From contig JACQXE010000051.1 in the NCBI GenBank assembly GCA_016208915.1, positions 1 through 64,000 of the forward strand: a DNA stretch of 64,000 nucleotides, given 5' to 3'. Position 1 is the first letter of the stretch. The number at the start of each line of letters is the position of its first letter. The DNA comes from Nitrospirota bacterium. GTDB lineage: Bacteria > Nitrospirota > Thermodesulfovibrionia > Thermodesulfovibrionales > UBA1546. The notes beneath the pieces were generated by a model. It had not been told where the DNA came from and ran no database searches. It was given only the letters and a program-made list of their open reading frames with translations. Below are positions 1 through 64,000 of this stretch, piece by piece. A program made the position numbers and the translations under genes.

Positions 1-11
1 GCGCCTCCATA

Positions 12-192
12 AAAAGTTACTTAGACAAGGCAGGTGAAGCCTCCCGGCCAATCCTCCATGATGACAAGGGTTCAAAGACCCAATCAACCTATTATGGCTT
101 TGGGAGGCAGGGAACAGACTCCTTTAAGGGTTCCATGACCAAGGTGAAATGGCGTTCTCCTGCCTGTCCAACTTTAACGGGTAAAACCCGTT
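12..192 (+). ncRNA. structured small RNA, possibly 6S-like
   Basis: There is no convincing ORF here, but the two ends pair over a long distance. AAAGTT near 13-18 pairs with AACTTT near 170-175, and GAC plus AGGCAGG (about 26-36) pairs with CCTGCCTGTC (about 159-168). Inside, GCCTCCC (39-45) pairs with GGGAGGC (about 102-108), and GGAAC/GTTCC forms a small 3'-side hairpin. A long closing stem, an open centre and about 170 nt in total resemble 6S RNA, the RNA polymerase decoy. A terminator-like hairpin follows directly. The family assignment is an inference from shape only; the 5' end may lie before the window. Confidence 0.42.
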
Positions 193-200
193 TATATAAA
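176..200 (+). terminator. Rho-independent-like terminator after the small RNA
   Basis: A 7-bp stem (AACGGGT, loop AAA, ACCCGTT) is followed by an A/T-rich stretch with only short T runs. It ends the small RNA and separates it from HU. Confidence 0.5.
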
Positions 201-232
201 TCTTATAACACAAATTCTTAGTAGGAGGTTTT

Positions 233-511
233 ATGACAAGGTCAGTTCTTGTAGATAAGGTTGCTGAAAGGGTTGATGGACTCACAAGAAAACAGACAGA
301 GATAGTTCTCGAGACGGTATTCGAAAGCATAAAAGAATCCCTTAAAAAAGGAGACAAGATAGAGATAAGGGGCTTTGGAAATTTCAGGCTTAAAACAAGG
401 AACGCGAGAAAGGCACGAAACCCAAAGACAGGAGAGAGCGTTGATGTTCCTGCCAAAAAAGTGCTCCATTTTAAGGTAGGCAAGGAACTCCGAGAGCTCC
501 TGAATTCATAG
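233..511 (+). CDS. HU-family DNA-binding protein
   Basis: This is a small basic histone-like protein of 92 aa, the usual HU/IHF length. HU dimers bend and compact DNA and assist replication, recombination and transcription. The family signature is present: GFGNF at about residues 47-51 followed by an arginine-rich beta arm (RNARKARNPKTGE) that grips the minor groove. The start is supported by an AGGAGG ribosome site at 223-228. A Rieske gene follows 20 bp downstream and may be co-transcribed. HU versus IHF subunit cannot be settled by eye; HU is preferred for a single-copy homodimer type. Confidence 0.93.
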   Translation: MTRSVLVDKVAERVDGLTRKQTEIVLETVFESIKESLKKGDKIEIRGFGNFRLKTRNARKARNPKTGESVDVPAKKVLHFKVGKELRELLNS

Positions 512-530
512 CAAGTATTATTTTCCTGAA

Positions 531-995
531 GTGGACAACCAAAATCTTTCCGGAACCAGAAGATATTTTATCAGAAATGCTATCAAGTCTTTTTTCGCCT
601 TCATAGGACTGGGTTCGCTCTTATCTTTTTTCTTTCTTTATCCGTCTGAGGTAAAAAAGAGGGAACTGAAATTTTTCCATGTCCTTGACGAAGATGAGAT
701 TCCCCAAAGAGGGGTTAAAAGAACTGATTTTTCCTATGAACAAGGCAATAGGGTTATAAATACAAAGACATTTATTGTAATGACAGCGAAAGGCCTTATT
801 GCCTTCTCACCTGTATGCACCCATTTAGGATGCCTCGTAAACTGGGACAGGAATAAGAATGAGTTTTTGTGCCCATGTCATGGCGGAAGGTACGATAAGG
901 AAGGAAATGTCATAGCAGGCCCTCCGCTGGCGCCTCTCGCAAAACTTCCTATCCAGATAAAAGACGGCAAGGTATTGGTGGGCATAAAGGTCTGA
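531..995 (+). CDS. Rieske [2Fe-2S] iron-sulfur protein, Tat-anchored
   Basis: This 154-aa protein has an N-terminal twin-arginine motif (TRRYFIR, residues 9-15) and a hydrophobic segment (about 18-37), as expected of a Tat-exported, membrane-anchored Rieske protein. The cluster-binding boxes are intact: CTHLGC at 96-101 and CPCHGG at 114-119, with the Pro loop GPPLAPL at 130-136. Such proteins pass electrons from quinol to cytochrome c in bc-type complexes. No cytochrome b gene lies next to it in this window, so the partner complex is unknown. The start is GTG at 531, chosen because it precedes the Tat motif. Confidence 0.9.
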   Translation: MDNQNLSGTRRYFIRNAIKSFFAFIGLGSLLSFFFLYPSEVKKRELKFFHVLDEDEIPQRGVKRTDFSYEQGNRVINTKTFIVMTAKGLIAFSPVCTHLGCLVNWDRNKNEFLCPCHGGRYDKEGNVIAGPPLAPLAKLPIQIKDGKVLVGIKV

Positions 996-1005
996 CAAAT
1001 ATATC

Positions 1006-1722
1006 ATGAAAGACTGGAAGGATAACATAAGTTTTGTGCTTGTCGAGCCTAAGGAGCCGGGCAATATAGGAGCCTCTGCAAGGGCAATGAAGAACATGGG
1101 ATTTCAAACCCTTGAACTGGTAAAACCTAAACGATTCATGACTGATGAAGCAAAGTGGATGGCTTGCAATTCGCTCGACGTGCTTGAGAATGCAATTGTT
1201 CATCTGAGTTTAAGGGATGCGATAAAAAACAAAAGTTTAATCATAGGAACGACAAGAAGGCTGGGGAAAAGAAGAGGACTTATTCTTCAACTGAGAGATA
1301 GCATCAAAAAGATAATCAGTGCTGCAAAAAAGAATAAGGTTGCACTACTCTTTGGAAGAGAAGATAAAGGCCTGAACAATAAAGAAGTTGAGGAATGCGG
1401 TTTTCTGATAACAATCCCCTCGGAGCCATCGATGCCGTCGCTTAACCTTGCGCAGAGCGTATTGCTTGTTGCATATGAACTAAGTCAAAAGACATACAAG
1501 GCAGAAACCCCTTCTTTAGTCTTGCATGAAAAACTTGAAACGCTGTACACTCATATACGATCAACGCTTAAAATGCTTGAATACATACCCCGGGGCAACA
1601 GAGATATTGAAGTGAGGATAATGAGAAACCTAAAACATCTCATAGGCAGATCAGGACTCACAGATTGGGAATTACAGATGCTTCATGGGATATGTTCACA
1701 GGTGGAAAAAAGATTAAAATAA
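1006..1722 (+). CDS. trmJ: tRNA (cytidine/uridine-32) 2'-O-methyltransferase, TrmJ-like
   Basis: This SpoU-class SPOUT RNA methyltransferase has 238 aa. The N-terminal motif LVEPKEPGNIGASARAMKNMG (starting near residue 12) is motif 1 of the SpoU fold. The segment LLFGREDKGLNN near residue 114 and IPSEPSMPSLNLAQSV near 137 are motifs 2 and 3, which build the knotted SAM site. TrmJ methylates position 32 in the tRNA anticodon loop. The length and the C-terminal alpha-helical extension fit TrmJ better than TrmL or TrmH. It starts 8 bp after the Rieske stop, so it is probably in the same transcript. Confidence 0.87.
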   Translation: MKDWKDNISFVLVEPKEPGNIGASARAMKNMGFQTLELVKPKRFMTDEAKWMACNSLDVLENAIVHLSLRDAIKNKSLIIGTTRRLGKRRGLILQLRDSIKKIISAAKKNKVALLFGREDKGLNNKEVEECGFLITIPSEPSMPSLNLAQSVLLVAYELSQKTYKAETPSLVLHEKLETLYTHIRSTLKMLEYIPRGNRDIEVRIMRNLKHLIGRSGLTDWELQMLHGICSQVEKRLK

Positions 1723-1739
1723 AGGGTTCTTCTGGGATT

Positions 1740-1817
1740 AGAGTGGATAAAACATTGTTCCCCTTTGGCAAAGGTACACCCATTGATCCCCCCTTTGAAA
1801 AAGGGGGGTAAAGGGGG
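1740..1817. repeat. C/G-run dispersed repeat (CCCCTTTG / AAAGGGGG type)
   Basis: The stretch holds inverted runs such as CCCCCCTTTGAAAAAGGGGGG and a second AAAGGGGG block. A similar C-run/G-run palindrome lies at about 38823-38868 inside hairpin element C. It immediately precedes the broken DUF559 fragment and may mark an old rearrangement. Confidence 0.45.
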
Positions 1818-2003
1818 ATTATAGAACTGGACGGAGGACAGCATTATACAGAAGACGGCAAAGCAAAAGACATGCGAAGAGACGAGTTTATGAGAAGCAT
1901 ACGATTGCGGGTTTTGAGGTTTTCTGATAGGGATGTATTTGACAATATGGACAAAGAGGGGGCTCTACAGGAAAGTCGGAAGAACCTAAAAAAGGAGGGC
2001 TGA
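1818..2003 (+). pseudogene. C-terminal remnant of a DUF559 endonuclease-like protein
   Basis: An open frame without a start reads IELDGGQHYTEDGKAKD, then RRDEFMRS...LRVLRFSDRDVF, and ends in TGA at 2001. The E-x-DGGQH and LRVLRF-x-x-x-x-VF patterns are typical of the DUF559 domain, related to Vsr-type very-short-patch-repair endonucleases. Only about 61 codons remain. The N-terminal part is missing and a C/G-run repeat sits where it should be, so this is read as a decayed fragment. The assignment relies on motif memory. Confidence 0.55.
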
Positions 2004-2014
2004 ATCAGCCCTCC
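1988..2014 (-). terminator. terminator of the PPC/CARDB gene
   Basis: A perfect 10-bp inverted repeat (GGAGGGCTGA / TCAGCCCTCC) is followed by six T residues when read on the minus strand. It lies 35 bp beyond the stop of the minus-strand secreted-protein gene and overlaps the end of the DUF559 remnant. Confidence 0.75.
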
Positions 2015-2048
2015 CTTAAGAATCTCGCTAAAAGCAAATGTCCTTTTT

Positions 2049-3723
2049 TTAATTTATCGTTATCAACTTAGACTTTGTATTGTTTCCATCATTCATCTCA
2101 GGCACTACTCCATCTGCATCTGCTGCACAAAAGATATAGTATTTGCCCGGAAGTGTGTCAGATGGAATAAGACAAGTCATACTGCCTGCGTTTGATTCTC
2201 CTACTGCAAGTGGGATCACTGCCCTAAAGCAACCAAGCGGTTTATCCCAAGGAAACAACTTAGTGTCAACAGACAGATAAAACTTGTTGGTAGATGCCCC
2301 TGCATCTCCTGTTCCGTTATTTTTTGTTGTATTACCTATTGTGATTGTTGTTCCTGCTTTTGCAGTAGAAGGTGCAGTAAGAGCTGATATTATAAGATCA
2401 GCGCCTATCTTAATCGAGTCGTTCTTTAAGTTATTGATCTCGTTTGTCTCAGCAACTACATTATCAGCATCTGCAATAGCTAAAATATAAAACATATCTG
2501 CATCTGTTATGCCGCAAGGAAGGGTACATTCTGTACTTCCTGTATTCTGAGTGATTGGGCCAAGCGGTGGAATAACTCTGCTGCAAATAAGTTTGTCTTC
2601 TGCGCTGTATGTGGCATCAGTAGAAAAGTAGAACTTTGTTGTTGATGTGCCTGCTGGGCCTGTGCCTTGATTCTTGGTTGTATCAGTAACAGTTATGTTT
2701 TGACATGCCGCACCGGTTAATGGGACTGAGAAAGCAGAGACGATAAGATCAGAGGTTGAGGGCTGGCAATTTGGCTCAGGATTAGGACTAACTGTGTCCC
2801 ACTTGCCATTGCAGTTATTGTCTTTTCCGTCACTGCATATGAAACTACCATATGGCCCCTCTATTACTCCGGGGTTAATTGTAGCATCACTGTCATTACA
2901 GTCATTGCCGGGTGTTGTTTGACATCCAGCCGGCACACAGCCAGCTCCTGTGCACGTTCCGTCTAATGATGCGTTTATGTGTAAGTCGTTGTCTTTGTCA
3001 CAATAGTAAGTGAACGGAACAGCACAGTTAGGGTCTGTATAGAACCACCAAACTGGACTCGAAATATCTCCAGTTGGAGTATGAGCTACGACTCCCCAAT
3101 AATATGTCTTCCCTGTTTCCAATGTCGGGAATAGACATAAAGGCGATGATACATTATCACAAATCTTCACAGCTGGATACATTGTAATGTAATCTAAAAT
3201 ATATACGTCATAACCTGTAGCTCCCGACACAGGATCCCAGCTAAACGAACCGTTCAAATTACACACGCTTGCACCATTTGCAGGAGAAGGGTTATAGACG
3301 CCAGGACGTAAGGCGGTGGGAATCTTGGATAGAGAAATATTGTACGTTCCCGCAGAGTTAACACCAAAATCGCGTATGACTATGGTATAAAGCCCTGTCT
3401 GCGCAAGTTGGTGATCGAGGACGTCACCACCACAGTAATTGCCGTTACCACAGGTCTGCCTCGGCTGGCCCTCCACCTGGTGGATATAGGACTATATGCG
3501 TGTCTAAAGCCCCCGAAATCGTCACTGCGTTAATGATTACCTGATCACCTACGTTACCCGTAAATGTCCATGTATCCATGTATGAAGGACCAACGAGATC
3601 AATACCTATTTTGGTCTCACCTGAATTTATCGGTCCCATATCAGCAGCCCAACCTAAAGAAAAACAACTACACACAAAAATCACAACTAACAGCAGAAAT
3701 AAAAATCTCTTCCCCATACCCAA
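2049..3723 (-). pseudogene. frameshifted secreted PPC / MopE-motif / CARDB protein
   Basis: Two overlapping frames belong to one protein of about 555 aa. The first frame (3723 to 3445) has a signal peptide (hydrophobic core, then GWAAD) and half of a pre-peptidase C-terminal (PPC) beta-sandwich ending near PPGGGPAE. The second frame (up to 3476, to 2049) resumes at TCGNGNYCGGDVLDHQL and completes the PPC (GLYTIVIRDFG, AGTYNISLSKI). It continues with a fibronectin-like region, a MopE-type calcium/metal motif region (CDKDNDLH, NDCNDSDATINPG, CSDGKDNNCNG) and two CARDB adhesion-like domains. The shift falls around 3470-3490. It could be a real inactivation, a programmed event or a sequencing error. 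The protein is presumably extracellular or outer-surface. A paralogue, also broken, lies at 20224-22628. Confidence 0.7.
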
Positions 3724-3837
3724 TTTCCTCCTTTAAATTAGTATTTTGATTTTATGCTTCCCCCAAACAAAAAATCCCTTTCCTTTCCCCCAAAACCTTT
3801 TTTTCATCTCATAAACTTCCCTCCTTTTTAGTAAAAC

Positions 3838-3898
3838 AGCTTTCAGCGTTCAGCTTAATAAAGAAGCTATCAGCCATCAGCGGTCAGCTCTCAGCTTC
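3838..3898. repeat. heptamer tandem array (TCAGC-type) downstream of the S23-like gene
   Basis: Period-7 units such as CTATCAG CCATCAG CGGTCAG CTCTCAG are readable, with an earlier pair (CTTTCAG CGTTCAG). The array abuts and partly overlaps the 3' end of the four-helix-bundle gene. Confidence 0.8.
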
Positions 3899-4236
3899 TG
3901 AATAAAAGATGCAAGCATCTTCTTTACGTCAATAACTTCACTCTCAAGTCGTTCATAGTCAGTCATGCTAATAAACTTGAGATCTCTTGCAAGCAATAAA
4001 TGATATTCGAGTTCACTTGCCGAACCCATAGCCATCTGAATAAAACGCGCCATATCGGCGTCTCCTTTCCTGCCGCATCCTTCCGCAATATTCGCAGGGA
4101 CAGAGGATGCAGCGCGCCGGAGCTGACTTGTCAGCCCATACAATTCATCTTTTGGAAATGCTTGCGTAGTCTTATAAACCGTCAACGCAACCTCATGCGC
4201 CTTTTCCCAAACTTTCAAATCTTTAAAGCTTTTCAA
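3877..4236 (-). CDS. four-helix-bundle protein (23S rRNA IVS / S23 family)
   Basis: This 119-aa protein has the S23-family pattern: FKDLKVWEKAHEVAL at the start, LTSQLRRAASSVPANIAEG in helix 2, and GSASELEYHLLLARDL in helix 3. Proteins of this family are encoded in 23S rRNA intervening sequences and as free-standing genes, and the Avd accessory proteins of diversity-generating retroelements share the fold. Their biochemical role is unclear; nucleic-acid binding is suspected. Heptamer arrays flank the gene on both sides. No reverse transcriptase or variable repeat was seen nearby, so a retroelement is not supported here. Confidence 0.88.
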   Translation of the reverse strand: MKSFKDLKVWEKAHEVALTVYKTTQAFPKDELYGLTSQLRRAASSVPANIAEGCGRKGDADMARFIQMAMGSASELEYHLLLARDLKFISMTDYERLESEVIDVKKMLASFIQKLRADR

Positions 4237-4246
4237 TATTGAACTC

Positions 4247-4345
4247 CGTTAATAGCTATCAGCATTCAGCTATCAGCTTAATAATAAACAGCTTTCTGCA
4301 ATCTGCTCTCTGCTTTCTGCTTTTGGTTTTTTACTGAACGCTGAG
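4247..4345. repeat. heptamer tandem arrays upstream of the S23-like gene
   Basis: Three period-7 blocks follow each other: TATCAGC ATTCAGC TATCAGC, then TTTCTGC AATCTGC TCTCTGC TTTCTGC, then TGAACGC TGAGTGC TGATTGC. Together with the block at 3838-3898 they bracket the four-helix-bundle gene. Confidence 0.82.
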
Positions 4346-4430
4346 TGCTGATTGCCTCCATAACGTTTTTATCTCCATGCTATTGCTTCTCTGACATATC
4401 CTATGCTATGTTTATACAAAAGGAATAGAT

Positions 4431-4658
4431 ATGCTTTCTTTAAAAAAACAATTAAATGCTTTACCTGCTCAGGTGTCTTCAAGGAAACTTGAGGCTTTGA
4501 AGTCACTTTCAAAGTTGGGCCTGAAATTATCTGATGGCTATGATTATTCCCTTTGGGAATACGCCTCTCCTGAAACAACCCTTGCTGATGTACAAAAGCG
4601 GCTTTCTTCCATAAAAACCTCTTTATCAGACGATATAGTTGAAGAAAGAAACAGATAA
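4431..4658 (+). CDS. putative antitoxin of a VapBC-type pair
   Basis: This 75-aa, mostly helical, charged protein sits directly before a PIN-domain toxin. Its stop codon TAA shares one base with the toxin start (TAATG), so the two are translationally coupled. That order, size and coupling fit a VapB-like antitoxin, but I see no clear AbrB, RHH or Phd DNA-binding motif, so the antitoxin class is unassigned. The residues GYDYSLWEYASPETTLADV near 43-60 are reminiscent of small antitoxins encoded next to PIN toxins. A minus-strand ORF across this locus is a shadow. Confidence 0.68.
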   Translation: MLSLKKQLNALPAQVSSRKLEALKSLSKLGLKLSDGYDYSLWEYASPETTLADVQKRLSSIKTSLSDDIVEERNR

Positions 4659-5086
4659 TGCCTTTGTATTTCTTTGACACCAGCGCTCTGGTCAAGAGAT
4701 ACCACATTGAATCCGGCTCAGAAAAGGTAAATGAGATATTTAATAACCCTGACGGCGTCTTTATCGTTACCAGCCTCACAGTAACAGAGTTTGTATCCGC
4801 CTTTGCAAGAAAACTGCATGAAAAGGTCATATCAGAAGATGATTTCCGCTTCTGTTTATCAGAGTTTGCAAAAGACATCATTTCTCTCTTCTGGATCATA
4901 GACCTTGAAAGAAGCCACATTAACAAATCCATCTCTTTGATAATCAAACATAATCTCAGAACCCTCGACAGCCTCCAGCTTTCTGCATTTTTAGACCTTT
5001 CATCTCTCAATCCAATAATGATTACCTCTGATGAAGCATTATTCGATGCTACTGTTAAAGAAGGTTTTTCAGCTATAAAACCCTAA
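4658..5086 (+). CDS. PIN-domain ribonuclease toxin, VapC-like
   Basis: This 142-aa protein opens with YFFDTSALVKRY, the first PIN acidic box (Asp near residue 7). An acidic residue follows in TVTEFVSAF (Glu near 48), and LRTLDSLQLSAF (Asp near 108) and ITSDEAL (Asp near 128) supply the remaining metal ligands. PIN toxins are Mg-dependent RNases that cut tRNA or rRNA and are neutralised by the partner upstream. All four acidic positions look intact, so activity is plausible. It starts within the antitoxin stop codon. Confidence 0.88.
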   Translation: MPLYFFDTSALVKRYHIESGSEKVNEIFNNPDGVFIVTSLTVTEFVSAFARKLHEKVISEDDFRFCLSEFAKDIISLFWIIDLERSHINKSISLIIKHNLRTLDSLQLSAFLDLSSLNPIMITSDEALFDATVKEGFSAIKP

Positions 5087-5132
5087 AAATTCCATACCTC
5101 TTTAACAAACAACCAACTATTAAGATAACAAT

Positions 5133-5166
5133 CAAAAAACAAAAAGGGCAGTATTAACCGCCCTTT
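5133..5166 (-). terminator. strong minus-strand terminator ending the sigma-54 unit (copy 1)
   Basis: AAAGGGC pairs with GCCCTTT (5143-5149 with 5160-5166) and is followed on the minus strand by TTTTTGTTTTTT. On the plus strand the same hairpin may help end the vapC transcript. A closely similar terminator (GCCCTTTTTG then T-rich) follows copy 2 at 15947. Confidence 0.75.
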
Positions 5167-5332
5167 AAATCTATGACTTAAAATGTTTTCTTGCTGCTTT
5201 ATAAAAGCTACTCGAAAAACTCCTTACCCCATTTAGCCTCTCCTAATCCCCCTGAAAACTGATAAATAACAACACATTCAGATAAAAACTGTCAAGGATA
5301 AAGCAAAAGACATTCTTATCCACTAATATCAA

Positions 5333-5349
5333 AAGCAACATCCATGCCA
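5333..5349 (-). promoter_or_regulatory. sigma-54 promoter (copy 1)
   Basis: On the minus strand the sequence is TGGCATGGATGTTGCTT, matching the sigma-54 consensus TGGCAC-N5-TTGCT with the invariant GG and GC separated by exactly 10 nt. Transcription would start near 5323 and run left. Confidence 0.75.
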
Positions 5350-5410
5350 GATTTATAACACATTGATTCTAAACTATTTTATGAAAATAGGTTTTAAATG
5401 GATATCAAAA

Positions 5411-5461
5411 GTGTAAAATTTTCCGACACTTTTAGTCTTGAACTGTCAGGTTTCTTTACAC
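5411..5461 (-). promoter_or_regulatory. two activator-like palindromic sites upstream of the sigma-54 promoter
   Basis: The sites, read toward the promoter, follow GTGTCGG-N5-TTTACAC or its reverse: 5411-5429 (GTGTAAAATTTTCCGACAC on plus) and 5443-5461 (CTGTCAGGTTTCTTTACAC on plus). The proximal site ends about 62 bp from the -24 element, the same spacing as in copy 2. They look like enhancer-binding-protein sites. Confidence 0.6.
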
Positions 5462-5501
5462 TTTTAACGAGGGATAACAGATAAAGGTAAAATATCTGAC
5501 G

Positions 5502-5828
5502 CTATCCTGTGACTTCTTTTAGCCACTTCAGATAATCATATGAACCCTCAACAATCGGCACGCCGATAATCTCAGGGACTGTATAGGTGTGAAGCTCCTT
5601 GACTCTTTTTGAGATGTTATCAAAAAGCCTGCTCTGGGTCTTGGCAATCAGCAGAACTTCCGGTTCATCATGAATTTTTCCCTGCCAGCTATATATTGAC
5701 CGCATATTTTTTATAATATTAACGCAGCCTGCAAGCCTTTCTTCGACAAGAGTCTTTGCTATCTTTGAAGCCTCTTCCTCATTGGGAACTGTTATAAATA
5801 CAACGACATTATTAGTCAGGTTTCCCAC
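5502..5828 (-). CDS. cutA: CutA1 divalent-cation tolerance protein
   Basis: This 108-aa protein is the usual CutA1 size. Recognisable segments are FITVPNEEEASKIAKTLVEERLAGCVNI near the start, SIYSWQGKI in the middle, and EVLLIAKT followed by VPEIIGVPI. CutA1 forms very stable trimers linked to copper tolerance in Escherichia coli, although its exact function is unsettled. The gene overlaps the end of the upstream aminopeptidase gene by 17 bp, so the two are probably expressed together. Confidence 0.93.
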   Translation of the reverse strand: MGNLTNNVVVFITVPNEEEASKIAKTLVEERLAGCVNIIKNMRSIYSWQGKIHDEPEVLLIAKTQSRLFDNISKRVKELHTYTVPEIIGVPIVEGSYDYLKWLKEVTG

Positions 5829-6948
5829 AGAATTTTCCTCCTAGCATTAGAGTCTCCTTTTTGCTGCCTTGACGAAACAATGTTACCGTTGGGCTGAAAA
5901 ATACAAAATCCTGATGGAATGGAGTGTTGATATTTCCTCCGAATGAGCTATTGTCTCCAAGCGCAATATGGATTGTGCCGAAGATTTTTTCTGATTCAAG
6001 TATATTGTCAGGTCTCTTAGCCATATTATTGGTGCCTATCCCGAGTTCTGCTATGTTTGCATTTTCTTTTCGTTCAGAGAGCTTTGCCCTCAGATAATCA
6101 GCGTATTCTTCTGTTCCTGATACCATAGAGACGAGACCCTTTTTCACAGTCAATGTAATAGGCGATTTCAGTTGCCTTGTAGGCGCCCATTCTATGACAA
6201 GCTTGCCATTGGCTGTGCCTTCAACCGGCGCAAGATAAACCTCGCCTGCAGGAAGATTTCCGAAGGCCCCGGGCTTTGTGAGTATCCCTGTGTCTGACTG
6301 TGCCTTCCTGCCTTTTTTTGAAAATGAAATTTGCGTGCCATTCGGCGTCTTTATCTCAACAAATTCAGATTTGTTTACTTTCATTGCAATATTTTTTGTG
6401 GTCCTTTCAAGCGCTTTCCAGTTCACATTCATAGCGCCTTCAAGCATTGACGCATCAAACAGGGGCATACTCGCATACCTGGCCCCGCATATTCTTGTGA
6501 GCAGGTCCCTGAACCTCGTATGGCTTGTAGAGTAATTTGATAAGGCAATGACAGCAGCCACGGCATATTTCCTGTATTTTGATACGATATACTCAATTTT
6601 TTCTGTTTCAGACCGGTGAATTTTTTTCCTTATGAGCGGATTTAAAAGTCTTTCTTCTTTCAGTGTCTTTAATGACTTTTCTCCGAATGCCATGCCCCAG
6701 AGTTCTTCAGGAGGCTCTGCACCGTGATTTCCGGTGGCGCTATATTCATGATAAAAGACATTTTTGCAAAAACCCTTTCCTATCTCAGAAAAGAGTAGGG
6801 CTATATCCCTGAGCCTTTCTCTCCTGCAGCTGTCCGCTTCTTCGAGAACCTCTTTAATGGATATCCTGTCTGTAAAGATGAGAACATTTTCTGATTTTTT
6901 GACATTTAGATTTATCCTGAAGATATTCCTTATTGTCTGTGTTATCAA
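5812..6948 (-). CDS. M29-like aminopeptidase
   Basis: This 378-aa protein shows the conserved C-terminal blocks of the thermophilic metalloprotease family M29: GNLPAGEVYLAPVEGTANG (near 228), NIAELGIGTN (near 298), EKIFGTIHIALGDNSSFGGN (near 321) and a nearby HQDFV. The Glu and His residues of these blocks are the metal ligands in characterised members. M29 enzymes release N-terminal amino acids. It ends just downstream of the pil operon (9 bp from the pilQ stop) and may be the tail of that transcript. Confidence 0.82.
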   Translation of the reverse strand: MITQTIRNIFRINLNVKKSENVLIFTDRISIKEVLEEADSCRRERLRDIALLFSEIGKGFCKNVFYHEYSATGNHGAEPPEELWGMAFGEKSLKTLKEERLLNPLIRKKIHRSETEKIEYIVSKYRKYAVAAVIALSNYSTSHTRFRDLLTRICGARYASMPLFDASMLEGAMNVNWKALERTTKNIAMKVNKSEFVEIKTPNGTQISFSKKGRKAQSDTGILTKPGAFGNLPAGEVYLAPVEGTANGKLVIEWAPTRQLKSPITLTVKKGLVSMVSGTEEYADYLRAKLSERKENANIAELGIGTNNMAKRPDNILESEKIFGTIHIALGDNSSFGGNINTPFHQDFVFFSPTVTLFRQGSKKETLMLGGKFCGKPD

Positions 6949-6957
6949 GCCTGTTCT

Positions 6958-8256
6958 CTATGAGCCGTCATCTGTTTTGATATGCGGTGTTATGAATATG
7001 AGAAGCTCAGTTTTATCTTTTCTTTTAGTTTCTTTTTTAAAAAGCCATCCGAGCAGAGGTATTTTGGATAATAAGGGCACGCGGTTTTCCCCTTCAGTAT
7101 CAGTCTCAGTATAGATACCGCCTATAACTATTGTTTCTCCGTTTTTGATAAGAACTCCTGTCTGGGTCTCACGGCTAGTCTTTGGAGGGATGCCTAAAAC
7201 AGAACGGCTGAAATCAAATTCTTCTTTTTTTGTCAGAATCTTCAACGACACCTGTTCAAGATCTATTATCTTAGGTGTAACTGTCAAACGTAAAGAGGCT
7301 TCCTTTTCTGTAGTGCCTGTAACCTGCGAACTGCCTCCTGATATCGTTGTCGTAGGGATTATAATCTGCGTGCCGCTTGAAATTGTTGCCTCCTGGTTAT
7401 CCAAAACCATTACCTTCGGGCTGGAGAGTATCTTTGCCTTGCCCTCTGCCTCGAGCGCAGAAAGCTGCAAATCCAATGTCAGCTTGTTAGTTAATAAGCC
7501 TATGCCTATTGCTCCGCCACTTCCTGCGCCAACTGCCGCAGGAAGATTTACGTTAAATGCATTTCCTGAATAGCCTATTCCGCCGGTTAATGCAATTGCA
7601 GCTGTATCGGTTGATGTTGTCTTTGTGGCGCCTCCAAACACTAATACGTCTCCGGTCCGATACATAGTGCCCCATTGGATGCCTAACTCTTCTCTCGCAT
7701 TAGTACTGATCTCAACAATCTGCGCCTCGATCATTACCTGTTTTGTCTTTATATCTACCTGTTTCAATAGCTGAGCTGCCCTGTCTATTGCTGATGGAGT
7801 ATCCTTAATGACTATCGTGCTGCTCCTTATATCTGATGCCACTGTGCCTTTTTTGCTCAAGGCCTTTGTAATTACAGGTTCGAGTTCTTTCGGGTTCGCA
7901 TATTTGACAGTCATTGTGCGGGTTATAAGGTCAGCATCATCTTCCAATGGGACTATACTTACAATATTGCTCTCTTTGATGTAAGAATACCCTTTCCCTT
8001 TTAATATGGAGTCTATCGCATCCCAGAGCGGAACATTTCTGAGACTGACAGTCACCTTCCCGGTTAGCTTTTCATCGACAATGATGTTGATACCGTGCTC
8101 CTGTCCTATCGCCCTCATTACGTCCCGAAGTTCAACATCTCTGAGTTCTATCGAAACAAGCGGACCCTTATCCTCGGCATAAGCAGTAAACAGTGAACAG
8201 TTAATAGTAAACAGTAAAAAAATAATATGTAAAGCATAGCGCCTTTTCATCTTCAT
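6958..8256 (-). CDS. pilQ: type IV pilus secretin PilQ, short form
   Basis: At 432 aa this is shorter than typical PilQ because the AMIN domains are missing. After a signal peptide comes a secretin/TonB short domain (VELRDVMRAIGQEHGINIIV), a secretin_N domain (RTMTVKYANPKELEPV... SSTIVIKDTPSAIDRA), and the secretin barrel ending in GVLIKNGETIVIGGIY and ELLIFITPHI. It would form the outer-membrane pore for the pilus. The signal peptide (FTINCSLFTAYA) is encoded by a heptamer repeat at 8184-8218. It overlaps pilP by 4 bp, as expected in an operon. Confidence 0.9.
   Translation of the reverse strand: MKMKRRYALHIIFLLFTINCSLFTAYAEDKGPLVSIELRDVELRDVMRAIGQEHGINIIVDEKLTGKVTVSLRNVPLWDAIDSILKGKGYSYIKESNIVSIVPLEDDADLITRTMTVKYANPKELEPVITKALSKKGTVASDIRSSTIVIKDTPSAIDRAAQLLKQVDIKTKQVMIEAQIVEISTNAREELGIQWGTMYRTGDVLVFGGATKTTSTDTAAIALTGGIGYSGNAFNVNLPAAVGAGSGGAIGIGLLTNKLTLDLQLSALEAEGKAKILSSPKVMVLDNQEATISSGTQIIIPTTTISGGSSQVTGTTEKEASLRLTVTPKIIDLEQVSLKILTKKEEFDFSRSVLGIPPKTSRETQTGVLIKNGETIVIGGIYTETDTEGENRVPLLSKIPLLGWLFKKETKRKDKTELLIFITPHIKTDDGS
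8184..8218. repeat. heptamer array inside the pilQ signal-peptide codons
   Basis: The units CAGTAAA CAGTGAA CAGTTAA TAGTAAA CAGTAAA are read in frame as part of the signal peptide of PilQ. Confidence 0.85.
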
Positions 8257-8720
8257 CTTCTCCCCCCCTTCTGTCCGCCTAAGGCGGATTCAATAGCGAA
8301 TTTCTCTATTCCAAGATAAAACTTTTTCCCGCTTTTTTCTAAAATGACCCTGTCCTTGTTTATGCCTACTATCATGAAGTCATTGACCTTCTCGTTTTTC
8401 CTGTAAAATCCTCCGTTTATTATTGCCAATGCCCTTTCTCCGTCAGATATTATACCCTCAACCTTCAGACCTATTGAGACGTCTTCCTTTTGTATTCTTT
8501 CCTTTTTCAGCACGCTGTCTTCATATCTTATGAACGGGTCTCTCCCCCACTTTTCCTTTATTATTTCCTTCACAGGCGACTGCAATGCACTGAGTTTTAT
8601 ATCAGAAAGATTTTCTGCATAAGAAAGTGAAAAGTGAAAAGTGAAAAGTGAAAAGATAAAAATCATGGAAAATATTTTTTTTGATCTTTGTAATTTGCAA
8701 GTTGCAACTTTTCTCTTCAT
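8253..8720 (-). CDS. pilP: pilus assembly protein PilP-like
   Basis: This is a 155-aa exported protein at the pilP position between pilO and pilQ. Its C-terminal half (VEGIISDGERALAIINGGFYRKNEKVND) matches the beta-rich homology region by which PilP contacts PilQ, and DPF near 62 is the usual PilP lead-in. The N-terminal hydrophobic stretch is encoded by two short tandem arrays. I see no lipobox Cys, unlike many PilP lipoproteins. PilP links the inner-membrane PilNO complex to the secretin. It overlaps both neighbours by 4 bp. Confidence 0.78.
   Translation of the reverse strand: MKRKVATCKLQRSKKIFSMIFIFSLFTFHFSLSYAENLSDIKLSALQSPVKEIIKEKWGRDPFIRYEDSVLKKERIQKEDVSIGLKVEGIISDGERALAIINGGFYRKNEKVNDFMIVGINKDRVILEKSGKKFYLGIEKFAIESALGGQKGGRR
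8624..8710. repeat. heptamer arrays inside the pilP signal-peptide codons
   Basis: AAAGTGA is repeated four times and followed by AAAGATA (8624-8655). A second period-7 array (TTTGTAA TTTGCAA GTTGCAA) lies at about 8687-8707. Both are in frame in the exported N-terminus of PilP. Confidence 0.8.
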
Positions 8721-9277
8721 TGCTTTTTCCTCAGATAGGTCACAACCTTCAAAATGGCTATGCCTGAAGGATACAAGGCGCTGTTGGTCTCGAACTTGAG
8801 TTCCCGTATCAGAAACAATCTGTGTCTTAATTCAATACTTCTGAGAAAATCATACATCTCCCTGAATCTGACCCTTAACTCTATCTTTACCCTCATGATA
8901 ATAAAATTATCCTTATATTCGAACCCCTCAGGCGCTATGGATATGAAATCCACTCTTGCCATGCTTGCCTCACGGCTTATTGCCGCCAGCAAGCCTGAAA
9001 GGTCCTCTGCTTCCGGAAGTTTCATATCTTCGGCAATTTGATTTTTCTGAAGTGAAACCTGCGAAGACAGGGCAGTGTTTACAACCTCAATATCATTTTT
9101 CAGCGTCTGCAGAGTCTGCTGTTTTAAGTTTGCCTTCTGTGAAGCAGGCTTATACAGCAGAATATAGAAACCGCCTACTACTATAAATACCAGCATTAAT
9201 ACGCTGATAACCCTTTCCCTTCCTGAAAGGCGGTCTATCCTGCCGGCTATAGTTTTTCTCAAAGACTTTAGGTCCAT
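8717..9277 (-). CDS. pilO: pilus assembly protein PilO-like
   Basis: This 186-aa protein has one N-terminal membrane segment (about 24-42: ISVLMLVFIVVGGFYILLY), a coiled region, and a ferredoxin-like periplasmic domain including RVRFREMYDFLRSIELRHRLFLIREL. That architecture and the position between pilN and pilP identify PilO, which dimerises with PilN to form the inner-membrane alignment complex. It overlaps pilN by 10 bp and pilP by 4 bp. Confidence 0.85.
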   Translation of the reverse strand: MDLKSLRKTIAGRIDRLSGRERVISVLMLVFIVVGGFYILLYKPASQKANLKQQTLQTLKNDIEVVNTALSSQVSLQKNQIAEDMKLPEAEDLSGLLAAISREASMARVDFISIAPEGFEYKDNFIIMRVKIELRVRFREMYDFLRSIELRHRLFLIRELKFETNSALYPSGIAILKVVTYLRKKQ

Positions 9278-9804
9278 TTCAGTTTTGTCTTTAGTTCAAA
9301 GGAGATTTCCTTTTCTCCCTTTTGAGAAAATACGATTTCGACGTCGTAGAAGTACTGCGACGCCTCAAGCGCAGATATGAGATTCGCCACGCCAAGCTGT
9401 GTAGTTGTGAAGCCCTTTACGCTCATCAGCTTTATCCCTCTCTCATCTTTTGATTCGATGGAAGAGAGCCACACATTTTCAGGCACAAGAATTGATATCT
9501 CACTTATGATAAAGCTCCATCTGGGTGTTTTTCCTATAGCATCAAGTATCTCTCTGTCGACTGATGAGATGGTCTGGACAGGCGCAGATGCAACCAGTAA
9601 TTTTTGCTGTAAATCTGTTTTATGTTTGTTTAGCTTGTCCAGTTCGATATCAACCTTTCTGATCTCAATGCCCTTAAAAAACCAGAGAACAATTATTGTT
9701 ATGATATAAACTGCAAGCCCCGGGAAAATGTAATAAAACAGGCCCTTTATTTTAGGCTCGCCTGTTTTAACCTCTATTGGCAGAAGATTCAGCGTTTCCT
9801 TCAA
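9268..9804 (-). CDS. pilN: pilus assembly protein PilN-like
   Basis: This is a 178-aa bitopic protein. The N-terminus MKETLNLLPIEVK contains the cytoplasmic NLLP motif by which PilN docks onto PilM. A membrane helix (about 27-45) and a coiled region follow. The periplasmic domain (DAIGKTPRWSFIISEISILVPENVWLSSIE...) then gives the typical PilN fold. It overlaps pilM by 4 bp and pilO by 10 bp. Confidence 0.88.
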   Translation of the reverse strand: MKETLNLLPIEVKTGEPKIKGLFYYIFPGLAVYIITIIVLWFFKGIEIRKVDIELDKLNKHKTDLQQKLLVASAPVQTISSVDREILDAIGKTPRWSFIISEISILVPENVWLSSIESKDERGIKLMSVKGFTTTQLGVANLISALEASQYFYDVEIVFSQKGEKEISFELKTKLKWT

Positions 9805-10754
9805 GAACCCCTCCTCGCAAGACCTATTGCCACAGAGAACATTGAACCTAACTTTCTTATTTTCTCATCTTTAAGAACAAGGCCGTTAAAAGGATTAGGT
9901 GCGCTGACCGGAACATCGAATACGCCTGAGAAATATTCCCTTATTGCAGAACTGACGGCAACCCCTCCTGTCAGAATCACCGCTTCAAATGTCTTTTCTT
10001 TAAATGTGGCTTTATAATAATCTATGGACCTGAATATCTCTTTCAGTATCTGATTCAATATGTCTCGCATCTTTTCCGCAGGTCCGTTCATCAGTATGTT
10101 ATCTGCCTCTTCTTCTGAAAAACCCTCATTAAGAAGATGGTTCTTCAGATGTTCTCCTCCCATATCTACGGATCTGGTCAGCCTCAAAGCCCCTGCCTTG
10201 ACTATATCTATCTCCATCACCTTTGCGCCTATGTCTAAGATTATTACATTTCCGGGACTGTTTAGAGGGATCGCCCTGATCAAACACAAAGGGTTTATGT
10301 CAACAGATGTTATACGGAGACCGGATTCCTTTAAAGGAAAGATATGGCGATTAATATTTTCTCTTTCTGTAGAAGCGAATGTTACTATGATGCCGTCAGC
10401 CCCTTGCTTTGCAACATAATCATAGACTGCATTCTCGGCAGAATAAGGCAACTGTCTTTTTATCTCCCATCTTACAGCTTCCTTTAATTCGCTCTTCGGC
10501 ATGAGGGGCAGGGTTATGGTTCTTATAAAAGAAAAACTGCTGGGTATCTGTACTGAAGCCTCTTTGCCGATAATATTCAGTTCTTTGAAAAAATTGTGCA
10601 GGCTGTTTATGAAAAGTGTATCGTCTTCCCTCTCAGAGGAAGAAATATTCATGGAGGCGGCAATGGAAACTTTATTTGTTCTGAGTCCTATGACCTTTAT
10701 AGAACCACTGCCAAGATCTACCCCTAAGGGAGCAGGTCGAAACAGTTTTACCAT
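9801..10754 (-). CDS. pilM: pilus assembly protein PilM, actin-like ATPase
   Basis: This 317-aa cytoplasmic protein has the FtsA/actin-like fold. LGVDLGSGSIKVIGL at about 8-22 is the phosphate-1 motif, VIILDIGAKVMEID near 173 the phosphate-2 motif, and AVILTGGVAVSSAI near 257 the adenosine motif. PilM binds ATP and the PilN N-terminus at the inner membrane. It is the first recognised pil gene, after a small membrane-protein gene whose stop it overlaps by one base. Confidence 0.93.
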   Translation of the reverse strand: MVKLFRPAPLGVDLGSGSIKVIGLRTNKVSIAASMNISSSEREDDTLFINSLHNFFKELNIIGKEASVQIPSSFSFIRTITLPLMPKSELKEAVRWEIKRQLPYSAENAVYDYVAKQGADGIIVTFASTERENINRHIFPLKESGLRITSVDINPLCLIRAIPLNSPGNVIILDIGAKVMEIDIVKAGALRLTRSVDMGGEHLKNHLLNEGFSEEEADNILMNGPAEKMRDILNQILKEIFRSIDYYKATFKEKTFEAVILTGGVAVSSAIREYFSGVFDVPVSAPNPFNGLVLKDEKIRKLGSMFSVAIGLARRGS

Positions 10755-10981
10755 CAGTGCCTCTTCGTAAAATAATATGCCATAAAAAACATGAATATTG
10801 AGATAAGCATGAGCGAAACACCGAATCCAATTCTATAGGAAAAAGTAAAGCTGTCAATCCTCGCTACCATTTTGGCTGAAATATCATTAAGTCTTCGCAA
10901 CGTCCCGGGCGCAACTAAGAAGAGGACGCCGATTACGAAAGCCAGAACCCCTATAACTACAGAAAAGGTAACAATTGACAT
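10754..10981 (-). CDS. small two-helix membrane protein leading the pil operon
   Basis: This 75-aa protein has two hydrophobic helices (about 2-25 and 50-68) joined by a basic, amphipathic loop (RRLNDISAKMVARIDSF). I do not recognise a family. It is preceded by AGGAGG and a sigma-70 promoter and overlaps pilM by one base, so it is the first gene of the pil operon. A role in pilus assembly is guilt by association only. Confidence 0.72.
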   Translation of the reverse strand: MSIVTFSVVIGVLAFVIGVLFLVAPGTLRRLNDISAKMVARIDSFTFSYRIGFGVSLMLISIFMFFMAYYFTKRH

Positions 10982-11015
10982 AAGTTCGCCCTCCTGCCTA
11001 AAGTTCTACTTTAAA

Positions 11016-11044
11016 AGAATATCTGTTAATCTTCAAAATGTCAA
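11016..11044 (-). promoter_or_regulatory. sigma-70 promoter of the pil operon
   Basis: On the minus strand, TTGACA (11039-11044) is followed after 17 bp by TATTCT (11016-11021). It lies about 35 bp upstream of the first operon gene, with no competing promoter seen inside the tightly overlapped genes. Confidence 0.78.
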
Positions 11045-11124
11045 GGATTTATTTGATTTTATCGGAGGTCTGTTTTGAGGATTTTAAAGAATCTCAGAAA
11101 AAAATAGTTGGCATATAGGAAAGC

Positions 11125-12036
11125 TTATCTCCGGACTATCAAAAACAAGGTAATGAGTAAGATTAAGATTATTATCCCTATTCCTATATTTTTTATCCAC
11201 CCGAATCGTCTTGACTCAATGTATATCATTTTCTCATAGGATTTTACGCCTTCATTTTCATATCCGGCAGCTTGTCCTTCATCATTGGAAGGCTCCTTTG
11301 TACCCTGATCTAATGAATCCCGGTCAGCAGAAAGCCTTGAGGTCTTATCCTTATACTCTGAGACGACCTGATCTCTTTCGCTCTTTATTTCTTCCAACCG
11401 GTTTTTCATTACTGATATTTCATTATTGAGGGAAAGATTCTCTTCTGTTTTTTCATGAACCAGACCCCTCAGTTCAGTTATTATCCTTTTGAATTCTTCA
11501 ATCTCATTTTGTTGTTCGCTCCCCGAATCTGTTTTTTTAGCCGGCTCGCTGCTCAGTGAATCGAGCCGTTCTTTGAGTTCATCATTCTGCGCCTCTTTGA
11601 GTTCAAGCTCTTTTTTCTCAACTTCAGCCCTCAGATCATCAATAGTTTTTTCCAGGTCTAAAATATTTTCATTGAGGTGTTTATTCTCTTCGAGCAAAGT
11701 ATTTTCACGATCCTGAATGCTTTCAATTCCTTGCTTTAGCTCTAATATCTCCATATTCCGCAGTATGTCAAGGTCTGCCAGCCTGTCATGCAGTATTTTT
11801 CTTTCCTCGAATGCCTTATGCAATGCGTGTATGAGCCTGTCTTTTTCTTTGGCGGATATTGCTATCTGGGTATTCTTATCTTCTGTTATCTCTTCAAGAT
11901 GTGCTATCTCTTTAAGGGCTTTTAAGAGTCTTTCTCTGAGGTTTTTTGTATCAGGTTGTTCTGAGGGTGTTTTATCCTGTCTTTGCCGGAACGGGTCATC
12001 AGGCTGAAGCTCATCAAGCACAAAATCAGAATCCAT
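11125..12036 (-). CDS. tail-anchored coiled-coil protein
   Basis: This 303-aa protein is highly charged and helical from about residue 30 to 230, with continuous heptad patterns (LEKTIDDLRAEVEKKELELKEAQ and similar), so a long coiled coil is likely. A single C-terminal hydrophobic helix (about 283-300, IGIGIIILILLITLFLIV) ends in RR, so it would be a tail-anchored inner-membrane protein facing the cytoplasm. No enzymatic domain is seen. It has its own promoter and is transcribed toward the pil operon; a role in cell organisation or pilus positioning is only a guess. Confidence 0.8.
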   Translation of the reverse strand: MDSDFVLDELQPDDPFRQRQDKTPSEQPDTKNLRERLLKALKEIAHLEEITEDKNTQIAISAKEKDRLIHALHKAFEERKILHDRLADLDILRNMEILELKQGIESIQDRENTLLEENKHLNENILDLEKTIDDLRAEVEKKELELKEAQNDELKERLDSLSSEPAKKTDSGSEQQNEIEEFKRIITELRGLVHEKTEENLSLNNEISVMKNRLEEIKSERDQVVSEYKDKTSRLSADRDSLDQGTKEPSNDEGQAAGYENEGVKSYEKMIYIESRRFGWIKNIGIGIIILILLITLFLIVRR

Positions 12037-12069
12037 ATTAAAACACTCTATGCTTTATCATTTTTCAAA

Positions 12070-12098
12070 AACATATCCTATCTCTCTGACAAAGTCAA
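12070..12098 (-). promoter_or_regulatory. sigma-70 promoter of the coiled-coil gene
   Basis: On the minus strand TTGACT (12093-12098), a 17-bp spacer and TATGTT (12070-12075) precede the start at 12036. It is divergent from the promoter at 12155. Confidence 0.6.
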
Positions 12099-12131
12099 GC
12101 TTAAATGTCTTGCCGCAAATCTATGCCCTGA

Positions 12132-12160
12132 TGCAAAATAGATAGATTATTTTATATAAT
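12132..12160 (+). promoter_or_regulatory. promoter of the small CxxC ORF / ccsA-resB transcript
   Basis: A perfect TATAAT (12155-12160) lies 7 nt before the ATG at 12168, with a weak -35 (TGCAAA, 12132-12137) 17 bp upstream. A start site near 12167 would leave the small ORF with almost no leader. No Shine-Dalgarno sequence is visible. Confidence 0.5.
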
Positions 12161-12167
12161 TAAAGCA

Positions 12168-12299
12168 ATGGAATGCAGGGAATGTAAAGGGAGCTTAAAA
12201 CTGTACATAGGGTGAAAGGCAGTGAGTCTGCGCTGCATGGGATGCGGCAGAATATATCCTCCCTTGTTTATATTTGATAGAAAAAGGCGATTAATATGA
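12168..12299 (+). CDS. dual-CxxC small protein with in-frame UGA, putative selenoprotein
   Basis: One reading frame runs ATG GAA TGC AGG GAA TGT ... GGG TGA AAG ... TGC ATG GGA TGC GGC ... to TGA at 12297-12299, 43 codons in all. It encodes CREC, then YIG-UGA-KAVSLR, then CMGCG and a basic C-terminus. The two CxxC pairs on either side of the UGA (12213-12215) would make a zinc ribbon, and only read-through joins them. The last codon overlaps the ccsA start (ATGA), typical of coupled translation. A hairpin starts 11 nt after the UGA. I recall small dual-CxxC (seleno)proteins in anaerobes. The alternative is a CGA-to-TGA nonsense mutation of an Arg codon, giving a recent pseudogene. Confidence 0.6.
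12227..12251 (+). promoter_or_regulatory. SECIS-like hairpin downstream of the in-frame UGA
   Basis: TCTGC (12227-12231) pairs with GCAGA (12247-12251), and GCAT (12235-12238) with ATGC (12242-12245), leaving a GGG loop. G32/T34 of the 5' strand are bulged if C33 pairs with G46. The stem starts 11 nt after the UGA, the spacing known for the Escherichia coli fdhF SECIS apical stem-loop, which also has a bulged U and loop G residues. Confidence 0.5.
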
Positions 12300-13168
12300 C
12301 AGCAGAGGAAATACTTTCGAGAGATGCATTTTTGCTCGGCATGGAACTCAGGCTTTTCTGGCTTGTTGCCTTGCTCTATGCTATAAGTTTTCTAATAGGA
12401 ATTTCTTATCTTCTCTCATCAAGAAAGGCTGCTGGAAGGTTTCTGACAGTCAGTCTATGGTTCACTGCAATTGTTCATACGTTGCTTATTATATTCAGGA
12501 CGATCGAGGGTCAGAGACCGCCGTTCCAGACCCTTTACGAGACGCTTTCATGGTTTGCATGGTCAGCAAACATAACATATCTATTTGTCCAATCAAGATG
12601 GAAAGAGATACATTTTCCGGGAATCTTTGTATCAGGCATTGCAATGGCTGCATGTCTTTACAGCATTTTCACAAGAAGCCCTGAGATAATTCCTCTGCCT
12701 CCTGCCCTGCAGAGCCCATGGTATGAGGCACATGTGATTATCGCATTTCTTGCCTATGCTGTATTTGTTGTCAGTTTTGCCGTAGAGCTGACGCATCTGA
12801 TATTTGAAAGGACTTTCAGAAATAATGCGCTTGTGTTCGGTTTCCCTTTTGAAGGGTTTCACAGGTATGCGCACAGGCTTGTGCTTTTTGGATTTCCACT
12901 TATGACATTCGCTGTATTTTCGGGCGCTGCATGGGCAAATGATGCATGGGGAAGGTACTGGTCTTGGGACCCTAAGGAGACATGGTCATTGATTACATGG
13001 ACGGTCTATGCAATGTATCTTCACAGCAGGGCAATAGCAAGATGGAGAGATAATCCTGCGTCATTCCTGAATATCTTGGGTTTTATATGTATGATAATGA
13101 CATTCCTCGGCGTGAACTGGCTTGCTAAACTGCTAAATATACCGAGCATGCACACATATGGCGTCTAA
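12296..13168 (+). CDS. ccsA: cytochrome c maturation protein CcsA/ResC family
   Basis: This 290-aa protein has about eight membrane helices. The haem-handling WWD domain is clear: WANDAWGRYWSWDPKETWSL near residues 213-232. Conserved His residues for haem are present near 146 (WYEAHVIIAF), in FHRYAHRLV and in YLHSRAIARW. With ResB it forms the System II synthetase that exports haem and attaches it to CxxCH motifs outside the membrane. The octaheme cytochrome at 60-61 kb is a likely client. It overlaps resB by 11 bp. Confidence 0.93.
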   Translation: MTAEEILSRDAFLLGMELRLFWLVALLYAISFLIGISYLLSSRKAAGRFLTVSLWFTAIVHTLLIIFRTIEGQRPPFQTLYETLSWFAWSANITYLFVQSRWKEIHFPGIFVSGIAMAACLYSIFTRSPEIIPLPPALQSPWYEAHVIIAFLAYAVFVVSFAVELTHLIFERTFRNNALVFGFPFEGFHRYAHRLVLFGFPLMTFAVFSGAAWANDAWGRYWSWDPKETWSLITWTVYAMYLHSRAIARWRDNPASFLNILGFICMIMTFLGVNWLAKLLNIPSMHTYGV

Positions 13169-14567
13169 CAGACTCTATAACACATTTTCATCGTTAAAGA
13201 CATCCGTAGTGATACTCGCTGCCATGTCAGTGTTTTATATCCTCGGGACGATATTTCCACAGGGCGGAGATGTCGGAGACTATATGAAGGCAGGCGGAAA
13301 ATATATCACGATTGTTAAGGCCTTCAGTCTGCTTAATATATTTACGTCGCCATTATTCTTAATGCTCTCTATGCTCCTTTCTGCCAACCTTGTCATATGC
13401 ATCTATGAAAGGTTCAAGATGATGAAGGCAAGGGCTAAAGTGATCCCTCTGGAATCGATTATGAATAATCCGAACCTTATAGAGATAGGCAAGGGAGAAT
13501 ACAGCAATACAATTTTTAGCCGTTTGAAAGGCATGAGGTTCAGACTTATTGAAGAAGGAGAAGGTTATTATGTTTTTGGAAAAGGATTACCCTACTGGTG
13601 GCTCTCATGGATATATCATTTAGGTATAGTAGTTGCCATTATCGGGTTTCTGCTGACAGCGCTTATGTCATTCGAGAAAGAAGCGACGCTGTATAAAGAT
13701 ACGCCTGAAAAAATCTCCCTGTATAGCCAGGAGACAAGGCTTAATGAATATCTGAAAAAGCTCGGTCTCAATATACCGAAAGAAGACAAGTCAAAGGAAT
13801 ATTTCCTGATATTAAAAGATTTCAAGACCGAATATTATCAGTCCTTGAAATTCGAATATCCCAAGGAAAAACTTTCGCGGCTGGCAACAGTCATCGGCTG
13901 GCGGCCAATAGAGCCGTCAAAAGAGGGCGGACTTTCTCCCAAGATGTGGAAGACAGCGCTTGAGCTGAAGACTCCTGATAACAAAACAAAGGAGGCATCT
14001 TTATGGGTCAATCATCCGTTCAGATACAGAGGGCTTACGCTTTATCAGATGGGCTTCGAACAAAAGATGAGTATGGTTGTGGCAGGCAGAACCGTTGAGA
14101 TAAATTCGATGGAACAGTTCGAAATCCCGGGCATAAAAGGAAAGTTTATAACATCGCCTGTCAAGACCGGAAAGGTTTTCAAAAAAGACGGTACAGAAGA
14201 TAATGTGAAACCATTTTTTGACCTCTCATATATACCTGAGGGCAAGAAAAAGGAAAAATTGAAAGAGGTATATCTCGGCAGACAGGAAGACATTCGTGGT
14301 GTAAAAGTCCTGTTCAGGAATCTTAAAGAAGGAAGCTCATTGAGTTACAGGGTTGATCCTGGGGTTCCATTGATAGGGATATCAACGCTTCTTGTCTTTC
14401 TCGGCCTCTTAGTGAGGTGCCTTGGCTACTGGTACAGGGTTTATATTGTAATAAAGGGAAGGAAGATATTCACTCTTATAAGCACGAGGGGATTGTTCGC
14501 AAACAAAGACAGAATTCTAAAAAATATCCTGAATTCTGAAAGAAATGTCCTACTAGATAAGCACTAA
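13158..14567 (+). CDS. resB: cytochrome c biogenesis protein ResB/Ccs1
   Basis: This 469-aa protein has N-terminal membrane helices (about 13-35 and 55-78), a third near 150-175, a large extracytoplasmic region and a C-terminal helix near 405-428. The start SLKTSVVILAAMSVFYILGTIFPQGG and the segment LWVNHPFRYRGLTLYQMGFEQ are ResB hallmarks. It is the partner of CcsA in System II cytochrome c assembly, and the two genes overlap. A tRNA gene follows 66 bp later. Confidence 0.92.
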   Translation: MASNRLYNTFSSLKTSVVILAAMSVFYILGTIFPQGGDVGDYMKAGGKYITIVKAFSLLNIFTSPLFLMLSMLLSANLVICIYERFKMMKARAKVIPLESIMNNPNLIEIGKGEYSNTIFSRLKGMRFRLIEEGEGYYVFGKGLPYWWLSWIYHLGIVVAIIGFLLTALMSFEKEATLYKDTPEKISLYSQETRLNEYLKKLGLNIPKEDKSKEYFLILKDFKTEYYQSLKFEYPKEKLSRLATVIGWRPIEPSKEGGLSPKMWKTALELKTPDNKTKEASLWVNHPFRYRGLTLYQMGFEQKMSMVVAGRTVEINSMEQFEIPGIKGKFITSPVKTGKVFKKDGTEDNVKPFFDLSYIPEGKKKEKLKEVYLGRQEDIRGVKVLFRNLKEGSSLSYRVDPGVPLIGISTLLVFLGLLVRCLGYWYRVYIVIKGRKIFTLISTRGLFANKDRILKNILNSERNVLLDKH

Positions 14568-14633
14568 ATAAGGCAGCAAAACGTATCGAAAAATAAATTT
14601 TTCTCAACATCTGCATTATTTTAAAAGTGTAAA

Positions 14634-14709
14634 GGGCGGTTAGCTCAGCTGGGAGAGCGCCACGTTCGCAACGTGGAAGTCGGGGGTTCGAATCCCCTAC
14701 CGTCCACCA
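14634..14709 (+). tRNA. tRNA-Ala (anticodon CGC)
   Basis: A 76-nt cloverleaf with encoded CCA. The acceptor stem GGGCGGT pairs with ACCGTCC and contains the G3:U70 wobble that marks alanine tRNAs. The D-loop segment TTAGCTCAGCTGGGAGAGC, the anticodon stem CCACG/CGTGG with loop TTCGCAA (anticodon CGC, reading GCG), and the T-loop GGTTCGAATCC are all canonical. Its 3' end is the left boundary of a putative genomic island. Confidence 0.97.
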
Positions 14710-14716
14710 TTTTTTA
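14701..14716. other. left attachment site core (attL) at the tRNA-Ala 3' end
   Basis: The 16 bases CGTCCACCATTTTTTA, made of the last 9 tRNA bases and the next 7, recur exactly at 24675-24690. This is the arrangement left by a site-specific integrase that uses a tRNA 3' end. Confidence 0.72.
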
Positions 14717-14749
14717 CTAATAAAATCAAGGGTTGATACCCCTAAAAAA

Positions 14750-14771
14750 CCGTCAGTAAACCGTCAGTAAA
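14750..14771 (+). repeat. tandem 11-bp arm-type repeats next to attL
   Basis: CCGTCAGTAAA occurs twice in a row, beginning 34 bp inside the core. A matching pair (CTGTCAGTGAA, CCGTCAGTAAC) sits inside the other end at 24614-24635 in the same orientation, as expected for integrase arm or excisionase sites. Confidence 0.62.
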
Positions 14772-14859
14772 CTATAAAGTAGATGCGTGGGCTTCTGGTC
14801 GGGATATTTTCTGCTACAAATTTGCTACACTCACCACGCACCATGATAGTCTGTAACTG

Positions 14860-15010
14860 AAACTTCCCGCCGCAGAGACGGCGGGGTATCTTAAGAAAAT
14901 TTAACCATCGTGTTGTCATTCCCGCTTGTCGGGAATCCTTCAGAAAGATTCTGGACAAGCCAGAATGACAGAAATTAGGAAACCCCACAGCAGAGACTGA
15001 GGGGTATTGA
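14860..15010. repeat. nested palindromic repeats near attL
   Basis: Two related units around a shared GCAGAGAC core (14868-14893: CCCGCCGCAGAGACGGCGGG then GTAT; 14982-15004: CCCC...GCAGAGAC...GGGG then GTAT) flank a 57-bp inverted repeat (14914-14970) that opens TGTCATTC and ends GAATGACA. A second TGTCATTC unit lies at 24411-24515. They look like non-coding MITE- or REP-like units. Confidence 0.62.
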
Positions 15011-15184
15011 AAATTAATAAAGCATACTCCTGAAACAGCACGAACAATTTTCCCATAAAATACGAAATGCTATTAAACTGTCTCTCTGTAAACCTGTTCC
15101 ATTGCAGACATTGCGCTTAAAGACCGAGAGGTGAAGAACTTTTCCCCTCATTATCCGCAATGTTAGAAATGAGAGATGAAAAAA
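15011..15184. other. gene-free stretch, nothing recognised
   Basis: Open frames here have no recognisable motif and no ribosome site. The next 370 bases hold the sigma-54 unit described separately. Confidence 0.5.
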
Positions 15185-15510
15185 GTGTCGGATTTCTTTA
15201 CACTTTTTAGTTTGCCTTTTTATAGCCATTTTGAAAAAATCCTTTAAAATCAATATAGATAAAGATTGGGGTTGTAAAGATGTAAAGTTTTCGACACTTT
15301 CCTACGCTTTTTTTCTGAGAAACTTTACACTTTTGATAGAGAATAAAAAGGCATTTTTGAAATATTTTTTAAAATCAATGAGTTATAAATCAGGTACAGA
15401 TATTGCTTGAGATGTTAATGGATAAGAACGTCTTTTGTTTTATCCTTGACAGTTTTCATCTGAATGTGGTGTTATTTATCAGTTTTTCAGGGGAAGCAAG
15501 AGGAGCAACA
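15185..15510 (+). promoter_or_regulatory. sigma-54 promoter/leader unit, copy 2
   Basis: Palindromic activator-like sites lie at 15185-15203 (GTGTCGGATTTCTTTACAC), 15279-15297 (reverse orientation, TGTAAAGTTTTCGACAC) and a degenerate one at 15313-15330. The sigma-54 promoter is AGGTACAGATATTGCTT (15392-15408), with GG and GC 10 nt apart, and a start is predicted near 15418. A leader with the hairpin GGATAA...TTATCC follows. The 62-bp spacing from proximal site to -24 equals that of copy 1. The unit faces the YgiT-like gene and, beyond it, the RHS gene. Confidence 0.72.
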
Positions 15511-15556
15511 GCCTAACTGTAATGGCGCTACATTTTTAAAAGACATATGATAGCAG

Positions 15557-15835
15557 ATGGATAGAGATAAGCTAAAAGCATCAGTAAAAAATATGGGAAC
15601 TAAAGCATTGACGGATAAGTGTCCGCTCTGTGGAGGCATCAAAAAGGCAGGGAAAAGTACTTTTACAGTAGATTTAGGTTTTGGTGTCGTTGTAGTAAGA
15701 GATGTGCCTGCAACTGTATGCTCCCAGTGTGGCGCAGACTGGATTGAGGATGCGGTTGCATCAAAGTTGGAAGGGATTGTGAATGATGCCCGGCAGAAGC
15801 ACCTTACAGTAGAGATCACAACGCTATCTGCTTAA
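15557..15835 (+). CDS. YgiT/MqsA-type zinc-finger protein
   Basis: This 92-aa protein has two CxxC pairs, CPLCGG near 23-28 and CSQCGADW near 54-61, the zinc site found at the N-terminus of MqsA (YgiT) antitoxins. The VPATVCSQCGADWIE phrase is characteristic. No helix-turn-helix domain follows and no MqsR-like toxin gene is seen upstream, only the sigma-54 leader. It may be an orphan antitoxin-like regulator. A terminator follows at 15947. Confidence 0.78.
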   Translation: MDRDKLKASVKNMGTKALTDKCPLCGGIKKAGKSTFTVDLGFGVVVVRDVPATVCSQCGADWIEDAVASKLEGIVNDARQKHLTVEITTLSA

Positions 15836-15946
15836 GGCAAGGATTTTATCGAGTTTTTTTGGGGGATGAAGAGAGGCAAAATGGGGTAAATAAATCTAAG
15901 GCATCAATTCTGCAAAGATTCAAGAAATTCTTTTTAATTTTGAATT

Positions 15947-15978
15947 AAAGGGCATGTATAAAACATGCCCTTTTTGTT
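15947..15978 (+). terminator. terminator after the YgiT-like gene
   Basis: AAAGGGCATGT (15947-15957) pairs with ACATGCCCTTT (15963-15973) and leads into TTTTTGTTTTT. The sequence just before it (GAGAGGCAAAATGGGGTAA) also precedes the terminator of sigma-54 copy 1. Confidence 0.85.
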
Positions 15979-15997
15979 TTTATAAAGAGTAAGATGA

Positions 15998-16024
15998 AAT
16001 AAGAGAAAATAATTTTCTCTTATT
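15998..16024. promoter_or_regulatory. 27-bp palindrome upstream of the RHS gene
   Basis: AATAAGAGAAAA, a 3-nt centre, and TTTTCTCTTATT form a perfect A/T-rich inverted repeat 39 bp before the RHS start. It could be an operator or a leader hairpin. Confidence 0.45.
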
Positions 16025-16062
16025 GAGATTTAAAAAAGGAAGGAATTATAAAGGAGAGTAAT

Positions 16063-19000
16063 ATGAAGCTGCTAAAAATGAATTCTTCAAGAAAGTTAAT
16101 GGTTATATTTTTTATCTTCTTTATTTTTGGATTCGCACGAAATGGTTTTTCAACGTTATCTGATAATGCAGGTGGGCAGCCTTCTGTAAGACCCTTAGAT
16201 TTAACGAAATATCCGACATCAGAAGAAATCACGGCGGCCGGTCAGCTTGGAGGCCCTATCTATCCCACTCATGAAATACAGGATAAGAGCAGAAGAGAGG
16301 TGATAAATCTTTCTTTTGGTAAAGCCATACAGGAATGGAACAGGCATGAATATGTGACGGCTGTCCAATTGTTCCAGGAACATATCCAGGAATTTCCAGA
16401 CAGTCCGTGGGTATCTGAAGCAATCCTCCATATAGGCTGTGATGCCCATTACAATGGAAGATACAATGAGGCAGAAGAAAGCTTCAAATGGATAATAGAG
16501 GAGAATAAAGACAAAGATTACGATGGCGCCAGAAGACTGCTGAACAAAGCGAGGCTGCGGCTCGGCGTATTGAGTGTCGAACAATACAAGTTTAGTGAAG
16601 CAAAAGAGCTGTTCCATGAACTTAAAAGAGAAGGTTCTGATTGGCGCGAACGCACCTATGCGGCTCACTGGATACAGCGCCTTTCCAGATATTCGGCCAA
16701 TGAGCTTGCCATGCTTAATTGCGGGACAAAGGCTCTTGCGTATTTATTAGAAAAAGAGGGGAAAAAGGATGAGGCGCGTAAGGTGATGGAACAGTTGCCT
16801 GAAACCAGCCAGGGCCACAGCATGAAGGCCCTTTCCGATATCGCTTCCAGATACGGATATAGCATGGCTGTCCTCAGGGTTACGCTGAAGGAACTGAAAA
16901 AACTGCCCCTGCCCGCAATTGTTCACTTGGGCGCGAAAACGCCGGGAAGGGGCGGACACTACTGGATTTTGGAGAAGATTAAGGAAGACTCCGTTGAATT
17001 ACATGATCCGCAATCAGGCCGCAGGTTCGGGCAGAGCCTCAAAGCATTCGCAAAGGAATGGAGCAGCCGTGCACTCGTATTTTCAGACAAAAAAGACCTT
17101 CCCGGCATAAAGCTGACTGAAGGTGATATGAAACAGTTCTATGGCGGATGCTGCGGAGTCCCAGCTCCGGAAGATGGCAATGGAGATCCGGGCCGCAACG
17201 GAGGGCCAGACCCTAAAGGAGATTGTCCAGGCCCCTATGGTTCTCCGGGCTGGTCTGTGAATATCATCAACTTGAATCTCTATGTACACGATATTCCATT
17301 ATGGTATAGGAGCACTTTAGGCCCCTCAGTAGAGATTTCACTGAGCTACAATTCCCAATCGGCTATAGCCTATAACGAACCCTTCGGTAATAAGTGGCAG
17401 TTCAATTACGGCAGTTATCTCGTTGTTGATACCTCAGGGAATGTGACTGTATTCATGCCGGACGGCAGACGTGATGAGTATACAAAGAATTATTCAGGGG
17501 ATTACAATCATCCCTATCAAGTATTCAATACGCTCACCAAGATTGGTGAAAATCATTATGAATTGAAATTCCATAATGATACAGTTTATGTATATAACAT
17601 TCCTTCGGGAACGAGTTCTCTCCAGCCTTTTCTTGTTGAGATACGCGACCGTCAAGGGCAAAAGCTCACCTTTAATTATGATACGAATGTCCGATTAACG
17701 ACGATTAACGATGCACTCGGAAGGACAACTAACCTTACATATAATGCGCAAGGACTTGTAACACAGGTTACAGATCCCTTCAGCCGTTCCGCTGCATTTG
17801 AATATGACGCCGATAGGAATCTTACGAAAATTACTGATATGGGCGGATATTGGTCAACAATCAGCTACGATGCGGACGTTTACATCACGAGCATAGAGAA
17901 CCAGAAGGGAAAGTGGTTATTTTATATCGAGCCGGCTGACGGGATTCCAAACGGCTCAAATGATTACCCGCCGCCGGGTGGAACTATGTGGCAGGATTAC
18001 CGTATTACGATCACGAATCCGTTAAACGATAAGGAAGAGTACCATTACACCGGCAATCTCGTGTATGCCTGGTATGTGTCTCCCAAACATTATGTTCCAT
18101 ATGCGAGCAGTTCTGTTAACAACTTCAGAAGCGCTTTTAAAACCGTCTTTCACAGTACTGTCATATCCGGACGCGGTGAGATCGGCACAATCCAGGACCC
18201 TGAAGGAGTTACTGTTACTTTCGGCTATGACCCTAACGGCAACAGAACGAGCATCAAGGATGCGAATGGCAACACAACATCGATTGCATATGACACACAG
18301 GGCAATATTACGAGCATTACAGATCCGCTCAGCAATCTGGTTCAGTTGAATTACGACAGCAACAATAATCTCACCAGCCTGATCGATCCGGCAGGAAATA
18401 TTTATGCCTATACCTATGATCCTGGCAACAATATCGATTTAACAAAGATTACTGATCCAAAAAGCGGCGAGACAACCTTTACCTATTATTCCTATGGCAA
18501 GCTAAAGACACTGACAGACGCAAAGGGGCAGACAACCTCGTTCGAATATGATAGCCAATGGAATCTTACGAAAGTGATAAGCCCCGGCGGGACTGACATT
18601 TATGCCTATGATGCTGTGGGAAGGGTTGAATCTCATACCGACCCGAAAAGCAATACCCTCCATTACACCTATGACAATTTAAATCGTCTATTGCACATCA
18701 CATATCCCGACAGCTTCATAAAAGAATACGCTTATGACTGCTGCGGGTTTGACAGCGTTACGGACAGAAACGGGACAGTCACATTCTCACATGATGATAT
18801 GCACAGAATCTCCAGTGTCACTGACGTATACGGCAACCTGATATCCTATGCCTATGATAAAAACAGCAACCTTTTCACTCTTACCTATCCCGATAGCAAG
18901 CAAGTCGTTTATGCATATGACAACGCGGACCGCTTGATCAATGTTACAGACTGGCTGAATAATGTGACATCTTACGTATATGATTCTGTCGGTGCGCTTG

Positions 19001-20136
19001 TCGGCACAATATTGCCCGATAATTCCATCACAATGTATGAATATGATAAGGCACAGAGGCTTACATCGTTTCTGGATTTCGCAAGTGATGCGAGCGTGAA
19101 CGCTGTCTTCAAATATACGCTCGATAAGCTGGGGAACAGGACAGCTATCAACTTCTATCAGCCGCTCAACATGGTTTCGCCTTTGCAGAATACCAGCTAT
19201 ACATACAACAGCGACAATAGATTGCTCACAGCCGGAAGCACATCCTATAGTTATGACAATAACGGGAATCTGATAACTAAGACACAGGGAGGCAATGTTA
19301 CAAACTATTCATGGGACTTCAACAACATGCTTGCTCAGGTTACAGTTGGTGGAAACACCTATGGATACAAATATGACGGCCTTGGGAACAGGATTGCAAA
19401 AACAGTGAATTCTGTTGAGACAAGATATGCAGTTGATCCAAAAGGTGGATTGTCAAAGGTTCTGGCAGAAACGACAGCAACCGGAAGCATCACTTCTTAT
19501 TATGTCTACGGACTTGGTCTTATCTCAAAAATAACCCCTTCCGGGCAGGCATATTACTATCATTATGATGGTATAGGCAGTACCATTGCTATAACCGATT
19601 CATTAGGAAACACAGTCAACAAATATGCCTACGATGCATTCGGAAAAGTCATAAGCCAGACAGAAACAATCCCAAATCCATTTAAATATGTCGGAAGGTT
19701 TGGCGTGATGGATGACGGGAATGGATTGCTCTATATGCGGGCAAGATATTATGACCCTGAGGTTGGGAGGTTTATAAATAAAGATCCTGTCAGGTTTATA
19801 GACGGATCGAATACTTATGTTTATGTGGAAAACAATCCAATAAGATTTATCGATCCTCTTGGAAACGACCTATTAGATGTCTCTCTTTCATGTGTGGCGG
19901 CAACTCTTGGAACGTTCTTCCCAGAGGTTGGTGCGGCGGCGGCGATTCCGTTAGCAGGATTGGCATGTGCGATTTCAACAGATGCGGCTTCAATTGGACT
20001 AACTTTGGGCGGTATCTTAAATCCGGTGGTTGGATGGGCCAGCTGTGTTTACGAAATAAGTAGAATACTTAAAGAATTGAGAGACGAGCAGCGAAGGATA
20101 AATATAGAAACCTATGGGTTGGAATACTATCATTAG
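16063..20136 (+). CDS. secreted RHS/YD-repeat protein with N-terminal C39-like peptidase domain
   Basis: This 1357-aa protein starts with a signal peptide (about 1-30; RBS AAAGGAGAG) and TPR-like helices (about 85-200). A C39-like cysteine-peptidase domain follows, with Cys220 (NCGTKAL), His299 (GGHYW) and Asp315 (HDPQSG) as a plausible triad. A Gly/Pro linker (EDGNGDPGRNGGPDPKG) leads to a long run of YD repeats (YDANGN-type) and the RHS core LLYMRARYYDPEVGRFINKD, closing at DPLGN near 1267. After the core comes a distinct 90-aa tail (about 1268-1357) with two hydrophobic Ala/Gly-rich stretches and a charged end, the usual place of a polymorphic toxin. RHS shells encapsulate and release C-terminal toxins. 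No immunity gene is obvious, as the next ORF encodes PPC/CARDB domains. Confidence 0.86.
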   Translation: MKLLKMNSSRKLMVIFFIFFIFGFARNGFSTLSDNAGGQPSVRPLDLTKYPTSEEITAAGQLGGPIYPTHEIQDKSRREVINLSFGKAIQEWNRHEYVTAVQLFQEHIQEFPDSPWVSEAILHIGCDAHYNGRYNEAEESFKWIIEENKDKDYDGARRLLNKARLRLGVLSVEQYKFSEAKELFHELKREGSDWRERTYAAHWIQRLSRYSANELAMLNCGTKALAYLLEKEGKKDEARKVMEQLPETSQGHSMKALSDIASRYGYSMAVLRVTLKELKKLPLPAIVHLGAKTPGRGGHYWILEKIKEDSVELHDPQSGRRFGQSLKAFAKEWSSRALVFSDKKDLPGIKLTEGDMKQFYGGCCGVPAPEDGNGDPGRNGGPDPKGDCPGPYGSPGWSVNIINLNLYVHDIPLWYRSTLGPSVEISLSYNSQSAIAYNEPFGNKWQFNYGSYLVVDTSGNVTVFMPDGRRDEYTKNYSGDYNHPYQVFNTLTKIGENHYELKFHNDTVYVYNIPSGTSSLQPFLVEIRDRQGQKLTFNYDTNVRLTTINDALGRTTNLTYNAQGLVTQVTDPFSRSAAFEYDADRNLTKITDMGGYWSTISYDADVYITSIENQKGKWLFYIEPADGIPNGSNDYPPPGGTMWQDYRITITNPLNDKEEYHYTGNLVYAWYVSPKHYVPYASSSVNNFRSAFKTVFHSTVISGRGEIGTIQDPEGVTVTFGYDPNGNRTSIKDANGNTTSIAYDTQGNITSITDPLSNLVQLNYDSNNNLTSLIDPAGNIYAYTYDPGNNIDLTKITDPKSGETTFTYYSYGKLKTLTDAKGQTTSFEYDSQWNLTKVISPGGTDIYAYDAVGRVESHTDPKSNTLHYTYDNLNRLLHITYPDSFIKEYAYDCCGFDSVTDRNGTVTFSHDDMHRISSVTDVYGNLISYAYDKNSNLFTLTYPDSKQVVYAYDNADRLINVTDWLNNVTSYVYDSVGALVGTILPDNSITMYEYDKAQRLTSFLDFASDASVNAVFKYTLDKLGNRTAINFYQPLNMVSPLQNTSYTYNSDNRLLTAGSTSYSYDNNGNLITKTQGGNVTNYSWDFNNMLAQVTVGGNTYGYKYDGLGNRIAKTVNSVETRYAVDPKGGLSKVLAETTATGSITSYYVYGLGLISKITPSGQAYYYHYDGIGSTIAITDSLGNTVNKYAYDAFGKVISQTETIPNPFKYVGRFGVMDDGNGLLYMRARYYDPEVGRFINKDPVRFIDGSNTYVYVENNPIRFIDPLGNDLLDVSLSCVAATLGTFFPEVGAAAAIPLAGLACAISTDAASIGLTLGGILNPVVGWASCVYEISRILKELRDEQRRINIETYGLEYYH

Positions 20137-20223
20137 CAAAGCAATTTAAAGGCAAGAAACAGATAAAGGAAGATAAACGGTTCTATTTATGACGACAAAG
20201 TGAAACATACGGAGGGCTGAGAG

Positions 20224-22628
20224 ATGATAATAAAATCTAAATTGCAGTTTTTTATTCTTTTCATTTTCATAGGGGTGATGGCCTTGTTGAACTCCAACGC
20301 CTTTGCCGCAACGCCGATTGACTGCGGGCAGACTACTCCAGGTTCTATTAGTGTGATAGGGGAAAAAGATGATTATACATTCACTGCAAATCCAAATGAT
20401 GGCGCCCTTATCACGGTTGTCAGGACATCGGGAGACATGAACCCTTACATAGAGCTTTATGACTCAGCCGGTACGAAGATTGCGGAGTATAATTCCTATT
20501 CCGGCAATTTCGCCTTAATCAACAAGGGCACCTATACTGTGGTTGTTTACGATTACGGCAACAACGGCACCGGCACCTATAACATCAGATACCAGAACTT
20601 GACTACTGCCTGCAATGAAACAGCCATAACCTGCGGTCAAAGCACCCCTGGCTCTATAAGTCCAACAGGTGAGATAGACTTCTATAGCTTTACCACAACG
20701 ACTGCGGGTAATAAGGCGAGCATCAGGCTCTCTGCCACCTCAGGCACAGCAGACCCTTATCTGAAGTTATACAATTCAGCAGGCACAGAGGTCACCCCTT
20801 CCTTCAATATTTATACCCTTACGTCGGCAGGCGCCTATACCATCATGGTTTATGACGACGGTCATGACGAGACGGGCGGATACAGCCTTACTTATCTGAA
20901 CCTGACCACGGCCTGCAATGCAACAACCGTATTGATCCGTCTATGGAGCTTTACGATAGCTCTGGTGCAAGGATTGCATATCAATACTCTTCATCGGGAG
21001 GTTCGGCCACGATAACCCAAACCCTATCTGCAGCAGGCACTTATTTGATAATTGCTTCGGACTACGGCAATAACGAGACCGGCAACTATTCACTGAAAAT
21101 ACAGAAGAACGGCAACTCTTGTCCTGAAGTTATTGTAGCTTCGCCAAATGGCGGTGAGATAGTTGAGGCTGGCACCACGTTTCCGATTACATGGACATCT
21201 ACAAGTCCAAGCGGTATTACCTCTCAGGAAATCAGATTATCAACTGATGGAGGCGCCACATTTCCGACTGTGCTTGCTGCCGGATTGGCAGGCAGTGTTC
21301 AGTCTTATACCTGGCCTATTTCCTCGGGGTTGAAGACTGTACAGGGGCGCATTCGGATTACAGTGACGGATACTTCGGGGGCGACTGTCTATGATGACAG
21401 TGACAACGATTTCATAATACTGCAAAATGTCCCCAAAGTCTCACGCACATACGAATATGATGAACTCAATCGGCTGACAAAAATAACTAATGAGGACTCC
21501 TCAACTATCACCTATAAATATGATGCTGTGGGTAATAGAACGGCCCTCACATTCAAAAAGACAAACTTAGACCTCATAATCACAGCAGTGACAGGGCCAA
21601 CAACAGCAGTGCCGGGTTCAACCATCACAGTAGGTGACACAACAAAGAATCAGGGAGCAGACACAGCAGGAGCTTCAAAAACAAAATACTACTGGTCAAC
21701 AAACAACACATACAGTGCGGATGATCTATACCTTGGAGAGAGGTCAGTTCCACCACTTGCGCCCGGAGCATCAAACACAGGAACAATATCAGTAACAGTT
21801 CCAGATACCTGTACAGATGGCAAGGTAGCCTTCTACATCATAGCAAGGGCAGATGCAGACAATGTAAACCCTGAGACCAATGAGAATAACAATAACAAGG
21901 CAAAATCAATGAAGATGGGGCCAGACCTTATAGTATCAGCTATTACAGCTCCAACAACGAGCGGAGCAGGAAAAACCATAACAGTGAATGATACAACAAA
22001 GAATAATGGTGGATGCCCGACAACTATTGATACAACAACAAAGTTCTATCTTTCAAGCAATTCAACATGGGATGCTGGAGATACATATCTTGCAGAAAGG
22101 CCAGTGCCAGTACTTCCTCCAAGTGGTACAGACACAGCTACCACGCCTGTTACCATTCCAGCAGGCACAGCAACAGGAACATGGTACATAATTGCAAAGA
22201 CAGATGCGACTGGAGCAGTATTAGAGACAAGCGAAACAAACAACACCAAGAACAAATCAATTAAGATAGGCCCTGATTTCATAGTATCATCAATCACTGC
22301 TCCAACAAGTGCAGCACGAGGCGCGACAATCACAATAGGAGACACAACAAAGAACAGTGGCGGAGGAAGCACAGTGGTCACTTCAACAACAAAACTCTAT
22401 CTGTCGATTAACACAACATACGATGCAGGAGATAAACTTCTTGTCAGCAGGACAGTGCCTGTTCTTGATGCAAATGGCACAAGTACAGTAAGCGGGTCTG
22501 TAGTGATACCGACAGATGGTTGTACAAACTCATGCTACATCATAGCTATATCAGATGCGAATGGAGAAGTTACTGAGACTAATGAGACAAACAATACAAA
22601 GTATAAGGCGATAACGATAAATCCGTAA
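20224..22628 (+). pseudogene. frameshifted secreted PPC / YD-repeat / CARDB protein
   Basis: The first frame (20224-21015) has a signal peptide and two PPC repeats, each opening ITCGQ/IDCGQ-TPGSIS and closing with a TYNIRY/GYSLTY strand plus LNLTTACN. In the third repeat the frame changes near 20930: CNATT is followed within a few codons by DPSMELYDSSG in the next frame, so about 43 codons of the repeat plus a frame-breaking remainder are missing. The second frame continues to 22628 with an Ig-like domain, one YD repeat (YEYDELNRLTKI...YKYDAVGNR) and three CARDB domains. A deletion between PPC repeats explains it. The 2049-3723 gene is a paralogue broken in a similar region. Confidence 0.75.
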
Positions 22629-22646
22629 CTCAGAAAAATATTGGAA

Positions 22647-22673
22647 GGGATGCCGTTAAAAGAACGGCATCCC
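22647..22673 (+). terminator. hairpin after the PPC/CARDB gene
   Basis: A perfect 11-bp stem (GGGATGCCGTT / AACGGCATCCC) with a 5-nt loop, 19 bp after the stop. There is no strong T tract, so termination efficiency is uncertain. Confidence 0.6.
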
Positions 22674-22740
22674 TGATTTATCTAAGAAGAGAATCTTGTG
22701 AAAGGGATTCTTGAGAAGGTTGGTTTGATCAATAGGTTTA

Positions 22741-22800
22741 TCAACAAAATTCCCGCCGTGAAGCAAGAGAACTAAATCATAGTTCCAGCTTAACTGCCCT
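22741..22800 (-). repeat. remnant repeat R1 downstream of BrnTA
   Basis: Read on the minus strand it translates to NYDLVLLLHGGNF-like residues and matches R3 at 24301-24360 (NYDLVLLLHGRNFDF) and, more weakly, R2 at 23521-23560. It may be the 3' end of an unknown gene copied between toxin-antitoxin modules. Confidence 0.5.
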
Positions 22801-22909
22801 GTCAGCGGTCGCCTGAGGCACTTGTCTATCCCAAGGGAATAAAAAGAATGTCATAGCATTGTTTCAAGAGAAAAATAAAAATCATTAAAGCTCAATAGCA
22901 ACAAGTTCG

Positions 22910-23149
22910 TTAAGCGCTCTTTTTATGTTGTGAGGCATATAAATCTATTAGCCGCCGAATCATTTTTTGATATGAAGTATGATACCGTTGAGCTTCTCTT
23001 TTGAAAAACTCAATGCTCGATTTGTTCAGTGCAATAGTTACCTTTACATTTTCTTCTTTCAAGACCAATTGTTCCGGCGGCGGAAGAAAGTCTTTAATTA
23101 CTTTCAGCTTGCCCATTGGCTCATCAGTATATTTTATTTTGCTCTTCAT
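22910..23149 (-). CDS. brnA: BrnA-type antitoxin
   Basis: About 79 aa with a C-terminal ribbon-helix-helix-like segment: VKVTIALNKSSIEFFKREAQRYHTSYQKMIRRLIDLYA. BrnA antitoxins bind BrnT and repress the operon through this domain. The start at 23149 is chosen because GGGAGGAAG precedes it and the protein then begins MKSKIKYTDEPM; a longer frame starting at 23185 is possible. It overlaps the end of brnT by 26 bp, the normal toxin-first order. Confidence 0.83.
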   Translation of the reverse strand: MKSKIKYTDEPMGKLKVIKDFLPPPEQLVLKEENVKVTIALNKSSIEFFKREAQRYHTSYQKMIRRLIDLYASQHKKSA

Positions 23150-23411
23150 ATATCTTCCTCCCTTTTCTCCAATATCCGGCACCATAGATGCGGATGATAT
23201 TTTCTCTATATGTAAATCTGACAGTCATAATGCCGTCACCAACACGACCAATACAGTAAAACCGTTCTTCTTCTGAACTGTGAGTGATATCTTTAACTAC
23301 GACGCGATGAGGATCGAGAAAAGCATGTTGTGCCAATGCAAACGAAACATTGTGCTTAGCTTGATTATCCCTGTCTTTCTCCTCATCCCATTCAAAGATG
23401 GTTTTCTTCAT
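23124..23411 (-). CDS. brnT: BrnT-type ribonuclease toxin
   Basis: This 95-aa protein has the BrnT pattern: FEWDEEKDRDNQAKHNVSFALAQHAFLDP at the start, EERFYCIGRVGDGIMTVRFTYRENIIRI in the middle, and a final YWRKGRKIYEE. The family is RelE-like and cleaves mRNA. Complete length and conserved His/Arg residues suggest it is intact. It is the first gene of the module. Confidence 0.9.
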   Translation of the reverse strand: MKKTIFEWDEEKDRDNQAKHNVSFALAQHAFLDPHRVVVKDITHSSEEERFYCIGRVGDGIMTVRFTYRENIIRIYGAGYWRKGRKIYEEQNKIY

Positions 23412-23520
23412 AGAAATAACATACTACAAATATGTAATAATAGCAATATAAAAGTATGGGTCAATTAAATAGGGTCAGCGCCCATTTTAAACCCATCTTC
23501 TTCGATAAAAAATCTTCCAT

Positions 23521-23580
23521 TAGCTTAAAATCAAAATTCATGCCATGAAGCAAGCAATAGTTCAGGAATTCAAAAATCCA
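23521..23580 (-). repeat. remnant repeat R2 between BrnTA and HigBA
   Basis: The minus strand reads NYCLLHGMNFDFK in one frame, aligning with R1 and R3. It is the most diverged of the three and has stops in the neighbouring frames. Confidence 0.42.
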
Positions 23581-23618
23581 GAAGTTCCATAGATAGAAAT
23601 AAACCAAGCATCTTGAAT

Positions 23619-23930
23619 TTAACTGGCTTTCTTCATCTCTTTGCAGTATTTTATATGCCTCAGAATATCTTTCTTTTTCTCCTTCACCCTGTAAAGATCA
23701 TACTGGTTCTGAAGGTTCAGCCAGAGTTCCTCTGATGTGCCGAAAAATCTTGAAAGCCTTATAGCCATTTCCGGCGTGACGCCTCTTTTCGCATTAAGTA
23801 TCTCATTTACAGTTCTGAAAGTGGTCTTAAGTTTTTTTGCCAATTCTGTTTGAGAAATGCCAAGAGGCAAGATGAAATCCTCTTTTAGTATCTGCCCCGG
23901 ATGTGTTGGTGTTCTCTTTAAATCAAGCAT
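23619..23930 (-). CDS. higA: HigA-type antitoxin (XRE family)
   Basis: This 103-aa protein opens with RTPTHPGQILKEDFILPLGISQTELAKKL, the HigA signature leading into the helix-turn-helix (TFRTVNEILNAKRGVTPEMAIRLSRFFG). It binds operator DNA and neutralises HigB. It lies 15 bp downstream of higB on the same strand, toxin first, as usual for HigBA. The start ATG follows GGAGGAGGC. Confidence 0.94.
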   Translation of the reverse strand: MLDLKRTPTHPGQILKEDFILPLGISQTELAKKLKTTFRTVNEILNAKRGVTPEMAIRLSRFFGTSEELWLNLQNQYDLYRVKEKKKDILRHIKYCKEMKKAS

Positions 23931-23945
23931 GGATGCCTCCTCCTT

Positions 23946-24227
23946 TTAATGATAGTCTGTAATTTCTACTTCATAAGCATCAGAATCGATAAATCTGAAA
24001 ATAATCCTGTACTGGTCATTAATCCTGATGCTGTGTTTCCCTTTTAAATCACCTTTTAAAGCCTCAAGCCTGTTACCCGGTGGAGCATTCAGGTCTTCAA
24101 GTCGTATCGCTGCATTCAAATAATCCAGTTTCCTTGATCCTGCTTTGCAGACGGAGACGGAAAATTTTGCGCTCTTTCCTGTAAGATATAGTCTCTCAGT
24201 TTCTTTGTCTGCAAAGGACTTAATCAT
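23946..24227 (-). CDS. higB: HigB-type ribonuclease toxin
   Basis: This 93-aa RelE-superfamily protein starts IKSFADKETERLYLTG. It contains LEDLNAPPGNRLEALKGDLKGKHSIRINDQYRIIFRF and ends VEITDYH, all typical of HigB. The Arg and His positions of the active site are present. HigB cuts mRNA on the ribosome. It is the first gene of the HigBA module. Confidence 0.94.
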   Translation of the reverse strand: MIKSFADKETERLYLTGKSAKFSVSVCKAGSRKLDYLNAAIRLEDLNAPPGNRLEALKGDLKGKHSIRINDQYRIIFRFIDSDAYEVEITDYH

Positions 24228-24300
24228 TTATATAACAATATAACACTTATCGTTATAACTGGCAATACGAAAGATCAATTGACCCTCTTGTTAAATAAGG

Positions 24301-24375
24301 TTTCTAAAATCAAAATTTCTGCCGTGAAGCAAAAGAACCAAATCATAGTTTCCGCTGAAGTGTCCCTGCAAATGT
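24301..24375 (-). repeat. remnant repeat R3 upstream of HigBA
   Basis: The minus strand reads HFSGNYDLVLLLHGRNFDFRN. It matches R1 in most positions, so BrnTA and HigBA are each bracketed by members of this repeat family. Confidence 0.5.
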
Positions 24376-24410
24376 CTTACTAAGGAGTTCATTATTAAAG
24401 CCTCATAATT

Positions 24411-24553
24411 TGTCATTCCCGTTCTCCTCGGCGAATCCGCCTGAGTGCGGACAAGCAAAGCGTGTCGGGAATCCTTCTGAAAACAAAGAAAGATTCCGGA
24501 CAAGCCGGAATGACGGAATAAGCGAAACGGAATAAGTGGAACGGAATAAGTGG
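24411..24553. repeat. TGTCATTC palindrome and 14-bp tandem repeat near attR
   Basis: 24411-24515 is an inverted repeat opening TGTCATTCC and closing GGAATGACG, related to 14914-14970. It runs into three copies of a CGGAATAAG-centred 14-bp unit (about 24513-24553). No gene is seen from 24228 to 24675. Confidence 0.7.
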
Positions 24554-24613
24554 ATATGTTGCTTTACTTTTGATCTCATTAGTAACTGTTAAATTCCGGT
24601 TTAAAAAGGCTGG

Positions 24614-24635
24614 CTGTCAGTGAACCGTCAGTAAC
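24614..24635 (+). repeat. tandem 11-bp arm-type repeats next to attR
   Basis: CTGTCAGTGAA followed by CCGTCAGTAAC, matching the pair inside attL at 14750-14771. It ends 39 bp before the attR core. Confidence 0.6.
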
Positions 24636-24674
24636 AGCCTGAAAACCCTTAGAGCAGTAAGGGCTGGAGGGGGT

Positions 24675-24690
24675 CGTCCACCATTTTTTA
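24675..24690. other. right attachment site core (attR)
   Basis: An exact 16-bp copy of 14701-14716. Its last three bases (TTA) also provide the TAA stop of the minus-strand two-CW gene. Confidence 0.7.
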
Positions 24691-24993
24691 TTTGTTATCC
24701 TTCAGTTTGTTCAGCAGGGTGGCGGAGAGTATAAACTCTGTGCCCTCCTCATTTTTTACAAGCTGATAAAATTCGCATTCCTTGCAGCCTTTGAATTTCT
24801 GCGCAAAGAATCCCTGAACCTCTCCCTTACAGAATGTACCGGCAACAATCCAGCATGCCCTTCCTGCATTTTTGCCTCCGTGGATGCCATCAAGCTTTTT
24901 CTCTCTGGTAGCAGAGCATATACCTAGGTCTTCAACTCGCTCTCCGCCAGGCTGTCTTCCGCAGTTTTTGAATTCCCAGCAATTTTTTTTCAT
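24688..24993 (-). CDS. two-CW-type cysteine-rich protein
   Basis: About 101 aa starting MKKNCWEFKNCGRQPGG. It has CW near residue 5 and a second ACWIVAGTFC block, plus CKECEFYQLV, the layout of small two-CW domain proteins with paired Cys motifs, probably metal-binding. The start at 24993 (rather than 25038) places CWEF at the N-terminus as in the family. Function is unknown. Its stop codon lies in the attR core, so island integration could have set its C-terminus. Confidence 0.8.
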   Translation of the reverse strand: MKKNCWEFKNCGRQPGGERVEDLGICSATREKKLDGIHGGKNAGRACWIVAGTFCKGEVQGFFAQKFKGCKECEFYQLVKNEEGTEFILSATLLNKLKDNK

Positions 24994-25141
24994 GCCTTTA
25001 ATCCTCCATGCCGTTTTAATAGCAGTATGACACGGCAAAATGTGTTTTTCGTTTTCATATTGGGATTAACCCTTATTGACCTCTTGTATCTTAATATCTA
25101 TAATGTCATCTATGCCGCAGAAACATTTTAGGATAATATTT

Positions 25142-25393
25142 ATGAAAAAAGCTTTTTTTACGGCAATAGCTTTATCTGTCATTTTTGCCTTTAGCATTAG
25201 TTTTTCCGCTGATAAGGAAAGCTTTCAAATAAAAAAACAGCCTGAGATTCAGCAGGTAAAGCCCAAAAAGCCTGTTAAGATAAAACTCAAGCGCTCAGCA
25301 GAAGGTAGATACACATGGGAACTTTCTGGGGATGATGCTGATGAGATCGCGAGGGTTGATAAAAAGCTGAGGAAACTTTTAAAGGTAGAATGA
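25142..25393 (+). CDS. small exported protein, hypothetical
   Basis: 83 aa starting MKKAFFTAIALSVIFAFSISFSADKE, a clear signal peptide with cleavage likely after FSA. The mature part is Lys/Pro-rich (KKPVKIKLKRSAEGRYTWELSGDDADEIARVDKKLRKLLKVE) and ends in an amphipathic helix. I do not recognise a family. The internal ATG is preferred over an upstream one because it directly starts the signal peptide. Hairpin element A begins 11 bp after the stop. Confidence 0.72.
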   Translation: MKKAFFTAIALSVIFAFSISFSADKESFQIKKQPEIQQVKPKKPVKIKLKRSAEGRYTWELSGDDADEIARVDKKLRKLLKVE

Positions 25394-25403
25394 AAAAGAA
25401 TAT

Positions 25404-25555
25404 ACAACAGCATGTAGTATTCTCGCTCATTCTCGTCCGCCTCGGCGGACTCCGAGGTATTTCGCCTCTCAGTAATTCTTATTCTTATTCTTATTCTTAT
25501 TCTTACTGTCGGAATATCGGCGAAATAAAACCGCTTAAATACCACATGCTATTGT
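25404..25555 (+). repeat. hairpin element A (3' of the small exported-protein gene)
   Basis: Outer arms ACAACAGCATGTAGTATT and its near-complement enclose CGCTCATTC, a GTCCGCC/GGCGGAC hairpin closed by CTCG...CGAG, TTTCGCC, a (TTCTTA)n spacer, and GGCGAAA...CCGCTTAAA. The inner blocks are shared with elements B-E; the arms are unique. Confidence 0.85.
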
Positions 25556-25581
25556 TTTGAATTGATCAAAAGGAGGGTTAA

Positions 25582-26781
25582 ATGAAGATTGTTCTTGCAT
25601 ATTCAGGAGGGCTTGACACATCTGTTGCAATAAAGTGGCTTAAGGAAACCTATAATGCAGAGGTTATTGCCTTTTGTGCAGACCTTGGTCAGGGAGAAGA
25701 CCTTAATGCAGCAAGAAAAAAAGCATTAGGCACAGGCGCATCAAAGGTCTATATTGAAGACCTGAGAGAAGAGTTTGTGAAGAATTACATATTCCCAATG
25801 TTAAGGGCAAGTGCTGTATATGAAGGCGTCTATCTCTTGGGCACATCTATTGCACGCCCGCTCATAGCAAAGAGACAGATAGAGATAGCTGAGAAAGAAA
25901 AGGCAGGCGCTGTCTCCCATGGCGCCACAGGGAAGGGAAATGATCAGGTGAGGTTTGAGCTTACATACTATGCATTAAAGCCTGACATCAAGGTAATCTC
26001 GCCGTGGCGTGAATGGCCTTTTGACTCAAGGCAGTCACTTATAAAGTATGCTGCAAAACACAGGATACCTGTTACTGCGACAAAGAAAAAACCCTATAGC
26101 ACAGACAGAAATCTTTTTCATATAAGTTACGAGGGCGGGATACTCGAGGACCCATGGAAAGAACCGCCTTCAGATATGTTTGCAATGACAGTCCCTCCCC
26201 AGAAGGCGCCGGATAAAACATCCTATTTAGATATAACATATGACAAAGGCAATCCTGTTGCGCTAAATAGCAAGAGAATGTCTCCGGCAAAATTGCTCGA
26301 TAGGCTCAACAATATCGCCGGCAAAAATGGAATCGGCAGGGTTGATATGGTAGAAAACAGATATGTCGGCATGAAATCGCGCGGCATATATGAAACCCCG
26401 GGAGGGACAGCGCTTCATATTGCGCACAGGGCAGTTGAATCCATAACTCTTGACAGGGAGGTTATGCACCTGAGGGATTCCTTGGTGCCGAGATACGCTG
26501 AGTTGGTATATTATGGTTACTGGTTTTCTCCGGAGCGGAAGATGCTTCAGACGCTTATAGATAAGATTCAGAATGTTGTGACAGGAACAGTAAGATTAAA
26601 ACTTTATAAAGGCAATTGTCAGGTTGTTGGAAGGAAATCTCCAAGGTCGCTTTATCATCCTGAACTCGCAACATTCGAGGCTGAAAAGATATATAACCAG
26701 AAAGATGCAGAAGGATTTATAAAACTGAATGCCCTGAGGCTGAAGATAGCAAGAATAACAAATAAAGGATTCAAGGGGTAG
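25582..26781 (+). CDS. argG: argininosuccinate synthase
   Basis: This 399-aa protein is full length for the family. [18 protein letters not shown] is the PP-loop ATP-binding motif, [16 protein letters not shown] near 112-127 contacts citrulline and aspartate, and [16 protein letters not shown] is conserved. The enzyme joins citrulline and aspartate with ATP in arginine synthesis. RBS AAAGGAGGG. Its final codons (NKGFKG) fall in an 8-bp-period tandem stretch (26768-26842), suggesting recent change of the C-terminus. Confidence 0.97.
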
Positions 26782-26842
26782 AGGTGTCAAGGGATCGAGC
26801 GAGACGCTGAGAAACAAATCACTCGAACCCTCGAATCCTTGA
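26768..26842. repeat. octamer-like tandem repeats at the argG 3' end
   Basis: Degenerate units (GGATTCAA, GGGGTAGA, GGTGTCAA, GGGATCGA) are followed by reverse-type units (CTCGAACC, CTCGAATC, CTTGACC). They fill the argG-dprA gap. Confidence 0.5.
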
Positions 26843-26854
26843 CCACTATTAAAC

Positions 26855-27940
26855 ATGTCTGACCTTAAATACTGGATTGCCTTGACAGAGGTCCCTGATA
26901 TAGGGCCTGTGACAGCAAGGAAACTGCTTGCTGTCTACAAAAAACCTGAAGATATATTCAGCGCTTCGCAGAAAGAGCTTCGGAGCGTAGAAGGAATAAG
27001 CGCAAGAAAGGCAAAAAACCTAAAGGAATATTCAGGCTGGGAAAGTATAGAGAGGCAGATTAAAAAACTCGAGAATAAAGGGATAAGGGTAGTAACATTA
27101 AGGAGTGACGACTATCCTGAAGCATTCAGAGAAATAGAAGATACTCCGCTCATTCTCTATGTAAAAGGCAATATAGAGCGTGATGACAGATATGCTGTTG
27201 CAGTTGTCGGCTCAAGAAAACTTACTCCATATGGCCAGTTTGTCGCTGAAAAACTGTCATCAGAACTTTCTTCAATAGGAATGACTATTGTCAGCGGCAT
27301 GGCAAGGGGGATTGATACCGCAGCTCATAAGGCAGCCATAAACTCTGGCGGCAGAAGCATTGCTGTATTGGGTTCCGGGATTGATGTGCCATATCCTCCT
27401 GAAAATAAGATTCTGATGGATAAGATAGCCAATTCAGGATATGTTATGAGCGAGTTTCCTCCCGGCACACAGCCTGAGAGAGAAAATTTTCCCAGAAGGA
27501 ACAGGCTTATAAGCGCATTGTCTCTCGGCGTGCTTGTTGTGGAGGCAACTGCTGACAGCGGTTCATTAATCACAGCGAATTATGCAATGGAGCAGGGTAA
27601 AGAGGTCTTTGCCGTGCCGGGCAATATTAACTCCAAAAATTCAGAGGGTACAAATACCCTTATAAAAAATGGCGCAAAACTTGTTCAGACTATGGAAGAT
27701 ATAATAGAGGAACTTGCGCTTGTGCTTAGAGGCTTCATAAAGTCAAAAGTAAAATCAAAGATAGTACTTTCAGATGAGGAGAAAAGGGTTTGTGATATAA
27801 TGACACCAGAACCAAAACATATTGATATGCTCTCAAGAGAGAGCGGAATGCCTGCGTCAAAGTTGCTCGGCATTCTCCTCCACCTCGAATTAAAAGGCGT
27901 TGTGAAGCAGGTTGAGGGCAAAAAATTCTATCTGCTATAA
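26855..27940 (+). CDS. dprA: DNA-processing protein DprA
   Basis: This 361-aa protein has an N-terminal HhH/SAM-like region (EVPDIGPVTARKLLAVY), then the Rossmann-like core with AVVGSRKLTPYGQ, SGMARGIDTAAHKAAI, GSGIDVPYPPEN, SEFPPGTQPERENFPRRNRLISALS and SGSLITANYAMEQGKEVFAVPGNI. A C-terminal winged helix (DMLSRESGMPASKLLGILLHLELKG) follows. DprA loads RecA on incoming single-stranded DNA. It lies 21 bp before topA, a common pairing. Confidence 0.97.
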   Translation: MSDLKYWIALTEVPDIGPVTARKLLAVYKKPEDIFSASQKELRSVEGISARKAKNLKEYSGWESIERQIKKLENKGIRVVTLRSDDYPEAFREIEDTPLILYVKGNIERDDRYAVAVVGSRKLTPYGQFVAEKLSSELSSIGMTIVSGMARGIDTAAHKAAINSGGRSIAVLGSGIDVPYPPENKILMDKIANSGYVMSEFPPGTQPERENFPRRNRLISALSLGVLVVEATADSGSLITANYAMEQGKEVFAVPGNINSKNSEGTNTLIKNGAKLVQTMEDIIEELALVLRGFIKSKVKSKIVLSDEEKRVCDIMTPEPKHIDMLSRESGMPASKLLGILLHLELKGVVKQVEGKKFYLL

Positions 27941-27961
27941 AAACAGGAGGCAACAGAACAG

Positions 27962-30280
27962 ATGAATTCAGTAGTTATTGTTGAGTCACCGGCAAAATCA
28001 AAGACGATAAACAAGATACTTGGCAAGGGATTTTCAGTAAAGGCATCAATTGGTCATATAAAGGACCTGCCTCAAAAAAAACTCGGGGTTGATGTTGAGA
28101 AGAACTTTGAACCCTCTTATGTTGTCATTCCCGGCAAGGAGAAGATAATAAAGGAATTGAGAGGTTCTGCAAAAGAGGCGGATAATGTCTACATAGCAAC
28201 AGACCCTGACAGAGAGGGAGAGGCAATAGCCTGGCATATCGCTGAGGTAATTGAAGGCAATCCGGAAAAGGTCTTCAGGGTTGTGTTCAATGAGATTACA
28301 GAAAGGGCTGTGAAAGAGGCAATAAAGAATCCTCGTCGTATTGATATGAATCTTGTTGACGCACAGCAGGCAAGAAGGATACTCGACAGGCTTGTAGGCT
28401 ATGGCCTGAGTCCTCTTCTGTGGAAAAAAGTGAGAAAGGGATTGAGCGCAGGCAGGGTGCAGTCAGTGGCTGTAAGGCTTGTTGTTGACAGAGAACGCGA
28501 GATATCTGCATTCCAGAAAGAAGAGTACTGGTCAATAAATGCGCAGTTTGAGGGCGCTAAACCACCACAGTTTTGGGCACGGCTGTCAAAGATCAGTGAA
28601 AAGACAGGAATCAGCAGTCAGAAATCAGAAGCAGAAAGAAAATTTCTTATCCCGAATGAGGAAAGCGCAACTAAGATTGTTGATTATCTAAAGGGCAAAG
28701 AGTTCATACTTCAGAAGATAGAAAAAAAGAACAAAAAGCGTATGCCTTATCCTCCTTTTATTACCAGCACGCTCCAGCAGGCAGCTGCGCGGGAATTAAG
28801 ATTTACAGCAAAAAAGACAATGTCTATCGCACAACAGTTATATGAGGGCATAGAGGTGGGCAAGGAAGGCTCTGTTGGTCTTATAACATATATGAGGACA
28901 GACTCCCACAGAGTTGCGCCTGAGGCTCAGGAATGGGCAAGAGAACTTATCGGGAAGACATTCGGAAAAAACTATGTCCCTGAAAAACCTCCTGTATACA
29001 AGAGCAAGTCATCTGCTCAGGACGCGCATGAGGCAATAAGACCTACATATGCCAACATGAAACCTGAGGATGTAACGACATATCTTTCAAAGGAGCAACT
29101 CGTCCTTTACACTCTGATATGGAATCGTTTTTTATCAAGCCAGATGGCGCCTGCTCAGCTTGAACAGACAACATTTATAATAGGTACGAGGCTGCAGGGG
29201 TCTGTTGATATTGATGAAGGAAACGACTTCAGGGCATCAGGCACAGTTATCAGGTTCCGTGGTTTTATGGCGTTATGTACAGAGAGTAAAGAAGAAACAG
29301 AGGATGAGGAAACCAAGATACTCCCTGCTCTGAAAGAGGGAGAAAGGCTTAAACTTCTTGAACTCCTGCCCAAGCAGCATTTTACCCAGCCGCTGCCGCG
29401 TTATTCTGAGGCAACACTGGTAAAAGTACTCGAAGAGAAGGGCATAGGAAGACCGAGCACCTATGCGGCAATATTATCCACAATACAGGACAGAAAATAT
29501 GTGCATAAGGAAGAAGGAAAGTTTGCTCCCACAGAACTCGGGATTGTAGTTAATGATATGCTGGTTGAAAAATTTTCAGATGTTCTGGATATAGGCTTTA
29601 CTGCAAAACTCGAGGACAGGCTTGATAACATAGAAGAAGGAAAGATAAGGTGGGTAAAGGTGGTGAAGGATTTCTATAAGCCGTTCAGTCATGATCTTAC
29701 AGAGGCAACAAAGAGCACAGACAGGGTAAAACCACAGGATATTCCGACTGAAGAAAAGTGCGATAAATGCGGTCAGCCGATGGTGATACGATGGGGCAGG
29801 CACGGCAGGTTTATGGCATGTTCTGGTTATCCTGAATGCAAAAACACAAAACCGCTTGAGGGTCAGGAGAGAAAAGACCAGCCAGCAGCAAGCAGCCGGC
29901 AGACAGATGAAAAATGTGAGAAATGCGGCGCCCCGATGGTCATTAAGGCAGGGAGATATGGAAATTTCCTCGCCTGCTCAAAATATCCTGAGTGCAAGGC
30001 TACAAAGCCTCTGCCAACAGGCATCAAATGCCCGCTCGATGGCGGTGATATCATTGAGAGGCGGACAAAAAAAGGTAAGCTTTTCTGGAGTTGCAGCAAT
30101 TATCCTAAATGCAAATTCGCGTCCTGGTACAGACCTGTTCCTCAGATATGTCCAGAATGCAAATCACCTTATCTCATGGAAAGACGGGGGAAAGACGGGA
30201 CAGTAATTATTGTTTGTCCAAACAAAGAATGTGACTATAAGACTGACGTAAAGACCACAGAGCAGGGACAGGGAAAGTAG
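27962..30280 (+). CDS. topA: DNA topoisomerase I
   Basis: This 772-aa type IA topoisomerase has a TOPRIM domain (VVIVESPAKSKTINKIL; ATDPDREGEAIAWH), the catalytic Tyr in GLITYMRTDSHR, and four C-terminal zinc ribbons (CDKCGQPM, CEKCGAPM, KCPLDGG...CSNYPKC, ICPECKSP...CPNKEC). It relaxes negative supercoils. A heptamer array at 28610-28637 encodes part of GISSQKSEAERK in the linker after the REREISAFQKEEYWSI region, an in-frame insert. It ends next to hisF with no gap. Confidence 0.97.
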   Translation: MNSVVIVESPAKSKTINKILGKGFSVKASIGHIKDLPQKKLGVDVEKNFEPSYVVIPGKEKIIKELRGSAKEADNVYIATDPDREGEAIAWHIAEVIEGNPEKVFRVVFNEITERAVKEAIKNPRRIDMNLVDAQQARRILDRLVGYGLSPLLWKKVRKGLSAGRVQSVAVRLVVDREREISAFQKEEYWSINAQFEGAKPPQFWARLSKISEKTGISSQKSEAERKFLIPNEESATKIVDYLKGKEFILQKIEKKNKKRMPYPPFITSTLQQAAARELRFTAKKTMSIAQQLYEGIEVGKEGSVGLITYMRTDSHRVAPEAQEWARELIGKTFGKNYVPEKPPVYKSKSSAQDAHEAIRPTYANMKPEDVTTYLSKEQLVLYTLIWNRFLSSQMAPAQLEQTTFIIGTRLQGSVDIDEGNDFRASGTVIRFRGFMALCTESKEETEDEETKILPALKEGERLKLLELLPKQHFTQPLPRYSEATLVKVLEEKGIGRPSTYAAILSTIQDRKYVHKEEGKFAPTELGIVVNDMLVEKFSDVLDIGFTAKLEDRLDNIEEGKIRWVKVVKDFYKPFSHDLTEATKSTDRVKPQDIPTEEKCDKCGQPMVIRWGRHGRFMACSGYPECKNTKPLEGQERKDQPAASSRQTDEKCEKCGAPMVIKAGRYGNFLACSKYPECKATKPLPTGIKCPLDGGDIIERRTKKGKLFWSCSNYPKCKFASWYRPVPQICPECKSPYLMERRGKDGTVIIVCPNKECDYKTDVKTTEQGQGK
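28610..28637. repeat. in-frame heptamer array in topA
   Basis: Units ATCAGCA GTCAGAA ATCAGAA GCAGAAA are translated as ISSQKSEAE within TopA. Confidence 0.65.
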
Positions 30281-31126
30281 ATGCTTGCCAAAAGAATAAT
30301 CCCATGCCTTGATGTTAAAGACGGCAGGGTTGTAAAAGGCGTGAGTTTTCTGAATCTCAGGGATGCCGGGGATCCTGTTGAGAACGCAAAATTCTATGAT
30401 GAGCAGGGCGCTGACGAGCTTGTATTCCTCGACATAACAGCCTCTCATGAAAAAAGGAATATCATTATTGATGTTGTTATGAGGACTGCTGAAGATGTCT
30501 TTATGCCTTTGACCGTTGGAGGAGGCATAAAAACACTCGATGATATAAGAGAACTTTTGAAATCAGGGTGCGATAAGGTCTCTGTAAATACTGCAGCTGT
30601 CAAGGATCCCATTTTTGTAAAAAGGGCGGCAGAGAGATTCGGGAGTCAGTGCATTGTTGTTGCGATTGATGCAAAACGCGTAATTGCAGGGATGACATTC
30701 ACAGAGGATGAGAAGTGGATGAACGAATCATCTTTAAGAGAAGTGACTCTCCGAGATAATGAAGAAGCCAGTGATCTCAGGTGGGCTATATCTACACACG
30801 GCGGAAGAAAGATGAAAAGGATAGATGCTGTAAAATGGGCAAAAAAGATGGAAGACCTTGGCGCAGGAGAGATCCTTCTTACGAGCATGGACAGGGATGG
30901 AACAAAGGACGGTTATGACATCGAACTCACAAGGACAATAGCTGAGGCTGTATCCATCCCGGTTATAGCATCCGGCGGTGTAGGCACGCTTGAACATCTG
31001 TACGAAGGCCTTGTGCATGGCAAGGCAGATGCAGCCCTCGCTGCCTCGATATTCCACTATAGAGAGTATACAATTAAAGAAGCAAAGGAATATCTCAAAG
31101 CCAAAGGCGTGGCTGTAAGGCTGTAG
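30281..31126 (+). CDS. hisF: imidazole glycerol phosphate synthase subunit HisF
   Basis: This (beta/alpha)8 barrel protein has [18 protein letters not shown] with the catalytic Asp, [25 protein letters not shown], the second Asp in [15 protein letters not shown], and [14 protein letters not shown]. With HisH it makes IGP and AICAR. At 281 aa it is about 28 residues longer than usual. The extra segment (about residues 133-165, [27 protein letters not shown] split by charged residues) sits between AIDAKRV and the usual THGGRK loop. The start is ATG directly abutting the topA stop. Confidence 0.95.
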
Positions 31127-31230
31127 ATTCTACTCTTCAGTCCCGTATCTCTGCCTTTCCAAACTTCCTGTTATCCGCACATTTAGAATCTGCTATAATT
31201 TTCAATAGTACAGATAAAAGAGAGGGAAAT

Positions 31231-31458
31231 ATGGCAGAAAGGAATAATAAACTTGATGAAATATCAAATCAACTTAACGAAAATATATTAGCCGTAAAGG
31301 GAACATTAGAACTCATAGATACCTCAGTTACAGAAGACGAACTGCAAGAACTTTTGCATAAGGCAATTGAAAGGATGGACGTGATTCAGGGACTATCTAA
31401 CAATATGCTTGCTGTTTTAAAAAATTGCTTTGACAAATTAGGTGAGACTAAGAAATGA
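31231..31458 (+). CDS. small helical hypothetical protein
   Basis: 75 aa, all helical and acidic, preceded by GAGAGGG and a TATAAT box at 31194-31199. A pattern of KLDEISNQLNENILAVKGTLELID and LLHKAIERMDVIQGLSNNMLAVL suggests two antiparallel helices resembling a histidine-kinase dimerisation or four-helix bundle, but there is no phospho-His motif. I cannot assign a function. It stands alone between hisF and convergent aspS. Confidence 0.6.
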   Translation: MAERNNKLDEISNQLNENILAVKGTLELIDTSVTEDELQELLHKAIERMDVIQGLSNNMLAVLKNCFDKLGETKK

Positions 31459-31586
31459 CAAGTGCCGCAGTTGAATGTTGCAGTAGTTAAAATATAATGT
31501 TAGCCTGCAAATTTCTCCTGTTACTCTTTATTTTGGGATATCTCTAAAATTGCTGACAAATAGGTGTAATGACCGATTTTGCTTTA

Positions 31587-33389
31587 TTACTCCACCGGCA
31601 TGTCGGTCTTGATATGTAGTTCTTTGAGTTGTTTCGGTTCAACTGTTGATGGAGCTCCTGACATCATACAGAATGCTTTTTGGGTCTTCGGGAAGGCAAT
31701 TACATCTCTGATTGACGTTGCTCCAACCATTATCATCACAAGCCTGTCAAGGCCAAGTGCCAATCCGCCATGCGGAGGCGCGCCATACTGAAGCGCATCG
31801 AGCAGGAATCCGAATTTCATCCTTGCCTCTTCATCAGGCATATTCAGAACCTCGAACATCTTCTTCTGGACATCCTGCCTATGTATACGAATGCTTCCTC
31901 CGCCTATTTCATATCCATTAAGGACAATATCATATGCCTTTGCTCTTAAACCAGTGAACAGTGAACGGTGAACAGTGAACAGTTCCGGATCTGACAGATT
32001 CAATGAAAGCATCTTCTCCATATCCTCATTCATTGGTGATGTGAATGGATGGTGCATTGCCTGAAATCTTGCTTCTTCTTCATCCCATTCAAGAAGAGGA
32101 AAATCGAGTATCCATGCAAACTTGTATCCGGGCTGAATGAGTTTTAATCTTTTGCCGAGTTCTAATCTTAGTCGGCTCAGGATGTCGTAAGTCACTTTTG
32201 GCTTATCAGCAATAAAGAGCATAATGTCACCTTCTTCTGCTTCAAGCCTTTGAGCCATCTGTCTTAAAACATCCTCAGGGAAGAACTTTGACATTGGTGA
32301 TTCAAAACCATTTTTGACCTTTATCCATGCAAGGCCTTTTGCGCCGAATAACTGCGCCTCTGCTGTGAGCATGTCTATGTCTTTCCTTGAAAGCCCTGCC
32401 ATTCCTTTTCCAGTGATTGCCTTAACCATCCCGCCTGATTGGAGTGCATCGAGGAACACCTTGAATGTGCCTTTTGAAGCGAGATCTGCCATGTCTTTAA
32501 GTTCAAGCCCGAATCTTAAATCTGGTTTGTCATTGCCGAATCTCTCCATTGATTCATGATAGCTTAATCTTTGGAATGGAATTTCTATCTCTGTGCCGAG
32601 CACTTCCTTGAAGAGCTTTCGCATCATCCCTTCTATAAGTGAGAGGATATCCTCCTTGTCAATAAAAGACATCTCTAAATCAACCTGTGTAAATTCAGGC
32701 TGCCTGTCTGCGCGGAGGTCTTCATCACGGAAGCATTTTACGATCTGAAAATATTTTTCTAAACCTGAAACCATCAGTATCTGCTTGAAAAGCTGTGGTG
32801 ATTGTGGAAGCGCATAGAAATGTCCAGGATTCAGACGGCTTGGGACAAGATAATCCCTTGCTCCTTCAGGAGTTGATTTTGTGAGCATTGGCGTTTCGAT
32901 CTCGAGGAATCCCCTCTCATCAAAGTAGTCCCTTACGACCTTCGTGATTTTATGACGCATGATTAAATTCTGCTGCATCTCAGGTCTTCTCAGATCAAGA
33001 TACCTGTGCTTTAATCTCAGCACCTCCCCTGCATCAGCAGCCTCCTCCATGTTATACGGAAGTGGCGATGCCTCATTCAGGACTTCGAGTTTCTGAACAT
33101 ACATCTCTACCATTCCTGTTGGGATTGAGGTATTTTCTGTGCCTTCAGGTCTTTTTCTGATTTCACCTGATACAGCGATGACATACTCTGCCCTCAGGTC
33201 ATGCGCCATAGAATGCGCATCACCTGCAATATCAGGGCTGAATACAACCTGACACAGGCCGCTCCTGTCTCTGAGATCTATGAATATAAGTCCGCCGTGG
33301 TCTCTTCGCCTAAATATCCATCCAGCAAGATTTAGACTTGAGCCAATGTCAGATTCTTTTAGTTCACCACACCCTTTATCTCTTTTCAT
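31587..33389 (-). CDS. aspS: aspartyl-tRNA synthetase
   Basis: This 600-aa bacterial-type class II synthetase has an N-terminal OB fold ([22 protein letters not shown]), motif 2 ([20 protein letters not shown]), the GAD insertion domain, and motif 3 ([13 protein letters not shown]). A heptamer array at 31952-31982 inserts [11 protein letters not shown] just before [17 protein letters not shown], a loop that is shorter in standard AspRS. The insertion is in frame and outside the catalytic motifs. It overlaps the end of the upstream rluB gene by 14 bp. Confidence 0.97.
31952..31982. repeat. in-frame heptamer array in aspS
   Basis: CAGTGAA CAGTGAA CGGTGAA CAGTGAA CAG on the plus strand; the minus strand encodes [11 protein letters not shown] within AspRS. 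Confidence 0.9.
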
Positions 33390-34104
33390 TGGATACTTCT
33401 TTCTTTATCTTTTTAACCTCATCAGGAGTGAGATATCTTATTTCTCCTGGTGGAAGCTTTCCAATATTGATCCCGTTAATTCTCACGCGTTGTAGCTTTA
33501 TGACAGAGTGCCCGACCTTTTCGAGCATTCTCCTTATCTGCCTTTTCCTTCCTTCATAAATCGTGATCTCAATCCAAGAGTTCTCCTCTGCTTTGCGGAG
33601 CTTTTTAACTTTAGCAGGAGCGGTCATGCCATCCTCCAGTTTAACGCCTCTTTGCAATTTTTCTATCTGAGAGTCATCTAAAAAACCTTTTATTTTAACA
33701 TGATACGTCTTGGAAATCTTCTTTGAGGGATGAAGAATTGCATGTGCAAAATCGCCGTCATTTGTTAGAAGGAGAAGACCTTCTGAATCATAGTCAAGCC
33801 TTCCAACAGGAAAAACCCTGTAGTTTATTCTTTTCAGAAATTCTCTTACAGTTGGTCTTTCTTCAGATTTGGAAAGGGTAGTGATTACACCCCTCGGTTT
33901 GTTCATCATAAGGTATACCTTAGGCTCTGGTTTTGTGAGGAGTTTCCCGTCTAACTTTATATGGTCTTTTGTGATATCAGCCTTCATGCCGAGAATTGCC
34001 ACCTGCCCATTCACAGTGACCCTTCTTTCGAGGATGATATCTTCTGCAGCACGGCGTGATGCAATCCCCATTTTTGCAAGTATCTTCTGAAGCCTTTCTT
34101 CCAT
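33376..34104 (-). CDS. rluB: 23S rRNA pseudouridine synthase, RluB/RsuA family
   Basis: About 242 aa with an N-terminal S4 RNA-binding domain ([24 protein letters not shown]...VTVNGQ) and the RsuA-type catalytic domain: [28 protein letters not shown] contains the catalytic Asp in GRLD, and [17 protein letters not shown] is the C-terminal motif. RluB modifies U2605 of 23S rRNA; RluE/RsuA specificity cannot be fully excluded. The start at 34104 is used because MEERLQK begins the S4 domain. Confidence 0.9.
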
Positions 34105-34224
34105 AGTGTATAATGATAACACAAAAACATCAGTTTCTATTTAAAATGTCTGTAAATTAGTATATATTTATATCAAATCTCGAATCTGAAGTTTAGAAGT
34201 TAAATTGAACAAGAGAACAGAAAG

Positions 34225-36458
<2,234 letters not shown>

Positions 36459-36475
36459 TTGAAAAGGAATTTATT

Positions 36476-36826
36476 ATGCATATTGATAGTTACAGCTTCG
36501 GGAAGATAGTCATAAATAGCAAGACCTACACCTCTGATGTAATCATGTATCCTGGAAGGGTTGATTCTTCGTGGTGGCGTAAGGAAGGGCATTATCTTCA
36601 GACGGTTGATTTGGAAGACGTAATAAATGCAAAACCAGATATTTTGATAATCGGCACGGGGCATGATGGCGTCATGAGGGTGCCTGATGAAACACTGAAG
36701 CTTATTAAATCAAAAGGCATCAATGTTTATATTGATATAACCGGCAGGGCAGTGGAAGAATTTAATAGATTGCAAACTGAAAAGCCTGAAAAAGTTATAA
36801 TTGCAGCGCTGCATTTGACATGCTGA
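36476..36826 (+). CDS. MTH938/DUF498-family protein
   Basis: This 116-aa protein contains IDSYSFGKIVINSKTYTSDVIMYPGRV, PDILIIGTGHDGVMRV and the closing EKVIIAALHLTC. These blocks are typical of the MTH938/NDUFAF3 fold. The family function in bacteria is not known; the mitochondrial relative is a complex I assembly factor. Hairpin element F1 begins 6 bp after its stop. Confidence 0.86.
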   Translation: MHIDSYSFGKIVINSKTYTSDVIMYPGRVDSSWWRKEGHYLQTVDLEDVINAKPDILIIGTGHDGVMRVPDETLKLIKSKGINVYIDITGRAVEEFNRLQTEKPEKVIIAALHLTC

Positions 36827-36832
36827 GAAAAA

Positions 36833-37060
36833 CAATACTCTGGTATATCGTTCTCAAAAGGTTTGAAATGCGACAGAATATACAAGCAGATTTCGAATCC
36901 TTATTCGAAAAAATATGAAATGTGGTTTGAACCTTCGACTAAAGTCTCCGGTTACATAGGATTTGGAATGTCTGTTAGCCAAGGCTTCTCCGCCTCTGCG
37001 GATTCGCTGAGGCGAAAAGGTGTCGCTTCAAAACTTTTTCGCCCGACATACCAGAGTATT
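36833..37060. repeat. long imperfect hairpin F1
   Basis: AATACTCTGGTATATCG at the left end is the near-complement of the right end, and the similarity extends about 40 bp into each arm, including TTGAA and GCGACA blocks. It fills the gap between the MTH938-like gene and the endonuclease III gene. CGACAGAATAT inside it resembles CGACAGGATAT in F2. Confidence 0.7.
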
Positions 37061-37074
37061 ACAACTAAAATTAC

Positions 37075-37713
37075 ATGAAAAACAAAAAACTCATTGAGAT
37101 TTACAAAAGATTATATAAATCCTTTGGTCCTCAGCACTGGTGGCCGGGTGATACTCCTTTTGAGGTGGCTGTGGGTGCGATACTTACCCAGAACACGAAC
37201 TGGGGGAATGTTGAAAAGGCGATAAACAACCTCAAGAGAGAAAAACTTCTTAATGCAAAGGCAATCCATAAGATGCCTGTAAATAAACTGGCTTCACTCA
37301 TAAGGCCTGCGGGTTATTTTAATGTGAAAGCAAAGCGTCTGAAATCATTTATTGATTTTCTTATGAACGATTACCATGGAAGCATGGGAAAAATGAGAAA
37401 GGGCGAGATGTATTCCCTGAGAGAAAAACTTTTAAGTGTGAATGGCATTGGCCCTGAGACAGCCGATTCAATCCTTCTCTTTGCGCTTGCTAAGCCCATC
37501 TTTGTGATAGATGCATATACCAAGAGAGTTCTTTCAAGGCATGATATACTTGATCACGATGAATCTTATGATAAATTTCAGGAACTTTTCCATTCATCTT
37601 TAAAAAAAGATGTTAAACTCTTTAATGAGTATCATGCGCTTTTTGTTAGGGTTGGAAAAACTTTCTGTAAAACAAAACCGGTTTGTGGTGAATGTCCTTT
37701 GAATTCGATATGA
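37075..37713 (+). CDS. endonuclease III-related DNA glycosylase
   Basis: This 212-aa HhH-GPD protein has AVGAILTQNTNWGNVEKAI, the hairpin LLSVNGIGPETADSILLFAL and the catalytic Asp in FVIDAYTKRVLSRH. The Lys of Nth is replaced (GPETADS), as in MIG-type monofunctional glycosylases. The C-terminal iron-sulfur loop reads FCKTKPVCGECPLNSI and then stops, so the fourth Cys expected after ECPL is absent. Hairpin element B begins 3 bp after the stop and may have cut off the last few residues. Confidence 0.87.
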   Translation: MKNKKLIEIYKRLYKSFGPQHWWPGDTPFEVAVGAILTQNTNWGNVEKAINNLKREKLLNAKAIHKMPVNKLASLIRPAGYFNVKAKRLKSFIDFLMNDYHGSMGKMRKGEMYSLREKLLSVNGIGPETADSILLFALAKPIFVIDAYTKRVLSRHDILDHDESYDKFQELFHSSLKKDVKLFNEYHALFVRVGKTFCKTKPVCGECPLNSI

Positions 37714-37716
37714 CGG

Positions 37717-37832
37717 ACAGGCAAGGCATAACATCCTCGCTCATTCTCGGTCGTTCCAACCTCCGAGGTGAATTCTGTCCCGTCTTAAGGCTGGCAGAAT
37801 TCAAAGCCGCTCAAATGTTATACCTTGCCTGT
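37717..37832 (+). repeat. hairpin element B (3' of the endonuclease III gene)
   Basis: Outer arms ACAGGCAAGGCATAACAT and its complement (one mismatch) enclose CGCTCATTC, CTCGGTCG...CCTCCGAG, an AATTCTG/CAGAATT stem and CCGCTCAAA. A short T run follows the right arm. Confidence 0.88.
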
Positions 37833-37863
37833 TTTGTCTATAATAAAGAGTGTAGGATTTAGG

Positions 37864-38697
37864 ATGAAAACCTTATCTCTAGGTTACTCTCCATGCCCCA
37901 ATGATACATTTATCTTCTACGGTCTTGTGCATGCCAAGATAGATACAGACAATCTGCAATTCAAGGAAATCCTTCTTGATGTCGAGACTCTGAACCAGAT
38001 GGCTGTTAAGGGCGAGCTCGATATCACAAAGGTCTCCTTTAATGCATTCGGAAATCTCAGGGACAAGTATTGCCTGTTACGCTCAGGCGGAGCATTGGGC
38101 AGGGGATGCGGGCCTCTTGTCGTATCTCTTAAAGGATATGAGATGAAAGATTTGAAAGGCAAGAAGATTGCTATTCCTGGAAGAATGACAACAGCATATC
38201 TTCTTCTTCAGTTATTCGACCCTTCTTTTAAGGATAATGTAAAGATTATGGCATTCAGCGATATTATGGATGCTGTTAAAAAAGGCGAGGTTGATGCAGG
38301 GCTTGTCATCCATGAGAGCAGGTTTACTTATAGGTCCTATGGACTTAAGAAGGTTATAGACCTCGGTAAGTGGTGGGAAGAGGAAACAGGACTTCCTATC
38401 CCTTTAGGATGTATTCTTGCCAAGAGAACTCTCGGAACCGATTTGATACACAGAATAAGCAACCTGATAAAGAAGAGCGTTATCTTTGCAATGAGCAAGA
38501 GAAATGAGCCTAAAAAATACATTAAAAAGCATTCTCAGGAATTCAAGGATTCTGTTATAGATGCCCATATAAATCTTTATGTAAATGATTACACCGTAGA
38601 TATCGGCGAGGACGGCGTTATGGCTGTAAGGCTGCTTTTTGATATGGCAGAGAAAAAGGGAATAATTAAAAAATCATCAACTCCGATATTTATTTAG
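37864..38697 (+). CDS. mqnD: 1,4-dihydroxy-6-naphthoate synthase MqnD
   Basis: The start at 37864 gives about 277 aa beginning MKTLSLGYSPCPNDTFIFYGLVHAKID. SPCPNDTF, VETLNQMAVKGELDITKVSF and GPLVVS are MqnD-type features; MqnA lacks the SPCPNDT lead. MqnD cleaves cyclic dehypoxanthine futalosine in the futalosine route to menaquinone, the likely quinone of this organism. No other mqn genes are in the window. Confidence 0.93.
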   Translation: MKTLSLGYSPCPNDTFIFYGLVHAKIDTDNLQFKEILLDVETLNQMAVKGELDITKVSFNAFGNLRDKYCLLRSGGALGRGCGPLVVSLKGYEMKDLKGKKIAIPGRMTTAYLLLQLFDPSFKDNVKIMAFSDIMDAVKKGEVDAGLVIHESRFTYRSYGLKKVIDLGKWWEEETGLPIPLGCILAKRTLGTDLIHRISNLIKKSVIFAMSKRNEPKKYIKKHSQEFKDSVIDAHINLYVNDYTVDIGEDGVMAVRLLFDMAEKKGIIKKSSTPIFI

Positions 38698-38722
38698 CTT
38701 TTTTCAATGAAAAGTTTAAATA

Positions 38723-38913
38723 TGAGAGGGAGCTTTCTTTTTGCTCATTCCCTGCCTGCCGCCTGCCTGCCGGTAGGCAGGGCCGGCAGGTCGGCCTTTC
38801 GGCCTGCGAGGTTTTTGCCTTACCCCCCCTAAAATCCCCCCTTGATAAGGGGGGACTAAGGGGGGGTGTTGAACTATCGGCAAAAAAATCCGCTCAAAGA
38901 AAGCTCCCTCTCA
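38723..38913 (+). repeat. hairpin element C (3' of mqnD)
   Basis: Perfect 18-bp outer arms (TGAGAGGGAGCTTTCTTT) enclose GCTCATTC, nested CCTGCCTGC palindromes, GAGGTTTTTGCC, a C-run/G-run repeat (38823-38868) and GGCAAAAAAATCCGCTCAAA. It is the longest copy because of the two nested repeats. Confidence 0.88.
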
Positions 38914-38934
38914 AAAAAACAATAATAATTGCCA

Positions 38935-39963
38935 ATGCGCCGAATCCTTCACATAGACATGGATGCTTTTTTTGCTGCTGTTGAGCGGAAGCGGCATCCT
39001 GAACTGGCAGGCAAACCTGTTGTAATAGGCGGGAGTGGAGACCCCAGAGAAAGGGGTGTTGTCTCAACAGCGTCTTATGAAGCGAGAAAATTCGGTATCC
39101 GTTCTGCAATGCCTCTGAGGACTGCGTACAAACTCTGCCCGGAAGCAATTTTTCTTTCTGTGGATTATGAGGAATATTCAAGGGTTTCGGGAGAGGTCAA
39201 GAATATTCTCAGGGAGTTCAGCCCGGTGATGGAAGATGTGGGTATTGATGAGGCATTTCTTGATATTTCAGAGAGACCTGAACTGTCGGAGGATATAGGA
39301 AGAAAGCTAAAAGACGTGATAAAAAATAAACTTGATCTTACCTGCTCAGTAGGTGTTGCACCGAACAAGCTGCTTGCAAAGATTGCATCTGAAATGCAGA
39401 AGCCTGACGGTCTTACTATAATCACTGAAGGGGATATGGAAAAACTTGTCTGGCCATTACATGTAAGAAAGCTCTGGGGAGTTGGTCCTAAAACAGAGAT
39501 GCATCTTAAAGGTATCGGCATAAAAACGATAGGTGAGCTTGCAGCAGTGCCGATTGAAAGATTAAAAGAACAGTTTGGAAATTCTTATGGAAATTATCTC
39601 TATGAAGCGTCAAGAGGCATTGATGAAACTCCGCTCATAACCCACTGGGAGCCTAAGTCATCAAGCAGGGAAATCACATTCCAGAGGGATACAAATGACT
39701 GGCAGACGATTGCAAGGACACTCGCAGATCTTACAAAGAAAGTTGCCGATGATATGAGGCATTCGGGTTATCTGTGCAGGACAGTTACAGTTAAGATAAG
39801 ATTTGAAGATTTTACGACCTATACGAGGGCAAAGACATTGTCCGAATTCACAGACTCAACAGAGGTGATAAGAAAAGCAGCCTTTGAGGCATTAGGTAGG
39901 TTCGAATTAAAAAACAAGGTAAGGCTGATTGGGGCCAGGGTCAGTAATTTTAAGAAAGTTTAA
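38935..39963 (+). CDS. dinB: DNA polymerase IV (Y-family)
   Basis: About 342 aa beginning MRRILHIDMDAFFAAVERK with the first catalytic Asp residues, YEARKFGIRSAMPL, SVDYEEYSRVS, the second acidic motif VGIDEAFLDIS, and the HhH SVGVAPNKLLAKIAS and LWGVGPKTEMHLKGIGI. The little finger domain follows. It performs translesion synthesis. ATG at 38935 is preferred to a TTG 6 bp upstream. Confidence 0.95.
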   Translation: MRRILHIDMDAFFAAVERKRHPELAGKPVVIGGSGDPRERGVVSTASYEARKFGIRSAMPLRTAYKLCPEAIFLSVDYEEYSRVSGEVKNILREFSPVMEDVGIDEAFLDISERPELSEDIGRKLKDVIKNKLDLTCSVGVAPNKLLAKIASEMQKPDGLTIITEGDMEKLVWPLHVRKLWGVGPKTEMHLKGIGIKTIGELAAVPIERLKEQFGNSYGNYLYEASRGIDETPLITHWEPKSSSREITFQRDTNDWQTIARTLADLTKKVADDMRHSGYLCRTVTVKIRFEDFTTYTRAKTLSEFTDSTEVIRKAAFEALGRFELKNKVRLIGARVSNFKKV

Positions 39964-40066
39964 TTCTGATTTTCGTGTTGCTGAAATAAAAACAGTAAGC
40001 TATACTTTATAATTATTAATTTTTGCTCGGGTATGTTGTCAAAATATTGAATTGGAGACCCAGACA

Positions 40067-41329
40067 ATGCCTTTCTTCGGTGAGCTTTTCGTAAGCGAGA
40101 TTTTAAGAAAGCCGGTGCTCGATCCCAAGGGAGAAGAGATAGGCAAGGTTAAAGACCTGATTATCGTTAAGGGCGAGCCCTTGCCTAAGGTATCGAATCT
40201 GCTTATTGAAAGAAAGCGCAAGCTCTTTAATCTTTCATGGACAGAACTGAATATCTTTAATAAGAGAATAATCTCTGCAAATATTTACAGCGAAAATCTG
40301 CAACCTTATGAGTTTAGAGAGGATGCGCTCCTTCTGGTAAGAGATATCTTTGATAAACAGATAGTCGATGCAAACGGTGCAAAGGTGGTCAGGGTGAATG
40401 ATGTAAAGCTTGAAGGGCTTAATACTGAGGCTGTGCTCATAGCCGTTGATGTTGGTATGAGAGGGATAATGAGAAGGCTGGGAGTTGAGAGAGGCGGCGA
40501 AGACCTTATGCGGCTGTTCAGATCACATCTGCCGTACAATCTTATAAGCTGGAATTATATCCAGCCGCTTGCGCCAAAGCTAACTGCTATTTCATTAACA
40601 GTGCCGAGGCAAATGGTTTCGGAACTGCACCCTGCGGATTTAGCAGCAATAATAAGCCAGGTCTCTCACAAGGAAGGCGCCACATTCTTTCAAGACCTTG
40701 ATGTTGAGACAGCTGCAGAGGCCTTGTCTGAACTTGAGCCTGATACTCAGGCAGCGATAATAACAGGCATGGATACAGAAAAGGCTGCTGACATAATAGA
40801 AGAAATGCCTCCTGATGAGGCAGCTGATGTAATAAGCGACCTGTCTGTAGAAAAGGCTCAGGAAATTTTGGAAAGCCTTGAGAAGGAAGACGCCGAGGAC
40901 ATACAAGAACTGTTAGGTCATGAAGAGGATTCTGCAGGTGGTGTTATGACAAATGAGTTCATAGCATACAGGCCTGAGATAACTGTAAAAGAGGCTATTG
41001 ATAAGTTCAGACAGGATGCAGAAGAGGTAGAGACGGTCTATTATATATATGTCACAGACGATGAAGAGAAACTCAGGGGAGTCGTCTCTCTAAGGGATAT
41101 TCTGCTTGCATCGCCTGTTACGAAACTCTCGGATATAATGGAAACCAAGCTAAAGACAGTTGCTCCGGAGACTGATGAGATGCAGGTTGCAGGGATTATT
41201 TCAAAATATAATCTTGTTGCCATTCCTGTCATTGACAGCGAGGGATATATGCTCGGTATAGTAACAATTGATGATATCATAGACAGAATTCTGCCGCCGG
41301 CAGCAAAACGCAAGAGGAGGAAGGTGTGA
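40067..41329 (+). CDS. PRC-barrel / MgtE_N / CBS regulatory protein
   Basis: About 420 aa, without membrane helices. An N-terminal PRC-barrel-like region (ILRKPVLDPKGEEIGKVKDLIIVKG) is followed by a second such repeat, then an MgtE-type N-domain of short superhelical repeats (HPADLAAIISQV, EKAADIIEEMPPDEAADVISDL), the sequence LGHEEDSAGGVM, and two CBS domains. This equals the cytosolic magnesium sensor of MgtE channels without the channel. It overlaps the NRAMP gene by 4 bp, so it is likely its regulatory partner. The start at 40067 has GGAG 9 bp upstream. Confidence 0.88.
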   Translation: MPFFGELFVSEILRKPVLDPKGEEIGKVKDLIIVKGEPLPKVSNLLIERKRKLFNLSWTELNIFNKRIISANIYSENLQPYEFREDALLLVRDIFDKQIVDANGAKVVRVNDVKLEGLNTEAVLIAVDVGMRGIMRRLGVERGGEDLMRLFRSHLPYNLISWNYIQPLAPKLTAISLTVPRQMVSELHPADLAAIISQVSHKEGATFFQDLDVETAAEALSELEPDTQAAIITGMDTEKAADIIEEMPPDEAADVISDLSVEKAQEILESLEKEDAEDIQELLGHEEDSAGGVMTNEFIAYRPEITVKEAIDKFRQDAEEVETVYYIYVTDDEEKLRGVVSLRDILLASPVTKLSDIMETKLKTVAPETDEMQVAGIISKYNLVAIPVIDSEGYMLGIVTIDDIIDRILPPAAKRKRRKV

Positions 41330-42567
41330 GGCTGTACAGAAAAATAGCCTTATTTATTGCCGTTATGGGGCCGGGTATAATTACCGCCAACATAGATAAT
41401 GACGCGAGCGGCATAACAACCTATTCTGTCGCAGGGGCAAGATTTGGATACGCGCTTCTCTGGACACTTATCCCCACAACAATAGCGCTTGTTGTCATAC
41501 AAGAGATGGTGGCAAGAATGGGTGTTGTCACAGGCAAGGGTCTTTCAGACCTGATAAGGGAAAATTATGGTGTGAGGTCAACATTCTATATGATGCTGGG
41601 TCTTCTTGTCGCAAATTTTGGAAATACAATTGCAAATCTTGCAGGGTGGGCAGCGAGTATGGAGATATTCGGCTTGAGCAAATATGTTATGGTGCCTGTT
41701 GGCGCAATCGGCATATGGATATTAGTGACTAAGGGAAGCTACAGGTTTGTTGAAAGGATACTTTTGTTCGCCTGTCTCCTTTATTTCGGATATGTGCTCT
41801 CGGGGTTTTTAGCAAAACCTGACTGGATGCCTGTTTTTAAGAGTACTATCACTCCGCAGATAAAATGGAACTCTGAATATATAATGCTCAGCATAGCGAT
41901 AATCGGGACGACAATAACACCATGGATGCAGTTTTATCTCCAGTCTTCAATAGCAGAGAAGGGCATAAGAAAAGAGGAATATAAGGCCTCGAGACTTGAT
42001 GTGATTATTGGATGTTCAATAACGGATATAATCGCATTTTTTATTATGGTTACATGTGCTGTCACCCTTTTCCCTGCCGGGATAAGGATAAACGAGGCAT
42101 CAGAGGCAGCTATTGCCCTCAAACCATTGGCTGGAGAGTATGCATCATTTATCTTCGCCCTATGCCTTGCAAACGGTTCACTTTTAGGAGCGATAATAGT
42201 GCCATTGGCAACTGCCTATTATATCTGCGAGGCAATGGGATGGGAAGCAGGGGTTAATAAGACATTTAAAGAGGCGCCTCAGTTTATGTGGATATATACG
42301 TTGACAATAGCGCTGGCATCATTTGTGATCTTAATACCCGGAGCGCCGCTGGTTTTTTTAATGGTTTTGTCAGCTGTGATTAATGGACTGTTGCTGCCAT
42401 TCGTTCTTGTTTATGCCTTATTGCTTGTCAATAATAAAAAATTAATGGGAGAATACACCAATCCAAAAAGTTACAATTACATTTCATGGGGAACAGTGGT
42501 AGTTATAATCGGGCTTACAGCATTTCTGGTTTTTATAAATATTATTCCAGCAGGGGGAAAGATCTAA
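41326..42567 (+). CDS. NRAMP-family divalent metal transporter
   Basis: 413 aa with about eleven membrane helices and a GTG start within the preceding stop region. MGPGIITANIDNDASGITTYSVAGARFG corresponds to the first NRAMP helix, where the usual metal-binding DPGN is replaced by a NIDNDAS variant. MQFYLQSSIAEKG corresponds to the transport loop. Substrate could be Mn, Fe or Mg; the altered helix-1 site and the MgtE-like partner hint at Mg, which is inference. Confidence 0.88.
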   Translation: MRLYRKIALFIAVMGPGIITANIDNDASGITTYSVAGARFGYALLWTLIPTTIALVVIQEMVARMGVVTGKGLSDLIRENYGVRSTFYMMLGLLVANFGNTIANLAGWAASMEIFGLSKYVMVPVGAIGIWILVTKGSYRFVERILLFACLLYFGYVLSGFLAKPDWMPVFKSTITPQIKWNSEYIMLSIAIIGTTITPWMQFYLQSSIAEKGIRKEEYKASRLDVIIGCSITDIIAFFIMVTCAVTLFPAGIRINEASEAAIALKPLAGEYASFIFALCLANGSLLGAIIVPLATAYYICEAMGWEAGVNKTFKEAPQFMWIYTLTIALASFVILIPGAPLVFLMVLSAVINGLLLPFVLVYALLLVNNKKLMGEYTNPKSYNYISWGTVVVIIGLTAFLVFINIIPAGGKI

Positions 42568-42664
42568 TTATCGTGGGTTTTAGCCTGTGATTTTAAGACA
42601 AAGAAATGGTAGAGAATTTCGATAAATTAGAACGTAGATAAGGGAAAAGAGAACCTCAGAACTA

Positions 42665-43921
42665 ATGAAACAGCGAGACCAGTTATTCAATAACAAACTA
42701 ACACATACGTCTATCGTCAATGAAGTATTTGGAAAAGACTTGCTATTGCTTAACTCAGTTAATGAACTTTTTGAGCTTGAACTTGCATTGATAGAATCTC
42801 GTTCCTTGTCTCGTCAAGAATTATTATTACGTTCTGCTTTTTTTAAATCTGTCGATGGCAACTTAACAAACCACTATAAAATATGCCGACCATTTGATGG
42901 TCATATTCCCGATGATAGGTCTGCACAAACTCAAGCATATTTTCAAGAAGGGAAATATGCAACTGGTTACGCAACTCATGGACTCTTTCCATATCGTGGA
43001 AAGTTCCATCCACAGCTTATCAAAGGTCTGCTCAATATCCTTGAGATTAAACGAGGAGATATTGTTCTTGACCCGATGTGTGGAAGTGGAACACTAAATG
43101 TTGAAGCTTCTTTATTAGGAATTGATTCTATCGGCGTGGATGTTAGCCCGTTTTGCCGACTATTGGCGAGGGTAAAATGTGAAAGTTTGTCCTTAACGCC
43201 TGAGTATGTTGAAGCGATGTCAAACAATCCAGACAAATGGTTTAATTATTTTTCAACCGGCAATATATACGATAAATTAAGAAAGATCAGGGAACCCGAG
43301 AAGCTCAAAATTTATGAACTGGTTTTATTAGCTTATCTTGATGCAATGGGCTATGCCCGTAGAGTTACCAAGGCGAGCCACAAAGAACTATTTGAAAAAG
43401 TTTTGAAACGCTATCAAGTTTCTGTTCTTCAAACAATTACAAATTCAGTCATAAAATCATCTCAGCGTGGAACTCCAAATATTTTGGCGGGCGATGCGCG
43501 CTGTCTGCCGCTTGATGATTCAAGCATTGATTGTATTATCACTTCTCCACCGTATTCCTTCGCGATTGATTACGCAGAAAATGACGCCCCTCAACTTGCA
43601 TTTCTTGGCTATAATGTTGATGAACTTCGCACTCAAATGATAGGGCTTGCCGGTAGAACTAAACAACAAAAACTACAGCGTTATTTTGATGACATGAAAA
43701 CGGTTGCTCAAGAAATTGTCAGGGTGTTAAAATCTCAGAAGTTTGCTATTATAATCATAGGTTCAAACACAAATCAGACGGGAGGAATTCGTTTAGAGCA
43801 AACAATTATAGACCATTTTGATAATTTTAAGGCATCGCTTGTAAAAAGCATTATTAAGCCTATTAAAGGCATGAGAAATACTATGAAAGATGAATATATA
43901 TTAATTTTCCAAAAAAACTGA
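42665..43921 (+). CDS. DNA methyltransferase, SPPY type (restriction-modification)
   Basis: This 418-aa protein has the SAM-binding motif LDPMCGSGTLNVEASLLG near 133-150 and the catalytic TSPPYSFAIDY near 295, giving an amino-methyltransferase of N4-cytosine or N6-adenine type. The SAM motif preceding a distant SPPY box is an alpha- or gamma-like order with a split core. It is the first of a three-gene block with a putative nuclease and a second methyltransferase. The next frame begins at the same base as its stop (TGATG). Confidence 0.88.
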   Translation: MKQRDQLFNNKLTHTSIVNEVFGKDLLLLNSVNELFELELALIESRSLSRQELLLRSAFFKSVDGNLTNHYKICRPFDGHIPDDRSAQTQAYFQEGKYATGYATHGLFPYRGKFHPQLIKGLLNILEIKRGDIVLDPMCGSGTLNVEASLLGIDSIGVDVSPFCRLLARVKCESLSLTPEYVEAMSNNPDKWFNYFSTGNIYDKLRKIREPEKLKIYELVLLAYLDAMGYARRVTKASHKELFEKVLKRYQVSVLQTITNSVIKSSQRGTPNILAGDARCLPLDDSSIDCIITSPPYSFAIDYAENDAPQLAFLGYNVDELRTQMIGLAGRTKQQKLQRYFDDMKTVAQEIVRVLKSQKFAIIIIGSNTNQTGGIRLEQTIIDHFDNFKASLVKSIIKPIKGMRNTMKDEYILIFQKN

Positions 43922-44897
43922 TGAGAACCAACGAAGAAAAATTTACTACCGTTATACAAAAGAACACTTTCTATTTTTTCAATCCCGATTTTGAGCAACG
44001 CTATGAAGTTCAAAATCTGAATGCCCTTAACAACCTCTTACAACTTGTTCAAACTAAAGTTCAGCAAGAAGGTGTTAAAAAAATGAGTTTTTTGAAGAGT
44101 TGCTGTTACATCCTAATGGGTTGAAGGCGCTTTTAGCCCTCAATGGTTTTTCAAATGAAAGCCTAAAGAGATTAACCACATTTCTCAGAATTATTGATGA
44201 TGCAGTGTTAGACACATTGACATTTAAATCCCACTGGCTTAAATCCGAAAATCGTGAGGAAATCAAAGAATGGTCTGATGCAACGATTGAAAAACTCGTT
44301 AGGGACAATCAATATTTTCGTAAGGGGCTGGTAAACCTATTCTTTGAGGGAGCTTCTAATCCTCTTTTAGGACGTGTGCTCCCGCCATTTGAACTCCGAA
44401 AGCTGAGTATTGATAAACTCAGCTTTCGACCGGAACCAATGATTGATACTCTCGTGCGATATAAGGAAAAAGGATCGTATTCCGGTTTAAAAGAGAACAA
44501 CCCTGAAACAGTCATTGAGAAGATTCTGAAGAACCTCGGCCTAAAGTATACGAGCGGTGATTTACAAAGATTAGTTGGTGTCGTTGATGATAAAAAAAGA
44601 ACAATGGATTTTATCATCCCTGATCAAACCAATGCAAAAATTATTGCGGAGAGTTCTTTTTTGGTAACTACTTCCTCCGGTCAAGGTGATAAGTCAAAAA
44701 CAGAGATATCAATTCGTGATTTAATTTCTGAGCATTATCCTCAAGCTAAGTTTATCGGTTTTGTTGATGGTATTGGTTGGTATGCAAGACAAAATGATCT
44801 TAAGCGTATGGTTTCTGCATACGATGATGTATTTACTTTCCATCCTGACGAGCTTCAACGGTTCAATCAACTGCTTGTGGAGACTTTTGGACTATGA
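43921..44897 (+). pseudogene. frameshifted putative type II restriction endonuclease
   Basis: Frame one (43921-44124) reads MRTNEEKFTTVIQKNTF...VQQEGVKKMSF and then runs off. Frame two resumes in the same region as FEELLLHPNGLKALLALNGF and runs to 44897, giving about 325 aa in total. The junction holds A7 and T6 homopolymers (44077-44094). The C-terminal half has a PD-(D/E)xK-like pattern: MDFIIPD then KIIAESSFLVTTSSGQGDKSKTE. Position between two methyltransferases makes it the nuclease of the system. The specificity is unknown. The break may be a null mutation, a phase-variable tract or a read error. Confidence 0.68.
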
Positions 44898-45874
44898 ATC
44901 TCAATGCTATTCTTCATGGCGATTGTTTAGAAATCCTGCGCACGATTCCAGACAATAGCGTGGATATGACTTTCGCTGATCCACCATTCAACCTTAACAA
45001 AAAATATAACAGTTACAGTGACCGCAGGAGCTTGGATACTTATTTGTTTTGGTGTAAGCAGTGGCTTACTGAAATGGTTCGTATTACAAAACCAACCGGC
45101 AGTATTTTTGTCCATAATATCCCAAAGTGGCTTACATATTATGCTTCATTTCTTAATGAGATTGCCGACTTTAAACATTGGATTTCGTGGGATGCAATGA
45201 GCACACCACTTGGAAAATCTTTGATGCCTACTCATTATGGCATTTTGTTCTATGCAAAAGACAGAAAGTTAAACAAGTTTTATGAAGTCCGCCATCCGCA
45301 TAAGCGTTGCCGAAAGTGTAATGTACTCTTGAAAGATTACGGGGGCAAGAAAGCCGGGCTACATCCATTTGGACCTTTGCTTTCTGATGTTTGGACAGAT
45401 TTACACAGAATCAAACACGCTAAAAATAGAGATGCACACCCGTGTCAGCTACCCGAAACAATTCTTGAACGTCTGATTCTAATGACTACTGACGAAAGGG
45501 ATATCATTCTTGACCCTTTTAATGGAACGGGAACAACTGTAATAGCTGCAAAGCGTCTTGGAAGAAAATACATCGGGATTGAACTCGACAAACAATATGT
45601 TGCTATTGCTGAAGAAAAGCTCAGAAATGTTCGGCCAGATTCTCATATTGAGGGTGTTTGGGTTAGCAAGTATCTTAATGGAATAGCTACCATTCGAGAT
45701 AAAGACTGGGATGTTCTTCAATCGCATTTTGACATTCCCAATCCAATTCCTCTGCTTGAATATAAAAACATTGTTTATAAAAATGGGAAGATTCATAAAC
45801 ATACACATATCATGGACAAAACAGAGAATCTTCTTGTGCTTTCATTTGATGATGTGATGTTTGTAGAGAGGTAG
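44894..45874 (+). CDS. DNA methyltransferase, DPPF type (restriction-modification)
   Basis: This 326-aa beta-class amino-methyltransferase has the catalytic motif FADPPFNLNKKY near residues 29-40 first and the SAM motif LDPFNGTGTTVIAAKRLGRKYIGIE near 203-227 later. It overlaps the nuclease frame by 4 bp. Two methyltransferases with different motif orders next to one nuclease suggest an asymmetric recognition site with one enzyme per strand, or a DpnII-like arrangement. The C-terminal 90 aa are family-specific. Confidence 0.9.
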   Translation: MNLNAILHGDCLEILRTIPDNSVDMTFADPPFNLNKKYNSYSDRRSLDTYLFWCKQWLTEMVRITKPTGSIFVHNIPKWLTYYASFLNEIADFKHWISWDAMSTPLGKSLMPTHYGILFYAKDRKLNKFYEVRHPHKRCRKCNVLLKDYGGKKAGLHPFGPLLSDVWTDLHRIKHAKNRDAHPCQLPETILERLILMTTDERDIILDPFNGTGTTVIAAKRLGRKYIGIELDKQYVAIAEEKLRNVRPDSHIEGVWVSKYLNGIATIRDKDWDVLQSHFDIPNPIPLLEYKNIVYKNGKIHKHTHIMDKTENLLVLSFDDVMFVER

Positions 45875-45917
45875 AGCGATTGGAAAAGTCTGAAGCTAAA
45901 TAGGATAAGGAGATTTA

Positions 45918-46976
45918 ATGGTAAAGGCAATAGAATGGAAAGACGGCAAGGTCATAATGCTTGACCAGAGCAAACTGCCGATAGAGGTGCAATATATAGA
46001 ATGTACAAATTATGAGATTATCGCTGAGGGCATAAGAAAACTCTGGATAAGGGGTGCTCCTGCAATTGGAATCGCTGCAGCAATGGGGATTGCGCTTGGT
46101 GTACAGGATATAAAGGCAAAGAGCTATAAAGAACTCATCAAAGGGCTTGACCCTGTATTTAATACATTGCTTTTAACAAGACCGACTGCAGTAAATATAA
46201 AATGGGCTGTTGAAAGGATAAAGAAATTTCTTCGTGATAATAAAAATGAATCAGTTCAGAGACTGAAAGAACTCCTTATCGAGGAGGCACAGAAGATACA
46301 CAAAGAAGACATAGAGGTTAACAAGGCAATTGGAAGGTGGGGATCCCAGTTTATAAAAGATGGGGATACAGTCCTTACTCACTGTAATGCTGGCAGTCTT
46401 GCAACAGGCGGATACGGAACAGCAACAGCCCCGATACTGGTTGCAATGGAGCAGGGTAAAAAGATCCAGGTCATAGCTGACGAGACAAGACCTGTGCTTC
46501 AGGGGGCAAGGCTTACAGCATGGGAACTCATGCAGGCAGGTGTGCCTGTCACCTTGATAACAGACAATTCCGCAGGCGCCCTCATGAAAAAGGGAGAGAT
46601 AGATCTTGCTATTGTAGGCACTGACAGGACTGTCAGAAACGGGGACGTAGCCAATAAGATTGGAACCTATTCGGTTGCAGTGCTATGCAAGGAGCACAAG
46701 ATTCCTTTTTATGTTGCAGCGCCTATGAGCAGCATTGATTTTTCGATTCCTAAAGGAGACAGGATTCCCATAGAGGAGAGGAGCGCTGAAGAGGTTACCC
46801 ATGTATTTAATAAATGTCAGATTGCTCCTGATGGGGTTCGAGTAAGGAATATGGCATTTGATGTTACACCTGCAAAATATATTACAGCTATAATTACAGA
46901 GAGGGGTGCATTCAGACCAAAAGACTTGAGAAAATTAATGAAAAAAGATATTAACCTTGATGAAATAAGGCTCTGA
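45918..46976 (+). CDS. mtnA: S-methyl-5-thioribose-1-phosphate isomerase
   Basis: This 352-aa eIF2B-like isomerase has [14 protein letters not shown], the catalytic Cys in [20 protein letters not shown], the catalytic Asp in [20 protein letters not shown], and [22 protein letters not shown]. It acts in methionine salvage. It begins a plus-strand run with mtnA, a polyprenyl synthase, amrA and a DUF4388 protein, separated by only a few bases. Confidence 0.96.
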
Positions 46977-46987
46977 AATAACAACTA

Positions 46988-47977
46988 ATGACTACTGATA
47001 GTAAAAGAATGGCTATAAAAAAGGTTTTTGATGCGTATGAGAGGGAATTAAGTCTCGTTGAGGTTAAACTTGAAGGACTGTTCCAGAGCGAAGCTCCTCT
47101 TATACCCCTTATAGGCAAGTATCTTCTTGACGGCGGGGGAAAGAGGCTCAGACCTCTTTTCCTGCTTTCGAGTGCAAGACTTACAGGATACAATGGTGAT
47201 GAACATATAATGCTTGCAAGCATTATAGAGTTGATACACATGTCATCGTTGTTGCATGACGATGTAGTTGACGGCGCCCAGATAAGAAGGGGGAGGCCTG
47301 CAGCACATTCCATATGGGGAAACCAGATCGTCATTCTGGTCGGGGATTTTCTTTATTCGAATGCGCTCAAGAAAGCTGTCTCTTTCAAAAGTCAGAGGAT
47401 AATGGAGGCGCTTTCCGAGGCTACAACAGGTATGACAGAGGGCGAGATACTTCAGCTTCAGAAAACTGCTGACATAAGCATTACAGAGGATGAATATATA
47501 AAAATAATTTCTGCCAAGACAGGCTATCTAATATCAGCAGCATGCATGATAGGCGCAATACTGGGCAAAGTCTCCAGTGAAAAAGAGGATGCCCTTGCAA
47601 TGTTCGGGCTTAAGGCAGGGACAGCGTTTCAGATGACGGATGATATTCTTGATTATATGGCTGAAGAGAGCGAACTTGGTAAAAGGCTTGGAAAAGACAT
47701 CGAAGAAGGGAAAATAACACTGCCTCTGATCTATTTATTCAGAAACGCATCTGACAGCGAGAAGATAGAGATAAAACAGATAATAGGGCACTTCTCAAAC
47801 GAGGGGCTGAAAAGAGTTTTATCATTGTTTAAACAGTATAAAGTTTTAGAAAAGTCGCTTAACAGGGCACGCAGAATTGTCGAGGAAGCGAAATCTCAAC
47901 TCTCGGTATTCCCCGACTCTGCAGAAAAAGATCTTCTGCTCAGTATCGCTGAATATGCAATCTATAGGGAGAAATGA
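46988..47977 (+). CDS. polyprenyl diphosphate synthase
   Basis: 329 aa with [12 protein letters not shown], the first Asp-rich motif [18 protein letters not shown], and the second, [32 protein letters not shown]. It elongates allylic diphosphates with IPP; the residues upstream of the first motif and the size suit octaprenyl-type synthases (IspB-like) making the menaquinone side chain, in keeping with mqnD. Chain length cannot be fixed by eye. The next gene starts one base after its stop. Confidence 0.92.
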
Positions 47978-47978
47978 T

Positions 47979-48488
47979 ATGCATTCGCTGGTGAAACTCG
48001 CAAAAGAAGCGATTGAGATATACGTTAAGGAAGGCTTTGAAATATCGCCTTCAACTGATCTAATCCCTGAGATGAGGGAAAAGGCAGGTGTTTTTGTTTC
48101 AATCAAAAAGCACGGAGAACTAAGGGGCTGTATCGGGACCTTTATGCCTGTATGCAGAAATGTTGCATCAGAAATCATAAAGAATGCAATATCTGCTGCA
48201 ACTCAGGATCCGAGATTCAATCCTGTTCAGCCTGCAGAGCTAAATGATTTGGTCTACTCTGTGGATATCCTTACTCCTCCTGAAGAAGTGAAGGATATAA
48301 AGAAAGAGCTTGATCCGAAAAAATATGGAGTAATAGTTTCTAAGGGTCTTAGGAAGGGATTGCTTCTTCCGGACTTGGAAGGCGTAGATACGGTTGAGGA
48401 ACAGTTAAGTATCGTAAAAATGAAGGGAGGCATCTCTCAGGAAGAGGATGTAAAGATTTTCAGATTTGAGGTCAAGAGGTATAGATAA
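47979..48488 (+). CDS. amrA: AMMECR1-domain protein (AmmeMemoRadiSam system protein A)
   Basis: About 169 aa starting [40 protein letters not shown] with the conserved LRGCIG, and [24 protein letters not shown] near the end, define the AMMECR1 fold. In many anaerobes it occurs with a Memo-like protein and a radical SAM enzyme; the latter is at 54219 in this window but no Memo-like gene is present. Function is not established. The start overlaps the preceding stop region (TGATATG). Confidence 0.9.
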
Positions 48489-49957
48489 TGGGTAAGGAGA
48501 TCCCATTAAAAGGCAGTCTTAAAAGTCAAAATCTTCCAAGGGTTCTGGTGCACCTTAACAGAAAGCGGGCAACAGGGACTCTTGAGATCAGCACGCCTTA
48601 CTTTTCAAAAAAGGTATACATAGTAAAGGGTGATGCTATCTTTGCCGCATCTACATATGAAGATGACAGACTTGGCGAGATGCTTCTTAAGGCAGGAAAG
48701 ATCACAATAGAGCAGTACGATAAGTCTGTGGAGCTTTTAAAAACCACGAAAAAACGTCAGGGTGCGATACTGGTAGAACTCGGCTATTTGACCCCAAAAG
48801 ACCTTTTCTGGGGGGTTAAATATCAGGTTAGAGAGATAATCTACAGTCTCTTCCAGCTTGAGGATAACGAATATGAATTCATAGAAGGGAAAGTTCCTGC
48901 TGACGAGGTCATCACGCTTAAGATGAGCATGGGTAATCTTATTTATGAAGGTGTAAAGAGAATAGATAATTGGACAAGGATAAGAAGGGAAATGCCTGAT
49001 ACAGGTGCGGTTCTGAAGCTCTCAGAGGACCCGATGAGCTTATATCAGAATGTAGAATTAAGCCCTGAGGATAAGAAGATGCTTCCGCTGATAGACAGCA
49101 GTAAGACAATAAAAGAGATTGTTGACAGCTCATGGACTAACTCATTCGAGGCGATGAAGACTCTTTATGTGCTTTTGGCTGTAGGAATCCTTGAGGCAAA
49201 AAAGGATGCGCATGAAGAGGCAAAAGAGGGCGAGATGATATCCCTTGCTGATATGCTTCAGCCTTTTGCTGAAGAAGAGGATGCATTTATAAAAAGAGTT
49301 GATGAAATTTATTCTAACCTCGGCAGGCTCAGGCTGGATGAGCTTATTGAAGTTAATGAAGCTTCCGACCCTGAAACTGTGAAAAAGAATTATTACAGAC
49401 TTATGAGGGAATTTCACCCTGATAGATGCTTCAGTGCGTCAGATACAACATTGAAGGACAAGCTTACAACTATATGTGATTCCATAACGAATGCATATGA
49501 TACACTCAGGGATGATGAGAGCAGGAAGAAATATTTCAGCTCGTTTGCTGGTCCTATGAAAGGAAAAGAGATTAGCTCTGGGGAAAGGGCAGTAATCAAT
49601 TTGCAAAAGGCTGAAGAACAGTTCAAGAAAGGCGTCAAGGAGTTCAAAACAGGCAGTTTCAATGAAGCTGCTGACTCTTTCAGGGAAGCTGCAACAATAA
49701 ATTCCAAACGCTCACAGTACTGGAGCTATCTGTCATTAGCGCTTTCAAAACTTCCCAATAGATTGCAGGAGGCAGAAGATGCCCTGCTTGAGGCAATAAA
49801 GCTGGAGCCTTTAAATGGTGAAAACTATGCAAACCTTGGTCTTTTGTATCTGAAGGAAGGACTCAAAAAGAAAGCAGCAGATCAGTTTGAAAAGGCATTG
49901 AAACTTGATCCCGGGAATGTGAGGGCACAGAAGGGATTGAAACAGTTGAAGGGATAG
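48488..49957 (+). CDS. DUF4388 / J-domain / TPR protein
   Basis: 489 aa in three parts. Residues about 5-105 are a DUF4388 (PatA-like) domain: LKGSLKSQNLPRVLVHLNRKRATGTLEI. Around 285-350 is a J-like domain with the HPD tripeptide in LMREFHPDRCF. From about 370 to the end are TPR repeats (KAEEQFKKGVKEF...NYANLGLLYLKEGLKKKA). Such proteins occur in deltaproteobacterial-type genomes in signalling or motility contexts, and a Hsp70-interacting role is inferred from the HPD. Hairpin element D begins right after the stop. Confidence 0.85.
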   Translation: MGKEIPLKGSLKSQNLPRVLVHLNRKRATGTLEISTPYFSKKVYIVKGDAIFAASTYEDDRLGEMLLKAGKITIEQYDKSVELLKTTKKRQGAILVELGYLTPKDLFWGVKYQVREIIYSLFQLEDNEYEFIEGKVPADEVITLKMSMGNLIYEGVKRIDNWTRIRREMPDTGAVLKLSEDPMSLYQNVELSPEDKKMLPLIDSSKTIKEIVDSSWTNSFEAMKTLYVLLAVGILEAKKDAHEEAKEGEMISLADMLQPFAEEEDAFIKRVDEIYSNLGRLRLDELIEVNEASDPETVKKNYYRLMREFHPDRCFSASDTTLKDKLTTICDSITNAYDTLRDDESRKKYFSSFAGPMKGKEISSGERAVINLQKAEEQFKKGVKEFKTGSFNEAADSFREAATINSKRSQYWSYLSLALSKLPNRLQEAEDALLEAIKLEPLNGENYANLGLLYLKEGLKKKAADQFEKALKLDPGNVRAQKGLKQLKG

Positions 49958-49958
49958 C

Positions 49959-50089
49959 ATAGAGGGGATAGCATTTTCGCTCATTCTCGGTCGTTCCGAC
50001 CTCCGAGGAATTTTGCCTCTTTTATTATTTGTATTACATACTGTCTGAATATCGGCAAAATAATGCCGCTCAAATACTATTCCCTCTAT
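49959..50089 (+). repeat. hairpin element D (3' of the DUF4388 gene)
   Basis: Outer arms ATAGAGGGGATAGCATTT and a near-complement (two mismatches) enclose TCGCTCATTCTCGGTCG, CCTCCGAGG, TTTTGCC, an A/T-rich spacer and GGCAAAATAATGCCGCTCAAA. It begins one base after the stop of the upstream gene and ends 7 bp before the convergent moaC stop. Confidence 0.88.
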
Positions 50090-50095
50090 AGTCTG

Positions 50096-50581
50096 TTAAG
50101 GATTATTTTTTCTCTTAAACTCTCCGCTTTTTCCGCTTCGTTTCTCAACAAGCATAATGTCAGAGATAGTCATCTCCTTATCAACTGCCTTGCACATATC
50201 GTAGATTGTAAGGGCAGCGGCAGATACAGCAGTGAGGGCTTCCATCTCCACACCTGTCTGCCCGGTTATCTTTACCCTCGACTCAATCACTATCCTGTTT
50301 TTTCTCTTATCGAGATTAAAAGTGATGTCTGCTGATGTTATGTTCAGCGGGTGGCAGAGAGGAATAATATCCGCTGTCCTTTTGGCAGCCATTATTCCTG
50401 CAATCTTGGCAGTGCTGAGAACATCCCCTTTTTGAACGCTGCCTTCGGTTATTAGCGTGAAGGTTTCTTTCTTCATGTACACAGAGCCTTTTGCAACAGC
50501 CTCTCTCTGTGTCGAAGGCTTTGAGCCCACATCAACCATCTTGGGCAGTCCTTTTTTATCTATGTGAGTGAGTTTTTTCAT
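50096..50581 (-). CDS. moaC: cyclic pyranopterin monophosphate synthase MoaC
   Basis: 161 aa from the start MKKLTHIDKKGLPKMVDVGSK. MVDV...TQREAVAKG, IIPLCHPLNIT and GVEMEALTAVSAAALTIYDMCKAVDK contain the catalytic residues. MoaC, with MoaA, forms cPMP in molybdenum cofactor synthesis. The start at 50581 drops a weak 13-residue extension that would begin further upstream. Confidence 0.95.
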   Translation of the reverse strand: MKKLTHIDKKGLPKMVDVGSKPSTQREAVAKGSVYMKKETFTLITEGSVQKGDVLSTAKIAGIMAAKRTADIIPLCHPLNITSADITFNLDKRKNRIVIESRVKITGQTGVEMEALTAVSAAALTIYDMCKAVDKEMTISDIMLVEKRSGKSGEFKRKNNP

Positions 50582-50635
50582 GAAATTAATATAACACCTG
50601 TAAAGATTTGAATCAAACAAATATAGAAAAGATTT

Positions 50636-51301
50636 TTATTTGCAGCTGTTGCATGTGCAAGAAATGGAATTGCTTTTAGCCTTCTCGAATGCCTCCTGCC
50701 CTTCTCTGAATGAGAGCACTGCGATAAATATTGCGCCTGCTGAATCAAGCCATCCAATGTCTGTTATTTCATAACCTATACTCGAGAAAAAAAGAACAGC
50801 AGAAAGATACATGCATGCCTTTGTGCAGTTCGCATCTGCAAGTATTGCCTGAGAATTAAGCTGCCTGCCGACCTTGAGCTTATAGTGTATAAGAAACCAC
50901 ATTGAAAGGATGGACAGAACAGAGATTATAATTCCCCAGAATGTAGTCTCGGGCTTGTGCCTATTGTAAAGGTTTACCATAGAGCTTGCGATAAGTCCTG
51001 CAAAGAGGATATAAAATGCAGTGCCTGTGACTTTAAGCGCATCCTTCTCAAACCTGTCAAGGGTTTCGTTCCCGTTTCTTTTCACGCGCTTGATCATATG
51101 CCATATCCCTATACCGGATATGACCTCAACGAAAGAATCTATGCCAAAGCCGAAAAGAGCCAGTGTGCCGTCTTCCATGCCGAAAAATACAGATACAATG
51201 CCTTCTAATATGTTGTAAAAAATCGTTATCAGAGCCAACGCATAAGCCAGATTATAAAGATGAGAGTTTTTCTTGGAAAGATTTAATGAAATCGTTGCCA
51301 T
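50636..51301 (-). CDS. cation diffusion facilitator-like membrane protein
   Basis: 221 aa with about six membrane helices and the CDF-type motif SFVEVISGIGIW in helix 2 and ILADANCTKACMYLSA in helix 5. The usual His/Asp metal ligands are changed (GFGIDSF rather than a full HxxxD), and the C-terminal cytosolic domain is replaced by a short Cys-rich tail (SCTCNSCK). It may transport a soft metal, but the altered site leaves substrate open. Confidence 0.83.
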   Translation of the reverse strand: MATISLNLSKKNSHLYNLAYALALITIFYNILEGIVSVFFGMEDGTLALFGFGIDSFVEVISGIGIWHMIKRVKRNGNETLDRFEKDALKVTGTAFYILFAGLIASSMVNLYNRHKPETTFWGIIISVLSILSMWFLIHYKLKVGRQLNSQAILADANCTKACMYLSAVLFFSSIGYEITDIGWLDSAGAIFIAVLSFREGQEAFEKAKSNSISCTCNSCK

Positions 51302-51359
51302 TTAATATTTTAACAGATTATTCTTTTCTTGCCCCAGGATTAATTAAACGGATACAATA

Positions 51360-51560
51360 TTGAATATGAATATAATGATTGATGAGGAAAAGTGCATTGG
51401 CTGCAGAACATGCGAGCAGATATGTCCTGCTGTTTTCCATCTCAATGAGGTGACCGGAAAGTCAGAGATTGTGGACCCTGACGGATGCGATTATGCCGGC
51501 TGCTGCGAGGCGGCAGAAGAGAACTGTCCTGTGGAGGCGATAATTCTTGGGGATAATTAA
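51360..51560 (+). CDS. small ferredoxin
   Basis: 66 aa with CIGCRTCEQICP (residues about 12-23), one [4Fe-4S] set, and NCPVEAI near the C-terminus giving the last ligand Cys. A further GCCEAAEEN lies between. The fold suits a single-cluster ferredoxin donating electrons to soluble redox enzymes. It begins soon after the divergent CDF gene. Two start codons (MNMNIM) are close together; either would be functional. Confidence 0.9.
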   Translation: MNMNIMIDEEKCIGCRTCEQICPAVFHLNEVTGKSEIVDPDGCDYAGCCEAAEENCPVEAIILGDN

Positions 51561-51575
51561 TCAAGCATATTCATA

Positions 51576-51701
51576 GTTGTCCAAAACAAGAATTATGAAA
51601 AGGCTGAACGCTTCATAAATACGATGAATCGACAGGATATTAAAATGTGCAACCTCGTATTTCTTCTGCATTCAGCCTTTTTGAAAATTGTTTTGAACAG
51701 T
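51576..51701. repeat. long imperfect hairpin F2
   Basis: Left arm TTGTCCAAAACAAGAAT and onward pairs with the right arm TTGTTTTGAACAG through AAAGGCTGAA and AAATACGA blocks, about 45 bp each side. The CGACAGGATATT near 51629 resembles F1. Confidence 0.7.
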
Positions 51702-51708
51702 CTGATTA

Positions 51709-51856
51709 AGGATGGGTATGGTATTTGAGCGGATTTTTTGCTCGCAATTCCTACAGCAAAAAAACAGAATATCAAAGCGGGCAAAACCTCGGAGGGCGGA
51801 ACGACCGACCTGCCTGCTGGCAGGCAGGGAATGAGCGAAAATATTGTGCCCATCCT
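51709..51856 (-). repeat. hairpin element E (3' of dapA)
   Basis: In minus orientation the arms AGGATGGGCACAATATTT and near-complement enclose TCGCTCATTC, a CCTGCCTGC palindrome as in C, CGGTCGTTCCGCCCTCCGAGG, TTTTGCC, a spacer, and GCAAAAAATCCGCTCAAA. It begins 14 nt after the dapA stop. Confidence 0.87.
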
Positions 51857-51870
51857 GTATGAGTATTTAT

Positions 51871-52743
51871 TTAAATCAGCCTGTAATCCTTCAATACTTT
51901 TTTCAGCTTGTCTCTGTTTGCATCAGACATCTCGCAGAGCGGAAGCCTGAATTCTTCCTTGATTTTCCCCATCATGGCAAGGGCGGTCTTTGCCGGAATA
52001 GGATTGGTCTCTATGAACATTGCGGCATTCAGCGGTTCTAATTTATAATGCAGCTGCCTTGCTTTATGTATATTCCCTGCTGTCCATGCAGAGCACATCT
52101 CTGATAGATATCTTGGAGCAACATTTGCAGAAACAGATATGACGCCTTTTCCCCCGAGTGCAAGAAGAGTGAGTGTCGTAAAGTCATCACCTGATATAAC
52201 TGAAATCCTGTCACCGCAGAGTCTTATAACCTCGCTTACTTGCTTCATATCACCTGTCGCCTCTTTTATGGCTACTATATTTTTTATCTCGGCAAGGCGT
52301 GCAACTGTTGAAGGAAGGATGTTTGATGCGGTCCTTCCGGGAACATTGTAAAGGACCAGAGGAATAGCAACTGTCTTTGCAACTTCCTTATAGTGCCTGT
52401 AAATGCCTTCCTGGGTAGGCTTATTGTAATAGGGTGAAACAAGGAGTGCTGCATCTGCTCCGACCTTCTCAGCCTTCCTGGTTATCATTATTGTCTCATC
52501 GGTTGCGTTTGCTCCTGTTCCCGCAATTACAGGAAGGCGCTTGTTGACAGTCTTCACTGTTATCTCTATAACCCTGATATGTTCGTCGTAATCAAGCGTT
52601 GCAGACTCTCCTGTTGTGCCACAAGGCACAATAGCTTTGGTTCCTTCTTTTATATGCCATTCTATTAAATTACACAGTGCCTTTTCATCAACTTTACCTT
52701 TTTTGAAAGGCGTGACGATTGCAACTATCGATCCATTGAACAT
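51871..52743 (-). CDS. dapA: 4-hydroxy-tetrahydrodipicolinate synthase
   Basis: About 290 aa from MFNGSIVAIVTPFKKG. TTGESATLDYDEH, VSPYYNKPTQEGIYRHYKEVA, the catalytic Tyr in LYNVPGRTA and the Schiff-base Lys in IVAIKEATGD are all present. It condenses pyruvate with aspartate semialdehyde for lysine and peptidoglycan precursors. It lies in a minus-strand run with a PilZ gene and dapF, the next enzyme set of the same pathway. Confidence 0.96.
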   Translation of the reverse strand: MFNGSIVAIVTPFKKGKVDEKALCNLIEWHIKEGTKAIVPCGTTGESATLDYDEHIRVIEITVKTVNKRLPVIAGTGANATDETIMITRKAEKVGADAALLVSPYYNKPTQEGIYRHYKEVAKTVAIPLVLYNVPGRTASNILPSTVARLAEIKNIVAIKEATGDMKQVSEVIRLCGDRISVISGDDFTTLTLLALGGKGVISVSANVAPRYLSEMCSAWTAGNIHKARQLHYKLEPLNAAMFIETNPIPAKTALAMMGKIKEEFRLPLCEMSDANRDKLKKVLKDYRLI

Positions 52744-52760
52744 AAGACCTCCTAACATTT

Positions 52761-53036
52761 TTAAACGAATTTGATCCCTATGCTATACGCGTTTTTGTTT
52801 TCCAAAAGGGTGCTCCATCTTACTATTCCGACTTTATGTTCCACGCCTGTATTAAGCATTAAAACATGGCCGGGTTCAAGAGGATAATTTGTACGCATCC
52901 CCATACCTTCTTCGCTGATGTCGGTAGAAATAGCATCCATAAGCACTCTTTTTATCTCTTTGAAGTCGAGGATGTTGACAGAGTAATCAATAGGTTTTAT
53001 AAAAGGTCTCCTTTGAAAACGCCTCATCTCCTTCAC
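52761..53036 (-). CDS. PilZ-domain protein
   Basis: This 91-aa single PilZ domain begins MKEMRRFQRRPFIKPIDYSV, with RRxxR-like basic residues, followed by TDISEEGMGMRTNYPLEPGHVLMLN, corresponding to the (D/N)xSxxG box. Such domains usually bind cyclic di-GMP. The start is a GTG at 53036 with GGGGAGG upstream; a further ATG lies at 53027. It overlaps dapF by about 50 bp, so it is translationally coupled. Confidence 0.86.
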   Translation of the reverse strand: MKEMRRFQRRPFIKPIDYSVNILDFKEIKRVLMDAISTDISEEGMGMRTNYPLEPGHVLMLNTGVEHKVGIVRWSTLLENKNAYSIGIKFV

Positions 53037-53889
53037 TGATACCTCCCCTTTGGTTTATTTCCCCTGTGAATACTTCTACTGCAGGACCTGTCATGTAAAC
53101 ATGGTTATTGTCAGACCATTCGATATAAAGGTCACCACCGGCAAGATGAATCGTGACATTTTTCTCTGTAAGCCTTTTGATATGCGATGCAACTGCAGAT
53201 GCAGATGCGCCTGTGCCACATGCCGGGGTTTCGCCTGCACCTCTTTCCCATACCCTCATTCTGATCTCTGATGAGTTCAACACCTCTATGAACTCCACAT
53301 TTGTTTTTTTCGGAAAAGCTGCATGCCTTTCAATCATAGGTCCGTAATAAGTTACAGGGAAATCATCCAGATTGTCAACTGCTATGACAGTATGAGGATT
53401 GCCCATGGAAACACATGTGATATTGAATTCCCTGTCTCCAATTTTTAGAGGATAATCAAGCACAACTCCTAACTTTGAACTTTCAACTTTTATAGGGATC
53501 TTCTCAGGTTCAAAGACAGGCTCTCCCATATCAACCCTGACCATGTCGCCTTTTTTCTCAGGTCTTATTATTCCTGCAAGGGTTTCTATATCAAGGATGG
53601 ATTTTTGGGATATGCCTCTGTCCCAGATATATTTTGCGAGGCACCTGACGCCATTGCCGCACATCTCAACTTCACTTCCGTCTGCATTGAATATCCTCAT
53701 CCTGAAATCGGCAATCGCAGACGTACAAAGGAGAAGTAATTGGTCAGCGCCTATCCCGAATCTCCTGTGGCATAATTTCTTGCTTAAATCGCTGAAGGCT
53801 GAAGACTGAAGGCTGAAGGCTTGGGATATGCAATCAATGAGAATAAAGTCATTGCCGAGGCCATGCATCTTGGAAAAATGAATTGCCAT
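52987..53889 (-). CDS. dapF: diaminopimelate epimerase
   Basis: 300 aa starting MAIHFSKMHGLGNDFILID. Cys residues of the two-base mechanism are in EMCGNGVRCLAKY and GETPACGTGASASAVAS. Two heptamer-encoded inserts are visible: SQAFSLQSSAFSD after ILIDCI (53791-53825) and VESSKLGVVLDYP (53460-53482), both in loops. The family is usually about 275 aa. It makes meso-DAP for lysine and cell wall. Confidence 0.95.
   Translation of the reverse strand: MAIHFSKMHGLGNDFILIDCISQAFSLQSSAFSDLSKKLCHRRFGIGADQLLLLCTSAIADFRMRIFNADGSEVEMCGNGVRCLAKYIWDRGISQKSILDIETLAGIIRPEKKGDMVRVDMGEPVFEPEKIPIKVESSKLGVVLDYPLKIGDREFNITCVSMGNPHTVIAVDNLDDFPVTYYGPMIERHAAFPKKTNVEFIEVLNSSEIRMRVWERGAGETPACGTGASASAVASHIKRLTEKNVTIHLAGGDLYIEWSDNNHVYMTGPAVEVFTGEINQRGGISEGDEAFSKETFYKTY
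53460..53482. repeat. in-frame heptamer array in dapF (C-proximal)
   Basis: CTAACTT TGAACTT TCAACTT on plus; the minus strand encodes KVESSKLG within DapF. Confidence 0.7.
53791..53825. repeat. in-frame heptamer array in dapF (N-proximal)
   Basis: GCTGAAG GCTGAAG ACTGAAG GCTGAAG GCTTGGG on plus; the minus strand encodes QAFSLQSSAFSD after the HGLGNDF motif. Confidence 0.88.
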
Positions 53890-53939
53890 TATCCGGCTTT
53901 ATTGATTGTTGAGCTCACGGCTCAGCAGGAGGAGACGCC

Positions 53940-54134
53940 TCAGCCGCCACTGAAACTGCTCGGAACAGAGGTAGAAAAATCCTTTCCTTCGGAACAAGAA
54001 CAGGCAAATGTAGAGAGCAGTTTTTTCGTGTCTTTGGAACTGCATTTGGGACATTTTGTGTCTGTAGTCCCCACTTTTTGCAGTACTGAGAAAGCCGCAT
54101 TACATTTTTTGCATCTATATTCATAGATAGGCAT
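53940..54134 (-). CDS. FmdB-family zinc-ribbon protein
   Basis: 64 aa with MPIYEYRCKKCNAAF and CPKCSS forming a CxxC...CxxC ribbon, the FmdB signature (YEY-x-C-x-x-C). The tail (ACSCSEGKDFSTSVPSSFSGG) is Ser/Gly-rich as in this family. A regulatory role was proposed for FmdB of formamidase/amidase operons, but most members are uncharacterised. Confidence 0.9.
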   Translation of the reverse strand: MPIYEYRCKKCNAAFSVLQKVGTTDTKCPKCSSKDTKKLLSTFACSCSEGKDFSTSVPSSFSGG

Positions 54135-54218
54135 CTATAACCCCCGCTTATAAGTTAATTATTAATTTTGCATTATCTTTGCCTTTAAAGTCAAATGCCG
54201 CTCTGTTATAATTTAGTC

Positions 54219-55232
54219 ATGAAAGAGGCAATGCTATACCAAAAGACTGGCGATAAAAAAGTCAGGTGTTTTCTGTGCGCACATAGCTGCATTATCTCGC
54301 CCGGCAAAAGGGGCATATGCGCTGTCAGAAAAAACGTTGATGGAACCCTTTACAGCCTTGTTTACGGGAAGGTTATATCCGCAAACATAGACCCCATAGA
54401 GAAGAAGCCATTATTCCATTTTTATCCAGGTTCTGCTTCATTTTCCATAGCAACTGTTGGATGCAACTTCAGGTGCGAACACTGCCAGAATTATGAGATA
54501 TCCCAGTTTCCCAAAGAAAGGCCTGACATTTTGATCCCAGGTAATGACATGACTCCTAAAGAGATTGTTGACCTTGCATTACGGCATAATTGTAAAAGCA
54601 TCTCCTATACCTATACTGAACCTACGATATTTTTCGAGTTTGCATACGACTGCGCAAAGCTTGCACATGAGAGGGGGATAAAGAATGTATTTGTCAGCAA
54701 CGGATATACAAGTCCTGAGGCAACAAGGCTGATAGCGCCTTATCTTGACGGTAATAACATTGACCTCAAGGGCGGGTCAGAATTCTATAAGAGGATATGT
54801 CATGCAAAGGTCGAACCTGTCAAAAATACAATAAGGCTTATGAAAGAGCTCGGTATATGGGTTGAGATTACAACACTTATAATACCGGGACATAACGACT
54901 CTGAAGATGATTTAAGGAGTATTGTTGAATTCATAAAGTCTGTTGACACTGCAATCCCCTGGCATGTCACGCAGTTTTATCCAACATATAAATTGATAAA
55001 TGTTCCCCACACGCCGCTCAAAACACTAAGATTAGCAAGGCAGATGGGCATTGAGACAGGGCTTAAGTATGTTTATGAAGGAAATGTCCCTGGCGAAGGC
55101 GGTGAAAATACCTACTGCCCAAGCTGCGGGGAATTGCTTATACAGAGATATGGCTTCAGTATAGGTGAAAACAAAATCAGTGGCGGAAGGTGCTCTAAAT
55201 GTTCAGCATCAATAGAAGGGGTATGGATCTGA
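54219..55232 (+). CDS. amrS: radical SAM enzyme of the AmmeMemoRadiSam group
   Basis: About 337 aa from MKEAMLYQKTGDKKVRCFLCAHSC. The radical SAM cluster motif CNFRCEHCQN is near residue 84, preceded by PLFHFYPGSASFSIATVG. An N-terminal Cys-rich region (CFLCAHSCIISPGKRGICAVRKN) and C-terminal CPSCGE...CSKCSA ribbon complete the layout. Together with AmrA at 47979 it suggests this partly characterised pair is present, without the Memo component in view. The reaction is not known to me with confidence. Confidence 0.9.
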   Translation: MKEAMLYQKTGDKKVRCFLCAHSCIISPGKRGICAVRKNVDGTLYSLVYGKVISANIDPIEKKPLFHFYPGSASFSIATVGCNFRCEHCQNYEISQFPKERPDILIPGNDMTPKEIVDLALRHNCKSISYTYTEPTIFFEFAYDCAKLAHERGIKNVFVSNGYTSPEATRLIAPYLDGNNIDLKGGSEFYKRICHAKVEPVKNTIRLMKELGIWVEITTLIIPGHNDSEDDLRSIVEFIKSVDTAIPWHVTQFYPTYKLINVPHTPLKTLRLARQMGIETGLKYVYEGNVPGEGGENTYCPSCGELLIQRYGFSIGENKISGGRCSKCSASIEGVWI

Positions 55233-55296
55233 TTGACAGATCTGATTGGCAGCTTGAATTTTTTAATGCATTCTGTTAAGATTCTTTTCATAAAAC

Positions 55297-56436
55297 ATGG
55301 CACTCGAAGACATTGCTAAATTAAAAGAAAAAGTCGAGAAAGACCCTAAGTCAAAACTCTTTGTTCCCCTCGCCGATGAATACCGAAAAGCAGGAAAAAT
55401 AGATGATGCCGTATCTGTTCTGTTGAAAGGCCTTGCTGACCAGCCAGAATACATGAGCGCAAGAGTGTCTCTGGGCAAGATATATCTTGAGAAAAAAATG
55501 ATAGCCGAGGCTAAAGACGAATTCGAAAAGGTAATAAAAGCCATATCAGACAACCTTTTTGCTCATAAGAAATTGGCCGAGATATACAGAGATTCAGGAG
55601 AAAGTGACAGAGCAATAGCTGAATATAAGGCAGTGCTCAGGCTGAATCCATTTGATGAAAATGCTGTGTCAAACCTTGGGGCGCTTCAGAGCACGGCACA
55701 GAGATACGCTCCAGAACCGTCTTCTGCCACGCTCTCATTTGGTGAGGTACCCGAAGAAAAGATATCAGGAGTGGGAGTTTCTATGGAGGCAGTTCCGGCA
55801 AAGGAGATACAAAAGGAAACAGCAGAGGAAAAATTAGTAGAAATAGCAGAGAGAGCAACAGACGAGGTAGAAACAATAGTAGAGGAAGATATTACGGTGC
55901 TTTCTGAAGGTATGCCCACACCGCTTGAAGAAGAAAAACAGGTAGCTGGACATGAAGATGAGTTCGAAAAGTTCAGGAGATCATTTGATGAGCGTGAGGA
56001 AAAGATTAAGGAGGCTGTTACTGAAGATATCGGAGAAGAAATAATATCCGAAGAGGAAATAGGAGACTTAGGAGAAATAGAAAAAGAGGCAATTGCATAT
56101 GTGGATGTATTAAAGGAGCCTAAGCCTCTGTCAACCAATGTCTTTGAAGCACTGGAACAGGCAGAAGAAGAGCCTGAAGCAGTAAAATTTGCTGAAAAAC
56201 CCGGGTTAAGTAATGCAGATGAATTAGTACGAAGAGGCAATTACACTGAGGCGATGAAGATATATATTAGATTGTTAAAAGCCGACCCTGATGACAAAAA
56301 TATGCGACAGAAGGTTGAAGAGTTAAAGATGCTTCTTCGGATGCTCGGCAAGACAGGAGATGTAATCATTGAGAAACTAAAACTATTTGAAGAGGGGTTA
56401 AAGAGAAGGAAAGATGAGTTTCTCGGAAATTCTTAA
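55297..56436 (+). CDS. TPR-repeat protein with acidic linker
   Basis: 379 aa. TPR-type helices run over about residues 5-130 (DEYRKAGKIDDAVSVLLKGL, AHKKLAEIYRDSGESDRAIAEYKAVL). A long low-complexity acidic stretch (about 155-300) follows, then a final TPR-like unit (ADELVRRGNYTEAMKIYIRLLKADPDD). It overlaps the roadblock gene by 23 bp, which suggests the two act together, possibly as a scaffold with an MglB-like partner. Confidence 0.85.
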   Translation: MALEDIAKLKEKVEKDPKSKLFVPLADEYRKAGKIDDAVSVLLKGLADQPEYMSARVSLGKIYLEKKMIAEAKDEFEKVIKAISDNLFAHKKLAEIYRDSGESDRAIAEYKAVLRLNPFDENAVSNLGALQSTAQRYAPEPSSATLSFGEVPEEKISGVGVSMEAVPAKEIQKETAEEKLVEIAERATDEVETIVEEDITVLSEGMPTPLEEEKQVAGHEDEFEKFRRSFDEREEKIKEAVTEDIGEEIISEEEIGDLGEIEKEAIAYVDVLKEPKPLSTNVFEALEQAEEEPEAVKFAEKPGLSNADELVRRGNYTEAMKIYIRLLKADPDDKNMRQKVEELKMLLRMLGKTGDVIIEKLKLFEEGLKRRKDEFLGNS

Positions 56437-56770
56437 GGAAACCGTTGATAGGGTTGACGGCGCTGTTTCTGCGATGATAATCGGAGCTGACGGCATGCCT
56501 GTTGAGGAATATGCAAATGAAAAGCTTATTAACCTCGAAGACCTCAGCGCAGAGGCATCAGCAATGATCAAAGACATAGGCAATGCAGCAGAGACACTCG
56601 GGCTTGGAGAGGCAAAGGAATTTTCGATAATCTCTGAAAAGTGCGGGATAATAATGAGGAAGATAAATTCCGAGTATTATCTGGCGCTTATCATAAAGCC
56701 TGAAGGTAATTACGGTAAGGGAAGGTTTGTCCTCAAGAATACGATACCTAAGATAGAAAAAGAATTTTAG
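56414..56770 (+). CDS. roadblock/LC7-domain protein
   Basis: 118 aa with the roadblock fold pattern VDGAVSAMIIGADGMPVEEYAN, AEASAMIKDIGNAAETLGLG and the closing YYLALIIKPEGNYGKGRFVLKNTIPKI. Such proteins dimerise and, as MglB, act on small Ras-like GTPases in polarity and motility. No MglA-like GTPase is in the window. Overlap with the TPR gene implies joint expression. Confidence 0.88.
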   Translation: MSFSEILKETVDRVDGAVSAMIIGADGMPVEEYANEKLINLEDLSAEASAMIKDIGNAAETLGLGEAKEFSIISEKCGIIMRKINSEYYLALIIKPEGNYGKGRFVLKNTIPKIEKEF

Positions 56771-56776
56771 GCAGGG

Positions 56777-57964
56777 TTAGTTTTTGGATAAAGAATCTGT
56801 CTTTTGTTTGTCTCTTCCAAAAGGCGAAAACTGTCGCAGTTCTTTTATAATCGCAGGCATGACTTCAATCACCTTGTCTACCTCTGCCTCAGTATTATAA
56901 CGACTCAGTGAAAATCTTATGGAGCCATGTATTGCAGTTGCAGGCACGCCCATTGCCCTGAGGACATGTGAAGGCTCCAGAGAGCCTGATGTGCATGCAG
57001 AGCCTGATGAGGCGCAGATGCCGAATTCATTTAGCCTTAGCAGGATAGCTTCTCCTTCAACATATTCAAAGCTGATATTTGTAGTATTGGGCAGCCTGTT
57101 ATTTGTATCTCCGTTTATTATTGTATTAGGGCATAGTTTTAAGAGCGCATTTTCGATCTTGTCTCTTAATCCCTTTAGATATTGCATCTCTTTGTAAAGG
57201 TTCTCTCCTGCAAGCTCGCATGCCTTTCCGAGAGCAGCAATCGAAGCTACATTCTCTGTGCCTGCCCTTCTTCCATGCTCCTGATGTCCTCCTATTATAT
57301 AGGGATGGAATCTTGTGCCCTTTCTTACATAGAGGGCTCCGACACCTTTCGGTGCATGGAGCTTATGTCCTGATAAGGAGAGCATATCAACAGGCATTTT
57401 GCTGATGTCTATTGGGACTTTTCCGACTGCCTGAACAGCATCTGTATGGAGCAGTATTCCCTTTTCCTTAAGGAAATCAACTATCTCTGCGATAGGGAAT
57501 ATGACGCCTGTCTCATTATTTGCATACATAAGAGATACAATAAGCGTATCTTCATCAAGCGCCTTTAAAAGTTCGTCCATATTGATCTGACCATGTTTGG
57601 TCACAGGGATATAAGTGACCCTATAGCCTTTCCTTGCGAGATGCTTGCAGAAGTTAAGCACAGCAGGATGTTCAACACGCGATGTGACGATATGCCTTTT
57701 GTTTGGGAAAGATTCGGCTGCGCTCATAATTGCAGCATTATCACTTTCTGTCCCGCAGCTCGTAAATATTATCTCCTCAGGCTCAGCGCCTATGAGTTTT
57801 GCAACCTTCTGCCTTGCCTCTTCTATCTTTCTGTGCAACTGGCCGCCAAATGTATGCATGCTCGACGGATTCCCGTAAAATTCCCTGAGATACGGGAGCA
57901 TCTCATTGAGGACTTCAGGCGCTATATTTGTTGTGGCATTATTATCAAAATATATTGTATCCAT
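56777..57964 (-). CDS. nifS: cysteine desulfurase NifS
   Basis: 395 aa with IYFDNNATTNIAPEVL, the PLP-binding Lys in SLSGHKLHAPKGVGALYV, and the active Cys in GICASSGSACTSGSLEPSHVL. It takes sulfur from cysteine for Fe-S clusters. The nif-type assignment rests on its partner nifU immediately upstream; the start overlaps the nifU stop by one base. Confidence 0.95.
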   Translation of the reverse strand: MDTIYFDNNATTNIAPEVLNEMLPYLREFYGNPSSMHTFGGQLHRKIEEARQKVAKLIGAEPEEIIFTSCGTESDNAAIMSAAESFPNKRHIVTSRVEHPAVLNFCKHLARKGYRVTYIPVTKHGQINMDELLKALDEDTLIVSLMYANNETGVIFPIAEIVDFLKEKGILLHTDAVQAVGKVPIDISKMPVDMLSLSGHKLHAPKGVGALYVRKGTRFHPYIIGGHQEHGRRAGTENVASIAALGKACELAGENLYKEMQYLKGLRDKIENALLKLCPNTIINGDTNNRLPNTTNISFEYVEGEAILLRLNEFGICASSGSACTSGSLEPSHVLRAMGVPATAIHGSIRFSLSRYNTEAEVDKVIEVMPAIIKELRQFSPFGRDKQKTDSLSKN

Positions 57965-58794
57965 TATTGTGCCTCCACTATTATCTCTTCGCTAACCAGT
58001 TCCTTTAGTTTATCCTGAATTCCTTTTATTGTAACATCTGCCATAAGACAGCCTGTGCACATTCCCCGAAGCGCAACGATTACCTTGTTGCCGTCTATAT
58101 CTACCAGCTCGATATCGCCGCTGTCAGCCTGCAGTCCGGGTCTTATCTCTCTTTCTATTATCTCCTGTATCAGAGCTATTTTCTGGAGATTTGTAATTTT
58201 TTTTTGGACAGCAGGCTTTTCAGGTTTCTTTAGTGACCAGATGTCCCTGAGTATCGCCTCAATCTCTCCACTGCATTCACCGCATCCTCCGCCTGCCTTT
58301 GTATAGTCTGTAATCTCATCAACTGTTGTAATGTGGTTTTCTATTGCCACTTTTCTGATTTTTTCTTCTGTGACATTAAAACATTTGCAAAGGATTCTGC
58401 CCTCTTCTTCTACGACCTTCGGCTGTCCTCTGTAGTTTGCAACAGCTGCCTCAAGCGCTTCTCTGCCCATCACAGAGCAGTGCATTTTTTCTTTGGGAAG
58501 ACCTCCAAGGAATTCTGCGATGTCCTGATTTGTTATCTGAAGCGCCTCGTCAATGTTTTTTCCCTTAATAAGTTCGGTAAGGGCAGATGAGCTTGCTATT
58601 GCGCTCGCACAGCCAAATGTCTGAAACTTTGCATCAATTATTCTGCCTGAATCTTTGTCAACCCTCAGATAGAGCCTTAGCGCATCGCCGCAAACAATAC
58701 TGCCTACATCTCCCACAGCATCAGGATTTTCTATCTCCCCGATATTTTTGGGATGTAAAAAATGCTCTTTTACCTTGTCAGTATATTCCCACAT
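57964..58794 (-). CDS. nifU: Fe-S cluster scaffold NifU
   Basis: 276 aa of three modules. The first is an IscU-like domain (VCGDALRLYLRV; FQTFGCASAIASSSALTELIKGK; MHCSVMGREAL). The second is a BFD-like [2Fe-2S] region (LCKCFNVTEEKIRK...TDYTKAGGGCGECSGEI). The third is a C-terminal NifU domain (GMCTGCLMADVTIKGIQD). It assembles clusters with sulfur from NifS. Full length, so it is probably active. Confidence 0.96.
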   Translation of the reverse strand: MWEYTDKVKEHFLHPKNIGEIENPDAVGDVGSIVCGDALRLYLRVDKDSGRIIDAKFQTFGCASAIASSSALTELIKGKNIDEALQITNQDIAEFLGGLPKEKMHCSVMGREALEAAVANYRGQPKVVEEEGRILCKCFNVTEEKIRKVAIENHITTVDEITDYTKAGGGCGECSGEIEAILRDIWSLKKPEKPAVQKKITNLQKIALIQEIIEREIRPGLQADSGDIELVDIDGNKVIVALRGMCTGCLMADVTIKGIQDKLKELVSEEIIVEAQ

Positions 58795-58942
58795 TTTCGC
58801 TTACCTGAAATTATATCATAAAAGGATACCTTAGAAGACTCTTCTATATTCATGCGCTATCCTTGTGAAAGTAAGAGATAGTATTTAATAATACGGTTCA
58901 GGGGTCTTGATAATATTGAAAGATTCTGGTTTCATTATAACT

Positions 58943-59935
58943 ATGATAAAGAAAATCGTACTCGGGCTGATCGCAGTTGTATTTATATCGCTTTTAGGTC
59001 TTGTCCTGTTTTTTCCTCTGGATTCATTTGTTAAGAAAAAGATTTATGACAGCATAGGCTCTGCTGTTTCATTCAGCGGCTTAAGGATAGGATGGAGCAA
59101 AATAGCAGCAGATAATGTTTTGATAAAGACTTCTGAAGGAACTGATTTTCTCAGGATAAAACAGCTTAGACTTAGTCCGCACCTGTGGGGACTCTTTCGG
59201 AAGAGGCTGGAGATAAAAGAAATAGAGCTTGATTCGCCGGAACTTTTTATGAAAAAGACCAAGAGTGGCAGATGGCTTTTCCCTGAATTCAAGAAAAAAG
59301 ACAAAGGGAAGTCATCTATTGAACTTATTGTAAAGGAATTCAAGGTTGATGAAGGGAAAATATTTTTAGCTGATGAAGTTGCTGGCTTTAATATGAATCT
59401 CACCGGTGTAGTTGTAAAGATAAAAAACAGGATATCCTTTTTCCATTCTGGCAAGACAGCCATTGATGCCGCTGCACAACTTCCCTCTTCAGGAAGGATT
59501 TCTTTTGTATCTGAGGGCAATATGAATGATAAGAGCCTTAAAGGAGTTTTTTCTATTAATAACATGGACATGGTTATTTTAAGACCTTACATGAAAGGAG
59601 ATGTGAGGGTGAATAAAGGCAGGCTGAATCTGAATTCGACGTTCAATCTTGATAAGGGATACCTGAAAGCACCGTCTGTTCTCAGGGTAAAGGATATTGA
59701 TATTGAGACGAAAGGTGTTTTTCTAGGCGTGTCTGCTCCGCTTGTGTTGGAACTTGTAAAGAAGAGAGGTGAGATTGATCTGGATTTTAATGTGTGGGGC
59801 AGATGGAATAATCTCCAGAATGATCTAAAGGAATCATTCAAGAGAAAGGTTTTTGAAGAGGTTGGCAAGACGTTAGTCTCACCCCTTGAAGATGTTGTAA
59901 GAGAAATTGAAGGCATACTGCCATTTAAAAGATAG
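58943..59935 (+). CDS. AsmA/GspN-like membrane-anchored protein
   Basis: About 330 aa from MIKKIVLGLIAVVFISLLGLVLFF, a single N-terminal membrane helix. The rest is beta-rich: LRIGWSKIAADNVLIKTSEGTDFLRIKQLRLSPHL and LEIKEIELDSPELFMKK resemble AsmA-type or DUF748 proteins that may move lipids across the periplasm. GspN is another possibility. The internal ATG is preferred over an upstream TTG because the membrane helix then starts at residue 3. Confidence 0.75.
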   Translation: MIKKIVLGLIAVVFISLLGLVLFFPLDSFVKKKIYDSIGSAVSFSGLRIGWSKIAADNVLIKTSEGTDFLRIKQLRLSPHLWGLFRKRLEIKEIELDSPELFMKKTKSGRWLFPEFKKKDKGKSSIELIVKEFKVDEGKIFLADEVAGFNMNLTGVVVKIKNRISFFHSGKTAIDAAAQLPSSGRISFVSEGNMNDKSLKGVFSINNMDMVILRPYMKGDVRVNKGRLNLNSTFNLDKGYLKAPSVLRVKDIDIETKGVFLGVSAPLVLELVKKRGEIDLDFNVWGRWNNLQNDLKESFKRKVFEEVGKTLVSPLEDVVREIEGILPFKR

Positions 59936-59942
59936 TAGGGGG

Positions 59943-59972
59943 ACGGCTGCACTCTCGAGAGGGTGCAGCCGT
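59943..59972 (+). terminator. palindromic hairpin between convergent genes
   Basis: ACGGCTGCACTCTC and GAGGGTGCAGCCGT pair with one G-T over 14 bp, 7 bp after the AsmA-like stop. No T run follows, so it may serve as a weak bidirectional terminator. Confidence 0.55.
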
Positions 59973-60024
59973 ACTGCTATGAGAGGCTGTTAGCAGTTCT
60001 AAGATATTAGTTTCCTAACAATTC

Positions 60025-61080
60025 TTACCATCTTCCCGACTTTGTCACATAGTGAGGATTCGTGGAGCTGTAATGACACGTACCGCAGATATCGCCCATG
60101 TTGGTATCTGTTGTCTTGTTCTTATGGCAGACCTCGCAGTTGTTGTTCACGCCATCACCCCAGTTTGTAGGCTTTGTCTCCATATGCATTGAGTTGTGGC
60201 AGGTAATACAGAGAACTTTTGGAAGTCCGCTTCTTTTTCTGCCATGACCTACAGAGCTCTTGAACTCTGTATTCGCGTTCTGTGCATAGGGAACAGGCTG
60301 ATTCTGGAGGCTGGTATGACAGTTCTCACAGCGCGGGAAACCTGCCTGACCGGGTGTTTTCATGATGCCGTTTGCTGCATCCACCAGAGTTCCATGGCAG
60401 GTTACACAGCCAATAGGATCGTTGGGGAACTTATCTTTATGAATGCCTCCATAACACGGAGATGGATGGCATCTGTAGCATCCATCAGAAGTGGTCTGTT
60501 CACTACTGGGCACCCTGTATGCATGCGATGACATCATCTTGGCGCCTAATACATGACAGTTACGGCATAAGCTTGTGCCTGGTGTCGTTGCCTGATTAGC
60601 TATTGCATGGGGAGGCGGAACTGCATGGCAGCCGTCGCACTTTGCATTCCAGCGCCGGATAACGCCTGTGAAAGTCTTGCCGTCTGCGGTGTACGTAATT
60701 TCGGAGTCACCGCTATAGACCATGACGGCCTGCAGACTCGTCGGAGTAGCGGTGTAAACCTTGTTTGTCGAATCGCCGATTGTCATAGTCCCTGTCTGGC
60801 CGGTAGATGTAACTTTCCAGGTTACCCCGGTGCTTGGAAGTAACACATATCCTTCAGCATCAAAGACCTGCGCTTTTACAGGTGTCCCATTACTCCAGAC
60901 AAATATCTTGTATCCTGCGTTAATCCACCCTGCAGGATCAGCGCAGTACATTCCCTTTGCCGGACGGCCGACAATAAGATTTGTTGGCGGTGGAACAGGT
61001 TTTCCTGCGTATGCTATCGTAAAACCTGCTATCACCGAGGCTGCTACTAACAAACTGATTAAAATTTTGTATTTTTTCAT
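60025..61080 (-). CDS. octaheme c-type cytochrome, exported
   Basis: 351 aa. A signal peptide (ILISLLVAASVIAGFTIAYA) is followed by a beta-rich region without haem (about 30-145) and then eight CxxCH motifs: CDGCH, CRNCH, CYRCH, CVTCH, CENCH, CITCH, CEVCH and CGTCH. It is a periplasmic or surface multihaem electron carrier. No catalytic motif of nitrite or hydroxylamine reductase (such as a CxxCK) was seen, so an electron-transfer role is favoured. It has its own sigma-54 promoter and haem would be attached by the CcsA/ResB pair at 12-14 kb. Confidence 0.92.
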   Translation of the reverse strand: MKKYKILISLLVAASVIAGFTIAYAGKPVPPPTNLIVGRPAKGMYCADPAGWINAGYKIFVWSNGTPVKAQVFDAEGYVLLPSTGVTWKVTSTGQTGTMTIGDSTNKVYTATPTSLQAVMVYSGDSEITYTADGKTFTGVIRRWNAKCDGCHAVPPPHAIANQATTPGTSLCRNCHVLGAKMMSSHAYRVPSSEQTTSDGCYRCHPSPCYGGIHKDKFPNDPIGCVTCHGTLVDAANGIMKTPGQAGFPRCENCHTSLQNQPVPYAQNANTEFKSSVGHGRKRSGLPKVLCITCHNSMHMETKPTNWGDGVNNNCEVCHKNKTTDTNMGDICGTCHYSSTNPHYVTKSGRW

Positions 61081-61241
61081 CTTTCTCGTTCCTCCTTACT
61101 TCTAAGTTTTCAACTTTTTGTGTGATTACTTAATTGTTCAAAATATAGCCCCGCAATCTCACATTGCTTTATCACCCCCCCCATTCTATAGATTGTTTAG
61201 TCATTTGGTATCCCAGAAATCTGTTATTCATATTAAGCATT

Positions 61242-61258
61242 AAGCAAAGGATATGCCA
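61242..61258 (-). promoter_or_regulatory. sigma-54 promoter of the octaheme cytochrome gene
   Basis: On the minus strand TGGCATATCCTTTGCTT carries GG and GC 10 nt apart. Transcription would start near 61232 and reach the ATG at 61080 after about 150 nt. Confidence 0.72.
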
Positions 61259-61330
61259 AAAATTCCCTAAAATAATTCTTCATAAAATCAGCGTGTTGTA
61301 ATTAGGAAAAAGTTTAATGGTGTTATGTTC

Positions 61331-61364
61331 GGTGAAATAACCAAATGCACTTGGTTATTTCACC
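61331..61364. promoter_or_regulatory. 34-bp palindrome between divergent sigma-54 promoters
   Basis: GGTGAAATAACCAA, a 6-nt centre and TTGGTTATTTCACC form perfect 14-bp arms. It lies 72 bp from the leftward -24 element and about 98 bp from the rightward one, a normal position for an enhancer-binding protein dimer or hexamer site. Confidence 0.75.
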
Positions 61365-61462
61365 GATAAGTTCTAATAAAATTCTTTGTGCTGGAAACCT
61401 GAAATTATAAAAGGTGCTGATAATAAAAACTTTGGAATCAACCAATGACCGGATTTGCACGA

Positions 61463-61479
61463 TGGTATGGTAATTGCTT
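61463..61479 (+). promoter_or_regulatory. sigma-54 promoter of the receiver gene
   Basis: TGGTATGGTAATTGCTT has GG and GC exactly 10 nt apart. Start site near 61489, just before GGAGG and the TTG start at 61515. Confidence 0.72.
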
Positions 61480-61514
61480 GTCTTTATTAAGACAGGGATA
61501 ATTTAGGAGGAAGA

Positions 61515-61901
61515 TTGAACAAGATACTGATAGTTGATGATGAACCCTTACTAAGACGCAGTCTTTCAAAGGCAGTTCACAGCAATTCTGTTGAGGTTAT
61601 GCCTGTCAGCACTGGCGAGGATGCGTTAGTTGAGATTGGTTCCTGTTTCTACAGTCTCTGCTTTCTTGATATCCATCTGTCAGGTACAAATGGCATTGAT
61701 ATCATGAAAAAGATAAAGGAGATATCCCCAAAGACTAAAGTAGTAATAATGTCAGCGCATGAGATAACGGATGATATGAAGAAAGAGATAGAAAAAAGTG
61801 CTTATCTTTTTGTCCCGAAGCCTTTTGACCTGTCGCATGTCAAGGCAATTGTATCTGAGGTTTTGGGTGATAACTATTCTAATCCGAATTTTTTTATCTG
61901 A
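61515..61901 (+). CDS. single-domain response regulator receiver
   Basis: 128 aa made of one CheY-like receiver. Acidic pocket VDDEP at 8-12, phosphoacceptor Asp in LCFLDIHLSGTNG near 55, Ser/Thr switch in VVIMSAHE, and the invariant Lys in FVPKPFD near 105. No output domain. The start is TTG with GGAGG 5 nt upstream. It could be a phosphate sink or shuttle for the adjacent histidine kinase. It converges on the sigma-54 activator gene, overlapping its 3' end by 28 bp. Confidence 0.9.
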   Translation: MNKILIVDDEPLLRRSLSKAVHSNSVEVMPVSTGEDALVEIGSCFYSLCFLDIHLSGTNGIDIMKKIKEISPKTKVVIMSAHEITDDMKKEIEKSAYLFVPKPFDLSHVKAIVSEVLGDNYSNPNFFI

Positions 61902-63262
61902 TATCTGAGGGAGTCATAGCTTACATTCAGCAGCTTTGCGGCTATGGTTTTATTATTCCGTGCTTTTTTAAGAGCCTGAAGGATAAGGTTTTTTTCAAGC
62001 TCATCGAGATTTATGCCTGTTTCCGGCAGGATGAAGCTATCCTTTAATTCAGTTTTAGCAGTCAGGGCAAGCGTTGTAAACTCCTTAGGCAGGTGTTCTG
62101 GGAGTATCATTTCTGTATTTTCTAACACAACAATCCTTTCTATAACATTTTTTAACTCCCTTATATTCCCCGGCCAGTTATAGGTGAGCATGCATTGTTC
62201 TGTCTCAGATGAAAAGCCTTTAATTGTCTTTTTGTTATACCGTGTAGAAAAGTATGAAAGAAAATATCTTGCAAGAATAGGGATGTCCTCTTTTCTGTCC
62301 CTTAGCGGTGGTATATGCAAAGAAAATGTGTTAAGTCTGTAGAACAGATCCATTCGGAATTCTCCGCGTTCAACCGCCTCTGACAGATTTCTGTTTGTTG
62401 TGGATATTACAGTTGCATTTACAGGAATTTCTTCCTTTCCGCCAATGCGTCTTATCGTTCTTTCTTCTATCACCCGTAGCAGCTTGCTCTGCAGGCTCAT
62501 TTTCATTTCGCCTATCTCATCTAATAAAAGAGTGCCTTCTCCAGCAAGCTCAAAGAGTCCTTTTTTGTCGGATTTTGCATCTGTAAATGCCCCTTTTTCA
62601 TATCCAAAAAGCTCGCTTTCGAGTAGTAATTCAGGCAGGGCGGCACAGTTTATGCCGATGAAGGGTGCATAGTGCGAAAAGCACAGACTGTGAAGAGAAT
62701 AGTGAATATGCCTTGCTATTAGTTCTTTTCCCGTACCACTTTCCCCTGTTATGAGTATGGTCGAGACGTGTGCATCTGTTATCTTGTCGATTTTGGATTT
62801 TAATCCTTTGATTATAATCGATTCTCCGATGATATCCTTCTCAAAAGACTCGCAGTTTACCTTTCTCAGAAAGTCAACTTCCTGTTTGAGACGTGTTTTT
62901 TCTATGGTATTATTTATGATAATTTTTACCTCTTCTATATTGAAAGGTTTAGTCAGATAATCAGCAGCTCCAAGCTTCATAGCCCTGACGGCAGTCTCTG
63001 CAGTATCATCTGCGGTCAGCATTATTACCTGGGTATTCGTTCCCATGCCTTTGATTTCCTGGAGGATGTCTATTCCGCTTTTTTCAGGAAGATTTATGTC
63101 TAGCATAACTATATCGGGAGACAGATTCTGAATCTTGTTGATAATATCATCTGCTGTGGTTTCTGCAGAAACTTCATATCCTTCACTATTCAAAGCTCTT
63201 GAGAGCATTGAGGTAATGAGTTTGTCATCGTCTAACAGGAATACCTTCCCTTTGCTTCTCAT
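61874..63262 (-). CDS. NtrC-family sigma-54-dependent response regulator
   Basis: 462 aa. The receiver domain has Asp in IVMLDINLPEKSG near 53, then comes the AAA+ domain with Walker A GESGTGKE near 169, the sigma-54 contact loop GAFTDA (variant of GAFTGA) near 217 and Walker B LLLDEIGEM near 237. The C-terminal Fis-type helix-turn-helix (NNKTIAAKLLNVSYDSLRYQIKKFGLE) ends the protein. The histidine kinase starts 17 bp upstream on the same strand. It is the obvious candidate to act at the 61331-61364 palindrome. Confidence 0.95.
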   Translation of the reverse strand: MRSKGKVFLLDDDKLITSMLSRALNSEGYEVSAETTADDIINKIQNLSPDIVMLDINLPEKSGIDILQEIKGMGTNTQVIMLTADDTAETAVRAMKLGAADYLTKPFNIEEVKIIINNTIEKTRLKQEVDFLRKVNCESFEKDIIGESIIIKGLKSKIDKITDAHVSTILITGESGTGKELIARHIHYSLHSLCFSHYAPFIGINCAALPELLLESELFGYEKGAFTDAKSDKKGLFELAGEGTLLLDEIGEMKMSLQSKLLRVIEERTIRRIGGKEEIPVNATVISTTNRNLSEAVERGEFRMDLFYRLNTFSLHIPPLRDRKEDIPILARYFLSYFSTRYNKKTIKGFSSETEQCMLTYNWPGNIRELKNVIERIVVLENTEMILPEHLPKEFTTLALTAKTELKDSFILPETGINLDELEKNLILQALKKARNNKTIAAKLLNVSYDSLRYQIKKFGLE

Positions 63263-63279
63263 GTTTTTATCACCTTTAT

Positions 63280-64000
63280 TTACTGATATACAGGCAAAGC
63301 GATTTTAAACGTAGTTCCCCTGCCTTGTATGCTATCTACGCTTATACTGCCTTTCTGTTCTTCAATAAGCCGTTTAGTGATCGCCAAACCCAGTCCAGTC
63401 CCCTTAGCTTTAGTAGTAAAGAAAGGCTGAAATACCTTGTCTATGATTGCTTTTTCGATCCCTCTGCCTGTATCGGCTATCTCTATTTTAATGGTGTTCT
63501 CAGATGAATCATATGATGTCTTTGCAGTTAGAGTGCCGCCCTCTGGCATAGCATCAATGGCATTCAGCAGCAGATTCAGAAATACCTGTTTAAGTTGCAT
63601 TGGATCAGCCATGGTCTCAGGAAGATGGCTATCAAAGTCTTTTATGATATTTATGGTATCTGACTTATCTGGAGAAAATAAGCTTTTGATAGAAAGAGAG
63701 AGTGAGGCGTCAAGCAGAGTGTTTACATTAACCAGGTTGAACTGTGGTTTGGGTGGTCGGGCGAAACTAAGCAAATCCTTCAACAATGCTTCTATACGCT
63801 TTATCTCGCCAATAACTTTTAATAGTACATCCCTGTCTTCTTCTGGAAGAGTGTTTTCTGTGGAGAACACTTCCATTGATATCTTAATGGCTGCAAGGGG
63901 ATTTTTGATCTCGTGGGCAAGTCCTATTGCAAGTTCTCCGCACATATTCATCTGTTCGGTGCGCTGCATTTTGATCATATGTTCTTTTAGTGAACGTGCC
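63280..64000 (-). CDS. sensor histidine kinase, partial (5' end outside the window)
   Basis: The frame stays open to the edge, reading ARSLKEHMIKMQRTEQMN before the H box, so the N-terminal sensor region is missing. H box GLAHEIKNPLAAI, N box NLLLNAIDAMPEGG, G1 DTGRGI, F and G2 GTGLGLAITKRL are all present, giving an NtrB-like kinase. It is 17 bp from the sigma-54 activator and so its likely partner. Confidence 0.93.
   Translation of the reverse strand, partial: ARSLKEHMIKMQRTEQMNMCGELAIGLAHEIKNPLAAIKISMEVFSTENTLPEEDRDVLLKVIGEIKRIEALLKDLLSFARPPKPQFNLVNVNTLLDASLSLSIKSLFSPDKSDTINIIKDFDSHLPETMADPMQLKQVFLNLLLNAIDAMPEGGTLTAKTSYDSSENTIKIEIADTGRGIEKAIIDKVFQPFFTTKAKGTGLGLAITKRLIEEQKGSISVDSIQGRGTTFKIALPVYQ

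What the first reader, a model, noticed from the sequence alone, without database searches (positions are those of the whole stretch)
12168..12299. Tiny dual-CxxC ORF joined by an in-frame UGA, with a SECIS-like hairpin and coupling to ccsA
Seen: ATG at 12168, CxxC, UGA at 12213-12215, a second CxxC, and a terminal UGA overlapping the ccsA ATG. A hairpin (12227-12251) starts 11 nt after the internal UGA, the spacing of the fdhF SECIS apical stem-loop, with a bulged U and G residues in the loop. Known: bacterial selenoproteins need such a hairpin directly after the UGA, and I recall small dual-CxxC selenoproteins from anaerobes. Inference: a selenocysteine protein expressed with System II cytochrome c maturation. 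Standard gene callers would miss it.
Basis: partly seen in the sequence, partly recalled or inferred. Interest (0 to 1): 0.82.

Follow-up and report, generated by a model that had tools for sequence, protein, structure and literature searches.

The report
Truncated small zinc-ribbon selenoprotein gene
The tiny gene with an internal stop codon is almost certainly a real selenocysteine-containing small protein of an already catalogued family, but in this bacterium its tail has been deleted so that it now runs into a cytochrome-c assembly gene, and that link is an accident of this lineage rather than a general feature.

Summary
It is a C-terminally truncated relative of NCBIfam NF041197, "dual CXXC motif small (seleno)protein" (32.9 bits, cut-off 40), published as OS_HP3 / hypothetical protein DW. 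The genome has selA, selB, selD and tRNA-Sec. Of 76 loci aligned, 71 have UGA, 5 have Cys and none has Arg at the position. Several Cys forms sit in genomes that lack or are losing the Sec machinery.

The SECIS is supported. A 6-7 bp hairpin (12232-12248) is conserved, and its Cys codons are TGC in 136/142 cases against 86/140 upstream of the UGA in the same genes.

The ccsA link is not a family feature. Only the window and sister genome G005 have it. G005 has a full-length gene plus a 168-nt gap before ccsA. The window lacks that stretch: the conserved last ~22 residues are gone and the ORF reads into ccsA's ATG (ATGA overlap).

A new lead: in this taxonomic family a TATAAT-type box lies 5-7 nt before the ATG in 12/12 genomes (11 perfect), against 2/99 perfect in control ORFs. 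This suggests a leaderless mRNA.

The predicted fold is a C4 zinc ribbon with Sec between the knuckles. Its function is unproven.

The parts
12155..12160 (+). Perfect TATAAT -10 box, 7 nt before the ATG; predicted transcription start at or within 1-2 nt of the ATG (leaderless mRNA, inferred)
   Evidence: Perfect in 11 of 12 genomes of the same taxonomic family at 5-7 nt; 2/99 control ORFs
12168..12299 (+). Selenoprotein ORF, MECRECKGSLKLYIGUKAVSLRCMGCGRIYPPLFIFDRKRRLI*
   Evidence: Translation; NF041197 match E 5.3e-08
12174..12185 (+). First CxxC motif (predicted zinc knuckle)
   Evidence: Both Cys invariant in alignment A1
12213..12215 (+). In-frame UGA read as selenocysteine
   Evidence: UGA in 71, Cys codon in 5 of 76 loci, no other residue
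12232..12248 (+). SECIS-type hairpin, conserved core (7 bp, GGG loop), 16 nt after the UGA
   Evidence: Core pairs kept in 61-71 of 71 Sec loci; all 6 core pairs in 59/71 Sec against 0/5 Cys forms; TGC bias p = 2e-13; z = -2.24 against synonymous-codon shuffles for the window copy
12234..12245 (+). Second CxxC motif, inside the hairpin
   Evidence: Both Cys invariant
12261..12296 (+). Non-homologous 12-residue tail that replaces the conserved C-terminus (xEYxDEIDExTWxxISxRPCNRA)
   Evidence: Profile match stops at position 29-30 of 53; alignment with sister genome G005
12296..13168 (+). ccsA/ccsB-type System II cytochrome c biogenesis gene, start codon overlaps the ORF's stop (ATGA)
   Evidence: TIGR03144 198.9 bits, cut-off 187.6
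13158..14567 (+). Downstream resB-like partner ORF (name inferred from position and from the syntenic ORF in G005; no NCBIfam match)
   Evidence: 74% identical to the syntenic ORF in G005
6958..10754 (-). pilM-N-O-P-Q type IV pilus block upstream (PilQ and PilM by profile; the rest inferred from position), shared upstream context of this gene in several genomes of the family

Best explanation
This is a real selenoprotein gene of the NF041197 kind, truncated at its 3' end in this genome. It is transcribed from its own sigma-70-type promoter, whose -10 box lies so close to the ATG that the mRNA should be leaderless. Translation meets the UGA at codon 16, and SelB with Sec-tRNA(Sec) reads it because a short hairpin 16 nt downstream acts as the SECIS. 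The product is a C4 zinc ribbon (two CxxC knuckles) with Sec in the stretch between the two knuckles, most likely a small thiol/selenol redox or metal-handling protein. In this lineage a deletion removed the conserved C-terminal segment and the whole spacer before ccsA. The ORF now ends on the ccsA start codon, and ccsA-resB has probably come under the selenoprotein promoter. Shown: sequence, family match, Sec machinery, Sec/Cys alternation, hairpin conservation, truncation relative to the sister genome. Inferred: Sec insertion in vivo, leaderless transcription, zinc binding, redox role, co-transcription with ccsA.
For: NF041197 match through the UGA. SelA, SelB, SelD and a tRNA-Sec with TCA anticodon in the genome. 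Family in 51/61 genomes of the relatives search and 152/396 genomes of the phylum, nearly all with exactly one internal TGA. 71 Sec, 5 Cys, 0 Arg among 76 loci. Stop-free (Cys-type) forms occur in G210 (no SelA, no tRNA-Sec), G258 (neither found) and G260 (SelA reduced to fragments, one with a TAA), i.e. Sec replaced where the machinery is lost, though also in G054 and G253, which keep it. Hairpin codon bias 136/142 against 86/140 TGC, p = 2e-13. Low dN (0.12-0.36) against dS (0.6-1.6) over the retained 28 codons. Zinc-ribbon model, pLDDT 80, closest PDB fold the aIF2-beta zinc ribbon 1k81.
Against: The window copy scores below the family's curated cut-off and lacks the conserved C-terminus, so it may be inactive or decaying. 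Its -35 region is weaker than in relatives, and the promoter scan lists no + strand site there. Three relatives of the same taxonomic family with SelA lack the gene (G003, G008, G012), so it is dispensable. The hairpin overlaps the codons of the conserved CxxC, so part of its conservation is due to the protein. Only about a third of the Sec loci fold significantly better than synonymous shuffles. The Foldseek matches are weak (best E 0.2).
Confidence: 0.8

Rival explanations
1. The window copy is a recent pseudogene: a former NF041197 selenoprotein gene whose 3' end was deleted, with promoter, UGA and hairpin surviving only because little time has passed.
For: Loss of 20-odd residues conserved in nearly all homologues; gene absent altogether in several relatives; -35 box degraded.
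Against: Zinc-ribbon part, UGA, hairpin (all 7 pairs) and -10 box are intact; divergence from relatives is mostly synonymous (dN/dS about 0.1-0.6), although this cannot see very recent relaxation.
Confidence: 0.3
2. Assembly error: a mis-join or collapsed stretch in the draft genome removed the C-terminus and spacer, and the real gene is full length and 100-200 nt from ccsA as in G005.
For: The genome is a draft of 88 contigs; the sister genome has the full arrangement.
Against: The 36-nt junction stretch (12261-12296) has no clear match in the sister's spacer, so it is not a simple clean excision of the sister-like sequence.
Confidence: 0.12
3. The UGA is an ordinary stop: a 15-codon ORF or leader peptide, and the downstream similarity is coincidental or untranslated.
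For: In-frame UGA; no experimental data.
Against: 71 UGA and 5 Cys loci, conserved protein after the UGA, Sec machinery present.
Confidence: 0.02
4. The overlap is a working regulatory device: Sec insertion lets ribosomes reach the ccsA start and re-initiate, so cytochrome c assembly depends on selenium.
For: ATGA overlap; the spacer between the genes, present in G005, is gone.
Against: Found in one genome only; the ccsA ATG has a weak SD-like AAGG of its own; the overlap is explained by the deletion alone.
Confidence: 0.07

Closest known systems
NF041197 CxxC_Se_CxxC, dual CXXC motif small (seleno)protein (OS_HP3; hypothetical protein DW)
   Same: Two CxxC motifs with Sec between them at the same spacing; Sec/Cys alternation; downstream hairpin; bacteria with a Sec system (PMC9312934, PMC12013277, PMC13188914 list the family)
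   Different: The window copy matches profile positions 1-30 of 53 only, scores 32.9 against a cut-off of 40, lacks the conserved C-terminal segment, and overlaps ccsA
Bacterial SECIS elements (e.g. fdhF of E. coli)
   Same: Hairpin directly downstream of the UGA inside the coding region, G in the loop (66/71 Sec loci)
   Different: Stem starts 16 nt after the UGA in this family, short 6-7 bp stem; no bulged U shown (comparison with fdhF is from memory)
C4 zinc ribbons such as the aIF2-beta zinc ribbon (1k81) and ZifS (8yoz)
   Same: Three-stranded sheet with two CxxC knuckles; TM-scores 0.58-0.59 on the query
   Different: Sec between the knuckles; no significant sequence or fold E-value; no evidence of nucleic-acid binding

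Membership tests
NF041197 dual CXXC motif small (seleno)protein | Curated whole-protein score of at least 40 bits | tested here: not met
   32.9 bits, E 5.3e-08; full-length relatives in the same taxonomic family score 43.7-53.2
NF041197 dual CXXC motif small (seleno)protein | Two CxxC motifs flanking a Sec or Cys at fixed spacing | tested here: met
   CxxC-x9-U-x6-CxxC in the window and homologues
NF041197 dual CXXC motif small (seleno)protein | Conserved C-terminal segment EYxDEIDExTWxxISxRPCNRA | tested here: not met
   Absent; profile match ends at position 30
Bacterial selenoprotein | Genome encodes selA, selB, selD and tRNA-Sec | tested here: met
Bacterial selenoprotein | Homologues with Cys at the UGA position | tested here: met
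   L085, L093, L095, L101, L105
Bacterial selenoprotein | SECIS hairpin directly after the UGA | tested here: met
   Hairpin core 12232-12248, conservation and codon bias
Bacterial selenoprotein | Selenium present in the product | not testable with these tools
   Needs 75Se labelling or mass spectrometry
System II cytochrome c maturation component | Conserved linkage of the small gene with ccsA/resB | tested here: not met
   Immediate ccsA only in the window and G005 of about 50 loci
Leaderless mRNA | -10 box 5-8 nt before the start codon and no Shine-Dalgarno | tested here: met
   TATAAT at 7 nt, no SD; 12/12 in the family at 5/6 or better
Leaderless mRNA | Mapped 5' end at the start codon | not testable with these tools
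   Needs 5' end mapping

The most novel reading that the evidence does not exclude
A leaderless selenoprotein message whose UGA read-through controls, by termination-reinitiation at the ATGA overlap, the translation of ccsA-resB, so that selenium supply gates cytochrome c maturation in this lineage.
Probability: 0.07. Interest if true: 0.7.

Novelty: new variant of a known kind. Interest (0 to 1): 0.4.

Why it matters
It confirms, with independent evidence, that a tiny ORF missed by ordinary gene calling is a selenoprotein, and it shows the family is the rule rather than the exception among this organism's relatives (51 of 61 genomes searched). The natural Sec-to-Cys switches in genomes losing selA or tRNA-Sec give an experiment already done by evolution. 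The predicted leaderless start is a new, directly testable property. If mapped, it would show SelB-dependent recoding on mRNAs without a 5' leader, for which the library search found no precedent (a limited, open-access library).

Tried and rejected
Functional link to System II cytochrome c maturation: rejected as a general feature. Conserved neighbours that would reveal the function: none beyond lineage-specific blocks (pilMNOPQ upstream in several genomes of the family, argininosuccinate synthase downstream in eight loci, ribosomal protein S20-like in five; neighbour names from sequence by eye except where one search gives them). A single frameshift hiding the C-terminus: rejected, because only 36 nt lie between the conserved part and the ccsA ATG, too short for the missing residues. 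Remnants of the sister's C-terminus or spacer in the junction: not detectable (127 of 500 shuffles score as high). Naming the organism: the genome-contig scan left out the window's own lineage. PDB sequence search gave only generic zinc-finger matches. The first motif regex was badly written and its output was discarded.

Full report
What is there. The ORF at 12168-12299 is exactly as described: MECRECKGSLKLYIGUKAVSLRCMGCGRIYPPLFIFDRKRRLI, with UGA at 12213-12215 and a final UGA that overlaps the ATG of the next gene as ATGA. That next gene passes the CcsB/CcsA profile of System II cytochrome c biogenesis. The ORF lies between a divergent coiled-coil gene with a pilMNOPQ block beyond it and the ccsA-resB pair.

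It is a known family. NCBIfam NF041197, 'dual CXXC motif small (seleno)protein', matches residues 3-32 across the UGA at E 5.3e-08, 32.9 bits, below the curated 40 bits. The literature lists it as hypothetical protein OS_HP3 and as hypothetical protein DW (PMC9312934, PMC12013277, PMC13188914). The window copy falls short because it matches only profile positions 1-30 of 53.

Selenium machinery. The genome encodes SelA (536.6 bits), SelB (394.4), SelD (327.1, itself with an in-frame TGA) and one tRNA-Sec with TCA anticodon.

Homologues. Among 61 genomes of the relatives search 51 have the gene, 45 above cut-off; in a sample of 396 genomes of the phylum 152 do. I read 76 loci: 71 have TGA at the position, 5 have a Cys codon, none Arg or Trp. 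Six genomes have full-length matches without an internal stop (G054, G210, G253, G258, G260, G346). Five of these were read and have Cys; G210 was not read. G210 and G258 lack detectable SelA and tRNA-Sec. G260 keeps a tRNA-Sec but its SelA is only fragments, one with a TAA. G346 has SelA but no tRNA-Sec match. G253 and G054 keep both. Replacement of Sec by Cys therefore tends to go with loss of the machinery, but does not require it.

The hairpin. Five inner pairs are kept in 69-71 of 71 Sec loci and the outermost in 61. Because the second CxxC is encoded inside the hairpin, protein conservation alone explains part of this. Three tests separate the two. Cys codons inside the hairpin are TGC in 136 of 142 cases, against 86 of 140 for the Cys codons of the same genes upstream of the UGA (Fisher p = 2e-13; loci are related, so the p value is optimistic). 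All six core pairs are complete in 59 of 71 Sec loci but in none of 5 Cys loci. Against synonymous-codon shuffles the mean z is -1.46 over Sec loci and -2.24 for the window. The last of these is modest, and only a third of the loci reach p < 0.05.

The truncation and ccsA. The closest arrangement is sister genome G005 (L045): full-length gene ending ...EYIDEIDEETWKQISSRPCDRA, 168 nt of spacer, then ccsA (86% identical) and a resB-like ORF (74%). In the window the conserved part ends at Pro31 and a non-homologous 12-residue tail leads straight to the ccsA ATG. The missing part cannot be restored by one frameshift, because only 36 nt are present. A deletion in this lineage, less likely an assembly fault, made the overlap. 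In the other loci the gene has different neighbours, so the ccsA linkage says nothing about the family's function. One consequence is inferred: the spacer that could hold ccsA's own promoter is gone, so ccsA-resB may now depend on the selenoprotein promoter.

Leaderless start. In all 12 genomes of the same taxonomic family that carry the gene, a -10 box of at least 5/6 lies 5-7 nt before the ATG; it is a perfect TATAAT in 11, including the window (12155-12160, 7 nt before the ATG). No Shine-Dalgarno is present. Perfect boxes at 4-8 nt occur in 2 of 99 other ORF starts in those loci. Outside this family, 14 of 53 selenoprotein-gene starts have 5/6 or better against 32 of 569 controls. A -10 hexamer at that distance puts the transcription start at or next to the ATG, so the mRNA should be leaderless. 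The window's -35 region is weaker than its relatives', and the consensus scan does not list a + strand promoter there. The sequences are related, so the tests overstate significance, but the pattern is strong. Two library searches found no report of a leaderless bacterial selenoprotein gene.

Fold. The window protein folded alone gives a three-stranded zinc-ribbon model, mean pLDDT 80 (two of five models good, three poor). The nearest solved fold is the zinc ribbon of aIF2-beta, E 0.2. Sec sits between the two predicted knuckles. With four Cys for zinc and one further selenol, a redox or metal-handling role is my best guess, but no evidence here identifies a partner.

Verdict. The selenoprotein call is right. 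The family is already catalogued. The ccsA coupling is a lineage-specific by-product of a deletion, and whether the truncated protein still works is open (about 0.3 for pseudogene). The new elements are the truncation itself and the predicted leaderless start.

Noticed in passing
L041 (own genome, SelD): The genome's own SelD carries one in-frame TGA, so it appears to be a selenoprotein itself.
   Followed up: no
L076 (G045, contig C3): G045 (99% complete) has the TGA form of the gene and two tRNA-Sec-like genes but no SelA match at all; SelA may be missing from the assembly or replaced.
   Followed up: partly
G260:C105:4711-5259: Fragments of selA, one with an in-frame TAA, next to a tRNA-Sec gene, in a genome whose dual-CxxC protein has Cys: a Sec system apparently caught during loss.
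   Followed up: partly
L045 4362-4531 (G005 spacer before ccsA): The sister genome's spacer holds a terminator-like stem listed on the opposite strand and a TGCTATATT stretch upstream of ccsA, i.e. possible separate signals for ccsA that the window lacks.
   Followed up: partly
window 15557-15835: Small ORF with CPLCGG and CSQCG motifs resembling a zinc-binding antitoxin-type protein (recognised by eye only).
   Followed up: no
window 16063-20136: 1357-residue RHS/YD-repeat protein preceded by TPR-like and C39-peptidase-like sequence (recognised by eye only).
   Followed up: no

What the first reader, a model, noticed from the sequence alone, without database searches (positions are those of the whole stretch)
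61242..61479. Divergent sigma-54 promoters around a perfect 34-bp palindrome link an octaheme cytochrome to a two-component system
Seen: TGGCATATCCTTTGCTT (minus) and TGGTATGGTAATTGCTT (plus), both with GG-N10-GC, flank a palindrome with 14-bp perfect arms (61331-61364). The genes served are an octaheme cytochrome and a lone receiver, and an NtrC-type activator plus kinase lie next door. Inference: the activator binds the palindrome and controls both promoters, a signal-to-respiration circuit where the lone receiver may be a phosphate sink.
Basis: partly seen in the sequence, partly recalled or inferred. Interest (0 to 1): 0.72.

Follow-up and report, generated by a model that had tools for sequence, protein, structure and literature searches.

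The report
Conserved enhancer for cytochrome genes
A short mirror-image DNA sequence between a cytochrome gene and a signalling gene looks like the docking site of a regulator that, probably under a heme-carrying sensor, switches on electron-transfer genes; related bacteria keep much of the same arrangement.

Summary
The palindrome (61329-61366) has 16-bp perfect arms around a 6-bp centre, the longest perfect inverted repeat in the window. It reads better as two 12-bp dyads, GGTGAAATAACC-type, 22 bp apart. Both sigma-54-type promoters are present and face outward. The double site recurs in the genome: 5 of 6 strong pairs lie near good sigma-54 promoters, including one before a 67%-identical octaheme paralog and two in a multiheme-cytochrome cluster. 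Searching 149 genomes with the motif alone hit five others; three lie at the orthologous receiver/activator/kinase locus, one at the cytochrome cluster. Of 15 orthologous receivers, 15 have a sigma-54 promoter and 9 of 13 testable a double site. New: the kinase sensor has an invariant CxxCHH (23 of 23), is predicted all-helical and sits by a PhnD-like binding protein; the activator has GAFTDA, not GAFTGA (21 of 21 loci). The phosphate-sink idea is unsupported: some orthologous receivers carry PilZ. Binding and transcription are untested; a second GxFTDA activator may share the site. New variant of a known kind.

The parts
61329..61366 (.). inverted repeat, 16-bp perfect arms, 6-bp centre; proposed enhancer (UAS)
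   Evidence: single locus by blastn in the genome
61331..61342 (+). dyad site 1, GGTGAAATAACC
61353..61364 (-). dyad site 2, GGTGAAATAACC on minus, 22 bp from site 1
61243..61258 (-). sigma-54-type promoter TGGCATATCCTTTGCT towards the octaheme cytochrome, 72 bp from the enhancer
   Evidence: score 13.5 of 15
61463..61478 (+). sigma-54-type promoter TGGTATGGTAATTGCT towards the receiver, 98 bp from the enhancer
   Evidence: score 13.0; a promoter at this place in 15 of 15 orthologous loci
60025..61080 (-). octaheme c-type cytochrome, 351 aa
   Evidence: paralog at G000:C7:11435-12463, 67% identity
61515..61901 (+). stand-alone receiver, 128 aa, TTG start in the ORF list
   Evidence: Pfam Response_reg; alignment A2
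61874..63262 (-). NtrC-type activator (REC-AAA-Fis) with GAFTDA; 3' end overlaps the receiver gene tail to tail
63280..64000 (-). histidine kinase, C-terminal part; continues to G000:C27:64674; the part beyond the window holds the CFGCHH sensor

Best explanation
The element is an enhancer for a sigma-54 activator. A dimer of the activator binds each 12-16 bp dyad; two dyads 22 bp (two helical turns) apart put the dimers on one DNA face and seed the AAA+ ring, which remodels sigma-54 polymerase at two outward promoters 72 and 98 bp away and turns on the octaheme cytochrome and the receiver. The same double site elsewhere makes this a regulon of multiheme cytochromes and predicted secreted proteins. 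The likely activator is the neighbouring GAFTDA response regulator, driven by a kinase whose helical periplasmic sensor carries a heme-c motif and which lies next to a PhnD-like binding protein, so the input is probably a periplasmic redox state or small ligand. Shown by sequence: sites, spacing, promoters, recurrence, cross-genome conservation, invariant CxxCHH, GAFTDA. Inferred: binding, phosphotransfer, heme attachment, signal, looping.
For: Double sites in the genome: 10 rows (5 places, both strands) against 2 control rows at 22 bp and 10 against 0 at 21 bp, <=3 mismatches. Five of 6 pairs with <=1 mismatch have an outward promoter >=12.5 within 250 bp (the sixth 11.5); frequency at non-coding window positions 0.107, binomial 8e-5. 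Motif alone in 149 genomes: 5 others hit, 0 control hits; 3 of 5 at the orthologous locus, 1 at the cytochrome cluster. Orthologous receivers: promoter 15 of 15 (shuffles expect 0.15); double site <=3 mismatches 9 of 13 (expect 0.02); without the window and the three loci first found by the motif, 5 of 9. G018 and G171 intergenic regions, different families, keep both promoters and the double site as blocks. Activator orthologs 57-64% identical with a similar recognition helix. RpoN present.
Against: No binding or transcript data. Four of 13 orthologous receiver regions lack the double site although promoter and activator are kept; one of the nine is weak (3 mismatches). One of five non-own motif hits (G048) is by unrelated genes. 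Nine of 19 activator stretches show no gene with >=4 hemes, some being short. Octaheme orthologs elsewhere lack the site. In this genome the cytochrome cluster has its own GSFTDA activator, so the binder is not unique. Promoter scores use a hand-weighted consensus recalled from the literature.
Confidence: 0.78

Rival explanations
1. The enhancer is real, but its binder is wholly or partly the paralogous GSFTDA activator encoded in the C69 cytochrome cluster; the two share the operator.
For: Only these 2 of 14 activators in the genome have TDA; similar recognition helices DTLRYRLKK and DSLRYQIKK. G021 and G033 have the C69 type and no window type at E<=1e-135, and have double sites of 2 and 3 mismatches at the cytochrome cluster.
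Against: Seven genomes with the site at the receiver locus (G040, G018, G171, G140, G172, G170, G059) have no C69-type match of >=60% identity, only ones of 42-47% or none listed. C69-type orthologs in G160 and G161 lie among what look like type II secretion genes and show no double site with <=2 mismatches in the stretches.
Confidence: 0.3
2. The dyads are the operator of an unrelated dimeric regulator that merely lies near sigma-54 promoters.
For: A GGTGAWWTNACC dyad fits many dimeric helix-turn-helix proteins; no footprint exists.
Against: Outward sigma-54 promoters lie 72-165 bp from 6 of 6 pairs (one scoring only 11.5); in other genomes the site tracks the activator locus. Two dyads two turns apart is the usual enhancer layout (general knowledge).
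Confidence: 0.12
3. The palindrome is a transcription terminator, RNA hairpin or mobile-element remnant.
For: Long inverted arms.
Against: No terminator-like site in 61000-61600, no Rfam match at gathering thresholds; it lies upstream of both outward promoters, so neither would transcribe it. The 301-bp region has no other match in the genome; in other genomes the dyads recur with diverged flanks.
Confidence: 0.02

Closest known systems
DVU3142-Ohc regulon of Desulfovibrionales (PMC4641369, passages seen)
   Same: A sigma-54 activator gene next to an octaheme cytochrome system, with sigma-54 promoters and predicted activator sites upstream, kept across genomes.
   Different: DVU3142 is a single-component regulator with GAFTGA, divergent from an ohcBAC operon; here a two-component activator with GAFTDA, a heme-motif kinase, a receiver and scattered cytochrome targets. 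OhcB/OhcC were not searched for here.
NtrC/AtoC-type two-component sigma-54 activators
   Same: REC-AAA-Fis order; best NCBIfam match AtoC.
   Different: 433 bits against AtoC's cut-off of 714, NtrC 368 against 559; GAFTDA in 21 of 21 loci. GAFTDA is reported in Desulfovibrio DVU2106; in NorR the same residue change (G266D) bypasses repression (PMC2941729, passages).
sCache_heme (DUF3365/Tll0287) heme-c sensors (PMC12889525, abstract and passages)
   Same: Periplasmic CXXCH in a kinase sensor.
   Different: No PF11845 match and an all-helical model nearest to helical-bundle sensors such as Adeh_2942 and NarQ (weak), not a Cache fold.
PrsK/PrsR-type PEP-CTERM control (listing only)
   Same: NtrC-type activator and kinase with sigma-54; some double sites here lie before large predicted secreted proteins.
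   Different: TIGR02915 scores 372 bits against a cut-off of 502.6.

Membership tests
Sigma-54-dependent enhancer/promoter unit | -24/-12 promoter with GG-N10-GC | tested here: met
   15 of 15 orthologous receivers; score uses a recalled consensus
Sigma-54-dependent enhancer/promoter unit | RpoN and sigma-54 activators in the genome | tested here: met
Sigma-54-dependent enhancer/promoter unit | activator binding sites upstream, needed for transcription | tested here: inconclusive
   conserved double dyads by sequence; binding and need not testable here
NtrC-type response regulator | REC + sigma-54 AAA + Fis HTH domains | tested here: met
NtrC-type response regulator | exact GAFTGA loop | tested here: not met
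   GAFTDA; a variant listed in PMC4641369 as compatible with activation
AtoC, NtrC or PrsR equivalog | NCBIfam score above the curated cut-off | tested here: not met
   433/714, 368/559, 372/503 bits
sCache_heme (DUF3365) sensor | PF11845 profile and Cache fold | tested here: not met
   no match at E<=1; all-helical model, pLDDT 77, pTM 0.55
c-type heme protein (kinase sensor) | CXXCH attachment motif | tested here: met
   CxxCHH in 23 of 23 aligned sensors
c-type heme protein (kinase sensor) | covalently bound heme | not testable with these tools
   needs protein
Ohc system regulator (DVU3142 type) | single-component activator divergent from ohcBAC | tested here: not met
   the activator has a receiver domain and is not divergent from the cytochrome gene; ohcB/ohcC not searched
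Phosphate-sink receiver | stand-alone receiver with intact acceptor that draws phosphate from the kinase | tested here: inconclusive
   acceptor present in the window; PilZ in the 2 long receivers scanned, long C-terminal tail in 6 of 10 aligned, Asn at the acceptor in L133; phosphotransfer not testable

The most novel reading that the evidence does not exclude
A previously undescribed redox-sensing respiratory switch: a four-helix heme-c kinase with a PhnD-like ligand protein drives a naturally GAFTDA (in NorR a repression-bypass change) sigma-54 activator. Through a two-dyad operator shared with a second GxFTDA activator it controls scattered cytochrome conduits in several families of one order, with a receiver (REC-PilZ in some relatives) feeding c-di-GMP or phosphorylation state back into the circuit.
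Probability: 0.3. Interest if true: 0.72.

Novelty: new variant of a known kind. Interest (0 to 1): 0.55.

Why it matters
How uncultured bacteria rich in multiheme cytochromes decide when to make them seems little known (my judgement, not searched exhaustively). This gives a named operator, a list of candidate target genes and a candidate heme-carrying sensor that can be tested with purified proteins and a heterologous reporter. A search for six dyad strings found no paper holding them; it covers only the held open-access library.

Tried and rejected
IS21-type transposon ends: considered when tandem dyads appeared; reading the flanking ORFs by eye I saw no transposase, but I ran no profile search for one. 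PEP-CTERM/PrsR regulon: considered because one site lies near what looks to me like an exosortase gene; the activator misses the PrsR cut-off. Terminator or RNA element. Octaheme orthologs as the conserved target: the four records found show no double site with <=4 mismatches in 400 bp upstream (396 bp for L039), and one of four has a promoter >=12 there (L041). Distant kinases: of the 13 loci I fetched at 32-36% identity or so, none showed an activator next door to my eye, but my automatic labels failed to flag activators in any locus, so this is an impression only. Activator loci G161:C62 and G155:C226 gave no double site with <=2 mismatches.

Limits of my statistics: hand-weighted promoter score; mismatch limits set after seeing the first sites; background from one 64-kb window; loci related, not independent; 23 kinase loci chosen by identity from a longer list.

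Full report
What is there. Searches confirm two outward GG-N10-GC promoters and an inverted repeat with 16-bp perfect arms. Each arm holds a 12-bp near-dyad, GGTGAAATAACC, so the 34 bp are two sites at 22 bp in inverted order. The next longest perfect inverted repeat of the window has 12-bp arms. Around it lie an octaheme cytochrome (8 CXXCH), a 128-aa receiver, a REC-AAA-Fis activator convergent with and overlapping the receiver, and a kinase that continues past the window.

The double site elsewhere in the genome. Single 12-mers with <=1 mismatch: 14 forward and 13 reverse against 5 and 6 for the reversed control, so single sites are only mildly enriched. Pairs with <=3 mismatches: 10 rows against 2 (22 bp) and 10 against 0 (21 bp); each place gives two rows. 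Pairs with <=1 mismatch: C27 (this one), C7 (before a 67%-identical octaheme paralog), C31, C37 and two at C69. Five of 6 have an outward promoter >=12.5 within 250 bp, the sixth (C37) 11.5; frequency of >=12.5 at non-coding window positions 0.107. C69 holds genes with 11, 5, 4, 1, 7, 7, 6, 6, 6, 6, 4 and 7 CXXCH motifs (one 7-motif frame is cut by a stretch end), with a 682-aa protein I take for a porin (no Pfam match above cut-off) and NHL-like proteins (my reading). Looser pairs at about 20 bp lie at C66 and C37:12064 (by eye).

Other genomes, by motif. The pair pattern (<=2 mismatches) over 149 genomes of the same order matched 6 including the own one, with 0 control hits. Of the five others, G040, G018 and G140 are at a receiver/activator/kinase locus, G021 at the cytochrome cluster, and G048 by unrelated genes.

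Other genomes, by protein. The kinase sensor over 176 genomes of the order matched 82. I took the 23 loci at >=39% identity, own included. By tblastn 18 of 23 have a full activator ortholog (57-64% identity for those not the query), two are cut by contig ends, three have none in the stretch; 15 of the 18 have a receiver convergent with it. Upstream of these receivers 15 of 15 have a promoter >=12.5 (shuffles expect 0.15); of 13 with >=200 bp of DNA, 9 have a double site with <=3 mismatches (expect 0.02), at 22 bp in seven, 21 in G161 (weak, 3 mismatches) and 19 in G059. The misses are G171a, G140a, G172a and G168. Without the window and the three loci first found by the motif it is 5 of 9. G059's is a 31-bp palindrome of the same dyads. 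G018 and G171, different families of the order, keep both promoters and the double site as blocks.

Second target. Relatives of the C69 4-heme cytochrome: 9 of 176 genomes, own included. A promoter >=13.5 lies within 700 bp upstream in 7 of 9 (G050 has 28 bp of upstream DNA; none in G175). A double site with <=4 mismatches is seen in 3 of 9 (G000, G021, G033), the three with an in-cluster GxFTDA activator.

The regulators. All 21 activator loci (20 at 57% or more including the own, and G050 at 51%) have GAFTDA. In this genome 2 of 14 activators have TDA; one lacks the motif and the rest have GAFTGA or GSFTGA (two read by eye). GAFTDA is listed for Desulfovibrio DVU2106 among forms compatible with activation (PMC4641369, passages); in NorR the same residue change bypasses repression (PMC2941729, passages). 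That it loosens control here is speculation. The kinase sensor has CxxCHH in 23 of 23. Its model is all helical (mean pLDDT 77, pTM 0.55); the nearest solved folds are helical-bundle kinase sensors, no match reaching E 0.001 (best 6.5e-3). A gene of the phosphate/phosphonate binding-protein family lies upstream and recurs in many of the kinase stretches. Several orthologous receivers are longer; PilZ passed its cut-off in the two scanned.

How it probably works. See Best explanation. Which TDA activator binds is open: seven genomes with the site at the receiver locus have the window type and no C69-type match of >=60% identity, while G021 and G033 have the C69 type and no window type; but C69-type loci in G160 and G161 show no double site. 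Cytochrome genes are frequent, not universal, neighbours: 10 of 19 activator stretches hold a gene with >=4 hemes.

Taxonomy. Of the four named octaheme relatives three are Nitrospirae/Nitrospiria records and one is labelled Geobacter; I infer a Nitrospirota member.

Judgement. The kind (sigma-54 activator, double-dyad enhancer, divergent promoters) is known, with a near analogue for an octaheme system in Desulfovibrio. The combination with a heme-motif helical kinase, a GAFTDA activator and a receiver did not turn up in my searches of the held library, which were few and by word.

Noticed in passing
G000:C69 (L082, L047, L083): A 37-kb contig rich in multiheme cytochrome genes with a porin-like 682-aa protein, a PPIase-like gene and its own GSFTDA activator; looks like an extracellular electron transfer cluster with two double sites.
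   Followed up: partly
L049:5281-6675 (kinase, partly beyond the window end): Kinase sensor family with invariant CxxCHH in an all-helical domain; relatives in 82 of 176 genomes of the order, often next to PhnD-like genes.
   Followed up: partly
L122:6068-6730, L133:54-716: Orthologous receivers carry a C-terminal PilZ domain; L133 has Asn at the phosphoacceptor position.
   Followed up: partly
L168:5118-8705: An activator ortholog in G161 lies next to a receiver, a 10-heme 325-aa cytochrome and a 696-aa protein, reminiscent of a porin-cytochrome pair.
   Followed up: no
L166, L167: C69-type activator orthologs lie among what look like type II secretion genes, without double sites.
   Followed up: no
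G000:C31:1340-2019 (L046): A double site with good promoters on both sides lies before a short, apparently degenerate secreted-protein reading frame.
   Followed up: no
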